Under the pieces are notes generated by a model, which was not told the origin of the DNA, made no database searches, and was given only the letters and a program-made list of their open reading frames with translations. A stretch of DNA of 64,000 bases from the NCBI GenBank assembly GCA_022072055.1, contig JAJVIK010000011.1, forward strand, positions 432,597 through 496,596, given 5' to 3'. The stretch comes from a bacterium. GTDB lineage: Bacteria > Hinthialibacterota > Hinthialibacteria > OLB16. Below, one piece after another: positions 1 to 64,000 of the stretch. How positions within the stretch are numbered: position 1 is the stretch's first letter; the number at the start of each line of letters is the position of its first letter. Position numbers and translations under genes: made by a program.

Positions 1-1
1 G

Positions 2-595
2 CAGGAGATCGATGCTCAGCTTTTCGCCTTGGAGCTTTCAATCGATCGCGATTGGTTTCGACCGAAGGCGTCCTTCCTCTATCAATCCGGGGACAAGAAC
101 CCGCTCGATTCGCGCGCGAAGGGCTTTGACGGCATCCTCGAGAACCCCAATTTCGCGGGCGGCCCCTTCAGTTACTGGGGACGTCAGGCGCTGCGCCTGA
201 GCGGGACCGCGGTCGGTCTGGTTCAACGCAATAGCCCCTACTCGGATCTCACCACCAGCAAAATCCAGGGGCAGTCCAACCATGTGAATCCGGGATTGTT
301 CCTCTACAACGCGGGCTTCGATATCGATTGGACCCCGCGCCTCAAGACCCTGTTCAACGCGAGCTACCTCCGCTTTGATCACACCGAGCCGATCGAATTG
401 GCGCTCCAGCAACCGGGGATCGACGAAGAGATCGGGTGGGACCTTTCGCTCGGATTCCAGTATCGTCCCTATTTCACGAACAATGTCATCTTTACGGGCG
501 GGGTATCGACTCTGATCACCGGAGACGGATTCGAGGAGATCTCCACGAAGGGCAGCCTTTATGCGGGTTTCTTGGAAGTCGCGGTCACTTTCTAG
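2..595 (+). CDS. Outer-membrane beta-barrel protein, C-terminal part (5' end outside window)
   Basis: The frame is open through the left edge, so only the last ~197 residues are seen. The sequence alternates polar and hydrophobic residues with many aromatic positions (for example GLFLYNAGFDIDW, WDLSLGFQYRPYF), and it ends in VAVTF with a C-terminal phenylalanine. Both are typical of strands and of the final BAM-recognised strand of an outer-membrane barrel. It stops 8 nt before the decahaem cytochrome gene, so the two are probably one transcript. It could be a porin, an alginate-export-type barrel or the barrel of a porin-cytochrome conduit; the missing N-terminus prevents a choice. Confidence 0.7.
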   Translation, partial: QEIDAQLFALELSIDRDWFRPKASFLYQSGDKNPLDSRAKGFDGILENPNFAGGPFSYWGRQALRLSGTAVGLVQRNSPYSDLTTSKIQGQSNHVNPGLFLYNAGFDIDWTPRLKTLFNASYLRFDHTEPIELALQQPGIDEEIGWDLSLGFQYRPYFTNNVIFTGGVSTLITGDGFEEISTKGSLYAGFLEVAVTF

Positions 596-602
596 CGCGC
601 GG

Positions 603-3600
603 ATGGGGGAGAACCGAAGGGCCTTCTTCCACTCACGTGGGGGCGCCCTCATCTGTCTCCTCCTGTCGGGGAGCTGCTTTCTTGATCCCCGCGCGCGCGC
701 CAACCCGGAAGACCTCATCCGCCAGTCGCCGGAGGCGGCGGCGGCCAAGAGCGCAAGCTGCCTCCTGTGCCATCAGGGCATCGATGACCCCGACATGCAC
801 GAGTCGGTGAGCCTCAACTTGGGATGCACGGATTGCCATGGGGGGAACCCCCAGACCCGAGCGTTTCAGGCCCCTCCGATGGGGTCGCCGGAACACCTTG
901 CGATGAAGCTTGCCGCCCATGTCCGGCCGAGCCACCCTGAATGCTGGCCCACCTCCGCAAACCCGGAACGGACATACACCTTGCTGAACAAGGAGAGTCC
1001 TGAGTTTATCCGCTTCATCAATCCGGGAGACCTGCGAGTGGCGGAGATTTCGTGCGGCTCCTGTCACGCGCGGGTGGTGTACAACATGCAGAAAAGCATG
1101 ATGACCACCGGCGCGCTGCTGTGGGGGTCCGCCGCCTACAACAACGGCATCCTGCCGGTCAAGAATTACATTCTGGGTGAGAGCTACGGTCCCGATGGGC
1201 TCGCGCGGAAGGTCAACACAGTCCCCGCGCCGACTCCGGCGGAGCTCGCGCGCGGAGTACTCCCCTCCCTGCTCCCGCTGCCGCGCTGGGAGATTGTGCA
1301 GCCCGGAGACATCTTTCGGGCCTTCGAGCGAGGCGGCAAAGCCAATCGCCTGTTTGTGACCGACTCGGTGGGACTTCCAAACCCCTTTGAGGAGCCGGGC
1401 AAACCCGACAATCGCTTGGGAGATCGGGGGCTTGGAACCCAACTTAACATCAGCGTTCCGGTCTTGAACATCCACAAGACCCGTCTCAACGATCCCTTCC
1501 TCTCCTTCATGGGAACTTGCGACCATCCGGGAGATTATCGCTCCTCGGGCTGCACCGCCTGTCACTCGGTCTACGCCAACGACCGCTCGTGGCTGGCCTC
1601 GGGGCCTTGGGCGCCCTATGGGCATCAAGGGCTGTCCTATTCCAATGACCCGACCATCCCCAAGAACGAGCGCGGGCATCCGATTAAGCACCAGTTCACC
1701 AAGGCCATCCCGAGTTCCCAGTGCCTGACCTGCCACCACCATCAGCCCAACGCGTTTGTGAACACCTACCTGGGCTTCCAGATGTGGGATTATGAGAGCG
1801 ACGCGAAATGGATGTATCCCCACACGGGCCACGAACCGAGCGAGGAGGAGCGCCGGCTCACCGCGCTGCACAACCCCGAGGCCGCCGCGGTTCGAGGGAA
1901 TTGGAGGAATCGAGAGTTTCTCGAACGCGCCGCCGATCTCAACCCGAACCTGGAGCACACCCAATTCGCGGACTATCACGGGCATGGATGGATCTTTCGC
2001 GCGGCCTTCAAGAAGGATCGCAAGGGGAACCTGCTCGACAGGAATGGGGCTGTGGTCCCTTTCGACAGTCCCTCCAAATTTGAAAACACCCTCCCGCTCG
2101 CGGGGCGGGATCAGATGGGAACCTGCCCCAACCCCGCTGTCTTTGAACCCAAACCCGGGCAAGCGGTCCATCTGAAGGACATCCATGCCGAAAAGGGCAT
2201 GCACTGCGTGGATTGCCACTTCGAGCAGGATGTTCATGGGGACGGCAAACTCTACGGGGAGTACGCCAACGCCATTGAGATCCGGTGTGAGGATTGTCAC
2301 GGGGATATCGACCATCGCGCCGCGCTGGCAACCTCCGGACCGGCGGCGCCCGAAGGGGGGAACGATTTGCGCGCGGGGCGGACGCCGTGGGGGGAAGACC
2401 GCTTTGTCCGTCGTGGCGAGAAGGTGATTCAACGCTCGATGCTCTATCCCGAGCTGGAGTGGGAAGTGACTCAGGTCAAGGACACGGTCGATCCGAGCTC
2501 GCCTCATTACAACCCCAAGGCGGCTTACGCCAAGACCATCCAGACCGACAACCACACCTGGGGGGACACCGGCGTGGAGGGGCTGGCTCGACTTGCGCAC
2601 AGCTCGCGGAAGATGGAGTGCTACACCTGCCACACCTCCTGGATGACCAGTTGCTTCGGGTGCCATCTGCCCTCCGAGGCCAACTGGAAGATGCCCGCGA
2701 ACCACTATGAGGGGGGCGACAGCCGGAATTACACCACATACAACCCCCAGGTGGCGCGAGACGATGTGTTCATGCTGGGGATCAGCGGCTCGGTCAAGGG
2801 CAACAAGATCGCGCCGGTGCGCTCCTCCAGCGCCTTGCTGCTCAGCAACATGAACCAGAATCGAGAGAAACTGTATATCCAGCAACCTCCAATCTCCGCT
2901 CCGGGATATAGCAGCCAGGCCTTCAACACCCACTTCCCCCACGCGGTCCGCAAGACCGAGACCATGGACTGCGATGACTGCCACCTCTCCGAGAACAACG
3001 ACAACAACGCCTGGATGGCGCAACTGCTCACTCTCGGAACCAACTTTGTGAACTTCATGGGGCGCTTCGCCTGGGTGGGTCAGGGCGAAGGGGGTGTTTC
3101 CGCCGTGGCGGTCACCGAATGGGACGAGCCTCAGGCGGTGATCGGGAGCTATCTCCACCAACAGGTCTACCCCAACCGGTTCGGGGAACATCTTGCCCGT
3201 GGGGCGATCCTCCAGGAGGCCTATCATCACCATTCGGTGGGAGGGAGCCTTTTCCCCTGGGACAAGCATGACATTCGCGGATTGCAGTTGGTCGGCCAAT
3301 ACCTCTTCACCGCGAGCGGGCATGAGGGGCTGCGGGTATTCGATGTGGCCAACATCGATAACAAGGGTTTCTCCGAGCGCTTTGTATCCGACCCGGCCAC
3401 CCCGCTGGGGCATGACACCCATGTGGACACGGAGTGCGCCACGGCCGTGGCGCTTGGAACCAACATGCCGTTGGCGTTCGACCGGGAGTATCGTCCCGAA
3501 AACCAGGAACAGTGGCCGATCCATCCGCTCTACCGCCACGCCTATGTGACCGACTTGCGTGAGGGGCTGGTGGTGGTCAACATCGAGACCCTGTCCAATC

Positions 3601-4487
3601 GGGATCCGCTGGACAACTTCCTCAGACGGTGCGCCACCTTCAATCCGGGCGGCCTGCTAACCGGCGCGACCAACATCAAGATCGCTGGGAACCACGCTTA
3701 CATCTGCTCCAGCGCGGGACTGGTGATTGTCTCCATCGATAACCCGCTCTCGCCCACGGTGACGGCAGTCATTGGGAATGACCTTGTTCAGCGACCCAAG
3801 GCGGTGGAGATTCAATTCCGGTATGCCTTTGTGGTGGATGAAACGGGCCTCAAGATCGTCGACACCACAGTTCCGGAGCAACCGCGCCTTGCGGCCTCGC
3901 TCGATGTGGCTGACGCCCATGACATCTATGTGGCCCGGACCTACGCCTATATCGCCGCCGGACGGCAGGGACTGGTGATTGTGGATGTCGAAAGACCCGA
4001 GGCGCCTTTCATCGATCAGGTCTATAGCGCCGGCGGTTCCATAAACGACTCGCGCGCGGTCCGGGTCGCCGGCACGAACGCCAGTCTGTTCGCCTATGTC
4101 GCGGATGGAAGAAACGGTCTCAAGGCGCTCCAGCTCACCTCCCCGGAGACTGTCCCCGGCTACCTGGGCTTCAGCCCTCGTCCCAACCCCCGTGTGATCG
4201 CCTGCTACCCCACCGAACATGAAGCGGTGGCGCTCTCCAAGGGATTGGACCGCGACCGCGCGGTGGATGAAAGCGGGAACCAGGTGAGTGTGTTTGGCCG
4301 TCTGGGGGGACGCCCTTTCAACCTCGGGGAAATGAGGCGGCTGTATGTTCACGAGGATGGCCAAATCTACAAGGTTCGGAAACTGGATCAGGCCCCCCCG
4401 CCCATTCAGGGGCGCGGATTTCCCACTTCTCCGACGCAATCTTCGGATGCGCCTCGGGAGGTGGAGGCGACAGATGTGGATAGATGA
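603..4487 (+). CDS. Decahaem c-type cytochrome with C-terminal LVIVD-repeat propeller
   Basis: A 1294-residue exported protein. I chose ATG 603 because it begins a signal peptide (basic start, ALICLLLSGS core, ARA cleavage site near residue 33) and follows the barrel gene; an upstream in-frame start at 561 would overlap that gene. Ten CXXCH haem-binding motifs lie between about residues 53 and 795 (CLLCH, CTDCH, CGSCH, CTACH, CLTCH, CVDCH, CEDCH, CYTCH, CFGCH, CDDCH). From about residue 890 to 1230 there are repeats of the LVIVD type (GLRVFDV, GLVVVNI, GLVIVSI, GLKIVDT, GLVIVDV), which form surface propeller-like domains. Multihaem cytochromes move electrons in the periplasm or across the outer membrane. 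Electron transfer is a secure inference; the substrate is unknown. Confidence 0.9.
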   Translation: MGENRRAFFHSRGGALICLLLSGSCFLDPRARANPEDLIRQSPEAAAAKSASCLLCHQGIDDPDMHESVSLNLGCTDCHGGNPQTRAFQAPPMGSPEHLAMKLAAHVRPSHPECWPTSANPERTYTLLNKESPEFIRFINPGDLRVAEISCGSCHARVVYNMQKSMMTTGALLWGSAAYNNGILPVKNYILGESYGPDGLARKVNTVPAPTPAELARGVLPSLLPLPRWEIVQPGDIFRAFERGGKANRLFVTDSVGLPNPFEEPGKPDNRLGDRGLGTQLNISVPVLNIHKTRLNDPFLSFMGTCDHPGDYRSSGCTACHSVYANDRSWLASGPWAPYGHQGLSYSNDPTIPKNERGHPIKHQFTKAIPSSQCLTCHHHQPNAFVNTYLGFQMWDYESDAKWMYPHTGHEPSEEERRLTALHNPEAAAVRGNWRNREFLERAADLNPNLEHTQFADYHGHGWIFRAAFKKDRKGNLLDRNGAVVPFDSPSKFENTLPLAGRDQMGTCPNPAVFEPKPGQAVHLKDIHAEKGMHCVDCHFEQDVHGDGKLYGEYANAIEIRCEDCHGDIDHRAALATSGPAAPEGGNDLRAGRTPWGEDRFVRRGEKVIQRSMLYPELEWEVTQVKDTVDPSSPHYNPKAAYAKTIQTDNHTWGDTGVEGLARLAHSSRKMECYTCHTSWMTSCFGCHLPSEANWKMPANHYEGGDSRNYTTYNPQVARDDVFMLGISGSVKGNKIAPVRSSSALLLSNMNQNREKLYIQQPPISAPGYSSQAFNTHFPHAVRKTETMDCDDCHLSENNDNNAWMAQLLTLGTNFVNFMGRFAWVGQGEGGVSAVAVTEWDEPQAVIGSYLHQQVYPNRFGEHLARGAILQEAYHHHSVGGSLFPWDKHDIRGLQLVGQYLFTASGHEGLRVFDVANIDNKGFSERFVSDPATPLGHDTHVDTECATAVALGTNMPLAFDREYRPENQEQWPIHPLYRHAYVTDLREGLVVVNIETLSNRDPLDNFLRRCATFNPGGLLTGATNIKIAGNHAYICSSAGLVIVSIDNPLSPTVTAVIGNDLVQRPKAVEIQFRYAFVVDETGLKIVDTTVPEQPRLAASLDVADAHDIYVARTYAYIAAGRQGLVIVDVERPEAPFIDQVYSAGGSINDSRAVRVAGTNASLFAYVADGRNGLKALQLTSPETVPGYLGFSPRPNPRVIACYPTEHEAVALSKGLDRDRAVDESGNQVSVFGRLGGRPFNLGEMRRLYVHEDGQIYKVRKLDQAPPPIQGRGFPTSPTQSSDAPREVEATDVDR

Positions 4488-4577
4488 GACAGACAGATTC
4501 AGCACTAGACAGGAGGCCTTTCCCCTGACTATGATTTAGGGGATATACATACTCATTACGTGGGACTGGAGGTTACA

Positions 4578-5336
4578 ATGGGTCCGCGTGCTTTTTCCCT
4601 TGTCGAGATCCTTATCGTCCTATGTTTAGTGCTCATTCTGGCCTTGATCGCGATACCCTCGTTCTGGGAGGCCAAGGAGATATCCAATCTGAGCGTCGCG
4701 CGCGCGCGCATGGAGGCCATGGAGCAGGCGCTCGTATTGCACCAGACCGATTGGGGGTCGGTCCCGGCGGATTTCAACGACCCGTTTTCCTTGGTCAACC
4801 AATACCGAGTTCGGAATGGCGAGTGTTCGCAAGTCCCCGGTCTGAGCCCTCCGGGGAACGGCGGGCTGACATTCCTCGTCGACCGGACATCCCATTATGC
4901 GGTCAACATTCACTGCCCCCTGACGACTCCAGCGGCCTATATCACTCCTCCCGAGACGATTGACCCCTTCAGTGATGGGACTGTTCCATTTGGGTACGAT
5001 TCACGGGTCGCGGGGGCGGATACGATCCAGTACGGCGGCTTTTTCTCCGCCGGACCGGACAAGGTTGCCGGTGATTGGCTGCGCGGAAGTGGAACGGGCG
5101 GATATGTCCTGAACGGCCTGGCCTACAGCCCGACCAATGGGGTGCATAGTCGCGGGGAGTTTTGGGGCACGGTTTCAACATGCACCGCCGAACCGCCCAA
5201 CTGTTTTGTCGACCAGGATTTCCGTCCCCGAAAGGTTTACCCGGCTTGGGACACCGACATCAATGAGGATGGCATCACCGATAACAACGACCTCTTCTTG
5301 CTGCTGGCCGACTGGCGCAAGGTTTCGGGACCCTGA
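4578..5336 (+). CDS. Type IV prepilin-like / pseudopilin protein with dockerin-like C-terminus
   Basis: The 252-residue product starts MGPRA followed by FSLVEILIVLCLVLILALI, the prepilin cleavage site and hydrophobic helix of type II secretion/type IV pilus pseudopilins. The residue before the cleavage point is Ala rather than the usual Gly. ATG 4578 has GGAGG five bases upstream (4568-4572), which favours it over the in-frame GTG at 4560. The body is Gly/Pro/Thr-rich with several Cys. The end (DINEDGITDNNDLFLLLADW) resembles one dockerin-type calcium-binding repeat. No other pilus-assembly genes are nearby, as is common for the many scattered prepilins in PVC-type genomes. Confidence 0.8.
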   Translation: MGPRAFSLVEILIVLCLVLILALIAIPSFWEAKEISNLSVARARMEAMEQALVLHQTDWGSVPADFNDPFSLVNQYRVRNGECSQVPGLSPPGNGGLTFLVDRTSHYAVNIHCPLTTPAAYITPPETIDPFSDGTVPFGYDSRVAGADTIQYGGFFSAGPDKVAGDWLRGSGTGGYVLNGLAYSPTNGVHSRGEFWGTVSTCTAEPPNCFVDQDFRPRKVYPAWDTDINEDGITDNNDLFLLLADWRKVSGP

Positions 5337-5462
5337 CATCGAGCCTCCCGAACACCGTTAGTCGATTGCGCTCCCGCTACTCAGAGCCTGTCAAAGGACC
5401 TACCATCCGTGTCGGTCGCGGCCCCCTGGCCGTGTCCGCACATTTTTCCATTGAGGAATCCC

Positions 5463-6848
5463 ATGAATTCGCATGATCTGGTGGTCATCGGCGCGGGTCC
5501 GGGCGGGTACACCGCGGCCATTCGCGCCGCGCAGCTCGGACTCAATGTGGCGGTGATCGAGAAAGAGTCCGCGCTCGGCGGGACGTGCCTGCGCGTCGGG
5601 TGCATTCCGAGCAAGGCGCTGCTTGAGTCGAGCGAAAAATACTGGGAGGCGAGGGAATCGCTCCAGGCCCACGGGATCAAGATTACCAAGGCGGACCTCG
5701 ACCTGCCCACGATGCTCAAACGCAAGGAAGACATCGTGGGGGCTCTCACGCGCGGGGTGGCGGGGCTGTTCAAGAAGAACAAGATCACCCGATATGAGGG
5801 CCACGGGAGAATCGCGGGGCTTGGGAAAGTGGTGGCAGAGGGAAAAGAGGGGCCGGTTGAAATCGAGGCCAAGAACATCCTGATCGCCACGGGGAGCAAG
5901 TCGGCGGATTTGCCGGGCGTGGCTCCGGATGGGGATCGGATCGGAACCAGCACCGAGGCGCTCTCTTACGACAAAGTTCCCAAGCACCTGGTGGTCATCG
6001 GGGCCGGGTATATCGGCCTCGAACTCGGTTCGGTGTGGTTGCGGCTGGGGTCCAAGGTCACGGTCCTCGAGTACCTCGACCGAATCCTGCCGGGGATGGA
6101 CCTGGAGATCGCCAAGGAGGCCCACAAGGTCTTCCGTAAGCAGGGATTTGAGATCCGCCTCAAGTGCCGTGTCACCGGGGCGCGTTCGGACAAGAAGGGG
6201 GCCACTGTCGAGTGCGAAGGAACTGAACCGATCGTGTGTGATCGGGTGCTCCTCTCGGTCGGGCGAATTCCCAACACCGAGGGGCTGGGCCTGGAGTCGG
6301 TGGGAGTCCAGACCGACGCCAAGGGAAGAATCGCGGTGGACGGGCATTTTCAGACCAACGCGCCGGGAGTCTACGCCATTGGGGATGTGATCCCGGGACC
6401 GATGCTGGCGCACAAGGCGGAGGAGGAGGGGGTCGCCTGTGTGGAGCATCTGGTGACTGGGCACGGCCATGTGGACATGAATTGCATCCCCGGCGTGGTC
6501 TACACCCATCCGGAAATCGCCACGGTCGGCAAGAGCGAGGAGGAGCTCCAAGAGGGGGGGATCCCCTATCGCAAAGGGCTTTTCCCGTTCATGGCCAACG
6601 CGAGGGCGAGGTGCCTCGCGAACACCGAGGGGAAGGTGAAGGTCCTGGCGCACTCCCTAACGGACCGAGTGCTCGGGGTTCACATCATCGGGCCGCGCGC
6701 GGGGGACCTGATCGCCGAGGCCGCCGCCGCAATGGCCTTTGGCGCCAGCAGCGAGGATATCGCGAGGACTTGCCACGCCCACCCCACCCTTTCGGAGGCG
6801 CTCAAGGAAGCGGCCCTCGCGGTGGACAACCGACCCATCAATATCTGA
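5463..6848 (+). CDS. lpdA: Dihydrolipoyl dehydrogenase (E3)
   Basis: A 461-residue flavoprotein that reoxidises dihydrolipoamide with NAD+ for 2-oxoacid dehydrogenase or glycine-cleavage complexes. Visible motifs: the FAD-binding GAGPGGYTAAIRAAQLG near the N-terminus, the redox-active disulfide in GGTCLRVGCIPSKALL, an NAD-binding GAGYIGLELGSVW in the middle, the second FAD motif GVYAIGDV, and the C-terminal interface HAHPTLSEALKEA that carries the active-site His-Glu pair. ATG 5463 has GAGGAA just upstream; the reading frame extends back to 5409 but without signals. No E1, E2 or gcv genes are close, so the partner complex is encoded elsewhere. Confidence 0.95.
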   Translation: MNSHDLVVIGAGPGGYTAAIRAAQLGLNVAVIEKESALGGTCLRVGCIPSKALLESSEKYWEARESLQAHGIKITKADLDLPTMLKRKEDIVGALTRGVAGLFKKNKITRYEGHGRIAGLGKVVAEGKEGPVEIEAKNILIATGSKSADLPGVAPDGDRIGTSTEALSYDKVPKHLVVIGAGYIGLELGSVWLRLGSKVTVLEYLDRILPGMDLEIAKEAHKVFRKQGFEIRLKCRVTGARSDKKGATVECEGTEPIVCDRVLLSVGRIPNTEGLGLESVGVQTDAKGRIAVDGHFQTNAPGVYAIGDVIPGPMLAHKAEEEGVACVEHLVTGHGHVDMNCIPGVVYTHPEIATVGKSEEELQEGGIPYRKGLFPFMANARARCLANTEGKVKVLAHSLTDRVLGVHIIGPRAGDLIAEAAAAMAFGASSEDIARTCHAHPTLSEALKEAALAVDNRPINI

Positions 6849-6862
6849 ACCGAGGTGACATC

Positions 6863-9800
6863 TTGCCCCACCGCCCATTCACGCCTAACCGTGTCGTTGC
6901 GCTGCCGCTGATTTTATTCTGCAGCCTTACAGTCCTTTCGTCCGTTTGGGCGGAGGATCCACTCGCCCCGCCGGTCGCGAGATCCTCCGGGGTGGAGGGG
7001 TTGACCCGTTCCAAGGTCTTGAAGGAAACGGCGGATCCTTTTTCCCACTTGGAGGAGATTGACCCTTACTGGGTATCTCAATACGCCCCCAGACTTCTCA
7101 CTCCTCAGTGGATCGGGGAGCCGGGGGTGGATGCGGTCATCATCCTGAGCATTGATGACCTCGGCGATCCCGTGAAATACGAGCAGTATCTCCGGCCAAT
7201 CCTGGAGCGCCTCAAGAAGATCGATGGACGCGCCGCGCTCAGCATCACCGCGAACAGACTCGACTCGCAACACCCACAGCTCCAAAAATGGCTCGCGGAG
7301 GGGGTCAACCTCGAAACCCACACCACCAAGCACGCCTGCCCGATGCTGGCGGGCGGGGATCTGGCCGCGACCAAGGCGGACTACGACCAATGCGTAGACC
7401 TTCTCCATTCGGTTCCGAACAACCGGCCCGCGGCCTTCCGTGTACCGTGCTGCGACTCGATGAACGCCACCAGCCCGCGCTTCTTCTCAGAGGTGTTCGG
7501 CAAGACCACCCCGAACGGGAGGTTTGTCACCATCGACTCCTCGGTTTTCAATCTGTTCACCTCGAACGATCCGGCTTTCCCGCGCGACCTGGTGGTCGAT
7601 CCCAACGGGGTGGATCGGTTCCGCAAATACATTCCCTTCGACCGCTCCTTCGCCAATTGGGTCGAGGATTACCCGTACCCGTATGTGATCGGGAGGCTGT
7701 GTTGGGAGTTTCCGTGCGTGATGCCCTCCGATTGGGACGGCCAGAACCGCAACCAACCGTTCAGCCCGTTCACGGTCGCCGATCTGGAGGCCGCCATTGA
7801 CGCCACGGTCCTCAAGCAGGGGGTGTTCACCTTTGTGTTTCACCCGCACGGTTGGATTCGGAATGACCAAGTGGTGGAACTGATCGATCACGCCGAGGAG
7901 AAGTATGGCAAACAGGTCAAGTTCCTGAACTTCCGCGAGGCCCAAGACGCGCTCGACAAGAACCTCCTTCTGGAGCAACCGATTCGCGCCGCCGATGGGG
8001 GAGATAATGGAGTCCGCCTGGCGGACCTCAACGCGGATGGGTGCATGGATGTGGTGATTGGGAACGAGAACCTCCAGATGTCGCGAGTGTGGTCGCCGAG
8101 CGCCGGATCCTGGAGCGACGCCTCCTTCCCGACCCGTTTGGTCGAGACTAGCGCGGATGGGAAACGAATCGACGCCGGGGTCAAGTTCGGCGCCTTCAAG
8201 CGCGGCGAGGGGGCCTTCGCCCTGCTCGCCAACGAGCGCTCACGGGGGGCATGGAGACTCGAACGGGACTCGTGGCGTGAGGATCCCACGCTGCTCGCGG
8301 GTCTTGTGCTGAACGACCAACCGCTTGTGTTCACCCGGAATGGAGTCGATCAGGGGGTTCGCCTCCGCGACCTGGATGGAGATGGCGCGAGTGAGCTCCT
8401 GGTTGCGGGGCCGGGGGGAAGCGCGGTGTTTCGTTGGAATTCCGCCTCGCGATCCTGGAGTAAGCTCCCGTGGACGTTTCCCGATGGGGTCGCGTTTTCC
8501 ACTCCGGAGGGGGGTGACGCGGGGTTGCGGCTCTTCGATTTTGACGAAGACGGGCGCCAGGATGTTCTCTTCTCGAACGAGGAGCGTTACAGCCTTCACT
8601 TGTTCGACTCGATGGAAACCGGGTGGGCGCGCCCAGCTCTCGCGGGAATCCGATCCGCGAGCGCGGCCTCGGGACTGGAGCTTCCGCCCGTGGCGGTGAA
8701 CGGAACCAACAATGGCGCCTGGTTCCACTCCAGAACGCTCTGGCTCCAGAACGAACACACGGCGAAGCTGCCCGACAAGGTGGATCGACGCGCGTTCAAT
8801 GACCTGCTCGCCAAGGTCAAACCGCGCTCGCGCGAGGCGCGCGCCTCACTGCTTGCGATGCACCCGCGACCGGGATTCGAGGTCGAATTGGTCGCCGCCG
8901 AACCGCTGGTCATGGACCCCATCGCCTTTGACTGGGGCGCGGATGGGAGCCTGTGGGTGGTGGAGATGGCGGATTACCCGGAAGGGATCGACGGCGAGGG
9001 AAAACCGGGTGGGCGAATTCGCCGTCTGATCGACACGGATGGGGACGGCCGCTATGACACCGCGCACCTGTTTCTCGAAGGACTGTCATACCCGACCAGC
9101 GCCATGCCCTGGAGAGATGGAGTGTTGGTCACTTGCTCCCCGGACCTGTTTTACGCGGTGGACCGTGACGGCGATGGGCGCGCGGAGGAGCGCGAGGCGC
9201 TGTATACAGGTTTTGGAAGCTTGAACCCACAGCATCTGGTCAACGGCCTCACCTATGGTCTTGATGGGTGGGTTTATCTCGCCAACGGCGATAGCGGGGG
9301 GCAGATCCGGTCGGTGAAGACCGGCGAGGAGGTCAGCCTCCGTCACCGCGACCTCCGGGTCCATCCGGACAGTGGTCGCCTCGAAGCCATCGAGGGGCAG
9401 ACTCAGTTCAGCCGCGCGATGGACGATTGGGGCAACTGGTTCGGGTGCGCGAATCCGAGACCCATGTGGCACTATGTCCTCTCGGATCATTATCTTGAGC
9501 GTAATCCCCATGTCGCCGCGCCGAACTTTCGCGTGGATGTTTCCGTCGCGCCCGGACCCTCGCCTGTGTTTCCCACCAGTCGGACTCAGGAACGTTTCAA
9601 TGACCCTTGGATGGTGGATCGCTTCACCTCGGCCTGTGGGGTGATGGTTTATCGGGACACGCTCCTTGGACCCACGTATGTCGGGAACTCGTTTGTGTGC
9701 GAACCGGTGCACAACCTGGTCCATCGAGAGGTGATGAGCGCCTCAGGAGTCACCTTCACAAGCCGCCGCGCGCCGGATGAAATCGACTCGGAGTTCCTGT

Positions 9801-12115
9801 CCTCCAGGGACAATTATCTGCGCCCGACATGGGTGCGAACCGGGCCGGATGGCGCCCTCTGGGTGGCGGACATGCACCGCGCCCATATCGAACATCCCGA
9901 ATATGTTCCGGAAGAGCTTCAGGAGGGGGTGAACTTCCGCGCGGGGGAGGATCGGGGGCGGATCTATCGCGTGTATCCCCCGGCGGCAAGGCCGCGCCCG
10001 GCGCCACGACTCGACCGCATGTCCACCGCCGAGCTGGTCACCTCCCTGGGTAGTGCGAACGGGTGGATCCGCGACACCGCGGCTCGTCTCCTCCATCACC
10101 GGCAAGACCCGGAGGCCCCCCCACTCCTGCGGAAGCTGTTCGGGGAGTCTTCCCTGCCCCAGGCTCGGATGCAGGCCCTGTGCGCGCTGGCGAACCAGGA
10201 TGCGCTCCCAGTCGAAGACCTCGAAAGGGCGTTGGGCGACACTCATCCCGGAGTCCGGCGCGAGTCGATCCGCCTTTCCGAGGGGATGCTGTCCAAATCC
10301 CCAGCGCTTCAAGCAAAGCTTCTCGCGATGACCGAGGACGGTGATCCCCGGACGCGACTTCAGCTTGCGTGCACCCTCGGGGAATGGGGCGCGCCGGAGG
10401 CGGGCGCGGCGCTCGGCCGACTCGCGTCCAAGGACGGACGGGACCGTTTCGCTCTCGCGGCAATTCTGAGCTCGGTCACCGGGACCAACCTAATGGAAGT
10501 CCTTTCAACGGCGCTTGGGCCCGAGAACCCAGCGCCGCCGACCGCCTTGGTTGAGGGATTGACTCAAGTCGCGGCGGCCTTGGAGCGAGAGGACGCCATC
10601 GAGAGGATTCTCGCCGCGCTCCACTCGACCGTCCGGCGCCTCCCGTTGAACCGGAAGCTGGACTGCTTGGGCGCGGTGATCTCGGCCTTGGAGGAGCGAG
10701 ATCGCTCGCTGGAAAGCCTACGAGAAAACAGCGGCGCGGGGATCAAGAGCGAAATCGCCAAACTCACACCCCTTCTCGCGGAGGCGCGCAAGTTGGCGGC
10801 GAGCGAGGAAGCCTCCACCGGGGATCGTTTGGCCGCGATCCGTCTTCTGGGACATGACAGCCAGACTCGCGAGGCGGACTTGTCCACCCTCTTTGCCCTG
10901 CTCGACCCCAAGAACCCGCCCGAAACCCAACGGGAGTCCCTGGAGGCTCTGGCGCGCTTGGAGGAAGAATCCACCCCTGGTCGGATCATCTCCGCCTGGT
11001 CGGGTTTTGGCCCGGAGGTTCGGAGTCGCGCGCTCGATCTCGCCTTGTCGCGTGAAGGCTGGACTCAGCGCCTCCTGGAGGCTCTGGAGGGGGGATCGAT
11101 TCCGGTGGGCCATGTGGACGCCGCGCACCGTCAACTGCTCCTCGACCACGAGCAAGACAGGATTCGCGCGCGCGCCGAACAGGTTTTTGAAACCTCGGTC
11201 GGTGGAGATCGGGAGGCCGTGGTGCAGGCGTATCGAGAGGCGGAGAACCTGCCCGGCGATTCGGAACACGGCTCGGCCCTCTTCAAGGAGCGCTGCGCGA
11301 CCTGTCACGCGCTCCATGGCATGGGACGCTCGGTGGGGGCGGACCTTTCCGCGCTCACCGACAAGTCCCCCAAGGCCCTGCTGGTGTCGATTCTCGATCC
11401 GAACCGCTCGGTGGAAACCAAGTTTTACAGCTATGTCGCCGAGACCTTGGATGGGCTGACACTCTCCGGACTCTTGGTGGATGAGTCCGGAAACAGTGTG
11501 ACCCTGGTCTCCGCGGATGGAACCGACAATGTGGTTCTACGGGGCGACCTGGAGTCTTTCCGCGCGACCAATAAATCGTTCATGCCGGATGGCCTGGAAG
11601 CGGGGCTTTCTCCGCAAGACCTCGCCGATTTGTGCGCCTTTGTGGGCGGCGGCGCCGAACGTCCCAAGAGGTTCTCTGGCAATGAGCCGAAGGTAATTGT
11701 CCCCGAAAAGTTCCGAGGGGAGCTTTGGCTGATGGCCACCGACGCCGAGATCTACGGCGACACCCTCATTCTCGAAGACCGCTATAAGAATTTGGGGAAG
11801 TGGCTGAGTGGCAATGATCGCGCCTTGTGGACCCTAGAACTCGCGGAACCGGGAGAGTTTGTGGTGGTTCTCGATTACGCCTGTGAGGACTCCTCGGCGG
11901 GGAACCCCTTCGACCTTTCCGTGGGAGAGAATCGCTTGGCCGGGAAGGTCAAGGGAACAGGGACCGCGGACACTTATGATCAAGCCGTCATCGGCCGGGT
12001 GGAACTCGGCTCCGGGCGACACCGCTTGGTCTTTCGGAGCGGGGGTCCGTTGCGGGGGGAGCTCCTCGACCTGCGAGCCATCGGACTGAGGCCCGCGAGG
12101 TTGTACGGCCGCTGA
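6863..12115 (+). CDS. Giant secreted mosaic: deacetylase-like, FG-GAP, PVC-type dehydrogenase, HEAT, cytochrome c
   Basis: 1750 residues from TTG 6863, which has GAGGTG five bases upstream and lies 14 bp after lpdA; an ORF reading further back would overlap lpdA. Domains in order: signal peptide; NodB/polysaccharide-deacetylase-like domain (about 90-370; SIDD and HTTKH metal-type motifs, FHPHGW); FG-GAP/VCBS-like repeats (about 373-630; LRDLDGDGASELLV); membrane-bound dehydrogenase propeller of the PVC type (about 665-1040; GWVYLANGDSGG); HEAT-like helical repeats (about 1050-1415); c-type haem domain (about 1470-1600; CATCH) of the Pirellula/Verrucomicrobium kind; a C-terminal beta domain resembling sugar-binding modules (about 1620-1750). 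The dehydrogenase-HEAT-haem block is a known PVC architecture; the added deacetylase and FG-GAP front is unusual. Probably acts on polysaccharides and passes electrons to a respiratory carrier (inference). Confidence 0.85.
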   Translation: MPHRPFTPNRVVALPLILFCSLTVLSSVWAEDPLAPPVARSSGVEGLTRSKVLKETADPFSHLEEIDPYWVSQYAPRLLTPQWIGEPGVDAVIILSIDDLGDPVKYEQYLRPILERLKKIDGRAALSITANRLDSQHPQLQKWLAEGVNLETHTTKHACPMLAGGDLAATKADYDQCVDLLHSVPNNRPAAFRVPCCDSMNATSPRFFSEVFGKTTPNGRFVTIDSSVFNLFTSNDPAFPRDLVVDPNGVDRFRKYIPFDRSFANWVEDYPYPYVIGRLCWEFPCVMPSDWDGQNRNQPFSPFTVADLEAAIDATVLKQGVFTFVFHPHGWIRNDQVVELIDHAEEKYGKQVKFLNFREAQDALDKNLLLEQPIRAADGGDNGVRLADLNADGCMDVVIGNENLQMSRVWSPSAGSWSDASFPTRLVETSADGKRIDAGVKFGAFKRGEGAFALLANERSRGAWRLERDSWREDPTLLAGLVLNDQPLVFTRNGVDQGVRLRDLDGDGASELLVAGPGGSAVFRWNSASRSWSKLPWTFPDGVAFSTPEGGDAGLRLFDFDEDGRQDVLFSNEERYSLHLFDSMETGWARPALAGIRSASAASGLELPPVAVNGTNNGAWFHSRTLWLQNEHTAKLPDKVDRRAFNDLLAKVKPRSREARASLLAMHPRPGFEVELVAAEPLVMDPIAFDWGADGSLWVVEMADYPEGIDGEGKPGGRIRRLIDTDGDGRYDTAHLFLEGLSYPTSAMPWRDGVLVTCSPDLFYAVDRDGDGRAEEREALYTGFGSLNPQHLVNGLTYGLDGWVYLANGDSGGQIRSVKTGEEVSLRHRDLRVHPDSGRLEAIEGQTQFSRAMDDWGNWFGCANPRPMWHYVLSDHYLERNPHVAAPNFRVDVSVAPGPSPVFPTSRTQERFNDPWMVDRFTSACGVMVYRDTLLGPTYVGNSFVCEPVHNLVHREVMSASGVTFTSRRAPDEIDSEFLSSRDNYLRPTWVRTGPDGALWVADMHRAHIEHPEYVPEELQEGVNFRAGEDRGRIYRVYPPAARPRPAPRLDRMSTAELVTSLGSANGWIRDTAARLLHHRQDPEAPPLLRKLFGESSLPQARMQALCALANQDALPVEDLERALGDTHPGVRRESIRLSEGMLSKSPALQAKLLAMTEDGDPRTRLQLACTLGEWGAPEAGAALGRLASKDGRDRFALAAILSSVTGTNLMEVLSTALGPENPAPPTALVEGLTQVAAALEREDAIERILAALHSTVRRLPLNRKLDCLGAVISALEERDRSLESLRENSGAGIKSEIAKLTPLLAEARKLAASEEASTGDRLAAIRLLGHDSQTREADLSTLFALLDPKNPPETQRESLEALARLEEESTPGRIISAWSGFGPEVRSRALDLALSREGWTQRLLEALEGGSIPVGHVDAAHRQLLLDHEQDRIRARAEQVFETSVGGDREAVVQAYREAENLPGDSEHGSALFKERCATCHALHGMGRSVGADLSALTDKSPKALLVSILDPNRSVETKFYSYVAETLDGLTLSGLLVDESGNSVTLVSADGTDNVVLRGDLESFRATNKSFMPDGLEAGLSPQDLADLCAFVGGGAERPKRFSGNEPKVIVPEKFRGELWLMATDAEIYGDTLILEDRYKNLGKWLSGNDRALWTLELAEPGEFVVVLDYACEDSSAGNPFDLSVGENRLAGKVKGTGTADTYDQAVIGRVELGSGRHRLVFRSGGPLRGELLDLRAIGLRPARLYGR

Positions 12116-12154
12116 GGGGCCGGTTCGTATCAAATCAGGCGTCCCTTTTCCGAT

Positions 12155-15100
12155 TCATCGCGAGGCCGACTCGGGATTCACGAACAGCACGCAGACCGGA
12201 GAGGGAATTTCGACACTCTTCCCGGTCCCTTGGGGAATCCCGGTCTCGGGGTCAATCCTGAGCACCACCACATTGCCGGTCTTCTGATTAGCCGCGAGCA
12301 AGAACCGTCCAGTCGGGTCGAGGTTGAAGTTGCGCGGCGTGCTCCCCCCGGTGAAGGTGTGCCCCAGAGGGGTAAGCGTCCGTCTTTCCGGGTCAAACTC
12401 AAACGACGCGATGCTGTCGTGACCGCGATTCGAGCCATACACCCATCGTCCGTTCGGATGCACGCGGATTTCAGCCGTGGTGTTCGATCCCTCAAATCCA
12501 CTCGGCAGTGTGGAGACCGTCGTGACCGTGACGAGACGGCCTTGTTCGGGATCATGGGTGAAGGCGGTGATCGTGCTGTGGAGCTCGTTGATCGCGAAAG
12601 CGAACTTGCCTGACGGGTGAAACGCGAAATGGCGAGGTCCGGCGCCGGGCGCAACCGTGGCCTCCGGCGGATCATTTGGCGCGAGACTTCCGGTCCGATC
12701 ATCGAAGCGGTAGATCTTGATCTTGTCAACGCCAAGGTCGGCCACAAACGCGAATCGACCCACCGGGTCGAAGGTCACGCTGTGGGCATGCGGGCCTTCC
12801 TGACGATTCGGGTTCACGCTTGACCCTTCATGTTGAACGAAGGCGGTGGATTCACCGAGACGACCGGTCTCATCCAAGGCGATGGCGGTCACGCTCCCGC
12901 CCGAATAGTTGGCCAGCAATACATGCCGCCCCACCCGGTCGACCGCGACATGGCAGGGACCCGCGCCGATGGAGGGCCTGTGATTCAGCGCGGTTAACTT
13001 GCCATCCCCTCCGATGGCGTATGCGCTCACGCCACCCTTTTCGATCCCTTCAGCCCCATCCATGTTTCCGGTCGAATACAACACGGGAAGCGTCGGATGG
13101 ATCGCCAAGAACGAAGGGTTGGCGGCCTTGCCCGCGAGACCGAGGCTCTCGATTTCGCCGCTCTCCGAGTCAAGGCGGAGCAGATAGATCCCCTCGCTCT
13201 CTCCCTCGGTGTACGTTCCGATATAGATCGACCAATAGGATGGCTCTGAGGGTGCGGCTTGAGAGCTCGGCGAGGAGTCCGCGGGAAAGAAACGGAGTCT
13301 CTCGCCCCGGCCTGTTTTCAGCTCGATCAGAGCATCCTTGACCGCCTCCTCGCCCGTCGCGCGGACCACTCGCGCCCCCTCCTCCCAGGGGGCATGGAGG
13401 CGCAAGACTCCGCCCGCCTCGCTCAGGATCTCAATCCCATCCACTTGTCCACCGGAACACGAGGCGCTCACCAGGAACGCCCCCACCGCTCGCAGCGTCT
13501 TGAACGAAGCCCGCTTTTCCTTGGGCCAATTCGGGAAGAGGCGGATGGTCCCGTTGTAGCTCTGCATCAGGCATTCATTAATCACCACCGGAAGGCCAAA
13601 ATTCTCAAACCAGATTCCCATCGGCGCCATGAAATCGAAGGGAGTCGTGTCGCTGTACCTTCCCCCCACCTGGAGGGCCAAGTCCGTGCAAGTTCCGTTG
13701 GACAGGAGGCAGTACCGGATCTGGCGCTTGAATCGCTCCAAATCGAGCAGCCCGATGCGCGCGCCCTGCAGGTTCAGAAACACCAAGTCGTTCCCGCCTT
13801 CGTTCTGATTGTTCCGCCAGGTATTCCGAAGAATTTCGGCAATCTCGGGCGGAGAATGCAGCCCATGATCCTCACCGGGGAACACGGTCATCAGGCTGTT
13901 CGGGGTGTTGTACACCGTGTCCGCGCTCTCGCCTGGAACCGAGACAAACACTTTCCCTTGGGGCGAGTCCGCGGTGGGGTAATCCGGAAAGTGGTTCAGG
14001 ATATCGCGCACATCCGCGATCAGCTCGGACTCTTCGCCCTCAATCTCAAGGACGCGAGCCGCATCGAGATAAGCCTTCATTACGAATCGGATCAAAGTCA
14101 GGTCAACCAGGCAATCGTGATTGAACTTGAATCCTGGCCGAAGACCGTAGAGCTCGGGCGGAACAGTCGGGAACACATGGTGGCGGTCATCCCCCCACTG
14201 GGGGCCGCGCGCCTCCGGACGTTTCATATAGTCCACCAGGAACAGGACCGACTCACGGATTGGCCCGAAGGCGCGGTCTTTCAGGAACGCCTTGTCCATG
14301 GTGTACAGGTAGTGCCACCACAGGCCCTGAACCGTCCACGGGGTTTCGCAAATCTCCCAGCCCCAGGTCGGGACCGGGTAGGGCAGGATCGACATCTCCA
14401 CGGGATAAGCCGAATGGGGAAAGTACGCCCCGCGCAGCCCGTAATACTCCTTGGCCCACTTCCGGCTCAGGGGAAGCAGACGTTCGACAAGTTCGACATA
14501 GGGGAGATTCTTCTCGATTCGATTGCTGGAGAACGGCAACCAGAACGGCTGCTGGGTGTTGTAGTTCATATGGTAGTCGCCATGCCATGCAGTTCCGATC
14601 TTGCGATAGCTCCAGTTGGCGAACAGACCCGGACAGTCAACGCCCGCCTTGGCCGCGCATTGGAAGAAGTAATGGTTCCAGTACCAGATCCGCTCGAGGA
14701 ATTCGTCATCAAGGGAAATGGCGGACCGGCTCCAATACTCCCTCCAGGCTTTCCGGGTGTCCGAGAAGGCCGAGTCGAAGGCATCCGAGGATGGTTCCGC
14801 AATCTCAACGGGACGGGCTTCCACTTCGGATTTCCGGCCTTCCTCAAGCTTCACCACCACGATAAGGGGACTGGTTGTGACGAAAAGCCGTTCCAACGGT
14901 CCCATGACCTCCTCGTGGCCTTCCCAGTTGATTCGAGTCTTGGCCTCAAGCGGCCCGCTCGCGCGAATCGAGAGACGGAAGGCTCGGTCCTTCCGATCAG
15001 GCTCGCCGGCCGCGCCCTCCACCGGCTCGTTGAATGGGAGAATCTGCAGGAACGAAAGCGTTTCAGGTCTCAAACCCTCCTCGACACGGAAGAGGGGAAT

Positions 15101-15757
15101 ATCCTTGGGGGTCTCCGGGTCAGGCAGGAGCCGGATGCGGTTAAACAGGTTGGGAATGCGCTCTCCTTTCTCATCCACGAGACGGACCCAAAGCAGGTCC
15201 TTGGTCATGTCGACAAATAGTTGGAGCTGGGCGGGTCGATTGTCCGCAAGGAGATTCACAACGCACAGCCCGGTCGCGATGTCGAGATGATAGCCCAGCA
15301 TTTCGACCTTGCGTCGATCAAAGCCAAGTATGAGCGACCCGCAAGGGAATGGACGCGGGTAGGGTTTGTCATAGTTGGCCCGAGTGAGCTTCATGTAGTC
15401 CGCGAACCAAGGATCCTCTTTCAAACTCCCTATGTCCGCCGGGATCGCTTTCACCTTCTCGAAAACATCCTTGAAGGTTCCGATCCTATCCTTGTTGTCC
15501 TCGGCGATCCGGATATCCCAAACATTATTGTGGCCGAAATGGATGACCACCGCGTCGGGTCGAGTGGTCACCACGGCCCCCAACCCGCCATTACCCAAGA
15601 GCGCGCCATCGAAGAAATCCGGGCCTGGGCGGTCGCGCACAATCGGATGACGCCCCATTACCTCCTGGGGATCGAAATCGGGATAGGGACTCTCCCCCCC
15701 AGAGGGGCTGGTCATCGCCAGCGCAGTGAGGACTCCCAACCAGAAACCTGCGCGCAT
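12155..15757 (-). CDS. Secreted GH95-like glycosidase fused to a lactonase-type seven-bladed propeller
   Basis: 1200 residues from ATG 15757, with GAGGAG eight bases upstream and an N-terminal signal peptide (MRAGFWLGVLTALAM). Residues ~30-840 resemble clan GH-L (alpha/alpha)6 glycosidases, nearest GH95 alpha-L-fucosidases: an N-terminal super-sandwich (GNGGLGAVV), a HMNYNTQQPFW segment matching the conserved Asn-x-Asn region, and a C-terminal sandwich (IRLFPNWPKEKRASF). Residues ~847-1190 form a separate lactonase/6-phosphogluconolactonase-like propeller (YIGTYTEG, GPHAHSVTFDPVGRFAFV, GPRHFAFHP). The two halves are joined by a short Ser/Pro linker in one uninterrupted frame. The gene converges on the gene at 6863. 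Sugar-cleaving role likely; exact substrate unknown. Confidence 0.8.
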   Translation of the reverse strand: MRAGFWLGVLTALAMTSPSGGESPYPDFDPQEVMGRHPIVRDRPGPDFFDGALLGNGGLGAVVTTRPDAVVIHFGHNNVWDIRIAEDNKDRIGTFKDVFEKVKAIPADIGSLKEDPWFADYMKLTRANYDKPYPRPFPCGSLILGFDRRKVEMLGYHLDIATGLCVVNLLADNRPAQLQLFVDMTKDLLWVRLVDEKGERIPNLFNRIRLLPDPETPKDIPLFRVEEGLRPETLSFLQILPFNEPVEGAAGEPDRKDRAFRLSIRASGPLEAKTRINWEGHEEVMGPLERLFVTTSPLIVVVKLEEGRKSEVEARPVEIAEPSSDAFDSAFSDTRKAWREYWSRSAISLDDEFLERIWYWNHYFFQCAAKAGVDCPGLFANWSYRKIGTAWHGDYHMNYNTQQPFWLPFSSNRIEKNLPYVELVERLLPLSRKWAKEYYGLRGAYFPHSAYPVEMSILPYPVPTWGWEICETPWTVQGLWWHYLYTMDKAFLKDRAFGPIRESVLFLVDYMKRPEARGPQWGDDRHHVFPTVPPELYGLRPGFKFNHDCLVDLTLIRFVMKAYLDAARVLEIEGEESELIADVRDILNHFPDYPTADSPQGKVFVSVPGESADTVYNTPNSLMTVFPGEDHGLHSPPEIAEILRNTWRNNQNEGGNDLVFLNLQGARIGLLDLERFKRQIRYCLLSNGTCTDLALQVGGRYSDTTPFDFMAPMGIWFENFGLPVVINECLMQSYNGTIRLFPNWPKEKRASFKTLRAVGAFLVSASCSGGQVDGIEILSEAGGVLRLHAPWEEGARVVRATGEEAVKDALIELKTGRGERLRFFPADSSPSSQAAPSEPSYWSIYIGTYTEGESEGIYLLRLDSESGEIESLGLAGKAANPSFLAIHPTLPVLYSTGNMDGAEGIEKGGVSAYAIGGDGKLTALNHRPSIGAGPCHVAVDRVGRHVLLANYSGGSVTAIALDETGRLGESTAFVQHEGSSVNPNRQEGPHAHSVTFDPVGRFAFVADLGVDKIKIYRFDDRTGSLAPNDPPEATVAPGAGPRHFAFHPSGKFAFAINELHSTITAFTHDPEQGRLVTVTTVSTLPSGFEGSNTTAEIRVHPNGRWVYGSNRGHDSIASFEFDPERRTLTPLGHTFTGGSTPRNFNLDPTGRFLLAANQKTGNVVVLRIDPETGIPQGTGKSVEIPSPVCVLFVNPESASR

Positions 15758-15803
15758 TTCGGCTCTCCTCAGACTTCAGGGCTTTGGGGCGGCTGCTGGG
15801 GGG

Positions 15804-15809
15804 ATTATA
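15804..15809 (-). promoter_or_regulatory. Candidate -10 element for the GH95-like/lactonase gene
   Basis: On the minus strand this reads TATAAT, a perfect -10 hexamer, 47 bp upstream of the start at 15757. No convincing -35 hexamer sits at 16-18 bp, so the assignment is weak. Confidence 0.3.
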
Positions 15810-15934
15810 GGTCAACCGGGGATTGAGTTGGGGGGTCCGGTGGGAAAGGGCGACGCACCCGGCGGCAGAACTTGATCCGTATCCGACATTCAAGACTCCA
15901 CTTCAGTCTTCTCAGAGAATACAGGGCCGGATGT

Positions 15935-15963
15935 CTGACAAATCGGCGGCATTCTTGTATTAT
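15935..15963 (+). promoter_or_regulatory. Sigma-70-type promoter upstream of the SUMF1-like gene
   Basis: CTGACA (15935-15940), 17 bp, TATTAT (15958-15963): five of six matches at each hexamer with ideal spacing. It would start transcription near 15970, giving a leader of about 64 nt ahead of ATG 16034, which itself has AGGAGG just upstream. Confidence 0.6.
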
Positions 15964-16033
15964 CCGGCCCGCTGAGTTGACCGCCCTTCCGTCCCGATTC
16001 GGCTGTTAGGACTCTTCGGGAGGAGGTTTCCTC

Positions 16034-17344
16034 ATGCGGTCTTCTACTCACTCAGTTTTTCTCGTATGTGTCTTTCTCCTCGGTTCTCCCTCAAGCGTGG
16101 CTCAGACTCCGACGCCGACCTCGACCCCCGGATCGGCTGACATGGATGGAAATGGCTGCATTGACTCGAAGGACTTGGTTCTTTTCATCACGGATTGGTG
16201 CGCTGCGGCGCACGCGAAGTCCGCCTCGGCGGACCTGAATGGGAATGGTGTCATCGACCCGGACGACTTCTTTCTGTTCATCCTGGCTTGGCAGAAGACT
16301 GGAAACCCTACCCCAACCGCGACTTCATCGCCGACTGATACGTCGAACGCCACGCCCACGCCATCCCCCACAATCCCGACCGGCTCCATCGAAATGGTCA
16401 CAATCCCAGCCGGCTCTTTCGTGATGGGGAACTCGGGAGCGGAACGCGACCATTTTTGTCAATGTATCGGCGGCCCTGCCGTCGCCTGTGTTTGCGAGGA
16501 GCCCAGCCATACGGTCACCTTCGATTACTCCTTCCGGATTGGGAAATATGAACTCACCAACGCGCAATACGTTGAGGCCCTCAACTTCGCCAACAGCCAC
16601 GGCTACCTGAGGAACGCGACCAACGAACTCTATGACGGCGGCAGGGTGTACCAGAATGGGCGGGTGCTGACTTCCGCCGATGCTCCCGACTATAACGACA
16701 TCGTCTACCGTGGAGCCCAGTTTCTCACCGCGCCGCGAAACAACGAATCGATGACCGATCATCCGGTGAATGGAGTCACCTGGTACGGCGCGGTGGCGGT
16801 CTGCAACTGGCTTTCGGAAATGAGCGGGCTTCCTCTCGTCTATGACCTGGCCACTTGGACCTCAACCAACCGCCAGGGAGGCGGGTACCGGCTACCATCC
16901 GAATCGGAGTGGGAATACGCCTGCCGCGGATCGGCGTTGAATCCACACCGCTATGATCCCTTCTCCTTTGGCGACGATCCCGCTGTGAATCTGGACTCAT
17001 GCGGTCCCAGCGCGCTCCTCAGCGCCAACATGGTTTGGTGCGACGATGGCATATCCTGGACGGTGGCCGTAGGGAGCCGACTCCCGAATGACTTTGGGCT
17101 TTATGATATGCACGGGAACGTTTGGGAGTGGTGCGAGGATTGGTTCCACAACAGTTACGCTGATGCGCCCGTGGACGGAAGTCCGCAGCTTGTCCAAGAG
17201 GAGTGGAGGAATTTCCGGGTGCGCCGCGGCGGGTGCCATTCCAACCATGCCAGCCGATGCCGTTCGGCGTCCCGGAACTACGTATACCCTGGAACTTGGG
17301 ACTTTACTTTTGGGCTTCGCGTCGCCAGGGCCGTCTCGCCGTAG
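16034..17344 (+). CDS. Secreted SUMF1/FGE-fold protein with N-terminal dockerin-like repeats
   Basis: 436 residues with a signal peptide (VFLVCVFLLGSPSSVAQ), then two calcium-loop repeats of dockerin type (DMDGNGCIDSKDLVLFITDW and DLNGNGVIDPDDFFLFILAW, residues ~36-85), a Thr/Pro/Ser linker, and a sulfatase-modifying-factor domain (about 120-435; VTIPAGSFVMGN, LPSESEWEYACRG, LYDMHGNVWEWCEDW, FGLRVARAV). The family includes formylglycine-generating enzymes, but here the final segment is VRRGGCHSNHASRCRSASR and does not show the C-x4-C pair of catalytic FGE. It is therefore more likely a non-catalytic member. Strong promoter and AGGAGG ribosome-binding site upstream. Confidence 0.85.
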   Translation: MRSSTHSVFLVCVFLLGSPSSVAQTPTPTSTPGSADMDGNGCIDSKDLVLFITDWCAAAHAKSASADLNGNGVIDPDDFFLFILAWQKTGNPTPTATSSPTDTSNATPTPSPTIPTGSIEMVTIPAGSFVMGNSGAERDHFCQCIGGPAVACVCEEPSHTVTFDYSFRIGKYELTNAQYVEALNFANSHGYLRNATNELYDGGRVYQNGRVLTSADAPDYNDIVYRGAQFLTAPRNNESMTDHPVNGVTWYGAVAVCNWLSEMSGLPLVYDLATWTSTNRQGGGYRLPSESEWEYACRGSALNPHRYDPFSFGDDPAVNLDSCGPSALLSANMVWCDDGISWTVAVGSRLPNDFGLYDMHGNVWEWCEDWFHNSYADAPVDGSPQLVQEEWRNFRVRRGGCHSNHASRCRSASRNYVYPGTWDFTFGLRVARAVSP

Positions 17345-17418
17345 CCCCTGGGGGAGTTGGAGGATTGCATCGAAATCCGCAATACCATTTGCGCGGATTG
17401 GGATTATGATCCTGGCGT

Positions 17419-18636
17419 ATGTCGCGCAGGCACATGCTGCCTTTCTTGCTGATCCTGATGGCTCGCCAGGGGCCTGCCCTGGACCCGCGTCTGGCCGGAG
17501 TTAACGACTGGCTGTACATCCTGCAGCCCGGGGCGGTTGGAATAGAGGCCATTGCCGCTTCGGGTTTCGATGGTGCGGTGATGGACTATTCGGGCGACGG
17601 AAGTGGGGCGACCGAATACACGCCGGCGCAAATCGCCTCCCTCAAGGCCGCCGGGATGCTTGTCCTGGCCTACCTCTCGATCGGGGAAGCCGAGGACTAT
17701 CGGTACTATTGGGATCCGGCCTGGAACGACCAACCTCGTCCCGACCCGGATGCTCCCCCCTGGCTTGGTCCATTCAATCCTCAGTTCCCGAACAACTACA
17801 AGGTGCGCTATTGGGAACCATCCTGGCAAGCGATTCTCTTCGGAACCCCATCGGGACCGGACAAGTCGTACCTCGACCGGATCATCGACCAGGGGTTTGA
17901 CGGGGTCTATCTCGATATCGTGGACGCCTTCGAGTATTGGAGCGACACCCGTCCGGAGCGAACCCGGTTCCAGGCCCGGACCGACATGGCCAACCTGGTG
18001 GCGGCCATTCGAAACCATGCGCGGGTGACCCGCGGTGTGAGCGACTTCCTGGTTTTCCCGCAGAACGCCCCCGCCATGCTGTATGACGATTCCGAGCAGG
18101 TGGATGCGCTTGCTCTCGCTTACTTGGGCGCGATTGACGGTATCGGAGCGGAGGACACCTTTTACAACGAATTCACCCCGCAAAACCAAGAGAGCGTGGA
18201 CTATGTCACCACGTTGCTCGAGCTTTACCGGACGGGCGGGGGTGAGGAGCGCATGGTGCTCGCGGTGGATTATGTGTGGAATGAGAGCCGTCCCGACGGC
18301 GAAGCCAACAAGGCGCGTTACAACGATTTCAAATCGAAGGCCCTCGCTCGCGGGTATGTGCCCTATGCCGCGGTCTCAAACCGGGACTTGGATGAAATCC
18401 TGATCGTGTCCCCCGGAAACGGACTGGCCCCACCTCAACCGAGGGAGGACATCCCTTCCGGCGCATTGGATACGGAGGACCTGCTCAGGATGCTTCAGGA
18501 TGTCGCCAACGGATCGGTGGGGCCCTCTGGATTGTTCGAGTTCGCGGAAAGGTGGAGGGGGAGCGGTGGGATGGCAGGGCATGGGGACATGACTAAAAGT
18601 CGAGGGGGGCGGTGTGATAAAGTGCGAGGATCATGA
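17419..18636 (+). CDS. MJ1477/TM1410-type (GH114-like) glycoside hydrolase
   Basis: 405 residues with a short signal peptide (LPFLLILMARQGPA). The TIM-barrel pattern of the MJ1477/TM1410 family is visible: LAGVNDWLYILQP at the start, LAYLSIGEAEDYRYYW (acidic residue after strand 3) and GVYLDIVDAFEYW (catalytic-type Asp), then FPQNAP and LAVDYVW. Relatives include endo-alpha-1,4-polygalactosaminidases. The tail (about 350-400; DTEDLLRMLQ and LFEFAERW) looks like a degenerate dockerin-type repeat. The stop overlaps the next gene's start (ATGA at 18633). Confidence 0.8.
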   Translation: MSRRHMLPFLLILMARQGPALDPRLAGVNDWLYILQPGAVGIEAIAASGFDGAVMDYSGDGSGATEYTPAQIASLKAAGMLVLAYLSIGEAEDYRYYWDPAWNDQPRPDPDAPPWLGPFNPQFPNNYKVRYWEPSWQAILFGTPSGPDKSYLDRIIDQGFDGVYLDIVDAFEYWSDTRPERTRFQARTDMANLVAAIRNHARVTRGVSDFLVFPQNAPAMLYDDSEQVDALALAYLGAIDGIGAEDTFYNEFTPQNQESVDYVTTLLELYRTGGGEERMVLAVDYVWNESRPDGEANKARYNDFKSKALARGYVPYAAVSNRDLDEILIVSPGNGLAPPQPREDIPSGALDTEDLLRMLQDVANGSVGPSGLFEFAERWRGSGGMAGHGDMTKSRGGRCDKVRGS

Positions 18637-19448
18637 CCACCCCCTTTGGAATGACCGAAGAACAGATCGAGCGGTACGCGCGCCATATCATCCTGCCGGA
18701 AATGGGGGGGGTGGGGCAACGTAAGCTGCTCGCCTCCAGCGCGTTGATTGTCGGCGCGGGCGGGCTCGGCAGCCCCGCCGCCCTGTACCTGGTCGCCGCC
18801 GGGCTCGGCAAACTCGGCCTGGTGGACATGGATGTTGTCGATCTCTCCAACCTCCAACGCCAAGTCCTGCACCACACCCCGGATGTGGGCCATCCCAAGC
18901 TCGATTCCGCCCGCCGAAAACTCACCGCGATGAACCCGGACCTTGAGCTGGTCACGCATGAGACCCGCTTGATGTCCCACAACGCCCTGGAGTTTCTGGC
19001 CGACTATGATGTCATCATCGACGGCACCGACAACTTTCCGGCGCGGTATCTGATCAACGACGCCTGTGTGATGCTGGGCAAGCCGCTGATCCACGCGGGG
19101 ATTTTTCGCTTCGAGGGTCAGATCCTGGTGATTAAACCGGGCGAGGGACCCTGCTACCGCTGCCTGTATCCGGACCCACCCCCAGCGGGGTTGGTTCCTT
19201 CATGCCAGGAAGCAGGCATTCTAGGGTCGGTGGCCGGGGTCCTCGGCGTGCTGCAGGCCACCGAGGCGATCAAGGTTTTGTGCGGGATCGGGTCGCCGCT
19301 GGTGGGGAGGCTGCTGATTTATGACGCCCTCAACGCCGATTTCCGCAAGGTGCGGATTCCGAGAGACCCCGCCTGTGCAATCTGCGGGTCAAACCCTACA
19401 ATCACCGAGCTCGAAGACCTGGAACTGGCCCCATGCCAGTTGCCATGA
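18633..19448 (+). CDS. moeB: MoeB/ThiF/HesA-family adenylyltransferase
   Basis: 271 residues of the E1-like superfamily that adenylates the C-terminus of a ubiquitin-fold sulfur carrier (MoaD, ThiS or similar). Seen: TEEQIERYARHIILPEMGG at the start, the nucleotide loop GAGGLGSPAALYL, DMDVVDLSNLQRQVL, DGTDNFPARYL, and zinc-ligand pairs CYRC and CAIC near positions 175 and 250. There is no C-terminal rhodanese domain. The start overlaps the upstream stop; ATG 18651 is an alternative. The NIL protein follows 16 bp later, which suggests sulfur transfer to metabolites as well as molybdopterin synthesis; the partner carrier is not in the window. Confidence 0.85.
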   Translation: MTTPFGMTEEQIERYARHIILPEMGGVGQRKLLASSALIVGAGGLGSPAALYLVAAGLGKLGLVDMDVVDLSNLQRQVLHHTPDVGHPKLDSARRKLTAMNPDLELVTHETRLMSHNALEFLADYDVIIDGTDNFPARYLINDACVMLGKPLIHAGIFRFEGQILVIKPGEGPCYRCLYPDPPPAGLVPSCQEAGILGSVAGVLGVLQATEAIKVLCGIGSPLVGRLLIYDALNADFRKVRIPRDPACAICGSNPTITELEDLELAPCQLP

Positions 19449-19464
19449 ACAGAAGGGGGAAAAC

Positions 19465-19707
19465 ATGGGCACACGACGGATCAAGCTGACCTTCCCCGAG
19501 CATCTCATCAAGGAGCCGGTCCTATTCACTGTGGCCAAGCGCTTCGATGTGATGCCGAATATCCGACGCGCCAAGGTTTCAGCCACGGCGGGGGAAATGG
19601 TTCTCGAACTTTCGGGCGAGGAGGAGCATCTGGACGAGGCCATCGCCCACCTCCAGGAGACCGGGGTCGAGGTCGAGCCGGTTTCCGGCGATGTGATCGC
19701 CGGGTAG
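19465..19707 (+). CDS. Stand-alone NIL-domain protein
   Basis: 80 residues, almost entirely one NIL domain (RIKLTFPEHLIKEPVLFTVA, then IRRAKVSATAGEMVLELSG and a C-terminal helix-strand). NIL domains occur at the end of MetN transporters, where they bind methionine, and on ferredoxin-like proteins linked to homocysteine synthesis. AAGGGGG lies a few bases before ATG 19465; the frame extends upstream only as a shadow of moeB. Position between moeB and the BrkB gene suggests a sulfur-related role; no iron-sulfur motif is present. Confidence 0.85.
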   Translation: MGTRRIKLTFPEHLIKEPVLFTVAKRFDVMPNIRRAKVSATAGEMVLELSGEEEHLDEAIAHLQETGVEVEPVSGDVIAG

Positions 19708-19719
19708 AGTTTCTTCGCG

Positions 19720-21303
19720 ATGAAAACCGCCTGGCCCCCGGGCGCGCAGGTGGCGGTCCGTGACCGGATCTCCACATTCTGGAAGAGAACCCGCCGAGCG
19801 ACCACCCGCATCCTCGGCCGCCACCGGGATGACCACATCATTTATCTCGCTGGCAGCCTCGCGTTCTTCACCCTCACCGCCTTGATTCCGATCAGCGCGG
19901 TCTCGCTTTCCCTCTTTTCGGCCTACATCAGCGAGGAGCAAGAGGAGGTCTTTTACAACTATATCCTGGAGTATGTCTTTCCCTTCAGCCCGGACAAGCA
20001 GATCAAGGGGATCGACAAGCTGTTTTCGAAGGAAGCCGGGATGGTTGATTCCGCGGTCGCGGACGCGCCGCATTCGGCGACCGGCGCCGCGGTTGTCGGT
20101 CCGCCGGCTCCGTCCGCGGCGATTTCTCCGCCCACGCAGGCGGAAGACGCGGAAGCGAGAGGTGGAGATGTCGAGAGCCTGGAGGAGAATCTCCGCGACA
20201 GCGTGAAGAACTTCATCGATCAGGCCCGCAAGCTCAAGTGGATCGGCCTGATCTTCCTGATCATCACCTCGATCTGGTTGTTCGATTCGATCGAGGATGC
20301 TTTCAACGGCATTTGGCGCGCCGATCAGCGCCGTCCCTTCATTCGCCGGTTCACGACCTTCTGGACTGTCCTGACCCTCACTCCGCTCCTCATGGTCGGA
20401 CCGATTTTCTTCAACCGCTATGTTCAGAGCCACTCGTTCATCTCCAAGGACTGGGTCTGGCTCTGGAACCTGTATTCCCTGGGGCAAACCCTGCTGCCCT
20501 ATCTGCTGACCTGGTTCGCGGTCTGGCTCCTTTATGTGGTGGTGCCGAATGGGACAGTGGCTTGGCGACCGGCGGCGATCAGCGCGTTTGCCGTCGCGGT
20601 GCTGTGGGAGGTCCTCAAACCGATCTTCGCGGTCTACGCCGTCCGGGGGGTGACCAACCAGATTCTGTATGGAAGCCTCTCTCTGGTGGCGTTGGTGCTT
20701 TTGTGGACATATTACACTTGGTGGCTGATCCTGCTGGGATTCGAGGTGACCGCGTACCTCCAGTATCCGGATTGGGATCAGGCCACCCCCTCAGGCGACT
20801 TGGCGGAGGAGATTGCGCTTTTCTATGCCTGGGGCGGATTGTATGAAACCGGGAAGCACTTTCAGTCCGGAAATGGGGGGGTCTCCACGGAACATCTTTC
20901 GGGGCAGCTGGGTCTCCATAAGGTCCGAACGCTGCGCATCCTGGAGGCATTGGAGGAGAAGGGGATCCTCGCGCGGGACCGCAAGGGGCTCTGGTATCCG
21001 GCGGTGCCGCTCTCAAAGATCACCTGGTACGAGGTGGCGCGCGCCCTGGAGTATGAGATCGATTCCTCTCACATCACCTTGTCGGATTGGTTGGATTCGG
21101 CGCTACAGGCTCGCGGCATACGGGGTTACCATCAGGACACTCGCAACCTCCCGACTCTCGCGGCGATTGTGGACAGTCGCGTAAACGGCTCCGTGCTTGC
21201 ACCCACTCTGGATGGCGAAAGCCTCCCGGAGACCGTGCCCGCGGCGCTTGCGGACATGGGCGATTCCGTTCCCCCAGAAGGCTCCGACCAAAGCGCGCCA
21301 TGA
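19720..21303 (+). CDS. YihY/BrkB-family membrane protein with winged-helix C-terminus
   Basis: 527 residues, inner membrane. Typical features: HIIYLAGSLAFFTLTALIPI first helix, IWLFDSIEDAFNGIWRADQRRP, a run of further helices, and LWTYYTWWLILLGFEVTAYL. Between about residues 104 and 157 there is an Ala/Pro/Glu-rich insertion that is absent from ordinary family members. The C-terminal part (about 388-447; LSGQLGLHKVRTLRILEALE and KGILARDRKGLWYP) resembles a winged-helix domain seen in long BrkB proteins. Molecular function in this family is not settled. Starts 12 bp after the NIL gene and overlaps the next gene by ATGA. Confidence 0.85.
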   Translation: MKTAWPPGAQVAVRDRISTFWKRTRRATTRILGRHRDDHIIYLAGSLAFFTLTALIPISAVSLSLFSAYISEEQEEVFYNYILEYVFPFSPDKQIKGIDKLFSKEAGMVDSAVADAPHSATGAAVVGPPAPSAAISPPTQAEDAEARGGDVESLEENLRDSVKNFIDQARKLKWIGLIFLIITSIWLFDSIEDAFNGIWRADQRRPFIRRFTTFWTVLTLTPLLMVGPIFFNRYVQSHSFISKDWVWLWNLYSLGQTLLPYLLTWFAVWLLYVVVPNGTVAWRPAAISAFAVAVLWEVLKPIFAVYAVRGVTNQILYGSLSLVALVLLWTYYTWWLILLGFEVTAYLQYPDWDQATPSGDLAEEIALFYAWGGLYETGKHFQSGNGGVSTEHLSGQLGLHKVRTLRILEALEEKGILARDRKGLWYPAVPLSKITWYEVARALEYEIDSSHITLSDWLDSALQARGIRGYHQDTRNLPTLAAIVDSRVNGSVLAPTLDGESLPETVPAALADMGDSVPPEGSDQSAP

Positions 21304-23135
21304 AACGCATCCTCCTCCGCCTACTCGCTCTGGTGTTGGGGATCTTGGTGGTGGTGGCGGCTCTGATTTGGTATCGACGGCCCTATCTTGACCCCAAGCA
21401 GCTCCTCGACACGGTTCGCGGACGAATCGAGGAGTCCATCGGCCGCTCGGTGGAATTCAAGGAGGCGGAGCTCGCCGGGCTGGAGGGGATTGAGATCACC
21501 GGTCTCCGGATTCCCTCGGCGGCATGGGATGGTGGGCTGCTCCTCCTCGAGGCGGAGCGCGCGAGCGCTCGTTGGAAATGGTTGGGAGCCTTGATGGGGG
21601 GGCTGACACGGATCGAGTGCGAAATCGACAAACCGAGAGTCCGCTTGGCTTATCACCCGGAGCGCGGTTGGAATTGGGAAGCGGAGCAGCCCACCCGGGA
21701 GCGCTCGGAATCCATGGAAGACACCTCTCCCCCGCGCGGAACGAATCGGGCGCGGGGGCGCATGCGCATCGGCATCCAGGCGAAGGATTTGGATCTGGAG
21801 CTCGCGCACCCCGATTGGAACGCGTGGCGTGTGGCGGCGCCGAGAACCTCCACGGTGGAGTTGGTTCGGTCGGGGGACCATATGGGGAGCTGGGCGCTGA
21901 CCACGGAGGCGGAGGTCCGTTCCGGGAGCCTCCCCGCGACCTTCCCTTCCTTGTCGCCGTTCAACAACAACCTCCTGGCCACCTTCAGCCCCGCGGCCGC
22001 GCGCCTCTCCCTGAACGCGGAGGGGCATTGGACGGCGGAGACTTATGAGCTCCAGTCGCGCGGCGAAAAGGGGCTGGAATACCAGGGACCGGGATTCAAC
22101 CTGTCGGTTGATCGATTTCGTTTCGCGCTTCGTCGCGGTCCGGGCGAGCCCACTCGCCTGGAATCGGCGGCGCTCGATGTGGCGCGTGTGGAGCTGGCGA
22201 ATTGGGCGAGCCCGCTCGTGGCTCAGATGCGCATGCCCTGGACCGAACCGCCCTCCGGTCCGATGCGCTTCGAGGTCCGAAACCTTCAGGTCATCGAGGA
22301 CCGTTTGAGTCTGACGGTGGATGGAGTCCGAATTGAATCGGTCACCTTCGCCGCGCGGGACCTCCCGTGGCTGAGGATCCTCACGCGCCGAGAGTTGTGG
22401 GGTCTGCGCGATGTGACCCTCAAGACCACGCTCGATTTCCGGGACCGTGGGAGGCGCTGCGACTGGTCGGGAGGACAGATTTCACTCGATGGAGGGAAAG
22501 GTGGAACTGTCATTACCCAGGGGTTTTTCCGGGGCGGAGAGGGTTCCGAGTGGCAGGCCAGGACCCAAGTCAGCCGCTACCCGGTCCCCAGCCAGGAGGT
22601 CGAGGGGCAGGTCTTCGAGCCGGGAGTGCTTTCGGGTGAAATGACCTGGGGAGAGGTTCGCACTCGGGACGGAGGGATCACCCTTTCCGGGAAGGGAAAA
22701 ATCGTCCTCGAGGGCGGAGAAATAGGCGCGGTTCGGATGCTGGGACGGATTGACGAGATACTGGATGTGGAGGCGATTGCCCGGTCTCGCTTCGAGACAC
22801 TCTCTTTCCATTTCGACCATGATGGAACGCGTCTGAAGATCGACAACTTGAACCTGAGGAGTAAGCTCCTGGAATTGGAGGGTGGAGGAGTTTATGGAGG
22901 CGGGGGCGAGATCGAAATTGACTTGGTGGGGAGGCCCAGCCAGGAGCTTGCCGCGACGATGAAAAAGCGCTCCGCCGCGGTTTTGGTCGGGGCCATCTCC
23001 AGCTCGGGTCGCATCGCCGTGAAGATCCGCGGAAACCTCGACCACCCCGAATATGAATTCATCCCGGGCGAGGGGGTGGAGATCCCGATACAGGACATCC
23101 TGGAGGAAATTACCGGAAAACCAAAGGGGCAATGA
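21300..23135 (+). CDS. AsmA/DUF748-like membrane-anchored protein
   Basis: 611 residues from ATG 21300, overlapping the BrkB stop. One N-terminal transmembrane helix (LLRLLALVLGILVVVAALIW) followed by ELAGLEGIEITGLRIPS and a long beta-rich periplasmic region. The C-terminal part (IDEILDVEAIARSRFETLSF, LNLRSKLLELEGGGVYGGGG) resembles AsmA-like proteins of the repeating beta-groove group that help move lipids to the outer membrane. The family assignment is from pattern only. A small start-to-end operon with moeB, NIL and BrkB is likely. Confidence 0.7.
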   Translation: MKRILLRLLALVLGILVVVAALIWYRRPYLDPKQLLDTVRGRIEESIGRSVEFKEAELAGLEGIEITGLRIPSAAWDGGLLLLEAERASARWKWLGALMGGLTRIECEIDKPRVRLAYHPERGWNWEAEQPTRERSESMEDTSPPRGTNRARGRMRIGIQAKDLDLELAHPDWNAWRVAAPRTSTVELVRSGDHMGSWALTTEAEVRSGSLPATFPSLSPFNNNLLATFSPAAARLSLNAEGHWTAETYELQSRGEKGLEYQGPGFNLSVDRFRFALRRGPGEPTRLESAALDVARVELANWASPLVAQMRMPWTEPPSGPMRFEVRNLQVIEDRLSLTVDGVRIESVTFAARDLPWLRILTRRELWGLRDVTLKTTLDFRDRGRRCDWSGGQISLDGGKGGTVITQGFFRGGEGSEWQARTQVSRYPVPSQEVEGQVFEPGVLSGEMTWGEVRTRDGGITLSGKGKIVLEGGEIGAVRMLGRIDEILDVEAIARSRFETLSFHFDHDGTRLKIDNLNLRSKLLELEGGGVYGGGGEIEIDLVGRPSQELAATMKKRSAAVLVGAISSSGRIAVKIRGNLDHPEYEFIPGEGVEIPIQDILEEITGKPKGQ

Positions 23136-23177
23136 AAGCTTTTCCCCCGTTACCCTTCCGCTTTGGGGAAGATCCCC

Positions 23178-23183
23178 TATAAT
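23178..23183 (+). promoter_or_regulatory. Candidate -10 element for typA
   Basis: Perfect TATAAT 138 bp before ATG 23321 in the gap after the AsmA-like gene. The hexamer 17 bp upstream is a poor -35, so this is only a suggestion. An imperfect CTTCC/GGAAG stem just before it (23155-23171) lacks a T-run and is not called a terminator. Confidence 0.3.
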
Positions 23184-23320
23184 CACTTAAGATTCAGGGA
23201 AATCTCTCCCCACGGAATCCCCCCTTTTCGCGACAATTGCAGCTTGCCCGCGACCCCGGATGGTGACTGGGTGAGGAAGTGTGTTCGCGGAACGGGACGG
23301 TAGTGAAAGGATTGGAAAAA

Positions 23321-25162
23321 ATGTCGGCAGTCGCCACCCCCACGGCCACGGAGCGTATCCGCAATCTGGCCATCATCGCCCATATCGACCATGGGAAGAC
23401 CACCCTCATCGATGCGATCCTTCGCGAGTGCGGAGCGTTTCGCCAGAATCAGCAGGTCCAAGAGCGGATCATGGACTCCAATGACCAGGAACGCGAGCGT
23501 GGGATCACCATCTTCGCCAAGAGCGCCACGGTGTGGTGGGAGGACTATGAGATCAACATTGTGGACACCCCGGGTCACGCCGACTTTTCCGGCGAGGTGG
23601 AGCGGACCCTGGGAATGGTGGACGGCTGCCTGCTCCTGGTGGACGCCGGAGAGGGTCCGATGCCGCAGACCCGTTATGTCCTCAAGCGCGCGCTTGCCCT
23701 CGGACTGCGCCCGATTGTGGTCTTGAACAAAGCCGACCGCCCCAACTGCAATCCGGATGAGTCCCTGAACGAGGTGTTTGATCTGTTCATGGAGCTCGGC
23801 GCAACCGATGAGCAGGCCGACTTTCCACACATCTACGCCTCCGCGCTCGAGGGTTGGGCGGTGCGCGAGATGGAGGACGAGAAGGAGGGACTGCGACCGC
23901 TTTTCGAGCTGATTGTCGCGCATGTCCCCGTCCCAACGGGCGAAATCGAGCAACCCTTCCAGATGCAGGTCACCACGCTCGACTGGAACGAATATGTCGG
24001 GCGACTTTTCGGCGGGCGGGTCCTGCGCGGCGAGATCCGGAGGGGCCAGACCTTGTTCCGGGTTCCGGTGAACGGCGACGAGCCGCGCCGCTTCACCCTT
24101 TCCAAGATTTGGGGCCATGATGGGATGAAGAGGGTCGAGAGGGAAAAAGCCTCGGTGGGGGAGATCCTCTTTCTCGCCGGGGTCGAGGAGGTCGAGATCG
24201 GCGACACCATCTGTCATCCCGACCAGATCGAAGCCCTGCCCCCGCTCCAAATCGACGAACCCACGGTATCGATGACCTTTCTGCCGAACAACTCCCCCTT
24301 CGCCGGAAAGGACGGCAAGGCGGTGACGATCAAGAATATTCAGGAGCGCCTCCAGAAAGAGCTGAAGACCAATGTCTCCCTGCGGGTGAAGGACCTCGGT
24401 CAGGATGGCGTGGAGGTTTCCGGGCGCGGGGAATTACATCTTTCGGTCCTGATCGAGACCCTCCGGCGCGAGGGATGGGAGCTCCTGGTTTCACGTCCGC
24501 GGGTTATCTTTCATGAAGATTCGGGGAAGCGACTCGAGCCGATCGAGGTGTTGTCCATCGATGTCCCGGAGGATTACCTGGGCGCGGTGATGGAGAGAAT
24601 CGCCCAGCGCAAGGCCGAGATCAAGGACATGGCGCATGGACAGGATGGCCGGGTGCGGATCGAGGCGTTGATCCCGACACGCGGGCTGGTCGGGTATCGC
24701 TCCGAGTTTCTCACCGACACGCGCGGGATGGGAATCCTGGCATCGCGGTTCCTGGAGTACGGAGACTTCAGGGGCGAGGTGGTCCACCGCACCAAGGGGA
24801 GCCTGGTGGCGATGGAGACCGAGAAGACCACCGGTTACGCCCTCGATAACCTCCAGCAGCGCGCGGTGATGTTCGTGGGGCCGGGCGAGGACGTGTACGA
24901 GGGGCAGGTTGTCGGCGAAAACTCCCGCGAGGGGGACATGGTGGTGAACCCTTGCAAGAAGAAGCAGCTCACCAACATGCGCGCCTCCGGCTCGGATGAC
25001 GCCGCGATCTTGACTCCCCCAAGGCGCCTTACCCTTGAGCAGGCGATTGAGTGGATCACGGATGACGAAATGGTGGAGGCGACCCCTGAATCGATTCGAA
25101 TCCGGAAGCGGATTCTCAAGGAATCGGACAGGAAAAGGAGCAAACAGATAGGCGGCAACTGA
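23321..25162 (+). CDS. typA: Ribosome-associated GTPase TypA/BipA
   Basis: 613 residues, the normal TypA length. GTPase motifs: [15 protein letters not shown] (P-loop), [37 protein letters not shown]; then domain II ([20 protein letters not shown]) and the BipA-specific C-terminus ([40 protein letters not shown]). It binds 70S ribosomes and helps 50S assembly and translation under stress. ATG 23321 begins MSAVATP directly before the conserved [13 protein letters not shown]; an in-frame GTG at 23279 would add 14 atypical residues. Confidence 0.95.
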
Positions 25163-25286
25163 ACCGGCAGGACTTCATGCCCTTGGTATCCGACGGGAAG
25201 CGAACCGCGGGTTGAGGAATTGCGGACCCAATCTGGCTGAGGGACCCTGAAGTTGCGTGGGAGGGATGCCGCCCACTTAAACTTTT

Positions 25287-25514
25287 CTACTTGATCCTCC
25301 GCTTCATCGAGCGCGCCCACAGCAGCGCGCCCACCCCGATGCTCAGGAGCACCAAACCAGCCACGGTGTTCACGAAGCGCGCCCGGAAGCTCATGTCCCA
25401 GAACGAACCGCACAAGGTTGCGACCGCGAAAAAGACCAGGAAACAGCCGATAAAGAGGACTGTCTCCATGTCGCGCCGGGTGGGTTGGTGTTGCTCGTCG
25501 GGTTGTTCGGCCAT
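25287..25514 (-). CDS. Small two-helix membrane protein
   Basis: 75 residues: a polar start (MAEQPDEQHQPTRRD), then two membrane helices (VLFIGCFLVFFAVATLCGSF and VNTVAGLVLLSIGVGALLW) and a basic end. No recognised family. It sits 9 bp downstream of another small membrane protein and the symporter in the same direction, so it is probably a transporter accessory or partner subunit. Confidence 0.65.
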   Translation of the reverse strand: MAEQPDEQHQPTRRDMETVLFIGCFLVFFAVATLCGSFWDMSFRARFVNTVAGLVLLSIGVGALLWARSMKRRIK

Positions 25515-25523
25515 GGCGGGATC

Positions 25524-25796
25524 TCAGAAATAAAGATAAATGCAGACGTGCGGGAACATGGAGAGAACGGTCCAAACCCGCAGGTCGTGGTACCATTTCC
25601 TGGAGGGAGCGTCCACGTTCACATATTCGGTCTTGAGACACATCACCCAGATCATGGTTCCCACGAAGAGAGCCACCGCCGAAAGCCTCCACCAGATCGG
25701 CGGAATCTGATCCATGATCCGGTTGTACGGCTCAAAGATCGCCGCGAGGGGAGGGCCGAAGACCGCGGTGCAAAACTCGGAGAACCACTCCATCAC
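25524..25796 (-). CDS. Small membrane protein overlapping the symporter gene
   Basis: 90 residues with one or two membrane helices (WWRLSAVALFVGTMIWVMCL and WTVLSMFPHVCIYLYF). Its ATG overlaps the symporter stop (25793-25796, ATGA), so translation is likely coupled. Small membrane partners encoded after SSS-family transporters are known in several bacteria; this one is not a recognised family. Confidence 0.65.
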   Translation of the reverse strand: MMEWFSEFCTAVFGPPLAAIFEPYNRIMDQIPPIWWRLSAVALFVGTMIWVMCLKTEYVNVDAPSRKWYHDLRVWTVLSMFPHVCIYLYF

Positions 25797-27367
25797 GCCC
25801 TCTCCTTGACCAGGACTCGGTCCACCTTACCCGCCTTCATCACCTGGCTGAAGATCAAGCCCTCGGTTTTCTCCGGGGGATCAGGGGGGGTGAGCAGGCT
25901 CACCACGATGGTGACCACCGCGGAAAGCAGGAACGACCACATCGCGATGAACAGGAACGGGTTCGCGGTCGGGAAGACCCCCTCGGTGTTCTTCAAGACG
26001 ATGGTGAACATCACTCCCAGAACCAATCCCGCGAGGCCCCCCCATTGGTTCGCTCGTCGCCACAGCAACCCCACCAGCAGGATGCCGAACACCGGCCCCT
26101 GGAAGACGGCCAGGCAGCTCTGGATGAACACATAAATCCCCTCATCCACGGAGGCCATGCGCTCGGCCAGCACCGCGGAAAGGATCATGAAGAGCACGGT
26201 GAAGCCGCGTCCCACGAAAAGGGTGTGCCTCTGGCTCAACTTCTTTTTGAAGGCCACATCCATGAAGCGCTCGTAGATATCCGAGGTCCAGACAGTGGTG
26301 ACCGAGTTCAAGGTCGCCCCCACATTCCCCATGAGCGAGGAAAGGAACGCGGCAAACATCAACCCGCGCAACCCCGGCGGCATGATCTGCTTGACCAGCA
26401 TGGGGATCGCCAAGTCCTGATCCTCCAGGTTTGGGACCAGGATGAGGGCCGCAAGCCCCGGCAGCGCAACCATCAGCGGGATAAACACCTTGAGAAACCC
26501 GCCAAAGAGCATCCCCCCCTTGGCGTCCCACTCCGATTTGGCGCCGAAGGTTCGCTGGACCACCGCTTGGTTGCCCGCCATGTAGGAGGTGGCCATGACA
26601 ATCCCGAGGCCGAACACGATCCCATCCCAGGGGAAGTCGGTCTGGGTGTTGTGTGGGAGCAGGATGGTGTAATGGTCGCTGTACTGGGGGCCAAGCGCGG
26701 CGACCTGCTCCCGAAGGCTGCTCCAACCCCCGACTTCCCAAAAACTCAGGGCCAACAGGGAAAGCCCGCCGACATACATGATCAGGAGCTGGACCACATC
26801 GGTGAACACCACGGCGGTCAGCCCGCCCGCGTATGTGTAGATCCCGGTTACAATGACGATAACCCAGATGGACACATGAGGATCCCACCCCAGAACGCCG
26901 TGCAGGAACTTGTCCGCGGTGAGCCACAGCATGACCGCCTGGGAAACCAGGAAGAAGATCCCCCAGAAGGAGGCGTGGATCATCCGGACGGCGTTGTTGT
27001 AGCGTCGTCCCAGGAATTCCGGGATGGTGTAAACCCGCGCGCGCCAGTAGTAGGGAATGAACAGAAAGGCGGCGATGGCCATCGCGGGCATGGAGCCGAG
27101 CCAATCAAAGTTCGCGGCGGAGATTCCGGAACCGTACACCGCCCCCGCCACCGCCACAAAATCGAAGGCCCCGATGTCGGAAACGACAATCGACATGCCG
27201 ATGGCCCAAAAGGGGAGCGCCCGACCGGCCAGAAAGAAATCCTCTCCGGTCCCGACAAACTTCCCGAAGAAGGTCCCGAGCAGAAAAATCCCCACCATGT
27301 AAACCATGATGATGCCGATGTCGATGCTGGCCAGGCCGACAAAGGCCTGTGGCGCGGATGGATCCAT
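25793..27367 (-). CDS. Sodium:solute symporter (SSS family)
   Basis: 524 residues with about 13 membrane helices. Typical SSS features: DIGIIMVYMVGIFLLGTFFG at the N-terminus, GEDFFLAGRALPFW, an unwound TM1-type region, YTYAGGLTAVVFTDVVQLLI, ARVYTIPEFLGRRYNNAVR, and LSSLMGNVGATLNSVTTVWT near the Na2-site helix. The family uses the sodium gradient to import sugars, amino acids or related solutes; the sugar-type YTYAGGL motif hints at a carbohydrate. First gene of a three-gene transcript with two small membrane proteins. Confidence 0.9.
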   Translation of the reverse strand: MDPSAPQAFVGLASIDIGIIMVYMVGIFLLGTFFGKFVGTGEDFFLAGRALPFWAIGMSIVVSDIGAFDFVAVAGAVYGSGISAANFDWLGSMPAMAIAAFLFIPYYWRARVYTIPEFLGRRYNNAVRMIHASFWGIFFLVSQAVMLWLTADKFLHGVLGWDPHVSIWVIVIVTGIYTYAGGLTAVVFTDVVQLLIMYVGGLSLLALSFWEVGGWSSLREQVAALGPQYSDHYTILLPHNTQTDFPWDGIVFGLGIVMATSYMAGNQAVVQRTFGAKSEWDAKGGMLFGGFLKVFIPLMVALPGLAALILVPNLEDQDLAIPMLVKQIMPPGLRGLMFAAFLSSLMGNVGATLNSVTTVWTSDIYERFMDVAFKKKLSQRHTLFVGRGFTVLFMILSAVLAERMASVDEGIYVFIQSCLAVFQGPVFGILLVGLLWRRANQWGGLAGLVLGVMFTIVLKNTEGVFPTANPFLFIAMWSFLLSAVVTIVVSLLTPPDPPEKTEGLIFSQVMKAGKVDRVLVKERA

Positions 27368-27533
27368 GGCGACTTAACCGTTCAGAATTGGACGCGGACT
27401 CCACCGAGTCCGCCGACAGACGCCTGGGACTATGGCATGGGTCCGGCTTGGGGTCAATCTTGACGCCGGCCCCTGGGGGGGAAGGTCAAGGAATCGGTGG
27501 AGGCTCGAGGCGCTTGCCGGGGTTTCAGTCCCG

Positions 27534-27562
27534 TTGACAGAAGGGGGGAAAACGGATAGAAC
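27534..27562 (+). promoter_or_regulatory. Promoter of the tRNA-Lys gene
   Basis: A perfect -35 TTGACA (27534-27539), 17 bp, and TAGAAC (27557-27562). The predicted start is about 7 bp further, right at the tRNA 5' end, with a GC-rich stretch between, as is usual for stringently controlled stable-RNA promoters. Confidence 0.65.
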
Positions 27563-27568
27563 CAATCC

Positions 27569-27642
27569 GGGTCACTAGCTCAATTGGTTAGAGCAGCGGA
27601 CTCTTAATCCGGTGGTTCGGGGTTCGAGTCCCCGGTGACCCA
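27569..27642 (+). tRNA. tRNA-Lys (CTT anticodon)
   Basis: 74 nt that fold as a cloverleaf: acceptor GGGTCAC/GTGACCC, D stem GCTC/GAGC, anticodon loop CTCTTAA (CTT, reading AAG), T arm CGGGG-TTCGAGT-CCCCG, discriminator A. The outermost anticodon-stem pair is G-G, the rest pair well. No CCA is encoded. An accessory island begins a few hundred bases downstream. Confidence 0.95.
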
Positions 27643-27875
27643 CTTGCATGAAACCCTTGATAACATTGGGTGAAACGCAAGTTTCCCGCTTCAACTTCAA
27701 GCCTTCGTTCCCTCCCCATTCCGGCCCGATTCCAACTTTGGTCTCGGCAACATCCTGCGCACCACCCACTCCGCTTCGGAGCATGCTTGAGAAGGTTCAT
27801 GCGGCTGCGTTGTTGGTTCACTCGGCCCGAAGCACCTCTCCCACGCTGGTGGAAACCGCGCGCCCCCAAAACCCA

Positions 27876-27903
27876 TTGAACCTCGCCCCCCCGATGCTAT
27901 ACT
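27876..27903 (+). promoter_or_regulatory. Candidate promoter of the orphan Rhs gene
   Basis: TTGAAC (27876-27881), 16 bp, TATACT (27898-27903): four and five matches to consensus. Transcription would begin near 27910, 46 nt before ATG 27956, which has GGAG six bases upstream (27946-27949). It suggests the shortened Rhs gene is expressed on its own. Confidence 0.45.
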
Positions 27904-27955
27904 TACATGCTTTCGTGGTGGTGTGGTTGTGTCCAATCGAACCTTGGAGTTGGAC

Positions 27956-28885
27956 ATGGTCGAGAACCTCAGCCCTCATCCCCTCTCCATCCTCCCCTTC
28001 CCCGGGGCGCTCTCTTCGCTGCTCCACAAGCGGGTCTACACGCACGCGAACGCCGACGCCACGCCGGAAGCCTCGGCGGACTTCACCTACGCTTATGACG
28101 CGGTGGGGAATGTGTACTGTGTGTGGGACGGGGACGGCAACGAGGTTTACTATTTCGCGCAGGACGCTTTCGGGAACGAGTTGCCGGTGGACCTGCTCGG
28201 ACAAGACAGCTGGAGCACGGCCCGCGCCGCCGGGATCACGGAACACCAGACCGGCAATTGGCTCGACCCCTTCACGGGACTGTACTACTTCCAGGCCCGC
28301 TATTATGACCCGGTGGTGGGGAGGTTCACATCGCGGGACGTGGTACAACTCTCCACTCAACCGTATGCGATGTCCCACAGTCGTCCTACACGATGCGTTG
28401 ACGCGGCTGGGGAATGCAACTACGACATCCACTTTGAGTGGACAAATGCTTGGGCCTCAGGTACCCTATCGCGGTATGGTTGTGGTCCCAACACCGCGTT
28501 CGATATCGCATATCAGAACAATTTCACGGATATTATTTTTAATCCGCTCACAAGCCCCCAGCAGACGAGAAAGGACTACCACTGCTTTGACCACAACGAC
28601 CGCTCTGGCGTCTTTGACGGAGTTCCAGACCTTAATCAGATCAACGCCGATTTCCGAGATAAGCTCAGGGACGCCAAGAAATGCTGTGATACAACACTTT
28701 TGGGACAAGCTCTTCATTTTCGGCAGGATTGCTTCGTTCATGCAAGATGGACGTTTGGCCATCCGCCGCGCCGCGGGATTGATGAACAGTGCTCCTCGAC
28801 ATACCTTGAGGACATTATGCTTGTAACACTTGACGCACTAGAAGAATGGGGTACAAGATGCTGTTCCGGAAGATCCGACGAATAG
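27956..28885 (+). CDS. Orphan Rhs core with uncharacterised C-terminal tip (candidate toxin)
   Basis: 309 residues. Residues ~35-150 are the last part of an Rhs core: FTYAYDAVGNVYCVWDGDGN, QDAFGNEL, TGLYYFQARYYDPVVGRF, then a degenerate YAMSHSRPTRCVDAAGE that matches the usual conserved hinge before the variable tip. Residues ~155-309 are unrelated to Rhs, lower in GC and Cys-rich. They contain YHCFDHND (about 208) and ALHFRQDCFVHARWTFGH (about 251-268), a His/Asp pattern reminiscent of zinc-dependent phospholipase C/P1-nuclease folds (inference). A full Rhs protein is far longer; the N-terminal cage, secretion domain and most YD repeats are absent here. An ankyrin gene follows after 66 bp. 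Confidence 0.75.
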   Translation: MVENLSPHPLSILPFPGALSSLLHKRVYTHANADATPEASADFTYAYDAVGNVYCVWDGDGNEVYYFAQDAFGNELPVDLLGQDSWSTARAAGITEHQTGNWLDPFTGLYYFQARYYDPVVGRFTSRDVVQLSTQPYAMSHSRPTRCVDAAGECNYDIHFEWTNAWASGTLSRYGCGPNTAFDIAYQNNFTDIIFNPLTSPQQTRKDYHCFDHNDRSGVFDGVPDLNQINADFRDKLRDAKKCCDTTLLGQALHFRQDCFVHARWTFGHPPRRGIDEQCSSTYLEDIMLVTLDALEEWGTRCCSGRSDE

Positions 28886-28951
28886 TGCCTCGTCAAACAT
28901 GCCGCATGCGCCGACCATACTGTGTTGCGGCACAATGACGGAGTTCCATAA

Positions 28952-30187
28952 GTGGGCATGATGATCTACTTGAATTTGTGTATTTCTCTCTTCCTGTTCT
29001 TGGAGCTGATGGCCACTCATTCTTGCGGAGGAATTCCTTCGCAGCATCTGCGAGAGCTACAGGCTTCCAGTAAGTGTGACCTTCGGATTGCTGTGCGAAA
29101 CAAGGATGTATATCAGGCTCTTTCCTTGTTGCATGGCAGCACTGCTGTCAATCTTCCTGATGCGGACGGAATGACAGCCCTTCACTATGCTGCCAGGTCT
29201 GGCCGTGAGGATGTCGTGGTGGCCCTGATAGAATCAGGAGCAGATGTAGGAGCAACGAGGAGTGATGGAACAACGCCTCTACACTGCACTGCGGAGGAAG
29301 GACATATTGCGGTGATGGCGGTCCTTTTGGAAAGAGGCGCTCCGATTGATGCTGTGACAGATCAACAACTCTACCGATTTCATATTAACGCGAATATGCT
29401 TACACCCCTCGACCTCGCACTCGCGAATGGACACTCTTCGGCGGGGGCATTTCTGATAGAAAGAGGAGCCACGCACTCCCAGCTACAATCTGCTATGAGT
29501 GGCAATGAGGTTGCACTACAGAGCATACTGGCCAGTACTATGGTCATTGGCTATCCACCTCGGCTTATGGCCAAGGAACTCCTTTTTATGGCGGCCGATA
29601 CCAACAATGTCCGAGTTCTCTGCTACCTGTTGTCGCACGGGGCTGATCCCACATATGTCGACGAGAACGGGTGGTCAGCTTTACACTGGGCCGCGTTGCA
29701 AGAACATCCGATTCCGATCCACCTCCTCATCCAACAAGGCGCGCCGATTAACGGCAAGGCCGAAATGGCACACACACACACTCGGTTCACACCTCTCAAA
29801 CTGCTAACCATAGGACCAAGTCGAGTTCGGGATGAAGTGAGAGCCTGCGCCCGGGTGTTGATTGATGCTGGAGCAGAGTATGACTTGTTTGACCTTATAG
29901 TTGCAGATTACGTTGGACTTGCAAGAGAACTCCTGTGTGAAGACCCAGGTGTGGTGAATACGCCAGATGATTTCGGAGAAGACTATCCGATTCATTACAC
30001 GGCGTATGGTGGTTCTCCGGAAATGTTACGTCTCCTCCTGTCGAGTGGTGCGCGATGCGATGTCCAGGACCACAATGGTCAGACCGCGTATGATATCAGC
30101 CTCCGAACCAAGCGGAATGACCTTGCGAGTATTCTTGAGGACAAGTGTGGTTGCTCCCTCTTGAGGGAGAACAAATCGACCAAATGA
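28952..30187 (+). CDS. Exported ankyrin-repeat protein, likely immunity partner of the Rhs tip
   Basis: 411 residues from GTG 28952 (GGAG eight bases upstream); ATG 28958 or 28961 would also work. The N-terminus has a hydrophobic export signal (MIYLNLCISLFLFLELMA) and no cytoplasmic-type start. The rest is about nine ankyrin repeats, clearest at GMTALHYAARSGREDVVVAL, GTTPLHCTAEEGHIAVMAVL, GWSALHWAALQE and DYPIHYTAYGGSPEMLRLLL. GC content is about 50%, well below neighbouring genes. Ankyrin and Sel1-like repeat proteins are documented immunity proteins for polymorphic and type VI toxins, and an exported one would suit a toxin acting in the periplasm or on membrane lipids. The pairing is inferred from gene order. 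Confidence 0.75.
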   Translation: MGMMIYLNLCISLFLFLELMATHSCGGIPSQHLRELQASSKCDLRIAVRNKDVYQALSLLHGSTAVNLPDADGMTALHYAARSGREDVVVALIESGADVGATRSDGTTPLHCTAEEGHIAVMAVLLERGAPIDAVTDQQLYRFHINANMLTPLDLALANGHSSAGAFLIERGATHSQLQSAMSGNEVALQSILASTMVIGYPPRLMAKELLFMAADTNNVRVLCYLLSHGADPTYVDENGWSALHWAALQEHPIPIHLLIQQGAPINGKAEMAHTHTRFTPLKLLTIGPSRVRDEVRACARVLIDAGAEYDLFDLIVADYVGLARELLCEDPGVVNTPDDFGEDYPIHYTAYGGSPEMLRLLLSSGARCDVQDHNGQTAYDISLRTKRNDLASILEDKCGCSLLRENKSTK

Positions 30188-30239
30188 AGGACCGTGTCTT
30201 TGCCGCGCAAGTGGTCACTCAGATGGACTACGGCTTGAC

Positions 30240-30662
30240 ATGCCTTACCTTATTGCTGAAGCATGGGGCTTCAATAGATCGGAGACCAAGCGCTACACCG
30301 GGGCCTCTTGGGCAGGGGTTTCCGGAGACATCCGGTTCGAGTACACTTATGACGCGAATGGGAATCTGACCGGGGTCAAGAAGGAGACCAAGAGCGGTTC
30401 GACCTGGAGCCAAATCGAGCGCTGGGCGTACACGTGGACGCCGAGGGATCAGATGAGGTACGCGACCAAGTACAACGCGGCGGACGCTTTCTCCGGGCGG
30501 GTGGAGTACAAGTACTGCCTGTCGTGCGATGGGGCGCTCTCGGAGCGGATCGAGTACAACCCCTCCTGGACCGTGGTCTCGCACCGGCGCTACGAGTACG
30601 ACGGCCTCAACCTGGTGCGTTTGGACGAGCGCTATGACGCGGACACGCCGCCGGACGGGGGA
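30240..30662 (+). pseudogene. Displaced Rhs fragment (YD repeats), truncated at both ends
   Basis: A segment of ~140 codons with internal Rhs/YD features: IRFEYTYDANGNLTGVKKET, QIERWAYTWTPRDQMRYATK, RRYEYDGLNLVRLDERYD. In an intact Rhs protein this lies upstream of the core that is encoded at 27956, yet here it is downstream. The frame begins around 30240 without a credible start signal and is cut off by the 3' end of the reverse gene at 30666. GC returns to ~60%. Just before it, frame +1 from 30184 reads GLTCLTLLLKHGASIDRR, possibly the end of a second ankyrin gene. Interpreted as debris from tandem Rhs units. Confidence 0.7.
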
Positions 30663-30665
30663 AGC

Positions 30666-33566
30666 TCACTTGAGCCTCAACCCCACCCGCTTCCCCTGCT
30701 CAATCGCCCGCCAATAGTCCCCCTCCACCGCGCGGTACATCGCCGGTAACCCCGCCGGACGAGAGTCCGGATCGACCTCGATCCAAACCTCCGGCTCCGG
30801 AATTGGCCCTTGCCCCTTGATGAGCGGCCCCATCTCGCAGATCACCCCGGTTACCGGGCGCTCGGTCCCATCCGGATTGAGTATTCCGTAGTCGCTCCTC
30901 TCGCCGGTCCGGAATCCCCCCGCATACCACCACACCACGACCCCATTCGAGCGGGATTCGAGCACCATCCTGAAGAACCGGCGATAGTATTCGGCGACCC
31001 TCTCGAGGTTGGCTAAGGGACACGACAGGGTGGTCATGTCCCACGCGCTCTGACCTATCTCCGCCCACATAACCGGGAGGTCGGGATTCACCGCGCGAGC
31101 GTAGTCCACCGTGAAACGACCGGGACGAACCCGATCCCACCCCCCGATCCGCCCGTAGCCCTCCGGTTCCCAGATGTCCACCGCGCGCCCCAGGCCGCGG
31201 AAATCGTAGGGAATCCAAGTGGGTCCGAGATAAGTGGGATCGCCGGTGACTGTCATCCGGAAGCTGACCGCGTGGTTCGGGTCCACGGATCGCACGAGGT
31301 CGCGGGCTCGGCTGTATTTCTCATGCAACAGATAGTTCAGGAAGCCCGCATAGTCCACCAACATGACGTCCCAGGGGCCACTCTCAAACCACTCGCGGCT
31401 CTGGGGGACAGGGAGCAGACCCTCGGCAAGCTCCACCCGATGGCTCCATGCCCTCAAAGCAGCCTCCAGGCTCCCATCCTTGGCATGGATCCAATCGTTC
31501 CACTCCGCGGTGTAGCGCGAGCGCTCCTTGTACCCATAGTGGAACGGCTCCCACGCAAGGTCATAGGCAAACACGGTCCGGTTGGAGGGGAGCCTCGAGT
31601 GCTCGATCATCTCCCGGATATCTTCCCACTCGAAATCCAAGGGGGTCCCGGGGCGCAACGAAAGGTTCACGCGCAAACCGTGTCTCTCGCACAGACGCAA
31701 CAAATCGATCAGGTTTCCGGCCGAGAGCGACTGGTGATACAGAAACACGCTCACCATGTTCATCCCCATGTCCGCGACCCGCGCGAGATCGCGCTCGACA
31801 ATCTCCGGGTCATAACCGCGCGGCCCGAGCCAATGCTCGAACGGCTCCCATTCCTCGCGCGCGATTCCCGAGGAGGGCATGTAATTGACCCCGAAGGGGA
31901 ACCAGGGCTTACCCTCTAGCAGAAAATCACCCTTTTCGATCCTGACCCAATCGAGGGTTGGGTCCGGCTCCCAGAGGTGGAAATCGTGCTCGATGCGGTC
32001 GAGCGCCCGATCCGCTCGCAGGAGTGTCAGGCGGGCGCGATAGGTCTTGCCCTTCTCGAAGGGGATCCCATCGAGGATCTGCTCATCCCCATGCTCATAC
32101 AGCGGCGAACCGGAATCCTCCCAGAGGACCTTCCCTGTTTCCGTTTCGGTCACTTTCCATTGGATCGAAAGCCCCTCCCTTGCGGCCTCGGAGGCCACGG
32201 TCTCTTCGCCGATCGAGGGGATGTGGTCCGGGAAGTAAGTGAACTTCGAGGTCCCGCCCTCCCACAGGAAACACTCCTCGCGCAACCTCATGGCCAGCTC
32301 CACGATGAAGGACCGGATCGAGTCTTGGCGATAGAACAAAGGGTCCCGGATGGCGAAGGCCGCCCACATCCGTTCCAGGTTGGGGGTGAACCGGAGCGCA
32401 GCGATGGCCCCGCGATAGTCCCCTTGGGGGGAGAGCGCTTCCAGGAGTGGAATCCAGCGATGGGTCCGTTCCTTTCCGTATCCGCTGGAAAGAGGACGGG
32501 GATGGAGGGCTTCCACCGAGGAAGGGAGTCGCGCCTCGGTCGCCGCGGGGGTCGGAACTAACGCCTGCTTGGGCGAGACGCGAATCTCTCCCACAGCGGC
32601 GCAGGGGTAGGCGTGATAGGAGGGGAACAACATCTCCCTCGGTCTGAAATTCACCTCCCAGCCGATGTCGAGGCGGTCTCTTGCCCGGCAAGTCCCGATA
32701 TCGGTGATCCAGAACTCATGGTCTCCGGCAAGGCCGGGGGTGTGGGAAAGGGCCAGCCCGCAACTGAAGCGCTTGGCGCGGGAAAGGGAAAGCTCGGTTC
32801 CGGCGCGGGATGGAACGCTCTCCCAGAACGCAAACTCCTTCTGTGGGAGCACATGGCGCTTCCATTCGGCGGTCAAGGGAACGGTCGCCATCCAGCGCGA
32901 GCCATCCTGTTCCTCCCACTCGAAGAGCAGACGGGTGGTGTTGGGTCCCCCCTTGGCCCAGAAACAGGTGAAACGGTGGTCCTCCGCCACCGGGGTTTTG
33001 AGGTTCGGACTGTAGAGCGTGTCCCACCCATCATGGTCCTTGATGATCCGATGCAGACAGTGACCGCGAGTCGGATCCACAACAACCTCCGAAACACTTG
33101 GGTGGCTGGGGTTGTTGCTTGTCCGATTCCAGAGGGAAAGGTCCCCTGAGGAGAAGTCGGACAGGAGATAGTCGAGGGGGATCTTGGCAAGTTCCTCCTC
33201 ATAGGCTTCCCGGATGGTCCATTTTCCATCCAGGATCTGAACCGGCTTGCGGAAAAGAGTCCCGCCGAGAGCGATCAAGCGCCCGCCGCCCTCCAAATAG
33301 GCTTCCAGCGGTTTGGCGAAGGGGAGAGGGAGAACCCCGGCATCCGTGAGGATGAGCAGGTTCTCTCGCGCGGGGGTCGGAAAGCCGGGTGAGAGCAGCT
33401 CGGTCGGCCGAATCGGGGTGACCGATTGTCCGCGGTCGGTGAAAGCGGCAGCCAGTTCTTGTCCGACCTCCGGGCTTGCGCCGGGGAGGTCGTTGACAAG
33501 GACCCAAGTCTCCGCGTGAGCGGACGCGTAGACAAGGAACAGAGATAGCGTGAGGAAGGATCGCAT
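30666..33566 (-). CDS. Secreted GH5-like glycoside hydrolase
   Basis: 966 residues with a signal peptide (MRSFLTLSLFLVYASAHA). An N-terminal ThuA/glutamine-amidotransferase-like stretch (LLILTDAGVLPLPF, GGGRLIALGG) is followed by beta-rich modules and a TIM barrel from about residue 545: DFLLEGKPWFPFGVNYMP, DLARVADMGMNMVSVFLYHQ, FAYDLAWEPF near 674 (acid/base position after strand 4) and LPVMWAEIGQSAWD near 832 (nucleophile-type Glu after strand 7). This is the clan GH-A layout of GH5 and related enzymes. Substrate not predictable. The 3' end runs into Rhs remnants of the island. Confidence 0.75.
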   Translation of the reverse strand: MRSFLTLSLFLVYASAHAETWVLVNDLPGASPEVGQELAAAFTDRGQSVTPIRPTELLSPGFPTPARENLLILTDAGVLPLPFAKPLEAYLEGGGRLIALGGTLFRKPVQILDGKWTIREAYEEELAKIPLDYLLSDFSSGDLSLWNRTSNNPSHPSVSEVVVDPTRGHCLHRIIKDHDGWDTLYSPNLKTPVAEDHRFTCFWAKGGPNTTRLLFEWEEQDGSRWMATVPLTAEWKRHVLPQKEFAFWESVPSRAGTELSLSRAKRFSCGLALSHTPGLAGDHEFWITDIGTCRARDRLDIGWEVNFRPREMLFPSYHAYPCAAVGEIRVSPKQALVPTPAATEARLPSSVEALHPRPLSSGYGKERTHRWIPLLEALSPQGDYRGAIAALRFTPNLERMWAAFAIRDPLFYRQDSIRSFIVELAMRLREECFLWEGGTSKFTYFPDHIPSIGEETVASEAAREGLSIQWKVTETETGKVLWEDSGSPLYEHGDEQILDGIPFEKGKTYRARLTLLRADRALDRIEHDFHLWEPDPTLDWVRIEKGDFLLEGKPWFPFGVNYMPSSGIAREEWEPFEHWLGPRGYDPEIVERDLARVADMGMNMVSVFLYHQSLSAGNLIDLLRLCERHGLRVNLSLRPGTPLDFEWEDIREMIEHSRLPSNRTVFAYDLAWEPFHYGYKERSRYTAEWNDWIHAKDGSLEAALRAWSHRVELAEGLLPVPQSREWFESGPWDVMLVDYAGFLNYLLHEKYSRARDLVRSVDPNHAVSFRMTVTGDPTYLGPTWIPYDFRGLGRAVDIWEPEGYGRIGGWDRVRPGRFTVDYARAVNPDLPVMWAEIGQSAWDMTTLSCPLANLERVAEYYRRFFRMVLESRSNGVVVWWYAGGFRTGERSDYGILNPDGTERPVTGVICEMGPLIKGQGPIPEPEVWIEVDPDSRPAGLPAMYRAVEGDYWRAIEQGKRVGLRLK

Positions 33567-33593
33567 GGCGAGAGGCCTCGGGGAGAGATTCGG

Positions 33594-33809
33594 TCACGAG
33601 CTGGGCGAGAGGGGACAAGCAACTTTCCCGATCCCGAGCTTCTTGAGGATGGTCATCATCGGGCACCAGTCGGTGAAGGCCGATTGGAGCAGATTAGCGC
33701 CGACGAAGGCGTTGAACCACAGCCAGTTCAGGGAGTGGTACACCGCCAGGAGCAGGCTGAGGAGCACAAAGAACCCGGCGATGCCGCGAAGGATACGATC
33801 GATGGACAT
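33594..33809 (-). CDS. YgaP-like small membrane protein (DUF2892)
   Basis: 71 residues from ATG 33809, preceded by GGAGGG. The sequence follows the YgaP transmembrane-domain pattern closely: [20 protein letters not shown], then [20 protein letters not shown] and [14 protein letters not shown]. Two membrane helices. The full-length family also has a rhodanese domain, which is missing here. The family is linked to sulfur handling but the function of the membrane part is unknown. A longer start at 33872 adds implausible Arg/Pro-rich residues. Confidence 0.85.
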
Positions 33810-33954
33810 GTTTCCGGCCCTCCTGGGACCTGGATTCAGGAATGGGACGATTTTACCCCGACGCCCTCGCAAACCCCATCCCCTCGATGCGAACCGGACT
33901 TCTCAGACGCCAAAATGGCATCAAGTTCTCCCCTTGCTCCTTGTAGCACAATTG

Positions 33955-33975
33955 GGCCATAATGGAGCTATGGCC
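33955..33975 (+). promoter_or_regulatory. Inverted repeat at the antitoxin start, candidate autoregulatory operator
   Basis: GGCCAT, 9 bp, ATGGCC: a perfect 6-bp inverted repeat that spans a CATAAT (-10-like) sequence and the antitoxin ATG. Toxin-antitoxin operons usually repress themselves at such palindromes. No binding data; inferred from symmetry and position. Confidence 0.4.
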
Positions 33976-34215
33976 GCTAAAGGATCGTATGTTCGCGCCC
34001 GGGTGGACGATGGATTGAAGCGAGATGTCGAGACCATCCTGCACACGCTTGGACTGAATACGACGGAGGCCATCCGCCTTTTCCTTCACCAAATCCGAAT
34101 AAGGAACGGGTTACCGTTTGATCTGCTGCTTTCAGAAGATAACTGCGACATTCTCCTTCCCAATTCCATGCGCCAAGCGGCATTGAACTCGCTTTACGAT
34201 GATCCAGCCGGGTAA
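33970..34215 (+). CDS. RelB/DinJ-family antitoxin
   Basis: 81 residues: MAAKGSYVRARVDDGLKRDV, then ILHTLGLNTTEAIRLFLHQI and RNGLPFDL, the standard ribbon-helix-helix of RelB/DinJ antitoxins. It binds its promoter and neutralises the partner toxin. The last 17 nt overlap the toxin gene, giving coupled translation. The partner is a MazF/PemK-type, not a RelE-type, toxin. Confidence 0.9.
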   Translation: MAAKGSYVRARVDDGLKRDVETILHTLGLNTTEAIRLFLHQIRIRNGLPFDLLLSEDNCDILLPNSMRQAALNSLYDDPAG

Positions 34216-34528
34216 AGTCTACCTTGTGGACTTGGGATTTGCGGGCAAGTATCGCCTCATGGTTGTCCTATCGCGCAGGGATGACAGCGCTCCAAGGGCA
34301 TTGGCCGTATGTGCTCCGATAACCACATCCCGTCGCGGGGGCCAATACGAAGTTGAGGTCGGAAGAGTTCCCTTCCTATCGGCCGACAGCTGTATCAATG
34401 TCCAGGATATACAAGCGGTCCAACATCACGAACTCAAGCGGCGCATCGGTTCCCTGCCAGAAGCGGCCTTGGCGGCCTCCAAGGCGGCGTTAGTGTTCAT
34501 GTTTGATCTGGAAGAATCTGACAATTAG
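34199..34528 (+). CDS. MazF/PemK-family toxin (endoribonuclease)
   Basis: 109 residues, the usual MazF size: MIQPGKVYLVDLGFAGKYRL (the beta-strand pair with the Gly/Lys-Tyr/Arg signature of this family), LMVVLSRRDDSAPRALAVCA, ITTSRR, and a final helix. MazF toxins cut mRNA at short motifs. Here the canonical EG..RP is altered to FAGKYR, as in several PemK-like members. Starts inside the antitoxin gene. Confidence 0.85.
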   Translation: MIQPGKVYLVDLGFAGKYRLMVVLSRRDDSAPRALAVCAPITTSRRGGQYEVEVGRVPFLSADSCINVQDIQAVQHHELKRRIGSLPEAALAASKAALVFMFDLEESDN

Positions 34529-34544
34529 GAAGTTCCTGCTGCCC

Positions 34545-35885
34545 ATGACATCCTCCGAAGAATTCATCCCGTTGGGCGGAAGAATTACCGCGCTCAAATC
34601 CGAGGATTGGTGGGCGGTTTGGATCGGCGCGCTGGTCCTTCTGCTGGCGGCGACCGGCCTCGTTCCCCACGCCCCCAAGATTGGAACTTGGACCACCAAT
34701 CCGCTGGATGCCTACTCCACGCCGGGTGGAGGGTCCATCTTTTGGCCGATGGCGGCGCTGTGGGCCGGGCTTGCGGCCGTGTTTGTCATCTGTATCCGTG
34801 TTTTGGGGGGGCGGATATGGACTTTCCTGTTGGCTTTTACCGTGATCATGGCCTTGGCGGAGATCTCCTTTGTCCTGGAAGGGCAGACCGCGATCAAGGC
34901 CAAGGACCTGCCCTACGCGCTCTGGGCGCTGCTGTTCGGGTTGGTGATCTCCAACACGGTGGGCACTCCGCGCTGGCTGATGGAGGGGGTGAAACCGGAG
35001 CTGTATATCAAGACCGGCCTGGTGCTCCTCGGAGCGGAGATTCTCTTCGGGAACCTGGTGAAGCTGGGACCGCCGGGGCTTTTCGTCGGGTGGACCGTGG
35101 TCCCGATCTGCGTGGTGTTCATGTATTGGTTCGGAGTCAAGGTATTGGGGATGAGCAATCGCCCCTTCGTGATGGTGATCGCGGCCTCAACCTCGGTGTG
35201 TGGGGTTTCCGCGGCGATCGCCGCCGCGGCGGCCTCCAAGGCGACCAAGGAGGATCTGACCCTAGGGGTCGGGATGACCATGATCTTCACCGTGCTGATG
35301 ATGATTGTGATGCCGGGAATCGTTCAGGCAACCGGAATGGACCTGCGAGTCGGCGCGGCGTGGCTTGGGGGCACCATTGACGCGACCGGGGCGGTGGTGG
35401 CCGCCGCGGCGTTTCTCGGAGATGAGGCTCGCGACATCGCCTCGGTGGTCAAGATGATCCAGAACATTCTGATCGGGGTGATCGCCTTCGGGATCGCGCT
35501 TTTTTGGGTCACCTCGGTGGAGCGCGACCCGAACGGGCGTGGCCCATCCCTCTCAGAGGTGTGGGTCCGTCTCCCGAAGTTCATCCTGGGCTTTGTGGCC
35601 GCTTCGCTGGTGTTCTCGTTCGCGCTGGTTCCGATGCTCGGTTCGCCCGAGGCGGTCGAGAAGCAGATCATCAAGCCGATGACCGCGAATGTCCGCGGGT
35701 GGCTCTTTTGCATGGCCTTCGTGGCGATTGGGTTGGAGTCGAACTTCAAGGCGCTGGCGGGACAGATGGTCGGAGGGAAACCGATCTATCTCTATCTGGT
35801 TGGGCAGACCTTCAATCTGGCGTTCAGCCTGCTTGCGGCTTGGCTCGCGTTCGGCGGAATCCTGTTTGACAGGGCGACTCCGTGA
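34545..35885 (+). CDS. YeiH/UPF0324-family putative sulfate exporter
   Basis: 446 residues from ATG 34545 (an earlier in-frame ATG at 34503 overlaps the toxin gene). About 11 membrane helices; family features include the ASTSVCGVSAAIAAAAASKA motif, TGLVLLGAEILFGNL, AWLGGTIDATGAVVAAAAFL and VKMIQNILIG. Members are annotated as putative sulfate exporters and sit in the inner membrane. Substrate is not proved by sequence. A 59-residue protein overlaps its stop. Confidence 0.88.
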   Translation: MTSSEEFIPLGGRITALKSEDWWAVWIGALVLLLAATGLVPHAPKIGTWTTNPLDAYSTPGGGSIFWPMAALWAGLAAVFVICIRVLGGRIWTFLLAFTVIMALAEISFVLEGQTAIKAKDLPYALWALLFGLVISNTVGTPRWLMEGVKPELYIKTGLVLLGAEILFGNLVKLGPPGLFVGWTVVPICVVFMYWFGVKVLGMSNRPFVMVIAASTSVCGVSAAIAAAAASKATKEDLTLGVGMTMIFTVLMMIVMPGIVQATGMDLRVGAAWLGGTIDATGAVVAAAAFLGDEARDIASVVKMIQNILIGVIAFGIALFWVTSVERDPNGRGPSLSEVWVRLPKFILGFVAASLVFSFALVPMLGSPEAVEKQIIKPMTANVRGWLFCMAFVAIGLESNFKALAGQMVGGKPIYLYLVGQTFNLAFSLLAAWLAFGGILFDRATP

Positions 35886-36061
35886 GAGTGGCGCGCCTTC
35901 TCCTCGGTCTCTGCCTCCTTTTCGCGTTCGCGGCTCTGATGGCCTGGGGCCCCACCCCTGGCGGGGTCATGCGGAACAACCTTGTTCACGGGATCGACGC
36001 CACCGCGCTGTTCTACACCGAGGTGGATGAACTCTCCTCGGTGGAGCGCGCCCGAGAGTAG
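35882..36061 (+). CDS. Short membrane-anchored protein coupled to the YeiH gene
   Basis: 59 residues starting GTG 35882 and overlapping the YeiH stop (GTGA). One N-terminal membrane helix (LLLGLCLLFAFAALMAWG) and an exposed tail containing NLVHGIDATALFYTEVD. No recognised domain. The tight overlap and intact frame argue for a real gene that acts with the exporter. Confidence 0.6.
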   Translation: MRVARLLLGLCLLFAFAALMAWGPTPGGVMRNNLVHGIDATALFYTEVDELSSVERARE

Positions 36062-36066
36062 AGGCG

Positions 36067-36957
36067 CTACTCCTCGGCGAGCAAACTTCTTTGCCGGAAC
36101 CACGCCCTGGTCACCAACCCGTGCCTCGGCGAAAACAGGAATGTCAGAAGGAAGAGAACACCCGCCGCCACGGCCATCGCGCCGGCGATGGAACAGTCCG
36201 CGGCTGAGGCGAGCGAATACCCCAAACCCGCCGACAAGCACCCGATGAGGGACGCCAGGATCAGGACGCCTGAAAGCCTCTGGGTCAGGAGCAGGGCCGT
36301 CGCGGGGGGAACCACCAGCATCGCCACCACCAGAATCGCCCCGACGCTTTCAAATGCGGCCACGGTGGTGATCGCGGTCGCGATCATCAGAAGGTAGTGG
36401 TAGGTCGCGGTCCGGATCCCGAGCGATTCCGCAAGTTCGGGGTCAAAGGCGCAGATCTTGAGCTGCTTGTAGAAGGCCACAATCAGGAACAGGTTGAACA
36501 ACAGCGCGCCTCCCAACAGCCAGACCGCGCGGGGTCCGAGGTCTCTCTCCCCCCAAAGGACCGTGTCGTACGCCACATACGCGATCTCCCCATACAGGAC
36601 ACAATCCGGATCGAGATCGATCTGTCCCGCGAAAGCCGAAACGAGGATCACACCCAGCGCGAAGAGGAAGGTGAACACCACCCCCATGGAGGCGCCCGTA
36701 TCGACCCTTCCGGAGCGATGAACCCATTCGGTCAGCCAAGCGGTCAGCACACCGACCGCGCCCGCGCCGAGGAGCATCACCAGCGGGTCCCGTGAACCGG
36801 ACAACAAAAAGCCTCCCACCAGACCCGGCAGGACTGCGTGGCTGATGGCGTCCCCCATCAGGACCATCCGACGCAGCACCAGGAAGGTTCCGACGAGGCC
36901 GCATGTGACCGCCACCAGGCAGGCGGTGAGGAGGATCCAGAAGGAGCTATTCATCAA
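36067..36957 (-). CDS. Metal ABC transporter permease (ZnuB/MntB/TroC family)
   Basis: 296 residues, about nine helices. Seen: GTFLVLRRMVLMGDAISHAV (the conserved DAISHAVLPG segment of ABC-3 permeases), AFDPELAESLGI, AFESVGAILVVAMLVVPPAT. Inner-membrane channel of a manganese, zinc or iron importer. Last gene of a four-gene minus-strand operon; its ATG overlaps the end of the permease upstream (36954-36957). Confidence 0.92.
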   Translation of the reverse strand: MMNSSFWILLTACLVAVTCGLVGTFLVLRRMVLMGDAISHAVLPGLVGGFLLSGSRDPLVMLLGAGAVGVLTAWLTEWVHRSGRVDTGASMGVVFTFLFALGVILVSAFAGQIDLDPDCVLYGEIAYVAYDTVLWGERDLGPRAVWLLGGALLFNLFLIVAFYKQLKICAFDPELAESLGIRTATYHYLLMIATAITTVAAFESVGAILVVAMLVVPPATALLLTQRLSGVLILASLIGCLSAGLGYSLASAADCSIAGAMAVAAGVLFLLTFLFSPRHGLVTRAWFRQRSLLAEE

Positions 36958-38270
36958 ACCTCTCCCTCTCGACCCCGGCTTGCGGGGGGAATGGGATGGG
37001 TGTGCGGATCCGTGGTTGGCGAGGAGAGGATGACTTCCAGCTCATCCTCCTGGGCCTGGGTCAGCCAGTGTTCGATCTCTTCGGCGTCTTGATGCACCTT
37101 TTCGACCGGCAACTTGACCTGTTCGGTGAGATAGAGCTCCCACAAACGGTGCCTGCGAATAATCCGTTCCGCCATCTGAAACCCGGTCTGGGTCAGAATC
37201 CACCGGTCCCCTTCACCGCGAACGTACCCCTCGCGTTCCAGTTGGGAGAGGATGCCGAGGGCTTTCGGGGCGGCCAGGCGACGGTACCGAAGAATGGATT
37301 CCAGAGGCCAGGGCCTGCTGAAATCGCGCGCGTGCTCGCCCAGGCGGTAGAGCGTGGTGATCAGGTTCTCGGAGGCCACCACGGTTCGCCCTCGAAGGGT
37401 GCGAAGCGCTTGCGCCAGCACCCCGCGGCGGGGCGCGAACAGAAGGCTGACGACAAAGAAGAGGGTCACGGTCACCACGATCCAAGGGCCGGTGGGCATG
37501 CGCGGCGCGAGGGAACTCGCGAAGGCCCCCACCGCTCCCGCCGCCGAGCCGAAACCTCCAGCGAGGATAAGCATCCGAGGGAGACGGTCGGTCCATTGGC
37601 GCGCCGCCGCCGCCGGGGTGATTAGCAGCGCGGCCATGAGCACCACCCCGACCATCTGGAGACCGATGGCGATGGCCGCCACAAGCAAGGTGGTCAGAAG
37701 GATCTCGAAGGTGGAGGCCCGCAACCCAAGGGCCCGCGCGAAATCGGGATCGAAGGCCAGGACCTTGAACTCTTTGAATGCCAATGTGACTACCCCACAC
37801 AGGATTAGCGAGAGCATTCCGAGCGCCCACACATCCCGGGCCATCAGCGAAGCGGCCTGTCCAAAGAGGAACTTGTCCAAACCCGCCTGACTCGCGTTTC
37901 CGGCCCCTTGGATGAGGGTGAGCAGGCAGATCCCCGCGCCGAAAAAGACGGTCAAGACAATCGCGATGGCGGAGTCCTCCTTGAGCGGAGAATAGTTCCG
38001 GATCAGGTCAATGCTGATTGCCCCCATCCACCCCGCCGCGATGGCGCCCAGGAGCAGGACATGCGGCTCCTTCGATCCGAAGAGGAGATAAGCCAGGCAG
38101 ACCCCCGGCAGAGCGGCATGCGAGATGGCGTCCCCCACAAGGGACCTTTTGCGGAGGAAGGTGAAACACCCGACCACCCCCGTGGTCCCCGCCAGAAGCA
38201 TCGATCCGAGGAGAACATGGCGGACATTGGCGTCCGCGAGGGACAGAAATCGGAGCGCTTCGGCCCACAT
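36954..38270 (-). CDS. Metal ABC permease fused to a DtxR-type regulator domain
   Basis: 438 residues from ATG 38270, two bases after the ATPase stop; the frame is open to 38459 but only as a shadow of that gene. Residues ~1-275 form an ABC-3 permease (KRSLVGDAISHAALPGVC, FDPDFARALGLRAS, ALLITPAAAARQW). From about 290 the sequence becomes a winged-helix plus metal-binding/dimerisation part of DtxR/MntR type: VASENLITTLYRLGEHARDF, LGILSQLEREGYV, WELYLTEQVKLP, HQDAEEIEHWLT. Such fusions occur in TroC-like permeases. The tail may sense cytoplasmic metal to gate transport or act as a regulator; a separate MntR-like gene lies nearby. Confidence 0.88.
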   Translation of the reverse strand: MWAEALRFLSLADANVRHVLLGSMLLAGTTGVVGCFTFLRKRSLVGDAISHAALPGVCLAYLLFGSKEPHVLLLGAIAAGWMGAISIDLIRNYSPLKEDSAIAIVLTVFFGAGICLLTLIQGAGNASQAGLDKFLFGQAASLMARDVWALGMLSLILCGVVTLAFKEFKVLAFDPDFARALGLRASTFEILLTTLLVAAIAIGLQMVGVVLMAALLITPAAAARQWTDRLPRMLILAGGFGSAAGAVGAFASSLAPRMPTGPWIVVTVTLFFVVSLLFAPRRGVLAQALRTLRGRTVVASENLITTLYRLGEHARDFSRPWPLESILRYRRLAAPKALGILSQLEREGYVRGEGDRWILTQTGFQMAERIIRRHRLWELYLTEQVKLPVEKVHQDAEEIEHWLTQAQEDELEVILSSPTTDPHTHPIPPASRGREGEV

Positions 38271-38272
38271 GC

Positions 38273-39097
38273 TCAGGAGCCGCTCCTCTCGAGGGTTTCG
38301 AGCACGTCCGAGAGCAGGGTTAAACCTCCGCCGTAGGTGGCGCGGAGGTTCGACGGAGTGAAGGCGGACTCGGTGGGGCCGGATGCGACCAGGCGGAGAT
38401 TGAGTAGCACGACCTGATCGAAATAGGAGGTCACCGTCTGGAGATCGTGGTGGACACAAACCACGGTCTTGCCGCGCGCCTGGAGGTCCTTGAGGATTTC
38501 AATCACCGCTCGCTCGGTGGCGGCATCCACGCCCGCAAGGGGTTCATCCATCAGGTAGACTTCGGCCTCCTGGGCCAGCGCCCGCGCCAGAAACACGCGC
38601 TGCTGCTGGCCTCCGGAGAGCTGGCTGATCTGGCGTCCGGCGTAGGGAGCCATCCCCACTTTTTCGAGGCAAGCGAGCGCGGTTTCGCGATCGCGCGCGC
38701 GGGGGCGTTGAAACAGTCCGAGTTTTCCATACCGCCCCATCAAGACAACATCGAGCGCGTTGGTCGGGAAGTCCCAATCCACCGAGCCGCGCTGAGGGAC
38801 ATACCCAACCAGGCCGCGACTCCGATCAATCGGCTCGCCGAAGACTCGCACCTCCCCCGAGGCGAGAGGGATAATCCCCATGATGGCCTTGAGCAGGGTG
38901 CTCTTGCCCGCGCCGTTGGGACCGATGACCGCGGTCAGCCCGCCTTCCTTGATTAAAAGATTAATGTCGCGCAAAACCGGCTTGCGGTGGTAAGTCACCG
39001 TAAGATCAGCCACTTCGATGGGGGCTGGGGCGCCAGCCCCCCTTTCGGGTTTCGCTTCCCTCGGGAAGCGAATGGTCTTTCCGGAGTTTCCCGCCAT
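38273..39097 (-). CDS. Metal ABC transporter ATPase (ZnuC/MntA/TroB family)
   Basis: 274 residues from ATG 39097. Walker A GPNGAGKSTLLKAIMG, Q-loop YVPQRGSVDWDFP (the SVDWDFP form is common in manganese/TroB-type ATPases), signature LSGGQQQRVFLARAL, Walker B VYLMDEPLAGVD. It powers the two permeases encoded downstream. The reading frame extends further upstream to 39253, but the extra residues overlap the binding-protein gene. Confidence 0.93.
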   Translation of the reverse strand: MAGNSGKTIRFPREAKPERGAGAPAPIEVADLTVTYHRKPVLRDINLLIKEGGLTAVIGPNGAGKSTLLKAIMGIIPLASGEVRVFGEPIDRSRGLVGYVPQRGSVDWDFPTNALDVVLMGRYGKLGLFQRPRARDRETALACLEKVGMAPYAGRQISQLSGGQQQRVFLARALAQEAEVYLMDEPLAGVDAATERAVIEILKDLQARGKTVVCVHHDLQTVTSYFDQVVLLNLRLVASGPTESAFTPSNLRATYGGGLTLLSDVLETLERSGS

Positions 39098-39114
39098 GAA
39101 GGTCCCGCCGCGGT

Positions 39115-40077
39115 TTACTTGAGCGCTCCCACAATCGCGTTCACATTGTGGCGGAACATCCCCGGGTATGTCCCTTCCGGGGTCCCCTCCTCCCCCATCG
39201 CGTCCGAGAAGAGCGTGCCGCCGATGATCACCTTGTGGCCGCGCGCCTGGCACCCCTCCTGAACCGCCTCGATGCTACGACGCGGGATGCTGCTTTCAAC
39301 AAACAGCGCCTTGATCCCTCGTCCCACAATCGTGTCTACAAGACGGTTGACATCGTTCAGGCCAAACTCCGCGGCGGTGCTCACCCCTTGGAGTCCCATC
39401 ACCTCGATCTCATACGCTCGACCGAAATAGTGGAAGGCATCGTGGGCGGTGATCAGGACACGCTGCTCCTTGGGGATTTCAGCAATTCGCTCCTTGGCCC
39501 AATCGTGCAATTCGAGGATTTCCTCCCGGTACTTGGAGGCCCGGCCCTGGTACTCGGATGCGTGCGGGGGATCGAACTCCGCGAGCGCCCCGCCCGCGGC
39601 CTCAACGACCAAGGCCCACAGGGAGGCGTCAAACCAGACATGCGGATCAACGGCGAGCTCCCCGCCCTCTTCCCCCACGCGGATCAGCAGATCCTCCGGA
39701 AGACGCTGGGCCAGGGCGATGGACGGTTTGGACCTTCCGATCTTTTCCAGGATTTCGACCATCTTCCCCTCCAAGTGAAGCCCCGAGTAGAAGACCATGT
39801 CGGCGGAGTCGAGGGCTCGAACATCCCCTTGCGAGGGTTTGAAGAGGTGCGGGTCCACACCTGAGGCCATCAGCGCCTCGACCTGGACGAGGCCCCCCCC
39901 CACATTCCGGACAGCGTCCGCGACCATGCCGACCGTGGCGACCACTTGAATCGGGTGCTCGCCCTGGAATTTGAACTCGCGCGCCCCTACCCCCGTTCCG
40001 GCTAAAAGGATCACAACACAGGCGACGGATAAGGCCAGGCGCGAAAGCGGCTTGGGGGAACGAGGTTCTCGGGACAT
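39115..40077 (-). CDS. Metal-binding periplasmic protein of the ABC system (ZnuA/TroA/MntC family)
   Basis: 320 residues with a signal peptide (LSVACVVILLAGTGVGA). Metal ligands expected for the TroA fold are present: DPHLFKPSQGDVRAL, DPHVWFD, HDAFHYFGRAY and a late Asp (LFSDAMG). No His-rich loop like that of zinc-specific ZnuA is seen, which favours manganese. First gene of the operon, with a candidate regulator site 37-53 bp upstream. Confidence 0.92.
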   Translation of the reverse strand: MSREPRSPKPLSRLALSVACVVILLAGTGVGAREFKFQGEHPIQVVATVGMVADAVRNVGGGLVQVEALMASGVDPHLFKPSQGDVRALDSADMVFYSGLHLEGKMVEILEKIGRSKPSIALAQRLPEDLLIRVGEEGGELAVDPHVWFDASLWALVVEAAGGALAEFDPPHASEYQGRASKYREEILELHDWAKERIAEIPKEQRVLITAHDAFHYFGRAYEIEVMGLQGVSTAAEFGLNDVNRLVDTIVGRGIKALFVESSIPRRSIEAVQEGCQARGHKVIIGGTLFSDAMGEEGTPEGTYPGMFRHNVNAIVGALK

Positions 40078-40113
40078 GGCTCGGGGCGGAAAAAACCTCT
40101 CCTGGATTTTCGG

Positions 40114-40130
40114 AATTTAGTCTATGCTAA
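40114..40130 (-). promoter_or_regulatory. Candidate DtxR/MntR operator upstream of the metal ABC operon
   Basis: Read towards the operon it is TTAGCATAGACTAAATT. It shares TTAG-n-AT-nnn-CTAAATT, 13 of 17 positions and the same orientation, with the site at 40705-40721. The core TTAG-N6-CTAA is an inverted repeat like the half-sites of DtxR-family operators. A second imperfect repeat, TTAACC-AAG-GGTAA (40162-40175), lies in front of the regulator gene. Confidence 0.6.
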
Positions 40131-40212
40131 CCCGGCGCCGAGGGTCGAGTCAAGGCAAAACTTAACCAAGGGTAAATTTTCAAACCTCGGGTCAACAGTG
40201 GAGGAACGGATT

Positions 40213-40653
40213 GTGACGGCAACTGCGCGGGCGAAAACCTCGGAAAAGAATCCATTCCGGCGGATGCGGACGGACCACGCCACGGAGACCGGGGAGGATT
40301 ACGTGGAGCTGGTGGCGGACCTGCTGGACATCAAGGGGGAAGCGCGGACCGTGGACTTGGCCAAGCGCCTCGGAGTCACGGCGGTGACAGTCTCAAAGAC
40401 CATCCAGCGCCTCGAGAAGTCCGGGCTGATCAAGACCGAGCCGTACCGTTCCATCTTCCTCACCGAGAAGGGGCGGAAGGTCGCCAAGGATGTAAAGGAT
40501 CGGCATGACACAGTCCAGGCGTTTCTCGAGGCCATCGGAGTACGCCCGGAGATCGCCAAGGAGGACAGCGAGGGGATGGAGCACCATATCAGCAAGGAGA
40601 CGCTCAACTGCATGAAGCGGTTCCTCCGAAAGTCCACGCGCAAACGAGGCTAG
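40213..40653 (+). CDS. mntR: DtxR/MntR-family metal-responsive regulator
   Basis: 146 residues. I chose GTG 40213 because GGAGG (40200-40204) lies eight bases before it; GTG 40198 has no such signal. N-terminal winged helix: YVELVADLLDIKGEARTVDL, AKRLGVTAVTVSKTIQRLE, GLIKTEPYRSIFLTEKGRKV. Metal/dimerisation domain: ALEA-type helix VQAFLEAIGV, then EDSEGMEHHISKETLNCM with the Glu/His ligands of MntR-type sensors. Length and single-domain design fit MntR. Divergent from the ABC operon it probably represses when metal is plentiful. Confidence 0.85.
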   Translation: MTATARAKTSEKNPFRRMRTDHATETGEDYVELVADLLDIKGEARTVDLAKRLGVTAVTVSKTIQRLEKSGLIKTEPYRSIFLTEKGRKVAKDVKDRHDTVQAFLEAIGVRPEIAKEDSEGMEHHISKETLNCMKRFLRKSTRKRG

Positions 40654-40699
40654 AGCCTCGACTCCAAGTACGGAATTCATGCTTGACCCCGAGGGCCCC

Positions 40700-40724
40700 C
40701 TAAATTAGTATGCGCTAAATTAGT
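40700..40724 (+). promoter_or_regulatory. Second candidate metal-regulator site, with a perfect 10-bp direct repeat
   Basis: CTAAATTAGT occurs twice with a 15-bp period (40700-40709 and 40715-40724). Within it, TTAGTATGCGCTAAATT (40705-40721) matches the site upstream of the ABC operon at 13 of 17 positions. It lies about 36-60 bp before ATG 40760. This places the outer-membrane gene under the same control. Confidence 0.6.
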
Positions 40725-40759
40725 GTTATTCGGCTTAACTCCCGATTGGAGGAAATCGG

Positions 40760-41617
40760 ATGCTCCGCCCCCATCCGCAAACGCTGTGTCTTCTGTCTTG
40801 GGCCCACGCCTTCATCGTCCCATGTCTCCCGTTCTTCTTGTCCGCCAACCTCGCTTGTTGCGAGGCCCCCCCCGAACTGGTCACCGACCGCCCGGATCAG
40901 ACTGAGTCCACCTCCATCGTTCCGCCGGGCTTCACGCAGATTGAGATCGGATGGACTCACGCCATGGACGACGAGGATGGCGAGGAGACACACTCGGATT
41001 CCCTCCCCGAAACCCTCCTCAGGCTGGGTCTCACGGATCGTCTCGAGCTTCGCCTCGGACATTCGGGCCACTCCTGGGAGCGGATCGACTTCGACAATGG
41101 CGCCCCAAGCGAGGAATCCGAGGGGTGGGGCGACAGCGCGGTCGGGTTCAAGTACGACCTCTGGGATGAAGTGGAAGGGTGTTTTATCCCGGATGCCGCG
41201 TTGATCGCGCACCTATCGCTCCCCACCGGGGCGGGGGGGCATTCAACCAAGCGCACCGACCCCGGTTTTCGATTCACCTTTTCCCACACCCTCGCGGAAG
41301 ACCTTGCCCTTTCCTACAACCTGGGAGCGGAATGGGAAACCGCCGAGGATTCGCGCGGGGAAGAAGACACTCTGTCGTCCCTTGTCTGGACCGTTTCTGT
41401 CGGAAAATCGCTCACGGACCGCCTGGGCGCATTCGTGGAACTCTTCGGCGACACCCCACTCAGCGCCGGGGGAACTCCCGCAAGTTCCTTTGATGGAGGA
41501 TTCACCTACCTGATCGCCGAAAATCTCCAGATCGATGTCCTCGCCGGGGTCGGGCTTTCCGAGGGCGCGGAGGACTGGTTTATCGGCTCCGGTGTCAGCT
41601 ATCGGTTCCCCCGATAA
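40760..41617 (+). CDS. Outer-membrane transporter-like barrel, probably metal-regulated
   Basis: 285 residues. ATG 40760 has GGAGG seven bases upstream; a signal peptide (PCLPFFLSANLACC) precedes the mature start. PPELVTDRPDQTESTSIVPP is the hallmark opening of the MetA-pathway/transporter-type barrel family, followed by strands with alternating residues and a C-terminal aromatic-type end (GSGVSYRFPR). Located directly after the regulator gene and preceded by the shared operator motif, it may help metal cross the outer membrane (inference). Confidence 0.8.
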   Translation: MLRPHPQTLCLLSWAHAFIVPCLPFFLSANLACCEAPPELVTDRPDQTESTSIVPPGFTQIEIGWTHAMDDEDGEETHSDSLPETLLRLGLTDRLELRLGHSGHSWERIDFDNGAPSEESEGWGDSAVGFKYDLWDEVEGCFIPDAALIAHLSLPTGAGGHSTKRTDPGFRFTFSHTLAEDLALSYNLGAEWETAEDSRGEEDTLSSLVWTVSVGKSLTDRLGAFVELFGDTPLSAGGTPASSFDGGFTYLIAENLQIDVLAGVGLSEGAEDWFIGSGVSYRFPR

Positions 41618-44439
41618 AGGCCCTCGATCTCCTCGACGGACAGTGGCTTGGCATATAAGGCGAAGTCATCCATGGCCCCGATAAAGAATTCGTTCCCCAC
41701 GTGGTGCGGGTTGGCTCCGAGGGCGAAATCCTCGGCCACCGTGCTGGGGATGTTTGCGGGGGCGAAGGTCTCATTAACCTTCTTCCCATCCACGAAGAGG
41801 GCAAGGCTCGCGCCGTTCTTGACCGCCGCGACATGAAACCAGGTTCCCGCCTCGATCGGGAATCCCTGAGTGCCGGCCCCGCCGCCCCCTTCGATGCGCG
41901 CGAAGAGGCGCCCGTTCTCGATTACCACCCGGAGCGGGTCATCCCCGCCGCGCGCCCACGCGCTCATGACCTGCGCGAGGCGGCCTTCGGGCAGCTCGTC
42001 CGCGCGGAACCACGCGGCAAAGGTGAGGCGATCGGTGGGGAAGTACGGCACGCGATACCGGAGCATGCCATCGCCACTGAACCGAACCGCGCCACCCTCT
42101 TTCCCGGCGCGGTCCGGAGCGGGACGCACATTCCGAGCTTCCTCGAGATAGCCGAAGATGGGGGATCCATCCCCATCCAGCGCGGAACTAGCGACCAAGC
42201 CATCCTCGCGGAAATCCACCAGGGCGGGGTGGTCGATGAACGTGTTCGGGAGCGCGGGGTCAATCTGGAACGAGCGCGCGGGACCTTCAGAGACCTGCGC
42301 GCCATGCGGGTTGCTCGCGGTCACTCGCCAGAAATACGTCTTGCCTGGCTCGAACTCCTCCCGCAGGACAAATGCGGACCGATGGGTCGGCTCCGAGGCG
42401 AGAACGACTTGCTTGAATTCCGGCTCCTCGGCGACTTCCAGGACATACCGGGCGGATTCACTCACTCGGTTCCCGGTCCAGGTGAATTTGACCGGCCCCT
42501 TGGGAATCGAGGCGCCATCCCTGGGTTCAAGCGGATGGAAGAGCGGCGGGGGCGCATTCTCGACCGGCAACCAAGAGAGGTACTCGGTGCCGGCCGCGCC
42601 GGCGGTGGCGAAATCCCGAAGGCGGACTGTCCGGTCATCCGTTCCCTTCCCTTCCACAAGGGCCATCGGCGGAAACTTGTCGGAGGGTTCCGGCGAGACC
42701 CCCTTCAGCGCGGCGATGTCGGAATAGTTGAGCGCCGGAAGGTCCGGGCAATCATACGGGTTGTCGCGTTGATCAAAGGCGAGCAGGATCGGCCCGCGAT
42801 AGATCGAAACCTTGCCCGCCGCCGCGCCATCGCCGACCCAGGAGCGTAACGACAGGTCGAGGTGGATCTCGATCCGGTCTCCATCCTTCCACTCCCGCGC
42901 CAGGGTCACATACCCTTTTCCATTGCCCGCCCCGCTCCGGGCCGCCTCGATGATCTTCTCATCCACGGTGAACCCCTCCGAGGTGATGGTGGTCTTTCGG
43001 GACCACTTGGGAATCCGGAGGCGAATGGGGAAACCAGCCGCGCCGGGGCGTGAGGGGTGAACCACCACGACAATCCGGCCATCAACGGGGTAATCGGTAA
43101 CCTGCTCGATTTCCACATGGAGATCGGGTGAGAGATCCAGCGCGGCGCGCATCGGGCCATAGTAGTTGACCACCAAGGCGCCATCCGAGTCCTTCAGGAT
43201 TCCCCATTCCGAGATCACACCCAGCCCGCGAGGGGCATTGACCGAGCAGCAGTTCAGCTCGGGGGTTCCCGCGCGTGATTGGAATACAATCGTGTGGGCC
43301 GAAGCCTCCCGCTTGCCGTCCATCGGGGTGTTGTAGGTCCACCAGCGTCCGGAGGGGTGCTGCGAGCCGAGGATACTGTTGAAGAGCGAGAGTTCCAGTT
43401 CATCCGCCGCGACCGATTCGCCGGAGAGCTGAAGCATGTCGGTGGAAAGCGCCGCCCAAGCCGTGGTGCAGCAGGTCTCGATTGCCCCCGGAGTGTAGGG
43501 GTTTCCAATGGCCTGTTCCCCGGTCGAAAAGCCGCCGGTGTTGTGACGGTCGAACTTGGCGATGCTCCGCCATAGGTTCACGAAGGCTGTTTTGTAGTCC
43601 TCGTTCCCGGTGATGCGATAGAGTTCCACCAGCCCTTGGAGATCATGGAGGCTTTCCCAGCGCGGGCGCGGGATCCGGTAAAAATCGATCCCGGCAAGCC
43701 CCTGCCGAAAGTAGTCCCCGGCCTTCTCCCAGTCCTCCTCCACGACTTTCATCATCCGGAGGTAGCGGTCGTCGCCGGTGTGACGATGGAGCCGCCCCAT
43801 CGCGGTGAGGATCGAGAGGTTCATCTCGTCCGATCCGGCCTGGAGCGGGCGACGGTCCGTGTCGAGGTAAGTGGCGCAGACCAAGTCTCCCGCTCGAATG
43901 GCGGCGAGCTTGGCGGCCTCATCCCCGGTGTCCTCATGCCACAGGAGCAGCGCGGTGATCGCATGGTAGTGCCCCCACAGGTCCCAGTTCCCCAACAGCC
44001 GTTGGTCTTTCGGGAAGGGTCCGAGATACCCATCCTCGTCTTGAGACCCAATCAGATCACCGATGACCTCTCGCAGGATCGCCTCCAGGCGCGGATCCTC
44101 GACCATCCGGCGGGCTTGAATGGCGGAAATCAGGTATTTGCCCACAAACTCTCCGGCCCATGGGACGAGCTGTGGGACCGGCTTGCGGTCGCGCACACGG
44201 AACATCTCCAGCATCCCCGGGTTGGCAAGCGGGGCGCGCAGCAACCAGTTTTCCAGGTTCGCCTGGACACGCTCCCCGACCATTCCATCAAGGGAATAGC
44301 GGATTCCCTTGGGTGGTTCGAGAGCCAGTGAACCCATGGGCTTGACCTCCGCGCAACCGGATTCCCCGGCATGGAGTAAGACCAACCAGATGGTTATACT
44401 GGCCAGAAGGATGGTGAGGGGACTGAATGTGGATTTCAT
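41599..44439 (-). CDS. Secreted GH127-like beta-L-arabinofuranosidase with FN3-like and LamG domains
   Basis: 946 residues with a signal peptide (LLASITIWLVLLHAGESGC). Residues ~40-620 follow the GH127/DUF1680 pattern: MVGERVQANLENWL, WDLWGHYHAITALLLWHEDT, and the zinc/cysteine active-site segments IETCCTTAWA (about 321) and ELNCCSVNAPRGLG (about 395), where GH127 uses Glu and Cys residues. An FN3-like module (about 635-730; YVLEVAEEPEF, GKTYFWRVTASN) and a LamG/concanavalin-type domain (about 735-945; LTFAAWFRADELPEG, GTWFHVAAVKNGASLALFVD) follow. Its last 19 nt overlap the end of the barrel gene convergently. Confidence 0.88.
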   Translation of the reverse strand: MKSTFSPLTILLASITIWLVLLHAGESGCAEVKPMGSLALEPPKGIRYSLDGMVGERVQANLENWLLRAPLANPGMLEMFRVRDRKPVPQLVPWAGEFVGKYLISAIQARRMVEDPRLEAILREVIGDLIGSQDEDGYLGPFPKDQRLLGNWDLWGHYHAITALLLWHEDTGDEAAKLAAIRAGDLVCATYLDTDRRPLQAGSDEMNLSILTAMGRLHRHTGDDRYLRMMKVVEEDWEKAGDYFRQGLAGIDFYRIPRPRWESLHDLQGLVELYRITGNEDYKTAFVNLWRSIAKFDRHNTGGFSTGEQAIGNPYTPGAIETCCTTAWAALSTDMLQLSGESVAADELELSLFNSILGSQHPSGRWWTYNTPMDGKREASAHTIVFQSRAGTPELNCCSVNAPRGLGVISEWGILKDSDGALVVNYYGPMRAALDLSPDLHVEIEQVTDYPVDGRIVVVVHPSRPGAAGFPIRLRIPKWSRKTTITSEGFTVDEKIIEAARSGAGNGKGYVTLAREWKDGDRIEIHLDLSLRSWVGDGAAAGKVSIYRGPILLAFDQRDNPYDCPDLPALNYSDIAALKGVSPEPSDKFPPMALVEGKGTDDRTVRLRDFATAGAAGTEYLSWLPVENAPPPLFHPLEPRDGASIPKGPVKFTWTGNRVSESARYVLEVAEEPEFKQVVLASEPTHRSAFVLREEFEPGKTYFWRVTASNPHGAQVSEGPARSFQIDPALPNTFIDHPALVDFREDGLVASSALDGDGSPIFGYLEEARNVRPAPDRAGKEGGAVRFSGDGMLRYRVPYFPTDRLTFAAWFRADELPEGRLAQVMSAWARGGDDPLRVVIENGRLFARIEGGGGAGTQGFPIEAGTWFHVAAVKNGASLALFVDGKKVNETFAPANIPSTVAEDFALGANPHHVGNEFFIGAMDDFALYAKPLSVEEIEGLYRGNR

Positions 44440-44455
44440 GGTAGCTCCTCATTCG

Positions 44456-44565
44456 TGAACCACGGAAGCCTTTGAAGCACGGAAGCCTCGGAGAGGTCGG
44501 AAAACGGAGTCGCAGCATCAAACCATCCCGTTTTTTCCGGACCGCTCCGACCATTCCGTGGTTCA
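44456..44565. repeat. 110-bp inverted-repeat (hairpin) element between GH127 gene and uvrA
   Basis: The ends are perfect 12-bp inverted repeats: TGAACCACGGAA (44456-44467) and TTCCGTGGTTCA (44554-44565). An inner pair, 44489-44507 and 44528-44549, is also largely complementary, so the whole stretch folds into one long hairpin. It also contains a direct repeat CACGGAAGCCT twice at the left side. Similar 'accacggaagcacgg' intergenic repeats are widespread in environmental bacterial genomes. No coding capacity seen. Confidence 0.65.
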
Positions 44566-44599
44566 AACCGACTAACCGACCCTGGTCAGACAAACAGAC

Positions 44600-47557
44600 A
44601 TGCCTGAAGACAAGATCATTATCCGCGGCGCGCGGGAACACAACCTCAAGAACATCAATCTGGAACTCCCCAGAAACAAGCTGGTGGTGTTCACCGGGGT
44701 CTCCGGGTCGGGGAAATCCTCGCTGGCCTTCGACACGATTTACGCCGAGGGGCAACGTCGCTATGTCGAGTCGCTCTCGGCCTATGCCCGCCAGTTTCTG
44801 GGTCAAATGGAGAAACCGAAGGTCGATTACCTCGGGGGCCTTTCCCCCGCCATTTCCATCGAACAAAAGAGCACCTCCAAGAATCCGCGCTCCACAGTCG
44901 GAACGGTGACCGAGATCTACGATTACATGCGCGTTCTGTGGGCGCGGGTCGGGGTCCAACACTGTCACAAGTGCGGCAAGCCGGTGGGGGCGCAATCCAC
45001 CGAACAGATCATCCACCGCATCCTGCACTACCCGGAGGGGACCAAATTGATGCTTCTCGCCCCGGTGGTCCGGGACCGCAAGGGCGAGTACCGGGATCTG
45101 TTCGAGGACATGCGCCGGGATGGGTTTGCCCGCGCGCGGGTGGATGGGGAGGTCTATGAGCTCGAGCGCCTCCTTCCGGCGGAGGGAAAACGGGCGGCGG
45201 AGATCGAGCTCGATAAGCGCCTGAAGCACAGCATTGAAATTGTGGTGGACCGGATCATCCTGCGCGAGGGCATCGAGTCCCGTCTCGCCGATTCGGTGGA
45301 GATGACCCTGGAGAAGGGCGAGGGGTTGCTGATCGCCAAAGTGATTGATGGCGAGGAGACCCTCATGTCGCAGCGCAGCGCCTGCACCGATTGCGGGATC
45401 AGCTTCGAGGAGCTCGCCCCACAGAACTTCTCCTTCAACAACCCCAAGGGGATGTGCCCAGCGTGCGATGGGTTGGGGCGCAAGCTGGAGTACGATCCCG
45501 ACCGAATTGTCCGCGATCCCGCCAGGTCGATCCGCGCGGGCGCTATCGGCCCGATCCGGAGCGTGTTCGAGGATGGCAAGAAATCTCACTGGTCGCGGGT
45601 CATCGCCCAGAATCTCCGTCAGCTGGCCGACCACGCCGGTTTCTCCCTGGACACACCCTATGGGCGCCTCAAGAAAGCCCATAAAGACCTGTTGATGAAC
45701 GGTCCCACCCCTAAGGAGAAGGGGAAGCTGGGGTGGAAGGGGATGATCCCCATGCTCAAGCGCTGGTTTGAGAACACGAACAGCGAGGGGATGCGCACCT
45801 GGTTGCTTGAGCAATACATGACCCCGGTCACTTGCCGGACATGCGGCGGCGGGCGGCTCAAGCCCGAAAGCGCGGCGGTCAAGGTGGGCGAGAAATCGCT
45901 GGTCGAGGTCACCCGGCTCACCGTGGAGCAATCGCTCCAATTCTTCGACGCCCTCTTTGGCGAGGATTCCCATCCCAGGGAAGGAGTGGGCGCCTTCGGA
46001 GGCAACGGCAAACCGGGAACCGCTTGGATCACCCACCCGCTGGATGAGATCCCGTCGCGACTTTCCGAGGTGGAGATGGAGATCGCCGCCGAGGTGCTCA
46101 AGGAGGTTCGGGGGCGACTCAAGTTTCTACTCGATGTCGGCCTCTATTACCTAACCCTCGACCGTTCCGCGCCAAGTCTTTCCGGGGGCGAGGCGCAGCG
46201 GATTCGCCTTGCCAGCCAGATCGGCTGCGGCTTGGTGGGGGTGCTCTATATTCTGGATGAACCCAGCATCGGCCTGCACCAGCGCGACAACCGGAAACTG
46301 ATCGACACCTTGTGCCGCCTGCGAGACATGGGCAACACGGTGATTGTGGTCGAACACGATGAAGAGACCATGGAGCGCGCGGATTACCTGGTGGATTTCG
46401 GTCCGGGGGCGGGGGTCGCGGGCGGGGAGATTGTGGTCGCGGGTCCCCCCGAGGAGGTCAAGGAGCACCCGGACTCCCTCACCGGACAGTATCTGACCGA
46501 GCGCCTGCGCATCCCGGTTCCTGAAGGGCGTCGTAAGGGCAACGGACAGAAGGTGACCATCGTGGGCGCCACGGAAAACAACCTCAAGGACATCAATGTC
46601 GAGATTCCGCTTGGCAAGTTCACTTGCATCACCGGCGTCTCCGGGTCGGGGAAATCAAGCCTCATCAACGAGGTTTTGTACAAGTCTCTCGCCGTGGATC
46701 TGAACGGGGCCTCGGAGAACCCCGGCAGGCACGAACGCATCCTGGGGATCGACAACCTGGACAAGGTGATCGATATCGACCAGAAGCCGATTGGGCGGAC
46801 CCCGCGCTCGAATCCCGTCACCTACACCAAGGTCTTCGACCCGATCCGTCACCTGTTCGCGCAGCTTCCGGAGGCCAAGGCGCGCGGGTATCAGGCCGGT
46901 CGGTTCTCTTTCAATGTGAAGGGGGGGCGTTGCGACGCCTGCGAGGGAGATGGTGTGAAGCGGATTGAGATGCACTTTCTCGCGGATGTGTTTGTCACCT
47001 GCGATGTGTGCAAGGGGACCCGCTTCAAACGCGAGACCCTGCAGGTCAAATTCAAGAATCACTCCATCGCGGATGTGCTCGATCTCACTGTGAACCAGGC
47101 GGTGGAGCTGTTTAAGGACATTCCCAAGATCAGGCGGATCCTGGACACCTTGGTGGAGGTCGGGTTGGGATACATCCACTTGGGACAGTCGGCCACCACC
47201 CTTTCCGGAGGCGAGGCGCAGCGGGTCAAACTGGCCAAGGAGCTTTGCAAGGTCGAGACCGGGCGCACGCTCTACATCCTCGACGAGCCCACCACGGGCC
47301 TTCATTTCGCGGACATCGACCGCCTGCTTTCGGTGCTCAACCGCCTGGTAGACCGCGGCAACACGGTGGTGGTGATCGAGCACAACCTGGATGTGATCAA
47401 GAGCGCGGATTGGATCATCGATCTGGGACCGGAGGGGGGCTTGGATGGCGGTACGGTGGTGGCGCGAGGGACCCCGGAAGAGCTGGCCGAATGTGAGCGG
47501 TCTTACACCGGACGGTTCCTGCGGAAGGCGCTGGGGATGGAGCTCCAACCGGCATGA
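44600..47557 (+). CDS. uvrA: Excinuclease ABC subunit A
   Basis: 985 residues. Two ABC ATPase halves: Walker [16 protein letters not shown] and [15 protein letters not shown]; signature motifs [12 protein letters not shown] and [12 protein letters not shown]; Walker [14 protein letters not shown] and [13 protein letters not shown]. Zinc modules: [38 protein letters not shown] with CDVCKGTRF. It finds damaged DNA and loads UvrB. The stop overlaps queC by ATGA. Confidence 0.97.
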
Positions 47558-48261
47558 CTCACCCAGAGAGACCCGTTCGGGCGGTGGTGCTGCTTTCGGG
47601 AGGGCTGGATTCGGCCACGGCGCTGGCCATCGCTCGGTCCGAGAGACGCGAGTGTCATGCGCTCTCCTTGCGCTACGGGCAGCGCCACGAGATCGAGCTC
47701 GCGGCGGCCTCAAACCTCGCGCGGGCCCTTGGCGCGTCTCAGCATCTGATCCTGGACTTGCCGCTGGACCGCTGGGGGGGATCGGCGCTCACCGGGGACT
47801 TCGAGGTCCCCAAGGATCGCGCCTCGGAGGAGCTCGGCAGTGGCATCCCGATCACCTATGTCCCGGCGCGCAACACGGTCTTCCTGGCGTTGGCGCTGGC
47901 TTGGTCGGAGACCCTTGGCGCGGAGGAAATCTGGATCGGGGTGAACGCCCTGGATTATTCAGGCTATCCGGACTGCCGCCCGGAGTTCATCCGGGCTTTC
48001 GAGGAGGTAGCGCGCCTCGGGACCAAGGCGGGAGTAGAAGGGAACGTGCGCCTCTCCATCCGCGCCCCGCTTCAATTCCTCACCAAGGCGGAGATCATCC
48101 GCAAGGGGATCGCCCTCGGAGTGGACTATAGCCTCACTCGCTCCTGCTACGACCCGCCCACTCCGGACCTCCACTGCGGCCGCTGCGACTCCTGCCTGCT
48201 CCGCAAGAAGGGCTTTGCCGAGGCGGGGGTGGAGGACCCGACGAGATACGCCGCGCCTTAA
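47554..48261 (+). CDS. queC: 7-cyano-7-deazaguanine synthase
   Basis: 235 residues. The ATP-pyrophosphatase loop [16 protein letters not shown] near residue 12, [29 protein letters not shown], and the zinc site with four Cys in the C-terminal part ([18 protein letters not shown]). Makes preQ0 from carboxydeazaguanine for queuosine or related nucleotides. No other que genes or preQ1 riboswitch are present. Translation is coupled to uvrA by the four-base overlap. Confidence 0.95.
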
Positions 48262-48267
48262 CAACCC

Positions 48268-49005
48268 CTAACGGAGGTTCACCCCTCCATCCGAACGGAA
48301 AAGAGTGTCTCCCGCGCTCCTGGTCCCGTTCGTCGGACTGTAAGGAATGTCGTAGGGGGCATCTCGTCTCCCATCAGGTCCGTGGCCGATGAGGACATAC
48401 GAATCCGCCCGGAGGGGAGCGACTTGCCGCAAGACTTGAGTGCACCCGTCTCTCCCATTCGGAGACCAGCAGCGATGCGCTCCACGGAATTCATCATCCC
48501 GACTGCCAAACCTCCCATCCCGAGTCTCCCTGTCGAGATACATGTAGGACACGGGCGGCCGGCGGTCCTCAGAAATCAAGCTGGAGACATCCTCCCTTTC
48601 AAAGAACGGGTCTTGGGGAACCTCGGTCAGATACTTCACGGGAGAAGTGAGTGGAAAGAACATGCCGCTGGTTCCACCACGCATGTCATGCCCCTGCCAA
48701 CAGCAGCAACTCCTGAAAGTCGCTGGACGTCCCCCCGCGCAGCCTCCGCCAAAACGAGCCAGAATGAATTGCACGCCAATATCATCATCCCAGAAATCGA
48801 CCAGGAGCATTCCGTCCCGATCAGTTCTCAGGGATTCGATGCCGGTGGCCAGAGAACGCATGTCGGTGTTCTCCCTCGTCACCTTGGCGCGCACTTGCGC
48901 CTCCAGGAAGTTCGGCAACGCGATGGCAATCAGAATCAGAATGATGGCAATGACAATCAACAACTCGATCAGGGTGAAACCTCTCGTCTTTCTTCGCGGA
49001 TCCAT
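48268..49005 (-). CDS. Type II secretion/type IV pilus pseudopilin
   Basis: 245 residues. MDPRRKTRG then FTLIELLIVIAIILILIAIA: a textbook prepilin signal (Gly before Phe, Glu at +5). The rest contains several Cys and short SPT/PTNG strings typical of the many orphan pseudopilins in PVC-type genomes (PYSPTNG). No GspE/GspF or pilus genes nearby. Start at ATG 49005. Confidence 0.88.
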   Translation of the reverse strand: MDPRRKTRGFTLIELLIVIAIILILIAIALPNFLEAQVRAKVTRENTDMRSLATGIESLRTDRDGMLLVDFWDDDIGVQFILARFGGGCAGGRPATFRSCCCWQGHDMRGGTSGMFFPLTSPVKYLTEVPQDPFFEREDVSSLISEDRRPPVSYMYLDRETRDGRFGSRDDEFRGAHRCWSPNGRDGCTQVLRQVAPLRADSYVLIGHGPDGRRDAPYDIPYSPTNGTRSAGDTLFRSDGGVNLR

Positions 49006-49109
49006 GGGTTGTCCTCAAAGAATAAAGATGATTGCAGGCAAATCTTGGAATTTAGATTACCAAAGCCCGCGCCGCGCCGCCAGTGGAGATTTTCTCCTGG
49101 GATTTTGTC

Positions 49110-50576
49110 CTACTCCGCGGGTGTCCGGCGCGTTAGAGCCCTGAGGTTGGGATGCTCGCCGTGCAAGAGTCCCAGGGAGACTCCGACCCACCCGGCCAGG
49201 ATCAGAGTGGGGGCAACCCACTCAACACTCCCCTGGTCCCAGCGGATAGCCGCGAGCAAGAGCGCGAGGGCCGCAAGCAATCCTAGGGGAAGGAGCGCGC
49301 GTGGGATGAGGATTTGGGGAAGGTGACAGCGCATCAGGCTGATCTGGAGAACCACCCCCAGGCACTCGGTGAGCAGGGTGGCCGCCGCCGCGCCCACATG
49401 CCCGACTCCAGGCAGGAGCACGGTGAAGAAAAGCGCGTTCATCGCCACATTCCCAAACACCATCGCTCCGGTGACCCCCACCAACGGGCGCTGGAACCCG
49501 GCGGCGATCAGGACTTGGAAGAGAAAGAGGTTGAGAAACACCGCCGCCTCCGCGCATCCCAGCAAGACCAGTGGCCCCCATGCCGGGCGCAGTTCCTCCA
49601 GGACCTTGAAGCGAAGCAGCAGCGGCGCGCCCCACACAATCCCCAACGCCACGATTCCCGCGAGCGCCACAAACAGACGCCAAACCCGCCGCGCGGCCTC
49701 CTCAAAGGCGCGCCTCGATTCCTTCCACAGCCCCGCCAGCGCCGGGTAGATTCCCTCCATGAGCACCGCCGGAAGCATGTTGAACGCCTCAGTGAGCTTC
49801 ACCGCGCTCACATACCAGGCGAGGTGCTCGGACTGCTCGGGGAAGAACAGGCGCAGCATCACCTGATCGATCCGGTAGTACAGAACCGTGGAGAGACGAG
49901 TCAAGAACAGCGGAGCCGACTCCCGGAAGAGCCCCATGCAGCCGCCCCAGACTCCACCCCAAACGGGGGAAACCCTCCCGAACCCCAACCAAGCCACCAC
50001 CGCCATCGAGACAACCATGCAGCCCCACCAACCCATCACCACGCGCGGGAGGGAGTTGAACGGGCCTCCGGGAAGAAGCCCAAGCAGGAACACCCCATAC
50101 CGGAGCAGATTCGCCCACACCGGAACGCGCATGTCGAGCAGCGCTCGGAAAATCCCCTCGCAGGCGGAGTAAGGCGCGAGCAGGATCGTGGCGGAAAAGA
50201 ACAGGACCCATGGCAACTCGGGGAGCTCGCGGAAGGTCGGAACCGCGAACAAGACCGCCACGGCAAGAAGCCAGAAAAGGACCCCTTGGAGGCCGAGGAG
50301 GAGCAAGGCCGAGGCCAGTGTCCGCCCTTTGTCCGCCGCGCTCTCGGCGCGGGCCATTTCGCGGACCAGGATCCCGGCGACACCTCCTTCGGCCAGGCCC
50401 GCGAAGATCCCGACATAGGCGAGGATAAAGCTGTATTGACCATAGAGGTCGGCCTTCAGAACCAGGAAAAAGAGCAGGACATAATGGCCGACGCCCAAAA
50501 GCTTCGCCCCGGCCTTGCCGAGGAACGAGTACCCGGCGACCCTCGCCACTCGGAGAAACAGACGGTCTTCGCTCAC
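49110..50576 (-). CDS. Polysaccharide flippase (Wzx/MATE-like)
   Basis: 488 residues with about 14 helices in the polysaccharide-transporter pattern: FLGKAGAKLLGVGHYVLLFF, GLAEGGVAGILVREMARAES, YYRIDQVMLRLFF in the middle, PAVLMEGIYPALAGLW. These proteins flip lipid-linked oligosaccharide units across the inner membrane. Overlaps the histone-deacetylase-like gene (50573-50576). No glycosyltransferases adjoin it. Confidence 0.85.
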   Translation of the reverse strand: MSEDRLFLRVARVAGYSFLGKAGAKLLGVGHYVLLFFLVLKADLYGQYSFILAYVGIFAGLAEGGVAGILVREMARAESAADKGRTLASALLLLGLQGVLFWLLAVAVLFAVPTFRELPELPWVLFFSATILLAPYSACEGIFRALLDMRVPVWANLLRYGVFLLGLLPGGPFNSLPRVVMGWWGCMVVSMAVVAWLGFGRVSPVWGGVWGGCMGLFRESAPLFLTRLSTVLYYRIDQVMLRLFFPEQSEHLAWYVSAVKLTEAFNMLPAVLMEGIYPALAGLWKESRRAFEEAARRVWRLFVALAGIVALGIVWGAPLLLRFKVLEELRPAWGPLVLLGCAEAAVFLNLFLFQVLIAAGFQRPLVGVTGAMVFGNVAMNALFFTVLLPGVGHVGAAAATLLTECLGVVLQISLMRCHLPQILIPRALLPLGLLAALALLLAAIRWDQGSVEWVAPTLILAGWVGVSLGLLHGEHPNLRALTRRTPAE

Positions 50577-51490
50577 GAGACTCCCTGGTGGTAGGCGACC
50601 ACGGATTTCCCAAGGACCTGGAGGTTGTAGCCTCCCTCCAGCAAGCTCACCACCCCACGGCCTCCCGCGAGTTCCGAGATGCGTCTCCCAACCTCGAAAA
50701 AAGAGTCCTCATCCAGGGGAAAGGCCCCAAGCGGATCGAGCTTGTGTCCGTCAAAACCCGCCGACACCAGGACGACCTGGGGATCGAATCCGGCCACTTC
50801 ATCAAGCCCGCGCTCAAAGGTGTCCATCCACAGATTGAGCGCCACTCCCGGAGGCATCGGGAAATTGAGGGTCCTCCCTTCCCCCTCGCCAAGACCCCGT
50901 TCGAGCCGAGACCCGGTGCCGGGATAGTGCGGAGACTGATGCAGGGAGAGAAAGAAGACATCGCCACGCGTATAGAACGCATCCTGGGTGCCATTTCCGT
51001 GGTGGACATCGAAATCGATGATCCCCACCCGCGACACCGCGTCCGATTCGAGCAGCCACTGGGCGGCGATCGCGATGTTGTTGAACAGGCAGAACCCCAT
51101 CGAGCGCGAGGGGGTCGCGTGGTGTCCCGGCGGACGCACGAGGCAAAGGACACGGTCCTGCTTGCCCTCCAAAACCGCGCGGCAGGCGGCGAGACACCCT
51201 CCAACCGCCTCCAGGGCGACCCGCGCGGACTCCGGACAAACCACGGTGTCCGGATCAAGGAAACCCCCTCCAGCCTCGGCGGTGTCAAAAACCCGTTCCA
51301 CCATGTCCGAGCCATGAATCTTAAGGATCGGTTCCAGGGTCGCCTCCTCGAATTGGAGGAGCGGAAGCATGTCGAGGATTCCGGCCTCTCGAAAAGCCTT
51401 GTCGATGGCGACGAGCCGGTCGGGGCACTCCGGGTGATAGCCGGTGTCGTGATCCAGGAAAACCGGGCTATGAACAAGGGCAGCACGCAT
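50573..51490 (-). CDS. Histone deacetylase/AcuC-family amidohydrolase
   Basis: 305 residues. Conserved elements: FLDHDTGYHPECPDRL, RPPGHHATPSRSMGFCLFNN with the catalytic His pair, GIIDFDVHHGNGTQDAF with metal-binding Asp and His, SLHQSPHYPGTG, and LVSAGFDGHKLDPLG with the second metal Asp. Bacterial members act on acetylpolyamines, acetoin-pathway or protein lysines; which is unknown here. Leads the flippase gene by a four-base overlap. Confidence 0.92.
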   Translation of the reverse strand: MRAALVHSPVFLDHDTGYHPECPDRLVAIDKAFREAGILDMLPLLQFEEATLEPILKIHGSDMVERVFDTAEAGGGFLDPDTVVCPESARVALEAVGGCLAACRAVLEGKQDRVLCLVRPPGHHATPSRSMGFCLFNNIAIAAQWLLESDAVSRVGIIDFDVHHGNGTQDAFYTRGDVFFLSLHQSPHYPGTGSRLERGLGEGEGRTLNFPMPPGVALNLWMDTFERGLDEVAGFDPQVVLVSAGFDGHKLDPLGAFPLDEDSFFEVGRRISELAGGRGVVSLLEGGYNLQVLGKSVVAYHQGVS

Positions 51491-51621
51491 GATTCAAGGG
51501 ATACGGCGACAATGATAGGGCAGTTTCCGCAGTCATTGTACGGGTTCCCTTCCTTCGGTATGCCCCTGCCCCTATGATGCGAGGTTCTAGGTTTTGATCT
51601 TGGAAGGAGGGTTGTTTCTTC

Positions 51622-52404
51622 GTGTCTTTGTCTTCACTTCTGGAGGGGCGTGTGGCCCTGGTTTTTGGAACAGCGAACAAGAAGAGCATCGCCTGGGCGG
51701 TGGCCAAGCGCCTCTCGCAGTCCGGCGCGAAGATTGTCTTGACCTATCAGGACCCGCGTCTGGAGGGGAATGTGCTCCCGCTCGCGGCGGAGCTCCCCGA
51801 CTGCATCCCCTGCAAGTGCGACCTTACGGTCGAAGAAGATGTCGCGGCGGTCTTTAAGCTGGTCGAGGAGAAGTACGGACGCCTGGATATCCTGATCCAC
51901 AGCGTGGCCTACGCGCTCCGGGAGGATCTGGACCGTCGCTTCCTGGACACCAGCCAGGAGGGGTTTCGGATCGCCCAGACAGTCAGCGCTTACACCCTGG
52001 TGGCGGCGGCGCGCGGGGCGCTCCCGCTCATGGAGAAAGCCGGAGGCGGCAGCATCCTGGCGATGACCTACCACGGCAGCGAGCGTGTCATCCCGAACTA
52101 CAACGTGATGGGGGTCTCCAAGGCGGCCCTGGAGGCCTGTGTGCGTTACCTCGCCGCCGATCTGGGCCCCATGAACATCCGGGTCAACGCCCTCTCGCCC
52201 GGCCCGCTCAACACCCTGGCGGCGCGCGGGATCACCGGATTGCTCACCATGCTCAAGTATTTCCGTGAGCGCGCCCCGCTGCGTCGCAACACCGACCTCG
52301 AGGAAGTGGCCGACACCGCCTTGTTCTTCTCCAGCGACCTGTCACGTGGGATCACGGGCGAGGTATTGTATGTGGATTGCGGGTATCACATCACCGGGAT
52401 GTAG
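51622..52404 (+). CDS. fabI: Enoyl-[acyl-carrier-protein] reductase [NADH]
   Basis: 260 residues, the typical FabI length. NAD fold with the divergent loop GTANKKSIAWAVAKRL, CDLTVEED, HSVAYALRE, and the active-site Tyr-x6-Lys in NYNVMGVSKAALEA. Also NIRVNALSPGPLNTLAARGI and GEVLYVDCGYHITGM at the end. It performs the last reduction of fatty-acid elongation. GTG 51622 is preceded by GGAAGGAGG, 11 bases away. Confidence 0.95.
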   Translation: MSLSSLLEGRVALVFGTANKKSIAWAVAKRLSQSGAKIVLTYQDPRLEGNVLPLAAELPDCIPCKCDLTVEEDVAAVFKLVEEKYGRLDILIHSVAYALREDLDRRFLDTSQEGFRIAQTVSAYTLVAAARGALPLMEKAGGGSILAMTYHGSERVIPNYNVMGVSKAALEACVRYLAADLGPMNIRVNALSPGPLNTLAARGITGLLTMLKYFRERAPLRRNTDLEEVADTALFFSSDLSRGITGEVLYVDCGYHITGM

Positions 52405-52415
52405 GACCTTGGAAA

Positions 52416-53735
52416 GTGGATGAACACGCGCGCTGGTGCGCTCGCCTTGAGTGGCTCCTGATTGTCCTCGCGGCTGTCTGGCTGGCGTTCGCGGTGTACC
52501 CGGAGGCGCAGCTCGATAACGACATGTCGCGCTTCGCCTCGGTCGAGAGGCTGGTCGAGGCCGGGACCTGGGTCATTGACGACAGCCCGTTCCACTACAA
52601 GAAACCACGCGGGAAACGCCCGGCCACGCCGATTGTCGACAGGGCCAAAATGGGGGACCATTTCTATTCCACCAAACCCCCGATGATGTCGTTCCTGATG
52701 GCCGGCGAGTATTGGGTTTGGAGGCATGTCTTCGGTTTGTCGTTCGCCAATGAGACCCAGCACCGCTTCCTGATCTGGGTCTTGACCTACACCTTTGTCG
52801 CCCTGCCGTTCCTCTCCATCGGACTGGTCTATCGCTGGGCCGGAGGGTGGTTCATCTCAGACCCCTTCGTGCGCCTGGTGGGGATGTTCGTGCTGCTGTT
52901 CTGCAACCAACTCTGGGGCTTTTCACGGACGCTCAACAACCATGTGCCTTCGGCGGCGATGCTTTTCTTCTCAATGATCGCGGCGATTGGTCTGGTGCAT
53001 GGAAAGGTCGCCCCGAAGGCGTGGCTGTTCGCGCTGATCGGTTTCGCGGCGGGAATGCTGCCGACATTCGACCTGCCGGGGATGTTCTTTTGCATCCCGC
53101 TGTTCCTCTACCTGCTATGGTTTTTTCCGAAGCCGACCCTCACGTGGTTTGTGATTGGGGCGATCATTCCGTTGGGGCTTCACTTCGCCCTGACTTACTG
53201 GATCACCGGCGGCCTGATTCCCGTCTACATGCAGAAGGAGCTTTACCACTACGAGGATTCTTACTGGGATCGGATGGGGGGGATCGACGCCCTCCAGGAG
53301 CCGAAGTGGCTGTATTTCTTCCACCTTTCGGTGGGGAGGAAAGGGCTGTTTTCGCTTTACCCCATCTTAGTCCTTTCCGTTCTTGCGGTCCTTGGCTCCT
53401 TCAGACAACCAGCCTCAGAGACCCAAACCAAGGCCCCGCGCGTCGAGGGCCTTGCCCTTGTCGCCCTGACCCTCTTGTGGATGCTGTTCTACACCATTAA
53501 GACCAACAACTATGGCGGGGTCTCCTTCGGGTATCGCTGGTTCATGTTCTTTACACCCGCGCTGGCCTTCTATTCCCTCTTCGCCATCGAGCGGATGAAA
53601 CAGGGGTGGGGTTGGGCGGTTGTGTGCTTGCTGATCGCGATATCTTTCTACTCCGGCTGGCAATGCTCGGTGGACCCCTGGACAGTCAATGAAGAGTGGA
53701 CCTGCCGCTTCCTCGGCAAATGGGAATTCAAATAG
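52416..53735 (+). CDS. Multi-pass membrane protein of PMT-like glycosyltransferase type
   Basis: 439 residues from GTG 52416, 11 bp after fabI; a longer start overlaps fabI. About 9-10 membrane helices with an N-terminal short periplasmic loop carrying acidic residues (YPEAQLDNDMSRFASVERLV), then FYSTKPPMMSFLMAGEYWVW, a phrase common in ArnT/PMT-like proteins. Likely transfers sugars from lipid carriers to a membrane or cell-wall acceptor; no substrate motif is specific. Followed closely by the LPG-synthase-type gene. Confidence 0.7.
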   Translation: MDEHARWCARLEWLLIVLAAVWLAFAVYPEAQLDNDMSRFASVERLVEAGTWVIDDSPFHYKKPRGKRPATPIVDRAKMGDHFYSTKPPMMSFLMAGEYWVWRHVFGLSFANETQHRFLIWVLTYTFVALPFLSIGLVYRWAGGWFISDPFVRLVGMFVLLFCNQLWGFSRTLNNHVPSAAMLFFSMIAAIGLVHGKVAPKAWLFALIGFAAGMLPTFDLPGMFFCIPLFLYLLWFFPKPTLTWFVIGAIIPLGLHFALTYWITGGLIPVYMQKELYHYEDSYWDRMGGIDALQEPKWLYFFHLSVGRKGLFSLYPILVLSVLAVLGSFRQPASETQTKAPRVEGLALVALTLLWMLFYTIKTNNYGGVSFGYRWFMFFTPALAFYSLFAIERMKQGWGWAVVCLLIAISFYSGWQCSVDPWTVNEEWTCRFLGKWEFK

Positions 53736-53738
53736 GCC

Positions 53739-54755
53739 ATGAAAGGCTGGAAGTTCTGGTTCGGCTTGGCGGTCGGCCTGCTTGCCCTGGCTTACTTCTC
53801 GCGCGACCTGGAGGTCTCCGAGTTCGCCCAGTCCTGGAGACGTATCCATCCCTCGCGTTATGCCGAGGGGGTTTTCTGGTTCTGCTTCAGCTTCTGGCTG
53901 CGTTGTCCAAGATGGAGAGTCCTCACCCGAGGGCTGGGGGACATCGGCCTATCGCTGCTCACCAAGGCATTCTTCGTGGGGATGTTGGTCAACCGGCTCT
54001 TCCCGGCGCGCCTTGGCGAGGTGGCGCGGTGCGTGATCCTCAAACGGGGCCGCATGGTTTCCCTGTGGGGGTTGTTCGCCACGGTCGCCGCGGAAAAAGC
54101 CTTCGATGGTCTCGCGCTGCTGTCATGCGCCCTGCTGGGTTTGCTGTTCATTCCCGCCGGGGGACTCCCCTCCGGTGTGGATGAGTTCATTGACGAAAAT
54201 CGAGCTGGGATTCTCGTGAGCGCTTTCGGGCTTCCGCTCCTCTTGCTCCTTGTGGCGTGGTCCATTCCGCTCGTTCAACGCTTGTTTCAAAGATTTCACG
54301 CGGCCGCCTGGCATGCCCCCTTCAGTCGGACCCTTCAGTCGGTCCTGGAGGGGTTGGAGGTGGCTCGGCGGGGGCGCAGCCTGCTCGCGGCAACCCTGCT
54401 CACCGCCTTGGTGTGGGCCACCCTGGCGCGTTCGGCCTACTGCGCGATCTTGTCCTTCGGGTGGGACCTGCACCCCTCCTCGGGGGTGGTGTTGTGCGCG
54501 GCCATCGGACTCGCGGTGATCGTTCCGCAGGCGCCAAGTTTTGTGGGGGTCTATCAAGTCGCGGTCCAGTGGACCATGGTGGGCCTTTACGGGGTTCCGC
54601 TCCAAGAGGCCAAGGCCTTCGCGGTGGCGATCTGGTTCATGCAAATCGTTCCGGTCGGTCTGATCGGCTTTGTATGCCTGCGACTCCTTGGAACCACGCT
54701 CAAGGAAGCCACTCTCACCGAACCCTCCCCAGAACCGCCCACCGCCTCTCCCTGA
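53739..54755 (+). CDS. Lysylphosphatidylglycerol-synthase transmembrane (UPF0104) family protein
   Basis: 338 residues, eight or so helices. Family features: GMLVNRLFPARLGEVARCVI and EKAFDGLALLSCALLG in the first half, IGLAVIVPQAPSFVGVYQVA and ALSFG-type spacing in the second. It lacks the C-terminal lysyltransferase domain of MprF. Such stand-alone proteins are flippase-like or dolichol-sugar transferase-like. Two bases or so after the previous gene, so co-transcribed. The 258 bp that follow hold no gene I can support. Confidence 0.82.
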   Translation: MKGWKFWFGLAVGLLALAYFSRDLEVSEFAQSWRRIHPSRYAEGVFWFCFSFWLRCPRWRVLTRGLGDIGLSLLTKAFFVGMLVNRLFPARLGEVARCVILKRGRMVSLWGLFATVAAEKAFDGLALLSCALLGLLFIPAGGLPSGVDEFIDENRAGILVSAFGLPLLLLLVAWSIPLVQRLFQRFHAAAWHAPFSRTLQSVLEGLEVARRGRSLLAATLLTALVWATLARSAYCAILSFGWDLHPSSGVVLCAAIGLAVIVPQAPSFVGVYQVAVQWTMVGLYGVPLQEAKAFAVAIWFMQIVPVGLIGFVCLRLLGTTLKEATLTEPSPEPPTASP

Positions 54756-55013
54756 ACCCAACGCTCGCCATTCAGTCTGCTCCGGAGCGCGAGCTCCCTT
54801 GGGGCTACTCGCTCGTGGTTCCCCACGACATTTCGGAGGCGCCCCGGTCAGATCCCGCCCCCATCCCCCTACCCGCAACCCTTGCAGTATCAGCCGCTTA
54901 CAGAGCGATTGAAAGAGTTCTCCCAGCTGGCACACACCCTGCACTCGGTCCATGTTGACCGGGGGCCAAGAGGTTCCTGATGAACTTCAGACCGTGGAAA
55001 GGGGCATGGAACA

Positions 55014-55463
55014 ATGGTTCAAGCGGTTGAGTTCACGCTATCCGTGGTCACAGCCTACGCCCTGCTCGGGTTCGTGGTGGCTGTCGCGCTGCACCTCGGC
55101 GGGCTTCGCGGAATTGACCCGGCCACCCGGGGAGCGGGCTTCTTCTTCAGGGCGCTGATCACTCCGGGAATGATCGCGCTCTGGCCGATCCTCCTCCACA
55201 AGTGGGTCCGCGCAAGGTCCGGACACAACCCCTTGGGGGAGCCTGACAGGCCGATCCGGCCGAACACGCTGCGGATGGTTCACGGTCTCGCCTTCAAGAC
55301 GCTGGTGGCGATCCTCCCAATCCTCTTCGCGGCCGGAATCCTGGCGCGCGCCGGCATCACTCTCCAGGCCCAGACCTGGCCGGATGCGCCGAGCGAGTTG
55401 GAGATGCGATCCGCGGCCGAGGGAAACAAATCGGAAACTCACGAGAATCTCGCCCGACACTGA
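55014..55463 (+). CDS. Three-helix membrane protein heading the Rieske cluster
   Basis: 149 residues with helices at VTAYALLGFVVAVALHLGG, ALITPGMIALWPILLHKWV and FKTLVAILPILFAAGILARA. A short polar tail follows. No named family is recognised; similar proteins sit beside Rieske/ferric-reductase genes. It ends 34 bp before the Rieske protein gene and reads in the same direction. Confidence 0.65.
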   Translation: MVQAVEFTLSVVTAYALLGFVVAVALHLGGLRGIDPATRGAGFFFRALITPGMIALWPILLHKWVRARSGHNPLGEPDRPIRPNTLRMVHGLAFKTLVAILPILFAAGILARAGITLQAQTWPDAPSELEMRSAAEGNKSETHENLARH

Positions 55464-55497
55464 CGGCAATTGACGATCATAGAGAGGAATCGGAGAC

Positions 55498-56589
55498 ATG
55501 TCGGTCGGCTATCGCGCCATATCCTGGAATCGTCAGAAGCGGCTCTATGACGGAACTCTGCTCGCCGGACTGGCTCTGGGGATCGGCGCGTTCATCCTCG
55601 CGAGCCTCGCCACCCACCCGGGGATCACTGTCGAAACCCTCCTCATCCGCGCGAGTTCGTTGGCCGCCTTCGCCCTATTGCACATCATCCTCTGCATCGG
55701 TCCCCTGGCGCGCTTGGACAGCCGCTTCCTGCCCTTGCTCTATAATCGGCGCCACTTGGGAGTGGCGATGTTTCTCCTTGCCTTGTTCCATGGCGCGTTC
55801 TCCATCATCCAGTTTCACGCGCTCGGAGACCTGAACCCGATTGTGAGCGTATTCACCGCCTACAGCAGTGATTACACGCCCGATGGCCCCTTTCCGGACG
55901 CGCTGGCGCATTTCCCCTTTGAGCCCTTCGGCGCGGCGGCGTTGGCGATCCTGTTCCTGATGGCGGCCACCAGCCATGACTTCTGGCTCAGAGTGCTCGG
56001 GGCCTCGATTTGGAAGGCGATGCACCTTCTGGTCTATCTCGCGTACGGTCTCCTGGTGGTTCATGTCACCTTCGGCGCGCTTCAGTCGGAACGGAGTCTC
56101 TTCTACCCGATCGTGACCGCGATTGGTTTCGCCACGGTGCTGACATTGCACCTCCTGGCGCACCGTCTGGAAGCGCGAACGGATTCGAGCGCGCCATCGC
56201 TTAAGGAGGGGTTCACGCCCACGATCCGCATCGAGGCCTTGATTGAGGGCCGAGGACGAACCGTGAAGGTGGGCCCAGACCGGGTGGCGCTGTTTCTCCA
56301 TGAAGGAAATGTGTACGCCCTCTCCAACACATGCCGTCACCAGGGCGGCCCAATCGGGGAGGGACGCATCCTGGAAGGTTGCATCACCTGTCCGTGGCAC
56401 GGCTGGCAGTATCGTCCCGAGGATGGCTGCAGTCCCCCTCCCTTCAGCGAGGTTCTTCCGACTCGCAAGACGCGCGTTGTGGATGGCCTGGTGTATGTGG
56501 CCGAGAAAGGGAATCCCTCCGCGCCGGTCGATGCCACGCGCCGCGCCGGAGGTCATTCCGCCATGAGAGCAACGAGGATAACGACATGA
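55498..56589 (+). CDS. Ferric-reductase-like membrane protein fused to a Rieske [2Fe-2S] domain
   Basis: 363 residues. The first ~235 contain six or so helices in the ferric-reductase/YedZ pattern with haem-ligand His positions (FALLHIILCIGPLARLDSRF, RRHLGVAMFLLALFHGAF, WKAMHLLVYLAYGLLVVHV). From about 255 comes a Rieske domain: LSNTCRHQGGPIGEG (C-x-H, about 279) and CITCPWHGWQY (C-x2-H, about 298). Electrons could pass from a quinone via haem to the cluster or the reverse. Overlaps the next gene by ATGA. Confidence 0.88.
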   Translation: MSVGYRAISWNRQKRLYDGTLLAGLALGIGAFILASLATHPGITVETLLIRASSLAAFALLHIILCIGPLARLDSRFLPLLYNRRHLGVAMFLLALFHGAFSIIQFHALGDLNPIVSVFTAYSSDYTPDGPFPDALAHFPFEPFGAAALAILFLMAATSHDFWLRVLGASIWKAMHLLVYLAYGLLVVHVTFGALQSERSLFYPIVTAIGFATVLTLHLLAHRLEARTDSSAPSLKEGFTPTIRIEALIEGRGRTVKVGPDRVALFLHEGNVYALSNTCRHQGGPIGEGRILEGCITCPWHGWQYRPEDGCSPPPFSEVLPTRKTRVVDGLVYVAEKGNPSAPVDATRRAGGHSAMRATRITT

Positions 56590-57356
56590 ACCGAATGGAG
56601 CTGCCCGAGTTTTATGTGGGATACCACCCCACCGCGCCAAGCTCGCTCGCCGGACTCAACCGCAACATGGCGTTGACGGTCGCGCTTGGCATGGCAACCT
56701 TGATGGCGCTTGGGGGGGGCCTGCAGAACCCCATTGATCGAGGCGCCTTCGAGTTTGGAGTCCGGAGGGTCTTTGAGGGGGTTCTCTACGAGACACCCTT
56801 GCCGGTGCTGAGGCTCACCGCGCCCTTCTTGCTTGAAACCGAGGCCGCCAGCCTGCTGCTTGTGGGTTTTGGGAAATCGGGAATCCCCCGATTCGCCCAG
56901 GGCCATCACGGGAAAAAGGTTCGCTTCGAGGGGAGTCTGATCCACCGGGACAACATGACCATGGTGGAGATGAATGCCCCGGAATCCTTCGCAGTCCTTG
57001 GGGACCCGCTTCCCGAGGAGGAGCGACCACGCTTCGAGAGCCTCGGTGAGGCGACCCTTGTCGGGGAGCTCGTGGACACCAAGTGCTTTTTCGGTGTGAT
57101 GCGCCCCGCCACCGGTAAGGTTCACCGGGCATGCGCCATTCGATGCCTTTCAGGCGGTGTCCCGCCGGGACTGCTCATCCGCGATTCAAACGGCGATGGG
57201 GTGGTGGTGATGCTGGCCGGACCGGACGGGACAAAACTGGAGTTCGACATCCAGCTCGCGGCCCGCGTGGTGAAGGCGTCTGGAATCCTTGAGATGCAAG
57301 AGGATATCCCGGTCCTGAGGACACGGGAGGTTAAACTCACAGAGGGGCGGGAATAG
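56586..57356 (+). CDS. Membrane-anchored Cys/His protein of the Rieske cluster
   Basis: 256 residues from ATG 56586, which overlaps the Rieske stop. One membrane helix near the N-terminus (MALTVALGMATLMALGGGL), then a soluble region with the notable segment GELVDTKCFFGVM, HRACAIRCLSGGVPPGLL (about residues 162-200), giving three Cys and a His suited to metal or cofactor binding. No recognised family function. Probably an electron-transfer or metal-delivery partner of the Rieske membrane protein. Any start further upstream is a shadow of the Rieske gene. Confidence 0.7.
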   Translation: MNRMELPEFYVGYHPTAPSSLAGLNRNMALTVALGMATLMALGGGLQNPIDRGAFEFGVRRVFEGVLYETPLPVLRLTAPFLLETEAASLLLVGFGKSGIPRFAQGHHGKKVRFEGSLIHRDNMTMVEMNAPESFAVLGDPLPEEERPRFESLGEATLVGELVDTKCFFGVMRPATGKVHRACAIRCLSGGVPPGLLIRDSNGDGVVVMLAGPDGTKLEFDIQLAARVVKASGILEMQEDIPVLRTREVKLTEGRE

Positions 57357-57365
57357 GAGAGGATC

Positions 57366-57899
57366 ATGGCGATCGCAGCCGCTGCAATCCATCCCGCGGT
57401 GGAGGGGTGCATCCTCGCCATCCGGCGCTGCCTGGAGTTGGTGGATTTGGTCGGACCGGATGGATACATGGCGTCCGTTCCCGGACAAGGTTCGGTCGGC
57501 GCGCACCTGCGCCACTGCCTCGACCACTTTGCGTGCCTGTTTCGAGGTCTGGAGTGTGGCGCCGTGGACTATGACCAAAGAGAGCGTGACCCGCTCCTGG
57601 AACAAGACCCTGAACGCTTCCGCGAGGTGGCGGAACACCTGCTTGGAAGACTACTCGCCATGGACGAGTTTGAAGTGGAATTGCCCGTGGCGGTCCGGAT
57701 GTCGGCCTCCTTGGGGCGCGAGCCGGTCACGGTTGCGAGCTCGGTGGAGCGGGAGCTCGGCTTCCTTTCCGGGCACACCATCCACCACCTCACCATCATG
57801 ATCCTGATTGCGCGAGTGAACGGATTCCAGGCGCCCACCGATTTGGGGGTGGCCTATTCCACGGCGGCCTATCGAGCCGAACAAGCGGCGCGGGGGTGA
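57366..57899 (+). CDS. DinB-family protein
   Basis: 177 residues, four-helix-bundle pattern. The three metal-binding His positions of DinB/YfiT-type proteins can be placed in GAHLRHCLDHFACL and HTIHHLTIMILIA. Functions in the family range from thiol-dependent transferases to detoxification. Begins 9 bp after the previous gene; a four-gene run continues with the NRDE protein. Confidence 0.75.
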   Translation: MAIAAAAIHPAVEGCILAIRRCLELVDLVGPDGYMASVPGQGSVGAHLRHCLDHFACLFRGLECGAVDYDQRERDPLLEQDPERFREVAEHLLGRLLAMDEFEVELPVAVRMSASLGREPVTVASSVERELGFLSGHTIHHLTIMILIARVNGFQAPTDLGVAYSTAAYRAEQAARG

Positions 57900-57903
57900 G
57901 AAC

Positions 57904-58698
57904 ATGTGCACGGTGACTCTCCATCGCGCCCAAGGGGAACTGCTTGTCACGATGAACCGTGACGAGCTCCGGGGTCGCGCTCCCGAACACCCCCCCCTCT
58001 ATTTCGGGCGGATGAACCCCCAGGTCCGTTGGGTCATGCCCATCGATGGCGAGTCCGGCGGGACATGGATGGGGGCCAATTCGGAGGGGGTGGTGGCCTG
58101 CCTGCTGAATGCCTATCAACCCGGCGAGAGCAGCGACCGCGCCTCAATCCTTGCGGCGGGAACGGTCAGCCGAGGGAAGATTGTCCCGGAAGCGCTTTTC
58201 CAAGGGCCCGAGACCGCCGTGGAGGCCTGGCTGCACGGCGTGTTCGATCCGAGTCCTTTCAGTCCTTTCAGTCTGGTGGTCGCGGGTCCAGAGCAGACTG
58301 TGGCGTGGAGCTGGAACGGTCAAGGACGGATCTTGCGGACCCCGCTATCGGGCGAGTGGGTGATGGAGTCCTCCTCCTCGCTCGATGCCGCGCGCGTCCT
58401 TCCGTATCGTGAGAGGCTTTTCGAGACCTGGATCCAGGAGGGGGCGCGATTCGAGTTCGACCTTCCCAGCTTCCATCTCCAGCAGGTCGAGGGCCGGGCG
58501 GAATGGTCGCCGTTCATGAGCCGTGAACTCAGCTCCACGCGGAGTATCACTCAGGCCAGGGTTGAAATCGCGAGAGGGATCCTCGCGCTCCGCTACTGGT
58601 CCAACCCGGAGGCCAATTCCCTCGCGCCCCCCCCGACATCAGTCTTCCACCTCCCGCTCGCGCATCCCCACCCTGCCCACATGGAAAGGAGCGCGTAG
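57904..58698 (+). CDS. NRDE/TANGO2-family protein
   Basis: 264 residues. Begins MCTVTLHRAQGELLVTMNRD with the NRDE motif (NRDE at 17-20) and the N-terminal Cys of the family, and shows GGTWMGANSEGVVACLLN. Eukaryotic relatives (TANGO2) are tied to haem and lipid metabolism; bacterial function is unproved. Co-directional, four bases after the DinB-family gene. Confidence 0.85.
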   Translation: MCTVTLHRAQGELLVTMNRDELRGRAPEHPPLYFGRMNPQVRWVMPIDGESGGTWMGANSEGVVACLLNAYQPGESSDRASILAAGTVSRGKIVPEALFQGPETAVEAWLHGVFDPSPFSPFSLVVAGPEQTVAWSWNGQGRILRTPLSGEWVMESSSSLDAARVLPYRERLFETWIQEGARFEFDLPSFHLQQVEGRAEWSPFMSRELSSTRSITQARVEIARGILALRYWSNPEANSLAPPPTSVFHLPLAHPHPAHMERSA

Positions 58699-58702
58699 GC
58701 CG

Positions 58703-60346
58703 ATGAATGCATGGATCCTGAGCATGGCTCTTTACCCTACGGCCAGTCCGCTCGCGCAAGGCTTCCTGGCGGCGCTCGGAACACTGGTCCTTGAGGACGC
58801 CACCTCGGTGGCCTGCGGGCTCCTGGTGGCGGAAGGGGTGATGGGCTTCCCCACGGCCTTCATCGCCCTGGCGGTGGGAATCGCGGCGGGGGACCTTGGG
58901 CTTTACGCGATGGGTCGTCTGCTCGGAGCGCGAACGCTCGAGCGCGGGATTCTCAGCCGCGAGAGACTCGTTAGAGCGCAATCTTGGATGAACCGGAATG
59001 TGATCGCCGCCGTGGCTTTCTCCCGGTTTGTCCCTGGGATGCGCCTCCCGACTTATGTCGGAGCGGGGATGTTCGGAGTAAGCCCAATGGCGTTCCTCGG
59101 GACCGTGATTGTCGCATCGGTGGCCTGGACCCTGGTCCTGCTCAGTTTGACGGTCCAATTGGGTCAAGCTGCGCTCCCGTTGCTCGGAGAGTTGCGTTGG
59201 CCGGCGGCAATTCTCGGCCTCGCCGCGCTCGCCATCACCCAAGGGCGCTTCCTGCAAACCTCCGGAGCGAAGTCCACATCGAGGCATCAGGTGACCTCCC
59301 GGTTCGAGTTCTGGCATCCGGTCTTTTTCTATATCCCAGTGGCCTTCCACTACCTGCGGCTTGCGCTGCGACATCGAAGCCTTACGTTGCCCACGGCCGC
59401 GAACCCCTCCATCTTCTCCGGGGGCATGGTCGGGGAATCCAAGTCGGAGATCCTCGCGCTGGTTCCCGCGGAACAGCGCCACCATGTCGCCGACTGGACA
59501 CTGTTCCACCGACCGGGAAACGAGACTCCCCTGGAGCAGGTCCTCGCCGGCGCGGAGTTGATCCTATCTCTCGCGGATCTGAGCTATCCCCTTGTGGCCA
59601 AGCCGGACATCGGCCAGCGCGGGGCCGGTGTTCGTCTGATCCGGACCCGCCGCGATCTTCTCAATTATCTCAGGGGCTTCCCGCCAGGCCGAAACATCAT
59701 CTTTCAGCGGCTTGTCTCCTATCCCGAAGAGGCGGGAATCCTGTATTACCGCCTCCCATCGGAGCCAGTCGGGCAAATCTTCTCCCTCACTCTCAAGTCT
59801 TTTCCGAAGGTGATCGGGGATGGGGTCCGTACGCTTCGCGAGCTGATCCTCGCCGATCCGCGCGCTTGTCTCCTCAGGCGCGGATATTTCAGACGGCATG
59901 CTGAGCGACTCGACCGGACGGTCCCCGCGGGAGAGGAAATCCCCCTTGTGTTCGCGGGGAACCATGCCCAAGGCGCGGTGTTCCTGGATGGGCGGAGCCA
60001 TATCACCCCCGCGCTCACGGAGCGAATTCATGAGATCGCGGCTTCGATGCCGGAATTCTGGTTCGGACGCTTCGATGTTCGCTTTAAGGACTTGGAGTCC
60101 CTTCGCCGCGGCGACAACTTTCGGATCGTTGAGATCAATGCGGCGGGGGCCGAGGCGACTCACATCTGGGATCCCAAGACCCGATTGGCGGATGCCTATC
60201 GGACCCTCTTTCGGCAGTTTGAAATCCTCTATGAGATCGGCCATCAGAATCGCGCGAGAGGGTTCGCGCAGCTCAGTCCGTTTGCGTTCCTCCGTGAATT
60301 CTTCAGATACACCCGCGCGGCCAAGGGATACCCGGTAAGCGATTGA
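58703..60346 (+). CDS. DedA/VTT-domain membrane protein fused to an ATP-grasp domain
   Basis: 547 residues from ATG 58703; the longer open frame (to 58523) overlaps the NRDE gene. Residues ~1-190 form a VTT/DedA-type domain (GTLVLEDATSVACGLLVAEG, GIAAGDLGLYAMGRLLG, AFSRFVPGMRLPTYVGAGMF with the conserved Arg and Pro). Residues ~250-520 resemble ATP-grasp ligases of the D-Ala-D-Ala-ligase type (LVAKPDIGQRGAGVRLI, GDGVRTLRELILAD, FRIVEINAAGAEATHIWDP). The domain order is unusual. With the acyltransferases downstream it points to membrane-lipid or cell-envelope modification. Confidence 0.8.
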   Translation: MNAWILSMALYPTASPLAQGFLAALGTLVLEDATSVACGLLVAEGVMGFPTAFIALAVGIAAGDLGLYAMGRLLGARTLERGILSRERLVRAQSWMNRNVIAAVAFSRFVPGMRLPTYVGAGMFGVSPMAFLGTVIVASVAWTLVLLSLTVQLGQAALPLLGELRWPAAILGLAALAITQGRFLQTSGAKSTSRHQVTSRFEFWHPVFFYIPVAFHYLRLALRHRSLTLPTAANPSIFSGGMVGESKSEILALVPAEQRHHVADWTLFHRPGNETPLEQVLAGAELILSLADLSYPLVAKPDIGQRGAGVRLIRTRRDLLNYLRGFPPGRNIIFQRLVSYPEEAGILYYRLPSEPVGQIFSLTLKSFPKVIGDGVRTLRELILADPRACLLRRGYFRRHAERLDRTVPAGEEIPLVFAGNHAQGAVFLDGRSHITPALTERIHEIAASMPEFWFGRFDVRFKDLESLRRGDNFRIVEINAAGAEATHIWDPKTRLADAYRTLFRQFEILYEIGHQNRARGFAQLSPFAFLREFFRYTRAAKGYPVSD

Positions 60347-60390
60347 CTCGCTCGCCCAGGATGAAGGCTTGATTAAGGAGGAGGAAAGAA

Positions 60391-61233
60391 ATGCCGGTCC
60401 TTGTCAGCGGTCGCTCCAACTGGATGTTCCGAGAAATCTTCGCCGCGGAGGATTTTGACCATCGCCGGAACGAAGCGGATGTCCTTCTGCTTCCCGGCTC
60501 CGGTAACTCACGGTATGTCACCGGGTTCGCCTGTTCCGACCGCTGCGTGGAGGAAGCGCTCGGCCTGCGGTACGATGTGTTCAACCTGGAGCTGGGAGAA
60601 GGACTGGACGAATCGGTTTGGACCGGCCTGGATCGGGATCCGTTCGATTCGCAAATGACGCACCTGGTGGTCTTGGATAATACGAGTGGACGGGTGGTGG
60701 GAACCTATCGCCTCCAGACCGCCGCGCAAGCTCTTGAGGGAAGCGGATTCTATTCAGCGCGCGAATACGACCTTACTCCCTTGGAACCATTCTTCCCGGA
60801 GCTGGTGGAGGCGGGGCGGGCGTGCATCGCGCGGGACCACCGTTCGCTGGGAGCCCTCATGGCGCTCTGGCTGGGGATCGGAGCCTTCATGAACCTGCAC
60901 GGGAGCCGGTATCTGTTCGGGTGTTGCTCGCTGACTTCCCGCGACCCGGATGACGGATGGCGCGCGCTCAAGACCCTGCGAGCCAAGGGGCATCTCCACC
61001 CGATCCACGAGCTCACCACGCGAGAGCCATTCCGGTGCGGCGCGAACTTGCGGGAATTCTCACCGGACTTGGGGCCTTCGATTCCGCTTCCCAAGCTGTT
61101 CGGCATCTACATGCAGCTCGGAGCGTGGGTGATCTCGGAGCCGGCGATCGACCGCGAGTTCGGGACTGTGGATTTCCTGGTTCTCCTCGATGGGAAGCGG
61201 GTCAAGTTCTCGCCCCTAGATGTCCTTCGGTAA
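60391..61233 (+). CDS. olsB: OlsB-like N-acyltransferase (GNAT fold, Acetyltransf_5 type)
   Basis: 280 residues with AAGGAGGAGGAAAG before ATG 60391. The pattern is that of OlsB and related hemolysin-like acyltransferases: VEEALGLRYDVFNLELGEGL, MTHLVVLDNTSGRVVGTYRL, LVEAGRACIARDHRSLGALM and WLGIGAFMNLHGSRYLFGCC. OlsB attaches a 3-hydroxyacyl chain from ACP to ornithine. An acyltransferase of PlsC type follows, matching the usual olsB-olsA pair. The ornithine specificity is inferred from family and neighbour. Confidence 0.75.
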   Translation: MPVLVSGRSNWMFREIFAAEDFDHRRNEADVLLLPGSGNSRYVTGFACSDRCVEEALGLRYDVFNLELGEGLDESVWTGLDRDPFDSQMTHLVVLDNTSGRVVGTYRLQTAAQALEGSGFYSAREYDLTPLEPFFPELVEAGRACIARDHRSLGALMALWLGIGAFMNLHGSRYLFGCCSLTSRDPDDGWRALKTLRAKGHLHPIHELTTREPFRCGANLREFSPDLGPSIPLPKLFGIYMQLGAWVISEPAIDREFGTVDFLVLLDGKRVKFSPLDVLR

Positions 61234-61244
61234 GGGCTTTGGTC

Positions 61245-62171
61245 ATGGACGCTTCAGGCCAATGCTTTGAATGGAGCCTGGTGAAGGATGAGCGCGCGAT
61301 GTCAAACCCCTGGGTGGCCGGGCTGAGACTCGCGGCGATTGTTCTATTGTCCCTGGTCATGCTCGCTGGGAGCGCGGTTCTGAACCTCATCCCTGACGGA
61401 AGGCGGGCGCATCACAAGCGCGCGCGGAGGTGGTCGAAAACCTGGATGCGCGCGACCCTCGGCATCCTCGGCGTCCGGATCGTTGTCCGAGGCCCCCTCC
61501 CCCCAGTGGGGTCCTTCCTGGCGCCCAATCACCTGGGGTATCTCGATCCGCTGGGGATTGGCGCGGTCATTCCCTGCGCTTTTGTGGTCGCCGCGGAGAC
61601 CGCGCGATGGCCGGGTATTGGGGCGCTGCTGCGGGCCTCGCGGCAGGTCTTCCTGGAGCGATTCGATCGGGGCAAGCAATTGGCCCACACCTCCCACGAC
61701 ATCAGGCGGAGATTAGCCCACGGGGAAGCGGTCTGCGCCTTCCTCGAAGGAACCTCCACGGATGGGAGCTGTGTCCTCCCATTCCATCCCGCGCTTCTCG
61801 AGTCCGCAATCCGCCTTTCCGCTCCGGTTGTTCCGATCGCCGTACATTGGTCGGCAATCAATCGCAAGATCGATATCGGGGAGGATGTGGCGTACTGGAA
61901 GGACCATGTCTTCCGCCGGCACGCCTGGAGGCTGCTGGGGCTTTCCGGGATCCGATGTGAGATTGTGTTCGGGAATCCGATTCTCAGCTCCGGGGCGGAT
62001 CGCAAGGTCCTGGCCGCGCTTCTTCGCGCGCGGGTCCTGGAGCTTCTGAGGCCCGGATCATTGACTGAGGTTTGCACGGGGCATCCGTTTCCAAGCGGTG
62101 GAGCGCGCGGTACGAACCTGGCTGAAGATGCGATCTCCGTCCCCCTGGCTGACCCATCCGTTCAGTCCTGA
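61245..62171 (+). CDS. olsA: PlsC/OlsA-like acyltransferase
   Basis: 308 residues from ATG 61245; ATG 61299 with AAGGA upstream is an alternative start. One N-terminal helix (LRLAAIVLLSLVMLAGSAVL), then the acyltransferase motifs NHLGYLD (H-x4-D), FLERFDRG and FLEGTSTDG (EGT motif), SAPVVPIAVHW. It would add the second fatty acid to the lyso-lipid made by the OlsB-like enzyme, in an ornithine lipid pathway. PlsC-type general lysophosphatidate acylation cannot be excluded. Confidence 0.78.
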   Translation: MDASGQCFEWSLVKDERAMSNPWVAGLRLAAIVLLSLVMLAGSAVLNLIPDGRRAHHKRARRWSKTWMRATLGILGVRIVVRGPLPPVGSFLAPNHLGYLDPLGIGAVIPCAFVVAAETARWPGIGALLRASRQVFLERFDRGKQLAHTSHDIRRRLAHGEAVCAFLEGTSTDGSCVLPFHPALLESAIRLSAPVVPIAVHWSAINRKIDIGEDVAYWKDHVFRRHAWRLLGLSGIRCEIVFGNPILSSGADRKVLAALLRARVLELLRPGSLTEVCTGHPFPSGGARGTNLAEDAISVPLADPSVQS

Positions 62172-62215
62172 CCCCGCCGAAATTGGACCTTCGAAGAGGA
62201 GGTCAGCCAGCTGCC

Positions 62216-63493
62216 TCAAATTGAAATCCCCGGGGCGGGGAAAGACGCGCACAGATCCCGCACCTCACCCGCGACACGCGCCTTGACCGCCGCAACGCCC
62301 GCGCTCGCGACCACCTCCGCCATCCAGTCGGCGATCCGCTTCATCTCCGGCTCCTTCATGCCCCGCGAGGTGATCGCCGGGGTCCCGATGCGAACCCCGC
62401 TGGGATCAAACGGCTTGCGGGTGTCGAAGGGGATCGCGTTGCAGTTGGCCACAATCCCCGCCTCGGCCAAGGCCTTGGCCGCCTCGCGCCCGCTCAAGCC
62501 CTTGTTGGTGATGTCGATCAGGATGAGATGGTTCTCGGTTCCGCCGGTGATCAGCCTGAAACCATGGGAAAGCAGCCCTTCGGCAAGGGCTTTCGCGTTG
62601 CGCACGATCTGGTGACCGTAACTCGTGAACTCCGGTGTCGCGGCTTCCTTGAGGGCCACCGCGATGGCGGCGGTGGTGTGGTTGTGAGGTCCGCCCTGGA
62701 GTCCGGGAAAGACCGCCTTGTCCAGCGCCGCGCCATACTCCTCCCTGGAGAGCAGCATCCCGCCACGCGGCCCGCGCAGGGTCTTATGGGTGGTGGTGGA
62801 GACAATGTCGACAATCCCGGCGGGGGAGGGGTGTGCGCCGCTCACCACCAACCCGCTGATGTGCGCGATGTCCGAGACCAACACCGCGCCGACCTCCTTG
62901 GCGATCTCCGCGAACTTGGCGAAGTCCAGGACGCGCGGATAGGCGCTGTGGCCGCAGAAGATGAGCTTGGGTCGCTCCTCCAGAGCGATCCGCCGGATTT
63001 CGGTGAAGTCGAGCAGGTGGTCCTTGGCGGAGACCGTGTAGGGAACCGGGGTGTAGAGCTTGCCGCTGAAGCTCACCTTGGCGCCGTGGGTAAGATGCCC
63101 GCCGGAAGGCAGTGCCATGCCCATGACCTTGTCGCCCGGCTCCAGCAGGGCGAGATAAATCGCCTGGTTCGCCGGGGAGCCGGAATAGGGTTGGACATTG
63201 GCGTGCGGCATGTTGAAGAGCGCCTTGGCGCGCTCCACCGCGATGCGCTCGACCTGATCGATGTATTCCTGACCCTCATAGTAGCGCTTGCCGGCGTAGC
63301 CCTCGGAGTACTTGTTGGTGAGGACCGTGCCGGTGGCCTGCATCACCGCGCGGGAGGCGTAGTTCTCGGAGGGAATCAGGCGAATGACATTGGCCTGACG
63401 TCGCTCTTCGAGTCGAATGAGGTCGTGGATTTCGGGATCGACGGCCTGAATGGCGTCCAGTTGATTCAAGGACAAGACTTCCGTGGTGGACAT
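62216..63493 (-). CDS. glyA: Serine hydroxymethyltransferase
   Basis: 425 residues. Pyridoxal-phosphate enzyme that interconverts serine and glycine with tetrahydrofolate. Motifs: IRLIPSENYASRAVMQATG, NKYSEGYAGKRYYEG, the PLP lysine segment VSTTTHKTLRGPRGGMLLS, and IRIGTPAITSRGM near the end. GGGAGGGG lies six bases before ATG 63493. The 58-nt spacer upstream connects to a ZTP riboswitch, which ties it to purine/one-carbon status. Ends 44 bp from the convergent acyltransferase gene. Confidence 0.97.
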   Translation of the reverse strand: MSTTEVLSLNQLDAIQAVDPEIHDLIRLEERRQANVIRLIPSENYASRAVMQATGTVLTNKYSEGYAGKRYYEGQEYIDQVERIAVERAKALFNMPHANVQPYSGSPANQAIYLALLEPGDKVMGMALPSGGHLTHGAKVSFSGKLYTPVPYTVSAKDHLLDFTEIRRIALEERPKLIFCGHSAYPRVLDFAKFAEIAKEVGAVLVSDIAHISGLVVSGAHPSPAGIVDIVSTTTHKTLRGPRGGMLLSREEYGAALDKAVFPGLQGGPHNHTTAAIAVALKEAATPEFTSYGHQIVRNAKALAEGLLSHGFRLITGGTENHLILIDITNKGLSGREAAKALAEAGIVANCNAIPFDTRKPFDPSGVRIGTPAITSRGMKEPEMKRIADWMAEVVASAGVAAVKARVAGEVRDLCASFPAPGISI

Positions 63494-63550
63494 GGTTCCC
63501 CTCCCATACGCGAATCGGCTGGTGCAACAGCCTTGAAGTGATCCGGCAAT

Positions 63551-63638
63551 CGCCCAGGCCCGCGGCGATCAGAATGGAACGTCCCATCAGGCTCCCTGGC
63601 GGTTAGATCCGCCTTGAGATGAGGACCAGTCACCTGAC
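63551..63638 (-). promoter_or_regulatory. ZTP (pfl) riboswitch controlling glyA
   Basis: Read on the minus strand, the leader has all parts of the ZTP class. P1 stem TCAGG (63637-63633) pairs with CCTGA (63591-63587). The bases TGACTGG follow the first strand, then a hairpin GGCGG-ATCTAA-CCGCC, then AGGGAG before the second P1 strand. The 3' module GCCGCGGGCCTGGGCG (63566-63551) lines up base for base with the known GCCG-n4-YCUGGGCG. It ends 57 nt before the glyA ATG. ZTP/ZMP binding signals low folate; glyA is a classic target. A small stem, GGCTG-CAGCC, near 63517-63532 lies between it and the ribosome-binding site. Confidence 0.85.
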
Positions 63639-63669
63639 AGGGCCATTACACCATCGGCGAGCGGGAAGG

Positions 63670-63957
63670 TCAATGCCCGGAAAGGAAGGCCATCGCCCCC
63701 GGAAAGTACCGGGTCAGCACTTGGTATTCCGCCACCACCACTGCCCCGCAGGAGAGGATGAAGAGCACCAGGGTGAAGGTCGCTGAGCAATCCTCGTCGT
63801 ACTCTCCCCGCAGCGCGGAAACCCACCAGGGGGTCAGCAGAAACGCCAGCGCTCGAAGGAATTCCATGGGACTCCGGAAGAACAGGGAACCCACCAAGAA
63901 ATAGGTGGGGACATTGATGAGGAGTAGGATTCCCCAGAACCTCAACGCTTCCTCCAT
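63670..63957 (-). CDS. Small membrane protein of unknown function
   Basis: 95 residues, ATG 63957, with GGAGG about five bases upstream. Helices at WGILLLINVPTYFLVGSLFF, FLRALAFLLTPWWVSAL and FILSCGAVVVAEYQVLTRYF. A conserved-looking GEYDEDCS loop. No family recognised. It precedes the glyA leader on the same strand; the riboswitch lies between, so they may be separately transcribed. Confidence 0.55.
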   Translation of the reverse strand: MEEALRFWGILLLINVPTYFLVGSLFFRSPMEFLRALAFLLTPWWVSALRGEYDEDCSATFTLVLFILSCGAVVVAEYQVLTRYFPGAMAFLSGH

Positions 63958-64000
63958 GTTCGCCTCCGGAGGCCATTAGTCGCAATCGGGTCCATTTTCT

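What the first reader, a model, noticed from the sequence alone, without database searches (positions are those of the whole stretch)
28410..30187. Candidate new Rhs toxin tip with an exported ankyrin immunity partner
The Rhs hinge (YAMSHSRPTRCVDAAGE) is followed by ~155 residues unrelated to Rhs. They carry YHCFDHND and ALHFRQDCFVHARWTFGH, whose His/Asp spacing recalls zinc phospholipase C/P1-nuclease folds. An ankyrin protein with an export signal follows 66 bp later. Gene order tip-then-immunity is standard for polymorphic toxins. An exported immunity protein would fit a lipid- or periplasm-directed toxin. Domain identity is my inference.
Basis: partly seen in the sequence, partly recalled or inferred. 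Interest (0 to 1): 0.8.

Follow-up and report, generated by a model that had tools for sequence, protein, structure and literature searches.

The report
Orphan Rhs toxin tip, exported ankyrin antidote
A stranded fragment of a bacterial Rhs "poison-arrow" gene ends in a small helical domain carrying the metal-binding residues of a phospholipase C / HET-C-like enzyme family, followed by an ankyrin protein that probably leaves the cytoplasm and protects the maker; it looks like an ordinary weapon-and-antidote pair with an unusual pairing of parts, and as it stands it cannot be fired on its own.

Summary
An Rhs C-terminal core ends at 28418, a 155-residue tip follows, and an ankyrin gene starts 66 bp after it. 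The fold guess is well supported. No library model matches the tip above its cut-off, but 13 relatives (9 of them Rhs tips) align over its whole length. Seven ligand-type residues (H10, D43, H60, H105, D109, H113, H120) and G101 are the only invariant columns. With the 16-residue search motif masked the match still beats 5000 of 5000 shuffles. AlphaFold2 goes from pLDDT 41 (alone) to 78 (with relatives): all-helical. It is a divergent member of the DUF6765/VWA7_N/Het-C/Zn-PLC assemblage. In 10 of 10 relative loci the next gene encodes a membrane or exported protein, which supports an envelope target; an exported ankyrin antidote to a periplasmic phospholipase is already known (Tle6/Tli6).

Only ~135 residues of Rhs core precede the tip, and another core fragment follows the ankyrin gene. 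The genome holds about a dozen such orphans, no intact Rhs gene of this family, and no detected type VI sheath gene. Lipase versus nuclease activity, and the toxin-ankyrin interface, are untested.

The parts
28001..28418 (+). Rhs C-terminal core fragment (core2) with hinge; left edge of Rhs similarity
   Evidence: TIGR03696 E 8e-13; blastn to two other copies in the genome starts at 28001 in both
27923..28885 (+). ORF of core2 + tip (GTG start is only the first possible one; no Rhs N-terminal part)
28419..28882 (+). tip: HET-C/DUF6765/Zn-PLC-like all-helical domain, 155 aa, 9 Cys in the 160-aa stretch analysed
   Evidence: alignment A3, leave-one-out HMM 41.4 bits, AF2 pLDDT 78.1, pTM 0.77
28430..28432 (+). 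putative metal ligand H10 (tip numbering of P0003)
   Evidence: invariant in A3
28529..28531 (+). putative metal ligand D43
   Evidence: invariant in A3
28580..28582 (+). putative metal ligand H60 (YHC; relatives have HF)
   Evidence: invariant in A3; the four MAFFT modes agree
28715..28741 (+). HxxxDxxxH: H105, D109, H113
   Evidence: invariant in A3; same motif as Tox-HET-C in PMC3482391
28760..28762 (+). putative ligand H120 (FGHP)
   Evidence: invariant in A3; column placement varies between MAFFT modes
28952..30187 (+). ankyrin-repeat protein, 411 aa, candidate immunity protein; hydrophobic N-terminus (residues 3-17)
   Evidence: Ank_2 5.7e-43; hydropathy; GGAG 8 nt before GTG
30285..30659 (+). 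second Rhs core fragment (core1) with no tip after it; right edge of Rhs similarity
   Evidence: 92.8-95.7% DNA identity to two copies in L030, both ending at 30659
27569..27643 (+). tRNA-Lys(CTT) left of the cassette; not shown to be an attachment site

Best explanation
This is an orphan Rhs-CT/immunity cassette. The tip (28419-28882) is a small all-helical, probably zinc-dependent hydrolase of the DUF6765/Het-C/Zn-PLC assemblage, most likely acting on membrane phospholipids from the periplasmic side. The ankyrin protein (28952-30187) is most likely its immunity protein, exported so that it can cap the incoming toxin outside the inner membrane. As it stands the tip has no Rhs shell and no good start, so it is silent until recombination in the shared core joins it to a full-length Rhs gene. 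Shown here: Rhs core end, tip homology and conserved ligand set, predicted helical fold, orphan architecture, membrane/exported neighbours in relatives. Inferred: metal binding, lipase rather than nuclease activity, toxicity, neutralisation by the ankyrin protein, reactivation by recombination.
For: Only H10, D43, H60, G101, H105, D109, H113 and H120 are invariant in 14 sequences. With the 16-residue search motif masked the tip scores 13.4 bits against the model of the other 13, reached by 0 of 5000 shuffles; six other tips of the same genome score -3 to 1. The N-terminal 64 residues alone, which played no part in the pattern search, score 14.8 bits, 0 of 5000. One relative Rhs tip passes Pfam DUF6765 (44.3 v 26.6 bits) and another passes VWA7_N (27.9 v 27.5). 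AF2 pLDDT rises from 40.6 alone to 78.1 with the alignment. In 10 of 10 relative loci the next gene, between 19 bp of overlap and 89 bp away, encodes a membrane or signal-bearing protein. Ankyrin lipoprotein immunity to a periplasmic phospholipase is proven for Tle6/Tli6 (PMC11470151). Orphan rhs-CT/immunity pairs that need recombination are proven in Salmonella (PMC3967940).
Against: Foldseek found no significant PDB or viral match; a Bacillus PC-PLC entry is only rank 28 at E 9.8. Direct Pfam evidence for the tip is sub-threshold (Zn_dep_PLPC 13.2 v 26.8 bits). The tip's second His motif is HxxD, not the HxD given for Tox-HET-C. The ankyrin signal lacks a positive n-region and lipobox. Hydrophobic segments are common in this window too (18 of 32 large ORFs), so the neighbour pattern is suggestive, not proof. 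No interface could be predicted. The tip itself has no relative in the 14 genomes of its class, so selection on it cannot be measured.
Confidence: 0.6

Rival explanations
1. Same fold, but a nuclease (S1-P1-like) or other phosphoesterase; the ankyrin protein acts in the cytoplasm and its N-terminus is not a working signal.
For: The superfamily holds both activities (PMC3482391); the signal is weak; cytosolic Imm-ank partners of nuclease toxins are listed in the same paper.
Against: All 10 relative loci have membrane or exported partners, which would be useless against a cytosolic nuclease; most partners of other orphan tips in this genome also carry export or membrane signals.
Confidence: 0.2
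2. Decaying debris: the cassette is a dead remnant of an Rhs array with no present function.
For: Rhs core cut on both sides and in permuted order (core2-tip-ankyrin-core1); no promoter above background; no full-length gene of this core family and no detected VipB/TssC in the assembly.
Against: Tip and ankyrin frames are intact over 320 and 411 codons with all ligands kept; about a dozen similar orphans, most with intact-looking tips and partners; orphan modules are known to be reactivated by recombination.
Confidence: 0.3
3. The ankyrin protein is not the antidote but an unrelated or separately acting exported protein that travels with the cassette.
For: No interaction evidence; the relatives' partners are unrelated to it (small membrane proteins, propeller, lipoprotein).
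Against: Position directly after the tip, between two Rhs core fragments; immunity families swap often in polymorphic toxins and ankyrin immunity is documented.
Confidence: 0.15

Closest known systems
Tox-HET-C of polymorphic toxin systems (Zhang et al. 2012, PMC3482391)
   Same: Small all-alpha C-terminal toxin domain; HxxxDxxxH plus further His/Asp; predicted PLC/P1-like metal site.
   Different: HxxD instead of HxD in the second His motif; the paper lists no immunity partner, here there is a candidate one; no library Het-C model matches this tip.
DUF6765 (Pfam PF20551)
   Same: N-terminal D[FIV]H..xxT..lA and IA..xx(x)vD motifs, xHF, HxxxDxxxH, GH; one relative Rhs tip (L096:5206-5877) is a DUF6765 hit over the cut-off.
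   Different: Free-standing DUF6765-like proteins found here are about 270-360 aa (L179, L181, L183, L188, L190); this is a shortened 155-aa, Cys-rich tip and itself falls below detection by that model.
Tle6/Tli6 of Enterobacter cloacae (PMC11470151, PMC10294624)
   Same: Envelope phospholipase toxin followed by an exported ankyrin-repeat immunity protein.
   Different: Tle6 is a serine phospholipase A1 delivered by T6SS; here the predicted enzyme is a metal hydrolase on an Rhs fragment, no T6SS sheath gene was found, and no lipobox is seen.
Orphan rhs-CT/rhsI modules (Salmonella LT2, PMC3967940)
   Same: Fragmentary core + toxin tip + immunity gene without start or export part.
   Different: Scattered over the genome with no main rhs gene of the same core family found, rather than lined up behind one.

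Membership tests
Rhs C-terminal toxin (tip) module | Rhs_assc_core end followed by a non-Rhs C-terminal domain | tested here: met
   TIGR03696 over cut-off, then 155 aa without Rhs similarity
Rhs toxin (deliverable) | Full Rhs repeat shell and N-terminal export or spike domain | tested here: not met
   Rhs similarity starts at 28001; longest frame of this core family in the genome is 673 aa
T6SS effector | T6SS sheath gene VipB/TssC in the genome | tested here: not met
   No PF05943 hit in a 96.6% complete genome; control rings in E. coli
Tox-HET-C | HxxxDxxxH | tested here: met
   H105, D109, H113, invariant
Tox-HET-C | All-alpha fold | tested here: met
   AF2 pLDDT 78, six helices, no strands; prediction only
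Tox-HET-C | Upstream H and [DE] | tested here: met
   H10 and D43 invariant
Tox-HET-C | HxD motif | tested here: not met
   HCFD (HxxD) in this tip; HFD in relatives L064, L079, L096a
Tox-HET-C | Nxx[DE] and [ST]G | tested here: inconclusive
   No Nxx[DE] after the HxxxDxxxH motif; an SG occurs at the C-terminus but cannot be placed without the published alignment
DUF6765 (PF20551) | Score over Pfam cut-off | tested here: not met
   No hit for the tip at E <= 10; relative L096b 44.3 v 26.6 bits
Zn_dep_PLPC (PF00882) | Score over Pfam cut-off | tested here: not met
   13.2 v 26.8 bits, E 0.089
Zn-PLC / S1-P1 fold | Structural match to a solved member | tested here: inconclusive
   No significant Foldseek match; PC-PLC 2ffz at E 9.8
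Ankyrin immunity (Imm-ank / Tli6-like) | Ankyrin repeats, gene directly after the toxin | tested here: met
   Ank_2 5.7e-43, 66 bp gap
Tli6-like | Export signal (lipoprotein type) | tested here: inconclusive
   Hydrophobic N-terminus, no n-region charge, no lipobox
Ankyrin immunity (Imm-ank / Tli6-like) | Binds and neutralises the toxin | not testable with these tools
   No complex prediction or assay available

The most novel reading that the evidence does not exclude
In this lineage, in which no T6SS sheath gene was found, Rhs tips are stored as a scattered library of orphan cassettes aimed at the cell envelope: Cys-rich tips, each paired with an exported or membrane-anchored repeat protein (ankyrin, WD40/propeller, LRR), with the PLC/HET-C-like tip and ankyrin antidote of this window as one card of the set.
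Probability: 0.25. Interest if true: 0.6.

Novelty: new variant of a known kind. Interest (0 to 1): 0.42.

Why it matters
It ties an undescribed Rhs tip subfamily, which no library model detects, to the HET-C/PLC-type metal-hydrolase assemblage, and supplies candidate immunity proteins for a toxin class (Tox-HET-C) for which the 2012 survey lists none. It predicts that these toxins work at the envelope, which a simple periplasm-versus-cytoplasm toxicity test with and without the ankyrin protein can check.

Tried and rejected
Single-sequence searches for the tip found no relative: genome contigs, viral contigs, plasmids, 98 relatives, class, PDB sequences. The single-sequence AF2 model was useless (pLDDT 40.6). 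A stricter motif scan of viral contigs was empty. Foldseek against PDB and BFVD gave nothing significant, so the fold claim rests on sequence and the AF2 model, not on a structural match. The weak 1,8-cineole synthase hit (17) was judged chance. The relatives were fetched with a pattern from the tip's own motif, so the motif's agreement is circular; it was therefore masked in the test. With free-standing DUF6765-like proteins alone the link is weak (masked 4.6 bits, 9 of 5000 shuffles). The idea that the tRNA-Lys at 27569 is an attachment site was dropped: no flanking repeat was found. T6SS delivery was rejected.

Full report
Observation. ORF 27923-28885 has an Rhs core end (TIGR03696, E 8e-13), the hinge YAMSHSRPTRCVDAAGE, then 155 residues without Rhs similarity. 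The ankyrin ORF begins 66 bp later at GTG 28952 with GGAG 8 nt upstream. The tip and ankyrin region is lower in G+C (52-55%) than the rest of the window (about 61%), as expected for an acquired cassette.

The cassette is an orphan. DNA similarity to other Rhs cores of the genome starts at 28001 and the fragment behind the ankyrin gene ends at 30659, both for two copies in L030. In intact order the piece that follows the ankyrin gene (core1) precedes the piece before the tip (core2), so the cassette reads core2-tip-ankyrin-core1: a slice out of a tandem array, or a permuted insertion. The genome has 11 Rhs core ends and 16 core1 fragments. None of this core family exceeds a 673-aa frame. One 2360-aa Rhs protein exists at C1:595 kb, but its core end is of another type, with an alpha/beta-hydrolase-like tip (that reading of the tip is by eye). 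No VipB/TssC was found. In Salmonella, orphan rhs-CT modules lack start and export signals and are activated by recombination with the main rhs gene (PMC3967940). The same is the simplest reading here, but no main gene of this family is in the assembly; three contigs break at or near Rhs cores, so one may be missing.

What the tip is. Direct library searches gave only Zn_dep_PLPC at E 0.089. A degenerate DNA pattern for G..LH..QD.[FY].H..W, the tip's own motif, returned 118 stretches in genome contigs. Most encode Het-C/VWA7-like proteins, but six are Rhs tips from a planctomycete, Acidobacteria, Nitrospira, Geobacteraceae, Coriobacteriia and an unnamed bacterium. Profile searches and a second scan added Rhs tips L096b (L096:5206-5877), L164, L167 and L184 and free-standing DUF6765-like proteins. 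One relative tip passes Pfam DUF6765 and another passes VWA7_N.

Test against chance. Because the pattern came from the tip, agreement in the motif is circular. With those 16 residues masked, the tip scores 13.4 bits against a model of the 13 others (maximum of 5000 shuffles 8.3; none reaches it). The N-terminal 64 residues alone score 14.8 bits (none of 5000). Six other tips of the same genome score -3 to 1. In the 14-row alignment A3 the invariant columns are H10, D43, H60, G101, H105, D109, H113 and H120. The four MAFFT modes agree on the first His, the Asp, the second His and HxxxDxxxH; H120 is less stable. This is the set expected of the PLC/P1/Het-C metal site (H, D/E, H, HxxxDxxxH) as described in PMC3482391.

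Structure. Without relatives AF2 gives pLDDT 40.6; with A3, 78.1 and pTM 0.77, 75 residues at 90 or more, six helices and no strands; H10 and D43 lie near helix ends, H105 and D109 in the 97-112 helix. Foldseek found no significant solved or viral match. The domain is shorter than known phospholipases C, so this is inconclusive rather than contrary.

Partner and target. In all ten relative loci examined the next gene, between 19 bp of overlap and 89 bp away, encodes a membrane protein (L063, L064, L071, L079, both tips of L096, L100, L184), a signal-bearing propeller-like protein (L164) or a lipoprotein-like one (L167). L071 and L079 have related partners, so the ten are not fully independent. 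Background hydrophobicity is high (18 of 32 large ORFs of the window), so this is support, not proof. In the home genome most other orphan tips also precede an exported or membrane-anchored repeat protein: WD40/propeller-like in L030, L034, L035, L037, LRR in L038, a lipoprotein-like protein in L033; two partners (L036, L039) show no signal. The ankyrin N-terminus is hydrophobic but lacks a charged n-region and lipobox. The logic 'exported ankyrin antidote for an envelope lipase' is proven elsewhere: E. cloacae Tli6 is an ankyrin lipoprotein that neutralises the phospholipase Tle6 in the periplasm (PMC11470151, PMC10294624).

Conclusion. I commit to: metal hydrolase of the DUF6765/Het-C/PLC assemblage (about 0.8), a toxin-immunity pair (about 0.7), lipid rather than nucleic-acid target (about 0.45-0.5). 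Literature searches found no paper naming DUF6765 and only the 2012 survey joining Rhs, immunity and zinc-dependent phospholipase C; only open papers in PubMed Central were searched.

Noticed in passing
L033:7772-9516 (G000:C2): Another orphan Rhs tip of the same genome is a serum amyloid A (PF00277) family domain, 43.9 v 30.8 bits, followed by a lipoprotein-like partner (FFSC).
   Followed up: partly
L034:6233-8679, L037:6183-8476 (G000:C7, C6): Two related Cys-rich tips (CRHKxHCYACC) at different places, each followed by a WD40-type protein with a signal or anchor.
   Followed up: partly
L038:7411-10022 (G000:C3): Orphan tip with HEFGHCCGCTHDD (zincin-like) followed by an LRR protein with a signal-like N-terminus.
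   Followed up: no
L030, reverse strand 5126-8104 (G000:C10); L035:3-1764 (G000:C7): Two tips with GH[EQ]W[LV][QE]W motifs, each followed by a propeller-like protein with signal or anchor; no Pfam hit for the one tip and one partner tested.
   Followed up: partly
L035 start, L031 end, L040 end (G000:C7:1, C10:215288, C8:288626): Contigs break at or near Rhs cores, so an intact main rhs gene may be missing from the assembly.
   Followed up: no
L096:2-2161 and 5206-5877: One Geobacteraceae contig carries two different HET-C/DUF6765-type Rhs tips, each followed by a small membrane protein.
   Followed up: partly
window 30666-33566 (-): A 966-aa protein resembling a large secreted glycoside hydrolase ends directly beside the cassette's right edge (stop codon about 7 bp from the last Rhs base).
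   Followed up: no

Follow-up and report, generated by a model that had tools for sequence, protein, structure and literature searches.

Putative MntR boxes at a TroABCD-type importer operon and at the gene for an outer-membrane barrel of the COG4313 family

Described systems and the present locus

In E. coli, the MntR regulon comprises mntH, mntS and mntR. The locus described here, within a 64-kb stretch of bacterial DNA (the window), is alike in regulator subfamily (PRK11050) and box type, but its MntR is predicted to act on an ABC importer of the TroABCD type and on an outer-membrane barrel. To our knowledge, E. coli K-12 has neither such an importer nor such a barrel under MntR. In Bradyrhizobium, the outer-membrane protein MnoP is controlled by Mur. 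MnoP mediates Mn import and is comparable with the barrel in role; it is one of the few proteins (MnoP, MnoT and OmpU) that the cited excerpt names for outer-membrane Mn(II) entry under scarcity (PMC9334652). The MntR module of Stenotrophomonas maltophilia is described as containing mntH, mntP and TBDR-pTFP, likewise with MntR boxes near mntR before an outer-membrane transporter; there the transporter is a TonB-dependent receptor accompanied by a periplasmic protein of thioredoxin fold (PMC13217887), whereas the present locus has a small COG4313 barrel. The tro promoter of Treponema pallidum overlaps its operator, as here, whereas TroR is encoded within the tro operon and the cited excerpt mentions no outer-membrane channel (PMC2628430).

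Of the Treponema TroABCD-TroR proteins, it is TroA to which the binding protein of the window is closest. Chlamydia YtgABCD/YtgCR has the same order of binding protein, ATPase, permease-DtxR fusion and second permease (with ytgB presumably in the ATPase position); a separate MntR is additionally present here. The barrel shares the PF13557 family and fold with the COG4313 channels Pput2725, SphA and TcpY and with FapF, which are tied to hydrophobic uptake or amyloid secretion, whereas the window barrel is tied to Mn import genes. MntR regulons with an outer-membrane receptor, Mn channels, operator-promoter overlap and permease-DtxR fusions are thus already known. A COG4313/PF13557 barrel as the outer-membrane partner in an MntR regulon is unreported in the open-licence literature searched: PF13557 with manganese returned nothing, COG4313 no title on metal among those listed, and the MetA pathway with metal and outer membrane unrelated titles only.

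Table 1. Coordinates of the genes, putative boxes and promoter-like elements of the locus (window positions).
Feature	Position	Strand	Remarks
Second permease, without DtxR domain	36067..36957	-	PF00950
First permease with C-terminal DtxR/IdeR-type winged-helix and metal-binding domain (YtgCR-like)	36954..38459	-	PF00950 and PF02742; IdeR match
ABC ATPase	38273..39253	-	PF00005; listed start overlaps the binding-protein gene, true start probably near 39097
Substrate-binding protein, ZnuA/TroA type	39115..40077	-	PF01297; best PDB match TroA 1toa, E 1.3e-77
O1, putative MntR box TTAGCATAGACTAAATT	40114..40130	-	Upstream of the ABC operon; holds the -10 hexamer of its promoter
Promoter-like TTGACT-18-TAGCAT, ABC operon	40124..40153	-	-10 inside O1
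O3, putative MntR box AAACTTAACCAAGGGTAAATTT	40158..40179		Between O1 and mntR; second-best MntR-box score of the window
mntR, E. coli-type Mn-responsive DtxR-family repressor, 151 aa	40198..40653	+	NF008273; GTG start, exact start uncertain
Promoter-like TTGACC-17-TAGTAT, barrel gene	40683..40711	+	-10 inside O2
O2, putative MntR box TTAGTATGCGCTAAATT	40705..40721	+	Before the barrel gene; top MntR-box score of the window
Outer-membrane channel, COG4313/PF13557 family, 285 aa	40760..41617	+	PF13557 90.6 bits, cut-off 22

The regulator, its putative operators and their conservation

The first-pass annotation had described an MntR-like gene flanked by two 17-bp operators of a metal regulon. The gene product scored 185.5 bits against the E. 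coli-type MntR model NF008273 (curated cut-off 153), and its best PDB match was E. coli MntR (2h09). Six Mn ligands (D34, E37, H103, E125, E128, H129) were found by alignment with the reference set in B. subtilis numbering (D8, E11, H77, E99, E102, H103). In an alignment of 12 sequences, conservation of these ligands was 90% or higher, and the recognition-helix region was conserved as well, with V60, T64 and V65 invariant.

Both 17-bp sites (O1 and O2) lie exactly where they had been placed, on the strands given, and are identical at 13 of 17 positions. This identity had been offered as evidence for operators but carries little weight: dinucleotide shuffling of both upstream regions reached 13/17 in 35 of 500 cases, so the pair by itself is no proof of an operator. 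With up to two mismatches, TTAGYATNNNCTAAATT was found at 2 places in the window against 0.06 expected. The genome scan that had been suggested gave O1 and O2 as the only exact copies of TTAGYATNNNCTAAATT in 5.86 Mb, and TTAGNNNNNNCTAAATT with zero mismatches likewise returned these two alone. At two mismatches TTAGYATNNNCTAAATT had four further places, which makes six matches against eight for the reversed control, and such a scan cannot define a wider regulon. The core TTAGN6CTAA occurred at just six places in the genome, two of them O1 and O2, compared with 65 for the reversed control. The others were not counted as regulon members, given their contexts as judged by eye: one (L058) sits in an apparent integrated element, two (L059 and L060) are located at gene ends and one (L061) is in a phage-like gene cluster. 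In this last case (L006:1501-1517, C22) the core, TTAGCATAGGCTAA, lies immediately 5' of a small gene.

We then scored 22-base MntR boxes with hand-set weights, chosen once the window and four related loci (L042-L044 and L048) had been inspected. Of 63,979 positions scored in the window, the top three fell within one 600-bp stretch, at 40701 (0.84), 40158 (0.82) and 40113 (0.78); the next best scored 0.67. Among 60 shuffled windows there were two scores of at least 0.78, and the top score for the reversed window was 0.79. In E. coli K-12, the top match of the scorer was AAACATAGCCTTTGCTATGTTT beside mntH (5.5 kb scanned) and AGATATAGCACAGGCTATATTA between mntS and mntR (5.5 kb scanned). The second of the window sites, O3, had been missed by the first-pass annotation. 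It adjoins the -35 hexamer of the ABC promoter, 18 bp 5' of the mntR GTG, and resembles the box that precedes the barrel-holding unit in genome G378; autoregulation of mntR through O3 is possible.

MntR boxes are dyads of the type TAGC-N4-GCTA 5' of Mn import genes, and O1 and O2 hold the core TTAGN6CTAA in that position. Each of O1-O3 departs from the dyad at some positions, and O1 is only partly palindromic outside the core; O2 spans two direct copies of CTAAATTAG (40700-40708 and 40715-40723). The predicted operator consensus is about AAATTTAGCCnnGGCTAAATTT. Exactly two sigma-70-like promoters were found in 40050-40780, where 0.2 were expected, and each has its -10 hexamer inside an operator. 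The shared TTAGYAT can therefore be read as an operator arm joined to a -10 element, which accounts for the like orientation of O1 and O2 relative to their target genes. Judged from sequence, the motif at O1 and O2 is an MntR box.

We found the box at other Tro loci as well. In MntR-bearing genomes it was present upstream of 8 of 9 such loci (G005, G286, G149, G165, G308, G282, G021 and Phycisphaerales ES-bin-47), with scores of 0.73-0.93 and p-values of 0.001-0.014 by shuffling, which flatter the conservation because the target intervals were set after inspecting matches. In seven of these, nothing else in the locus scored as high as the box. The E. coli control and the test on an Nramp-family gene of the own genome (below) are free of this after-the-fact choice. 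In three of the boxed genomes (G149, G165 and G286) mntR is distant from the Tro operon. The ninth genome, G290, lacked a box before its Tro operon; another DtxR-family gene adjoins this operon. The three Tro loci of genomes without such an MntR (absence judged at E 1e-18) scored 0.49 (G001, of the same family as the window genome), 0.56 (G357) and 0.63 (G096); the last is a weaker palindrome with p 0.023.

Some further features were seen at these loci. The mntR frame of G005 seems shifted near codon 45 (L040:8001-8423), which may be a true defect or an assembly error. G286 carries two tandem MntR boxes (L082:4365-4413) 5' of a DUF1559 pilin-like gene (3239-4324), 3.6 kb from mntR. In G290, two tandem MntR boxes (L083:8464-8511) lie between mntR and the gene for an unrelated porin (PF13372, alginate-export type), a hint that different barrels may fill the same place.

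The Nramp-family gene of the own genome was sought by protein family and not by motif (NF037982 105 bits, cut-off 50). DPGN is a motif of the Nramp family, and the gene product is without it. Upstream lies TACCTTAGCCAAGGCTAGATAT with a score of 0.80; the next best within 3.4 kb was 0.59. This box is about 230 bp from the likely Nramp start. A divergent ORF for a secreted protein starts only about 10-30 bp away, which leaves the target of the box uncertain; the Nramp-family gene is a possible further member of the regulon. The second ABC-3 system (C3) and the second DtxR-family gene (C2) were considered as members too, and showed no box in the stretches read. PT-repeat-rich secreted ORFs diverge from both the Nramp-family gene and the second DtxR-family gene (L116 and L038).

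The importer, the barrel and their neighbourhoods

The binding protein, ATPase and two ABC-3 permeases form one apparent operon of the TroABCD/MntABCD type. For the ATPase, Mn/Fe ABC ATPase models ranked top yet stayed under their cut-off. Two permeases had been reported before, and both are present; the DtxR-type domain (Fe_dep_repr_C) at the C-terminus of the first, as in YtgCR, had been overlooked. We modelled this domain from an alignment (A2) that also contained 13 further fused domains as well as the MntR of the window. It was predicted as a complete winged helix plus dimerisation domain (pLDDT 90), with DR2539 and IdeR as best matches, and retains the metal-binding H and E/H residues. 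Across the 14 fused domains, the recognition-helix region has no MntR-like invariant pattern and the E11 ligand is absent. With its metal residues kept and its recognition helix unconserved, the fused domain may gate the transporter rather than bind DNA. The window thus holds a permease-fused DtxR-type domain (36954-38459) together with a separate MntR gene. Elsewhere in the window, judged by eye, a RelB/DinJ-like antitoxin gene adjoins a MazF/PemK-like toxin gene (33550-34528), and uvrA runs 4 bases into the start of a queC-like gene (44600-48261).

The outer-membrane barrel of the first-pass annotation was borne out by its PF13557 score and by structure prediction. By sequence the barrel had no match in the PDB. 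A model from 15 sequences (pLDDT 88.9) matched FapF (Z 25.2) and the COG4313 channel 4rl8 (Z 24.5; 232 residues aligned at 2.4 A). DSSP gave 14 strand pieces, some of them short; the family is 12-stranded.

We searched 386 genomes for homologues of the barrel (E 1e-6) and of the Tro permease (E 1e-25). The barrel was found in 22 and the permease in 67; eight genomes had both, and in six of these they are at most 5 kb apart (the window genome, G005, G228, G087, G378 and G282; not linked in G286 and G357). The barrel closes the Tro operon as its last gene in G005. The order is dtxR-barrel-SBP-ATPase-permeases in G228 and G087, and barrel-dtxR-SBP-ATPase-permeases in G378. In G282, barrel and Tro operon are divergent with one box in common; between this box and the barrel lies an ORF of 421 aa (L086:5839-7104) that has a CxxCH haem motif and matches no Pfam family. 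Two other importer families were met beside barrels, Nramp in G338 (barrel-dtxR-Nramp, Nramp 428 bits) and ZIP in G058 (barrel-ZIP); as they were recognised post hoc, they count as leads. Altogether an importer lies within 5 kb of the barrel in 8 of the 22 genomes (Tro six, own genome included, Nramp one and ZIP one), or 7 of the 21 others. None of the tested metal genes was within 5 kb of the barrel in 12 of the 22. The barrel flanks of G033 and G356 stop at contig edges, and the neighbourhood re-scan of G183 gave no barrel match.

Boxes were found upstream of the barrel-holding unit in G378, G338, G228, G087 and G282. There was no box at any of the six unlinked barrels tested, nor before the barrel-ZIP pair of G058. 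The barrel of G191 was not counted as linked: MntR, at 4.7 kb, is the only metal gene nearby, an importer is missing and the barrel lacks an upstream box. We also discarded a 'metal clade' of barrels, since the linked ones are scattered over a tree of poor backbone support (5 changes, a number as low in 303 of 500 shuffles). The proposed metal regulon is supported by the -10 hexamers within both boxes and by PF13557 barrels beside metal importers in other lineages. The regulon membership proposed by the first-pass annotation is supported yet incomplete, with a possible Nramp-family target elsewhere in the genome.

Alternative readings and proposed mechanism

That the likeness of the two 17-mers is a product of chance seems very improbable: shuffled upstream regions do attain it, but both 17-mers are unique genome-wide and overlap -10 hexamers, the boxes recur across other genomes and the scorer recovers the E. 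coli sites. Tro-type systems carry Mn, Fe or Zn, and the genome has its second DtxR-family gene, so the operators might serve an Fe- or Zn-responsive protein of this family in a regulon that answers these metals and not Mn. TroR of T. denticola, for its part, is described as responding to Mn and Fe (PMC2628430). The adjacent regulator, however, carries ligands of the Mn type and scores above the MntR cut-off, and no box was seen near the second DtxR gene, which makes an Fe or Zn regulon quite unlikely. We also hold it improbable that the fused DtxR-type domain, released or membrane-bound, binds the operators alone or besides MntR. Its complete predicted fold and retained metal-binding residues would allow this, and there is the precedent of the permease-fused YtgR of Chlamydia, which binds the promoter of its own operon, with permease-DtxR fusions known from 11 phyla (PMC5599777). 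Yet the boxes accompany the standalone MntR and not the fusion. G001 has the fusion (61% identical permease) and lacks both such an MntR and the box, the fusion-bearing Tro operon of G290 is boxless with the boxes adjoining its mntR instead, and the fused domains are without the invariant recognition-helix pattern and E11.

The barrel could also belong to the regulon without carrying metal, as an importer of hydrophobic or amphipathic compounds (a metal-binding small molecule, for example) or as an outer-membrane part required under Mn stress. The cited excerpt on a COG4313 channel of known structure judges it unlikely to pass hydrophilic molecules and assigns hydrophobic substrates to SphA and TcpY (PMC4493636), and the closest fold, FapF, is a secretion channel. 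We regard a barrel of this kind as somewhat unlikely. The family adjoins three unrelated importer families (Tro, Nramp and ZIP) whose sole common substrate class is divalent metal ions, and inspection by eye of the surroundings of the window locus showed no genes for metallophore biosynthesis.

The metal-regulon reading of the locus is supported by the MntR score and by the boxes at other Tro/Mnt operons and at the E. coli sites. Very probably, O1-O3 are MntR operators at which Mn-loaded MntR represses the importer and the outer-membrane channel together. As O1 and O2 lie inside the start signals of these units, the sensor can probably switch off the import operon and the channel gene when Mn is plentiful. 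In the mechanism we infer, sufficient cytoplasmic Mn(II) would place Mn-loaded MntR dimers on the dyads O1-O3. MntR at O1 and O2 would cover the -10 hexamers and so turn off the TroABCD-type importer and the COG4313-type channel; O3 would add repression and may serve in autoregulation of mntR. Under Mn scarcity, importer and channel would both be made. The metal, free or complexed, would then cross the outer membrane through the channel and be carried into the cytoplasm by the binding protein, ATPase and permeases.

Sensor, importer and this type of channel are paired in unrelated bacteria too, which points to a role with metals for a family of channels hitherto tied to oily molecules. More tentatively, and with confidence just short of even, we propose that some COG4313/PF13557 barrels are a widespread dedicated outer-membrane port for Mn(II) or a related divalent metal, paired with the Tro, Nramp or ZIP importer of the host and in several lineages controlled by MntR or a different repressor of the DtxR family; at the present locus this would be a two-sensor system of soluble MntR and a permease-bound DtxR domain. 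Since the locus joins a soluble Mn repressor and a permease-fused DtxR domain, the purpose of the fusion becomes testable outside Chlamydia. A conserved small barrel beside three importer families, predicted to be controlled by MntR, would be a concrete candidate family for outer-membrane Mn(II) entry, in a group whose studied members have so far been assigned to hydrophobic uptake or amyloid secretion.
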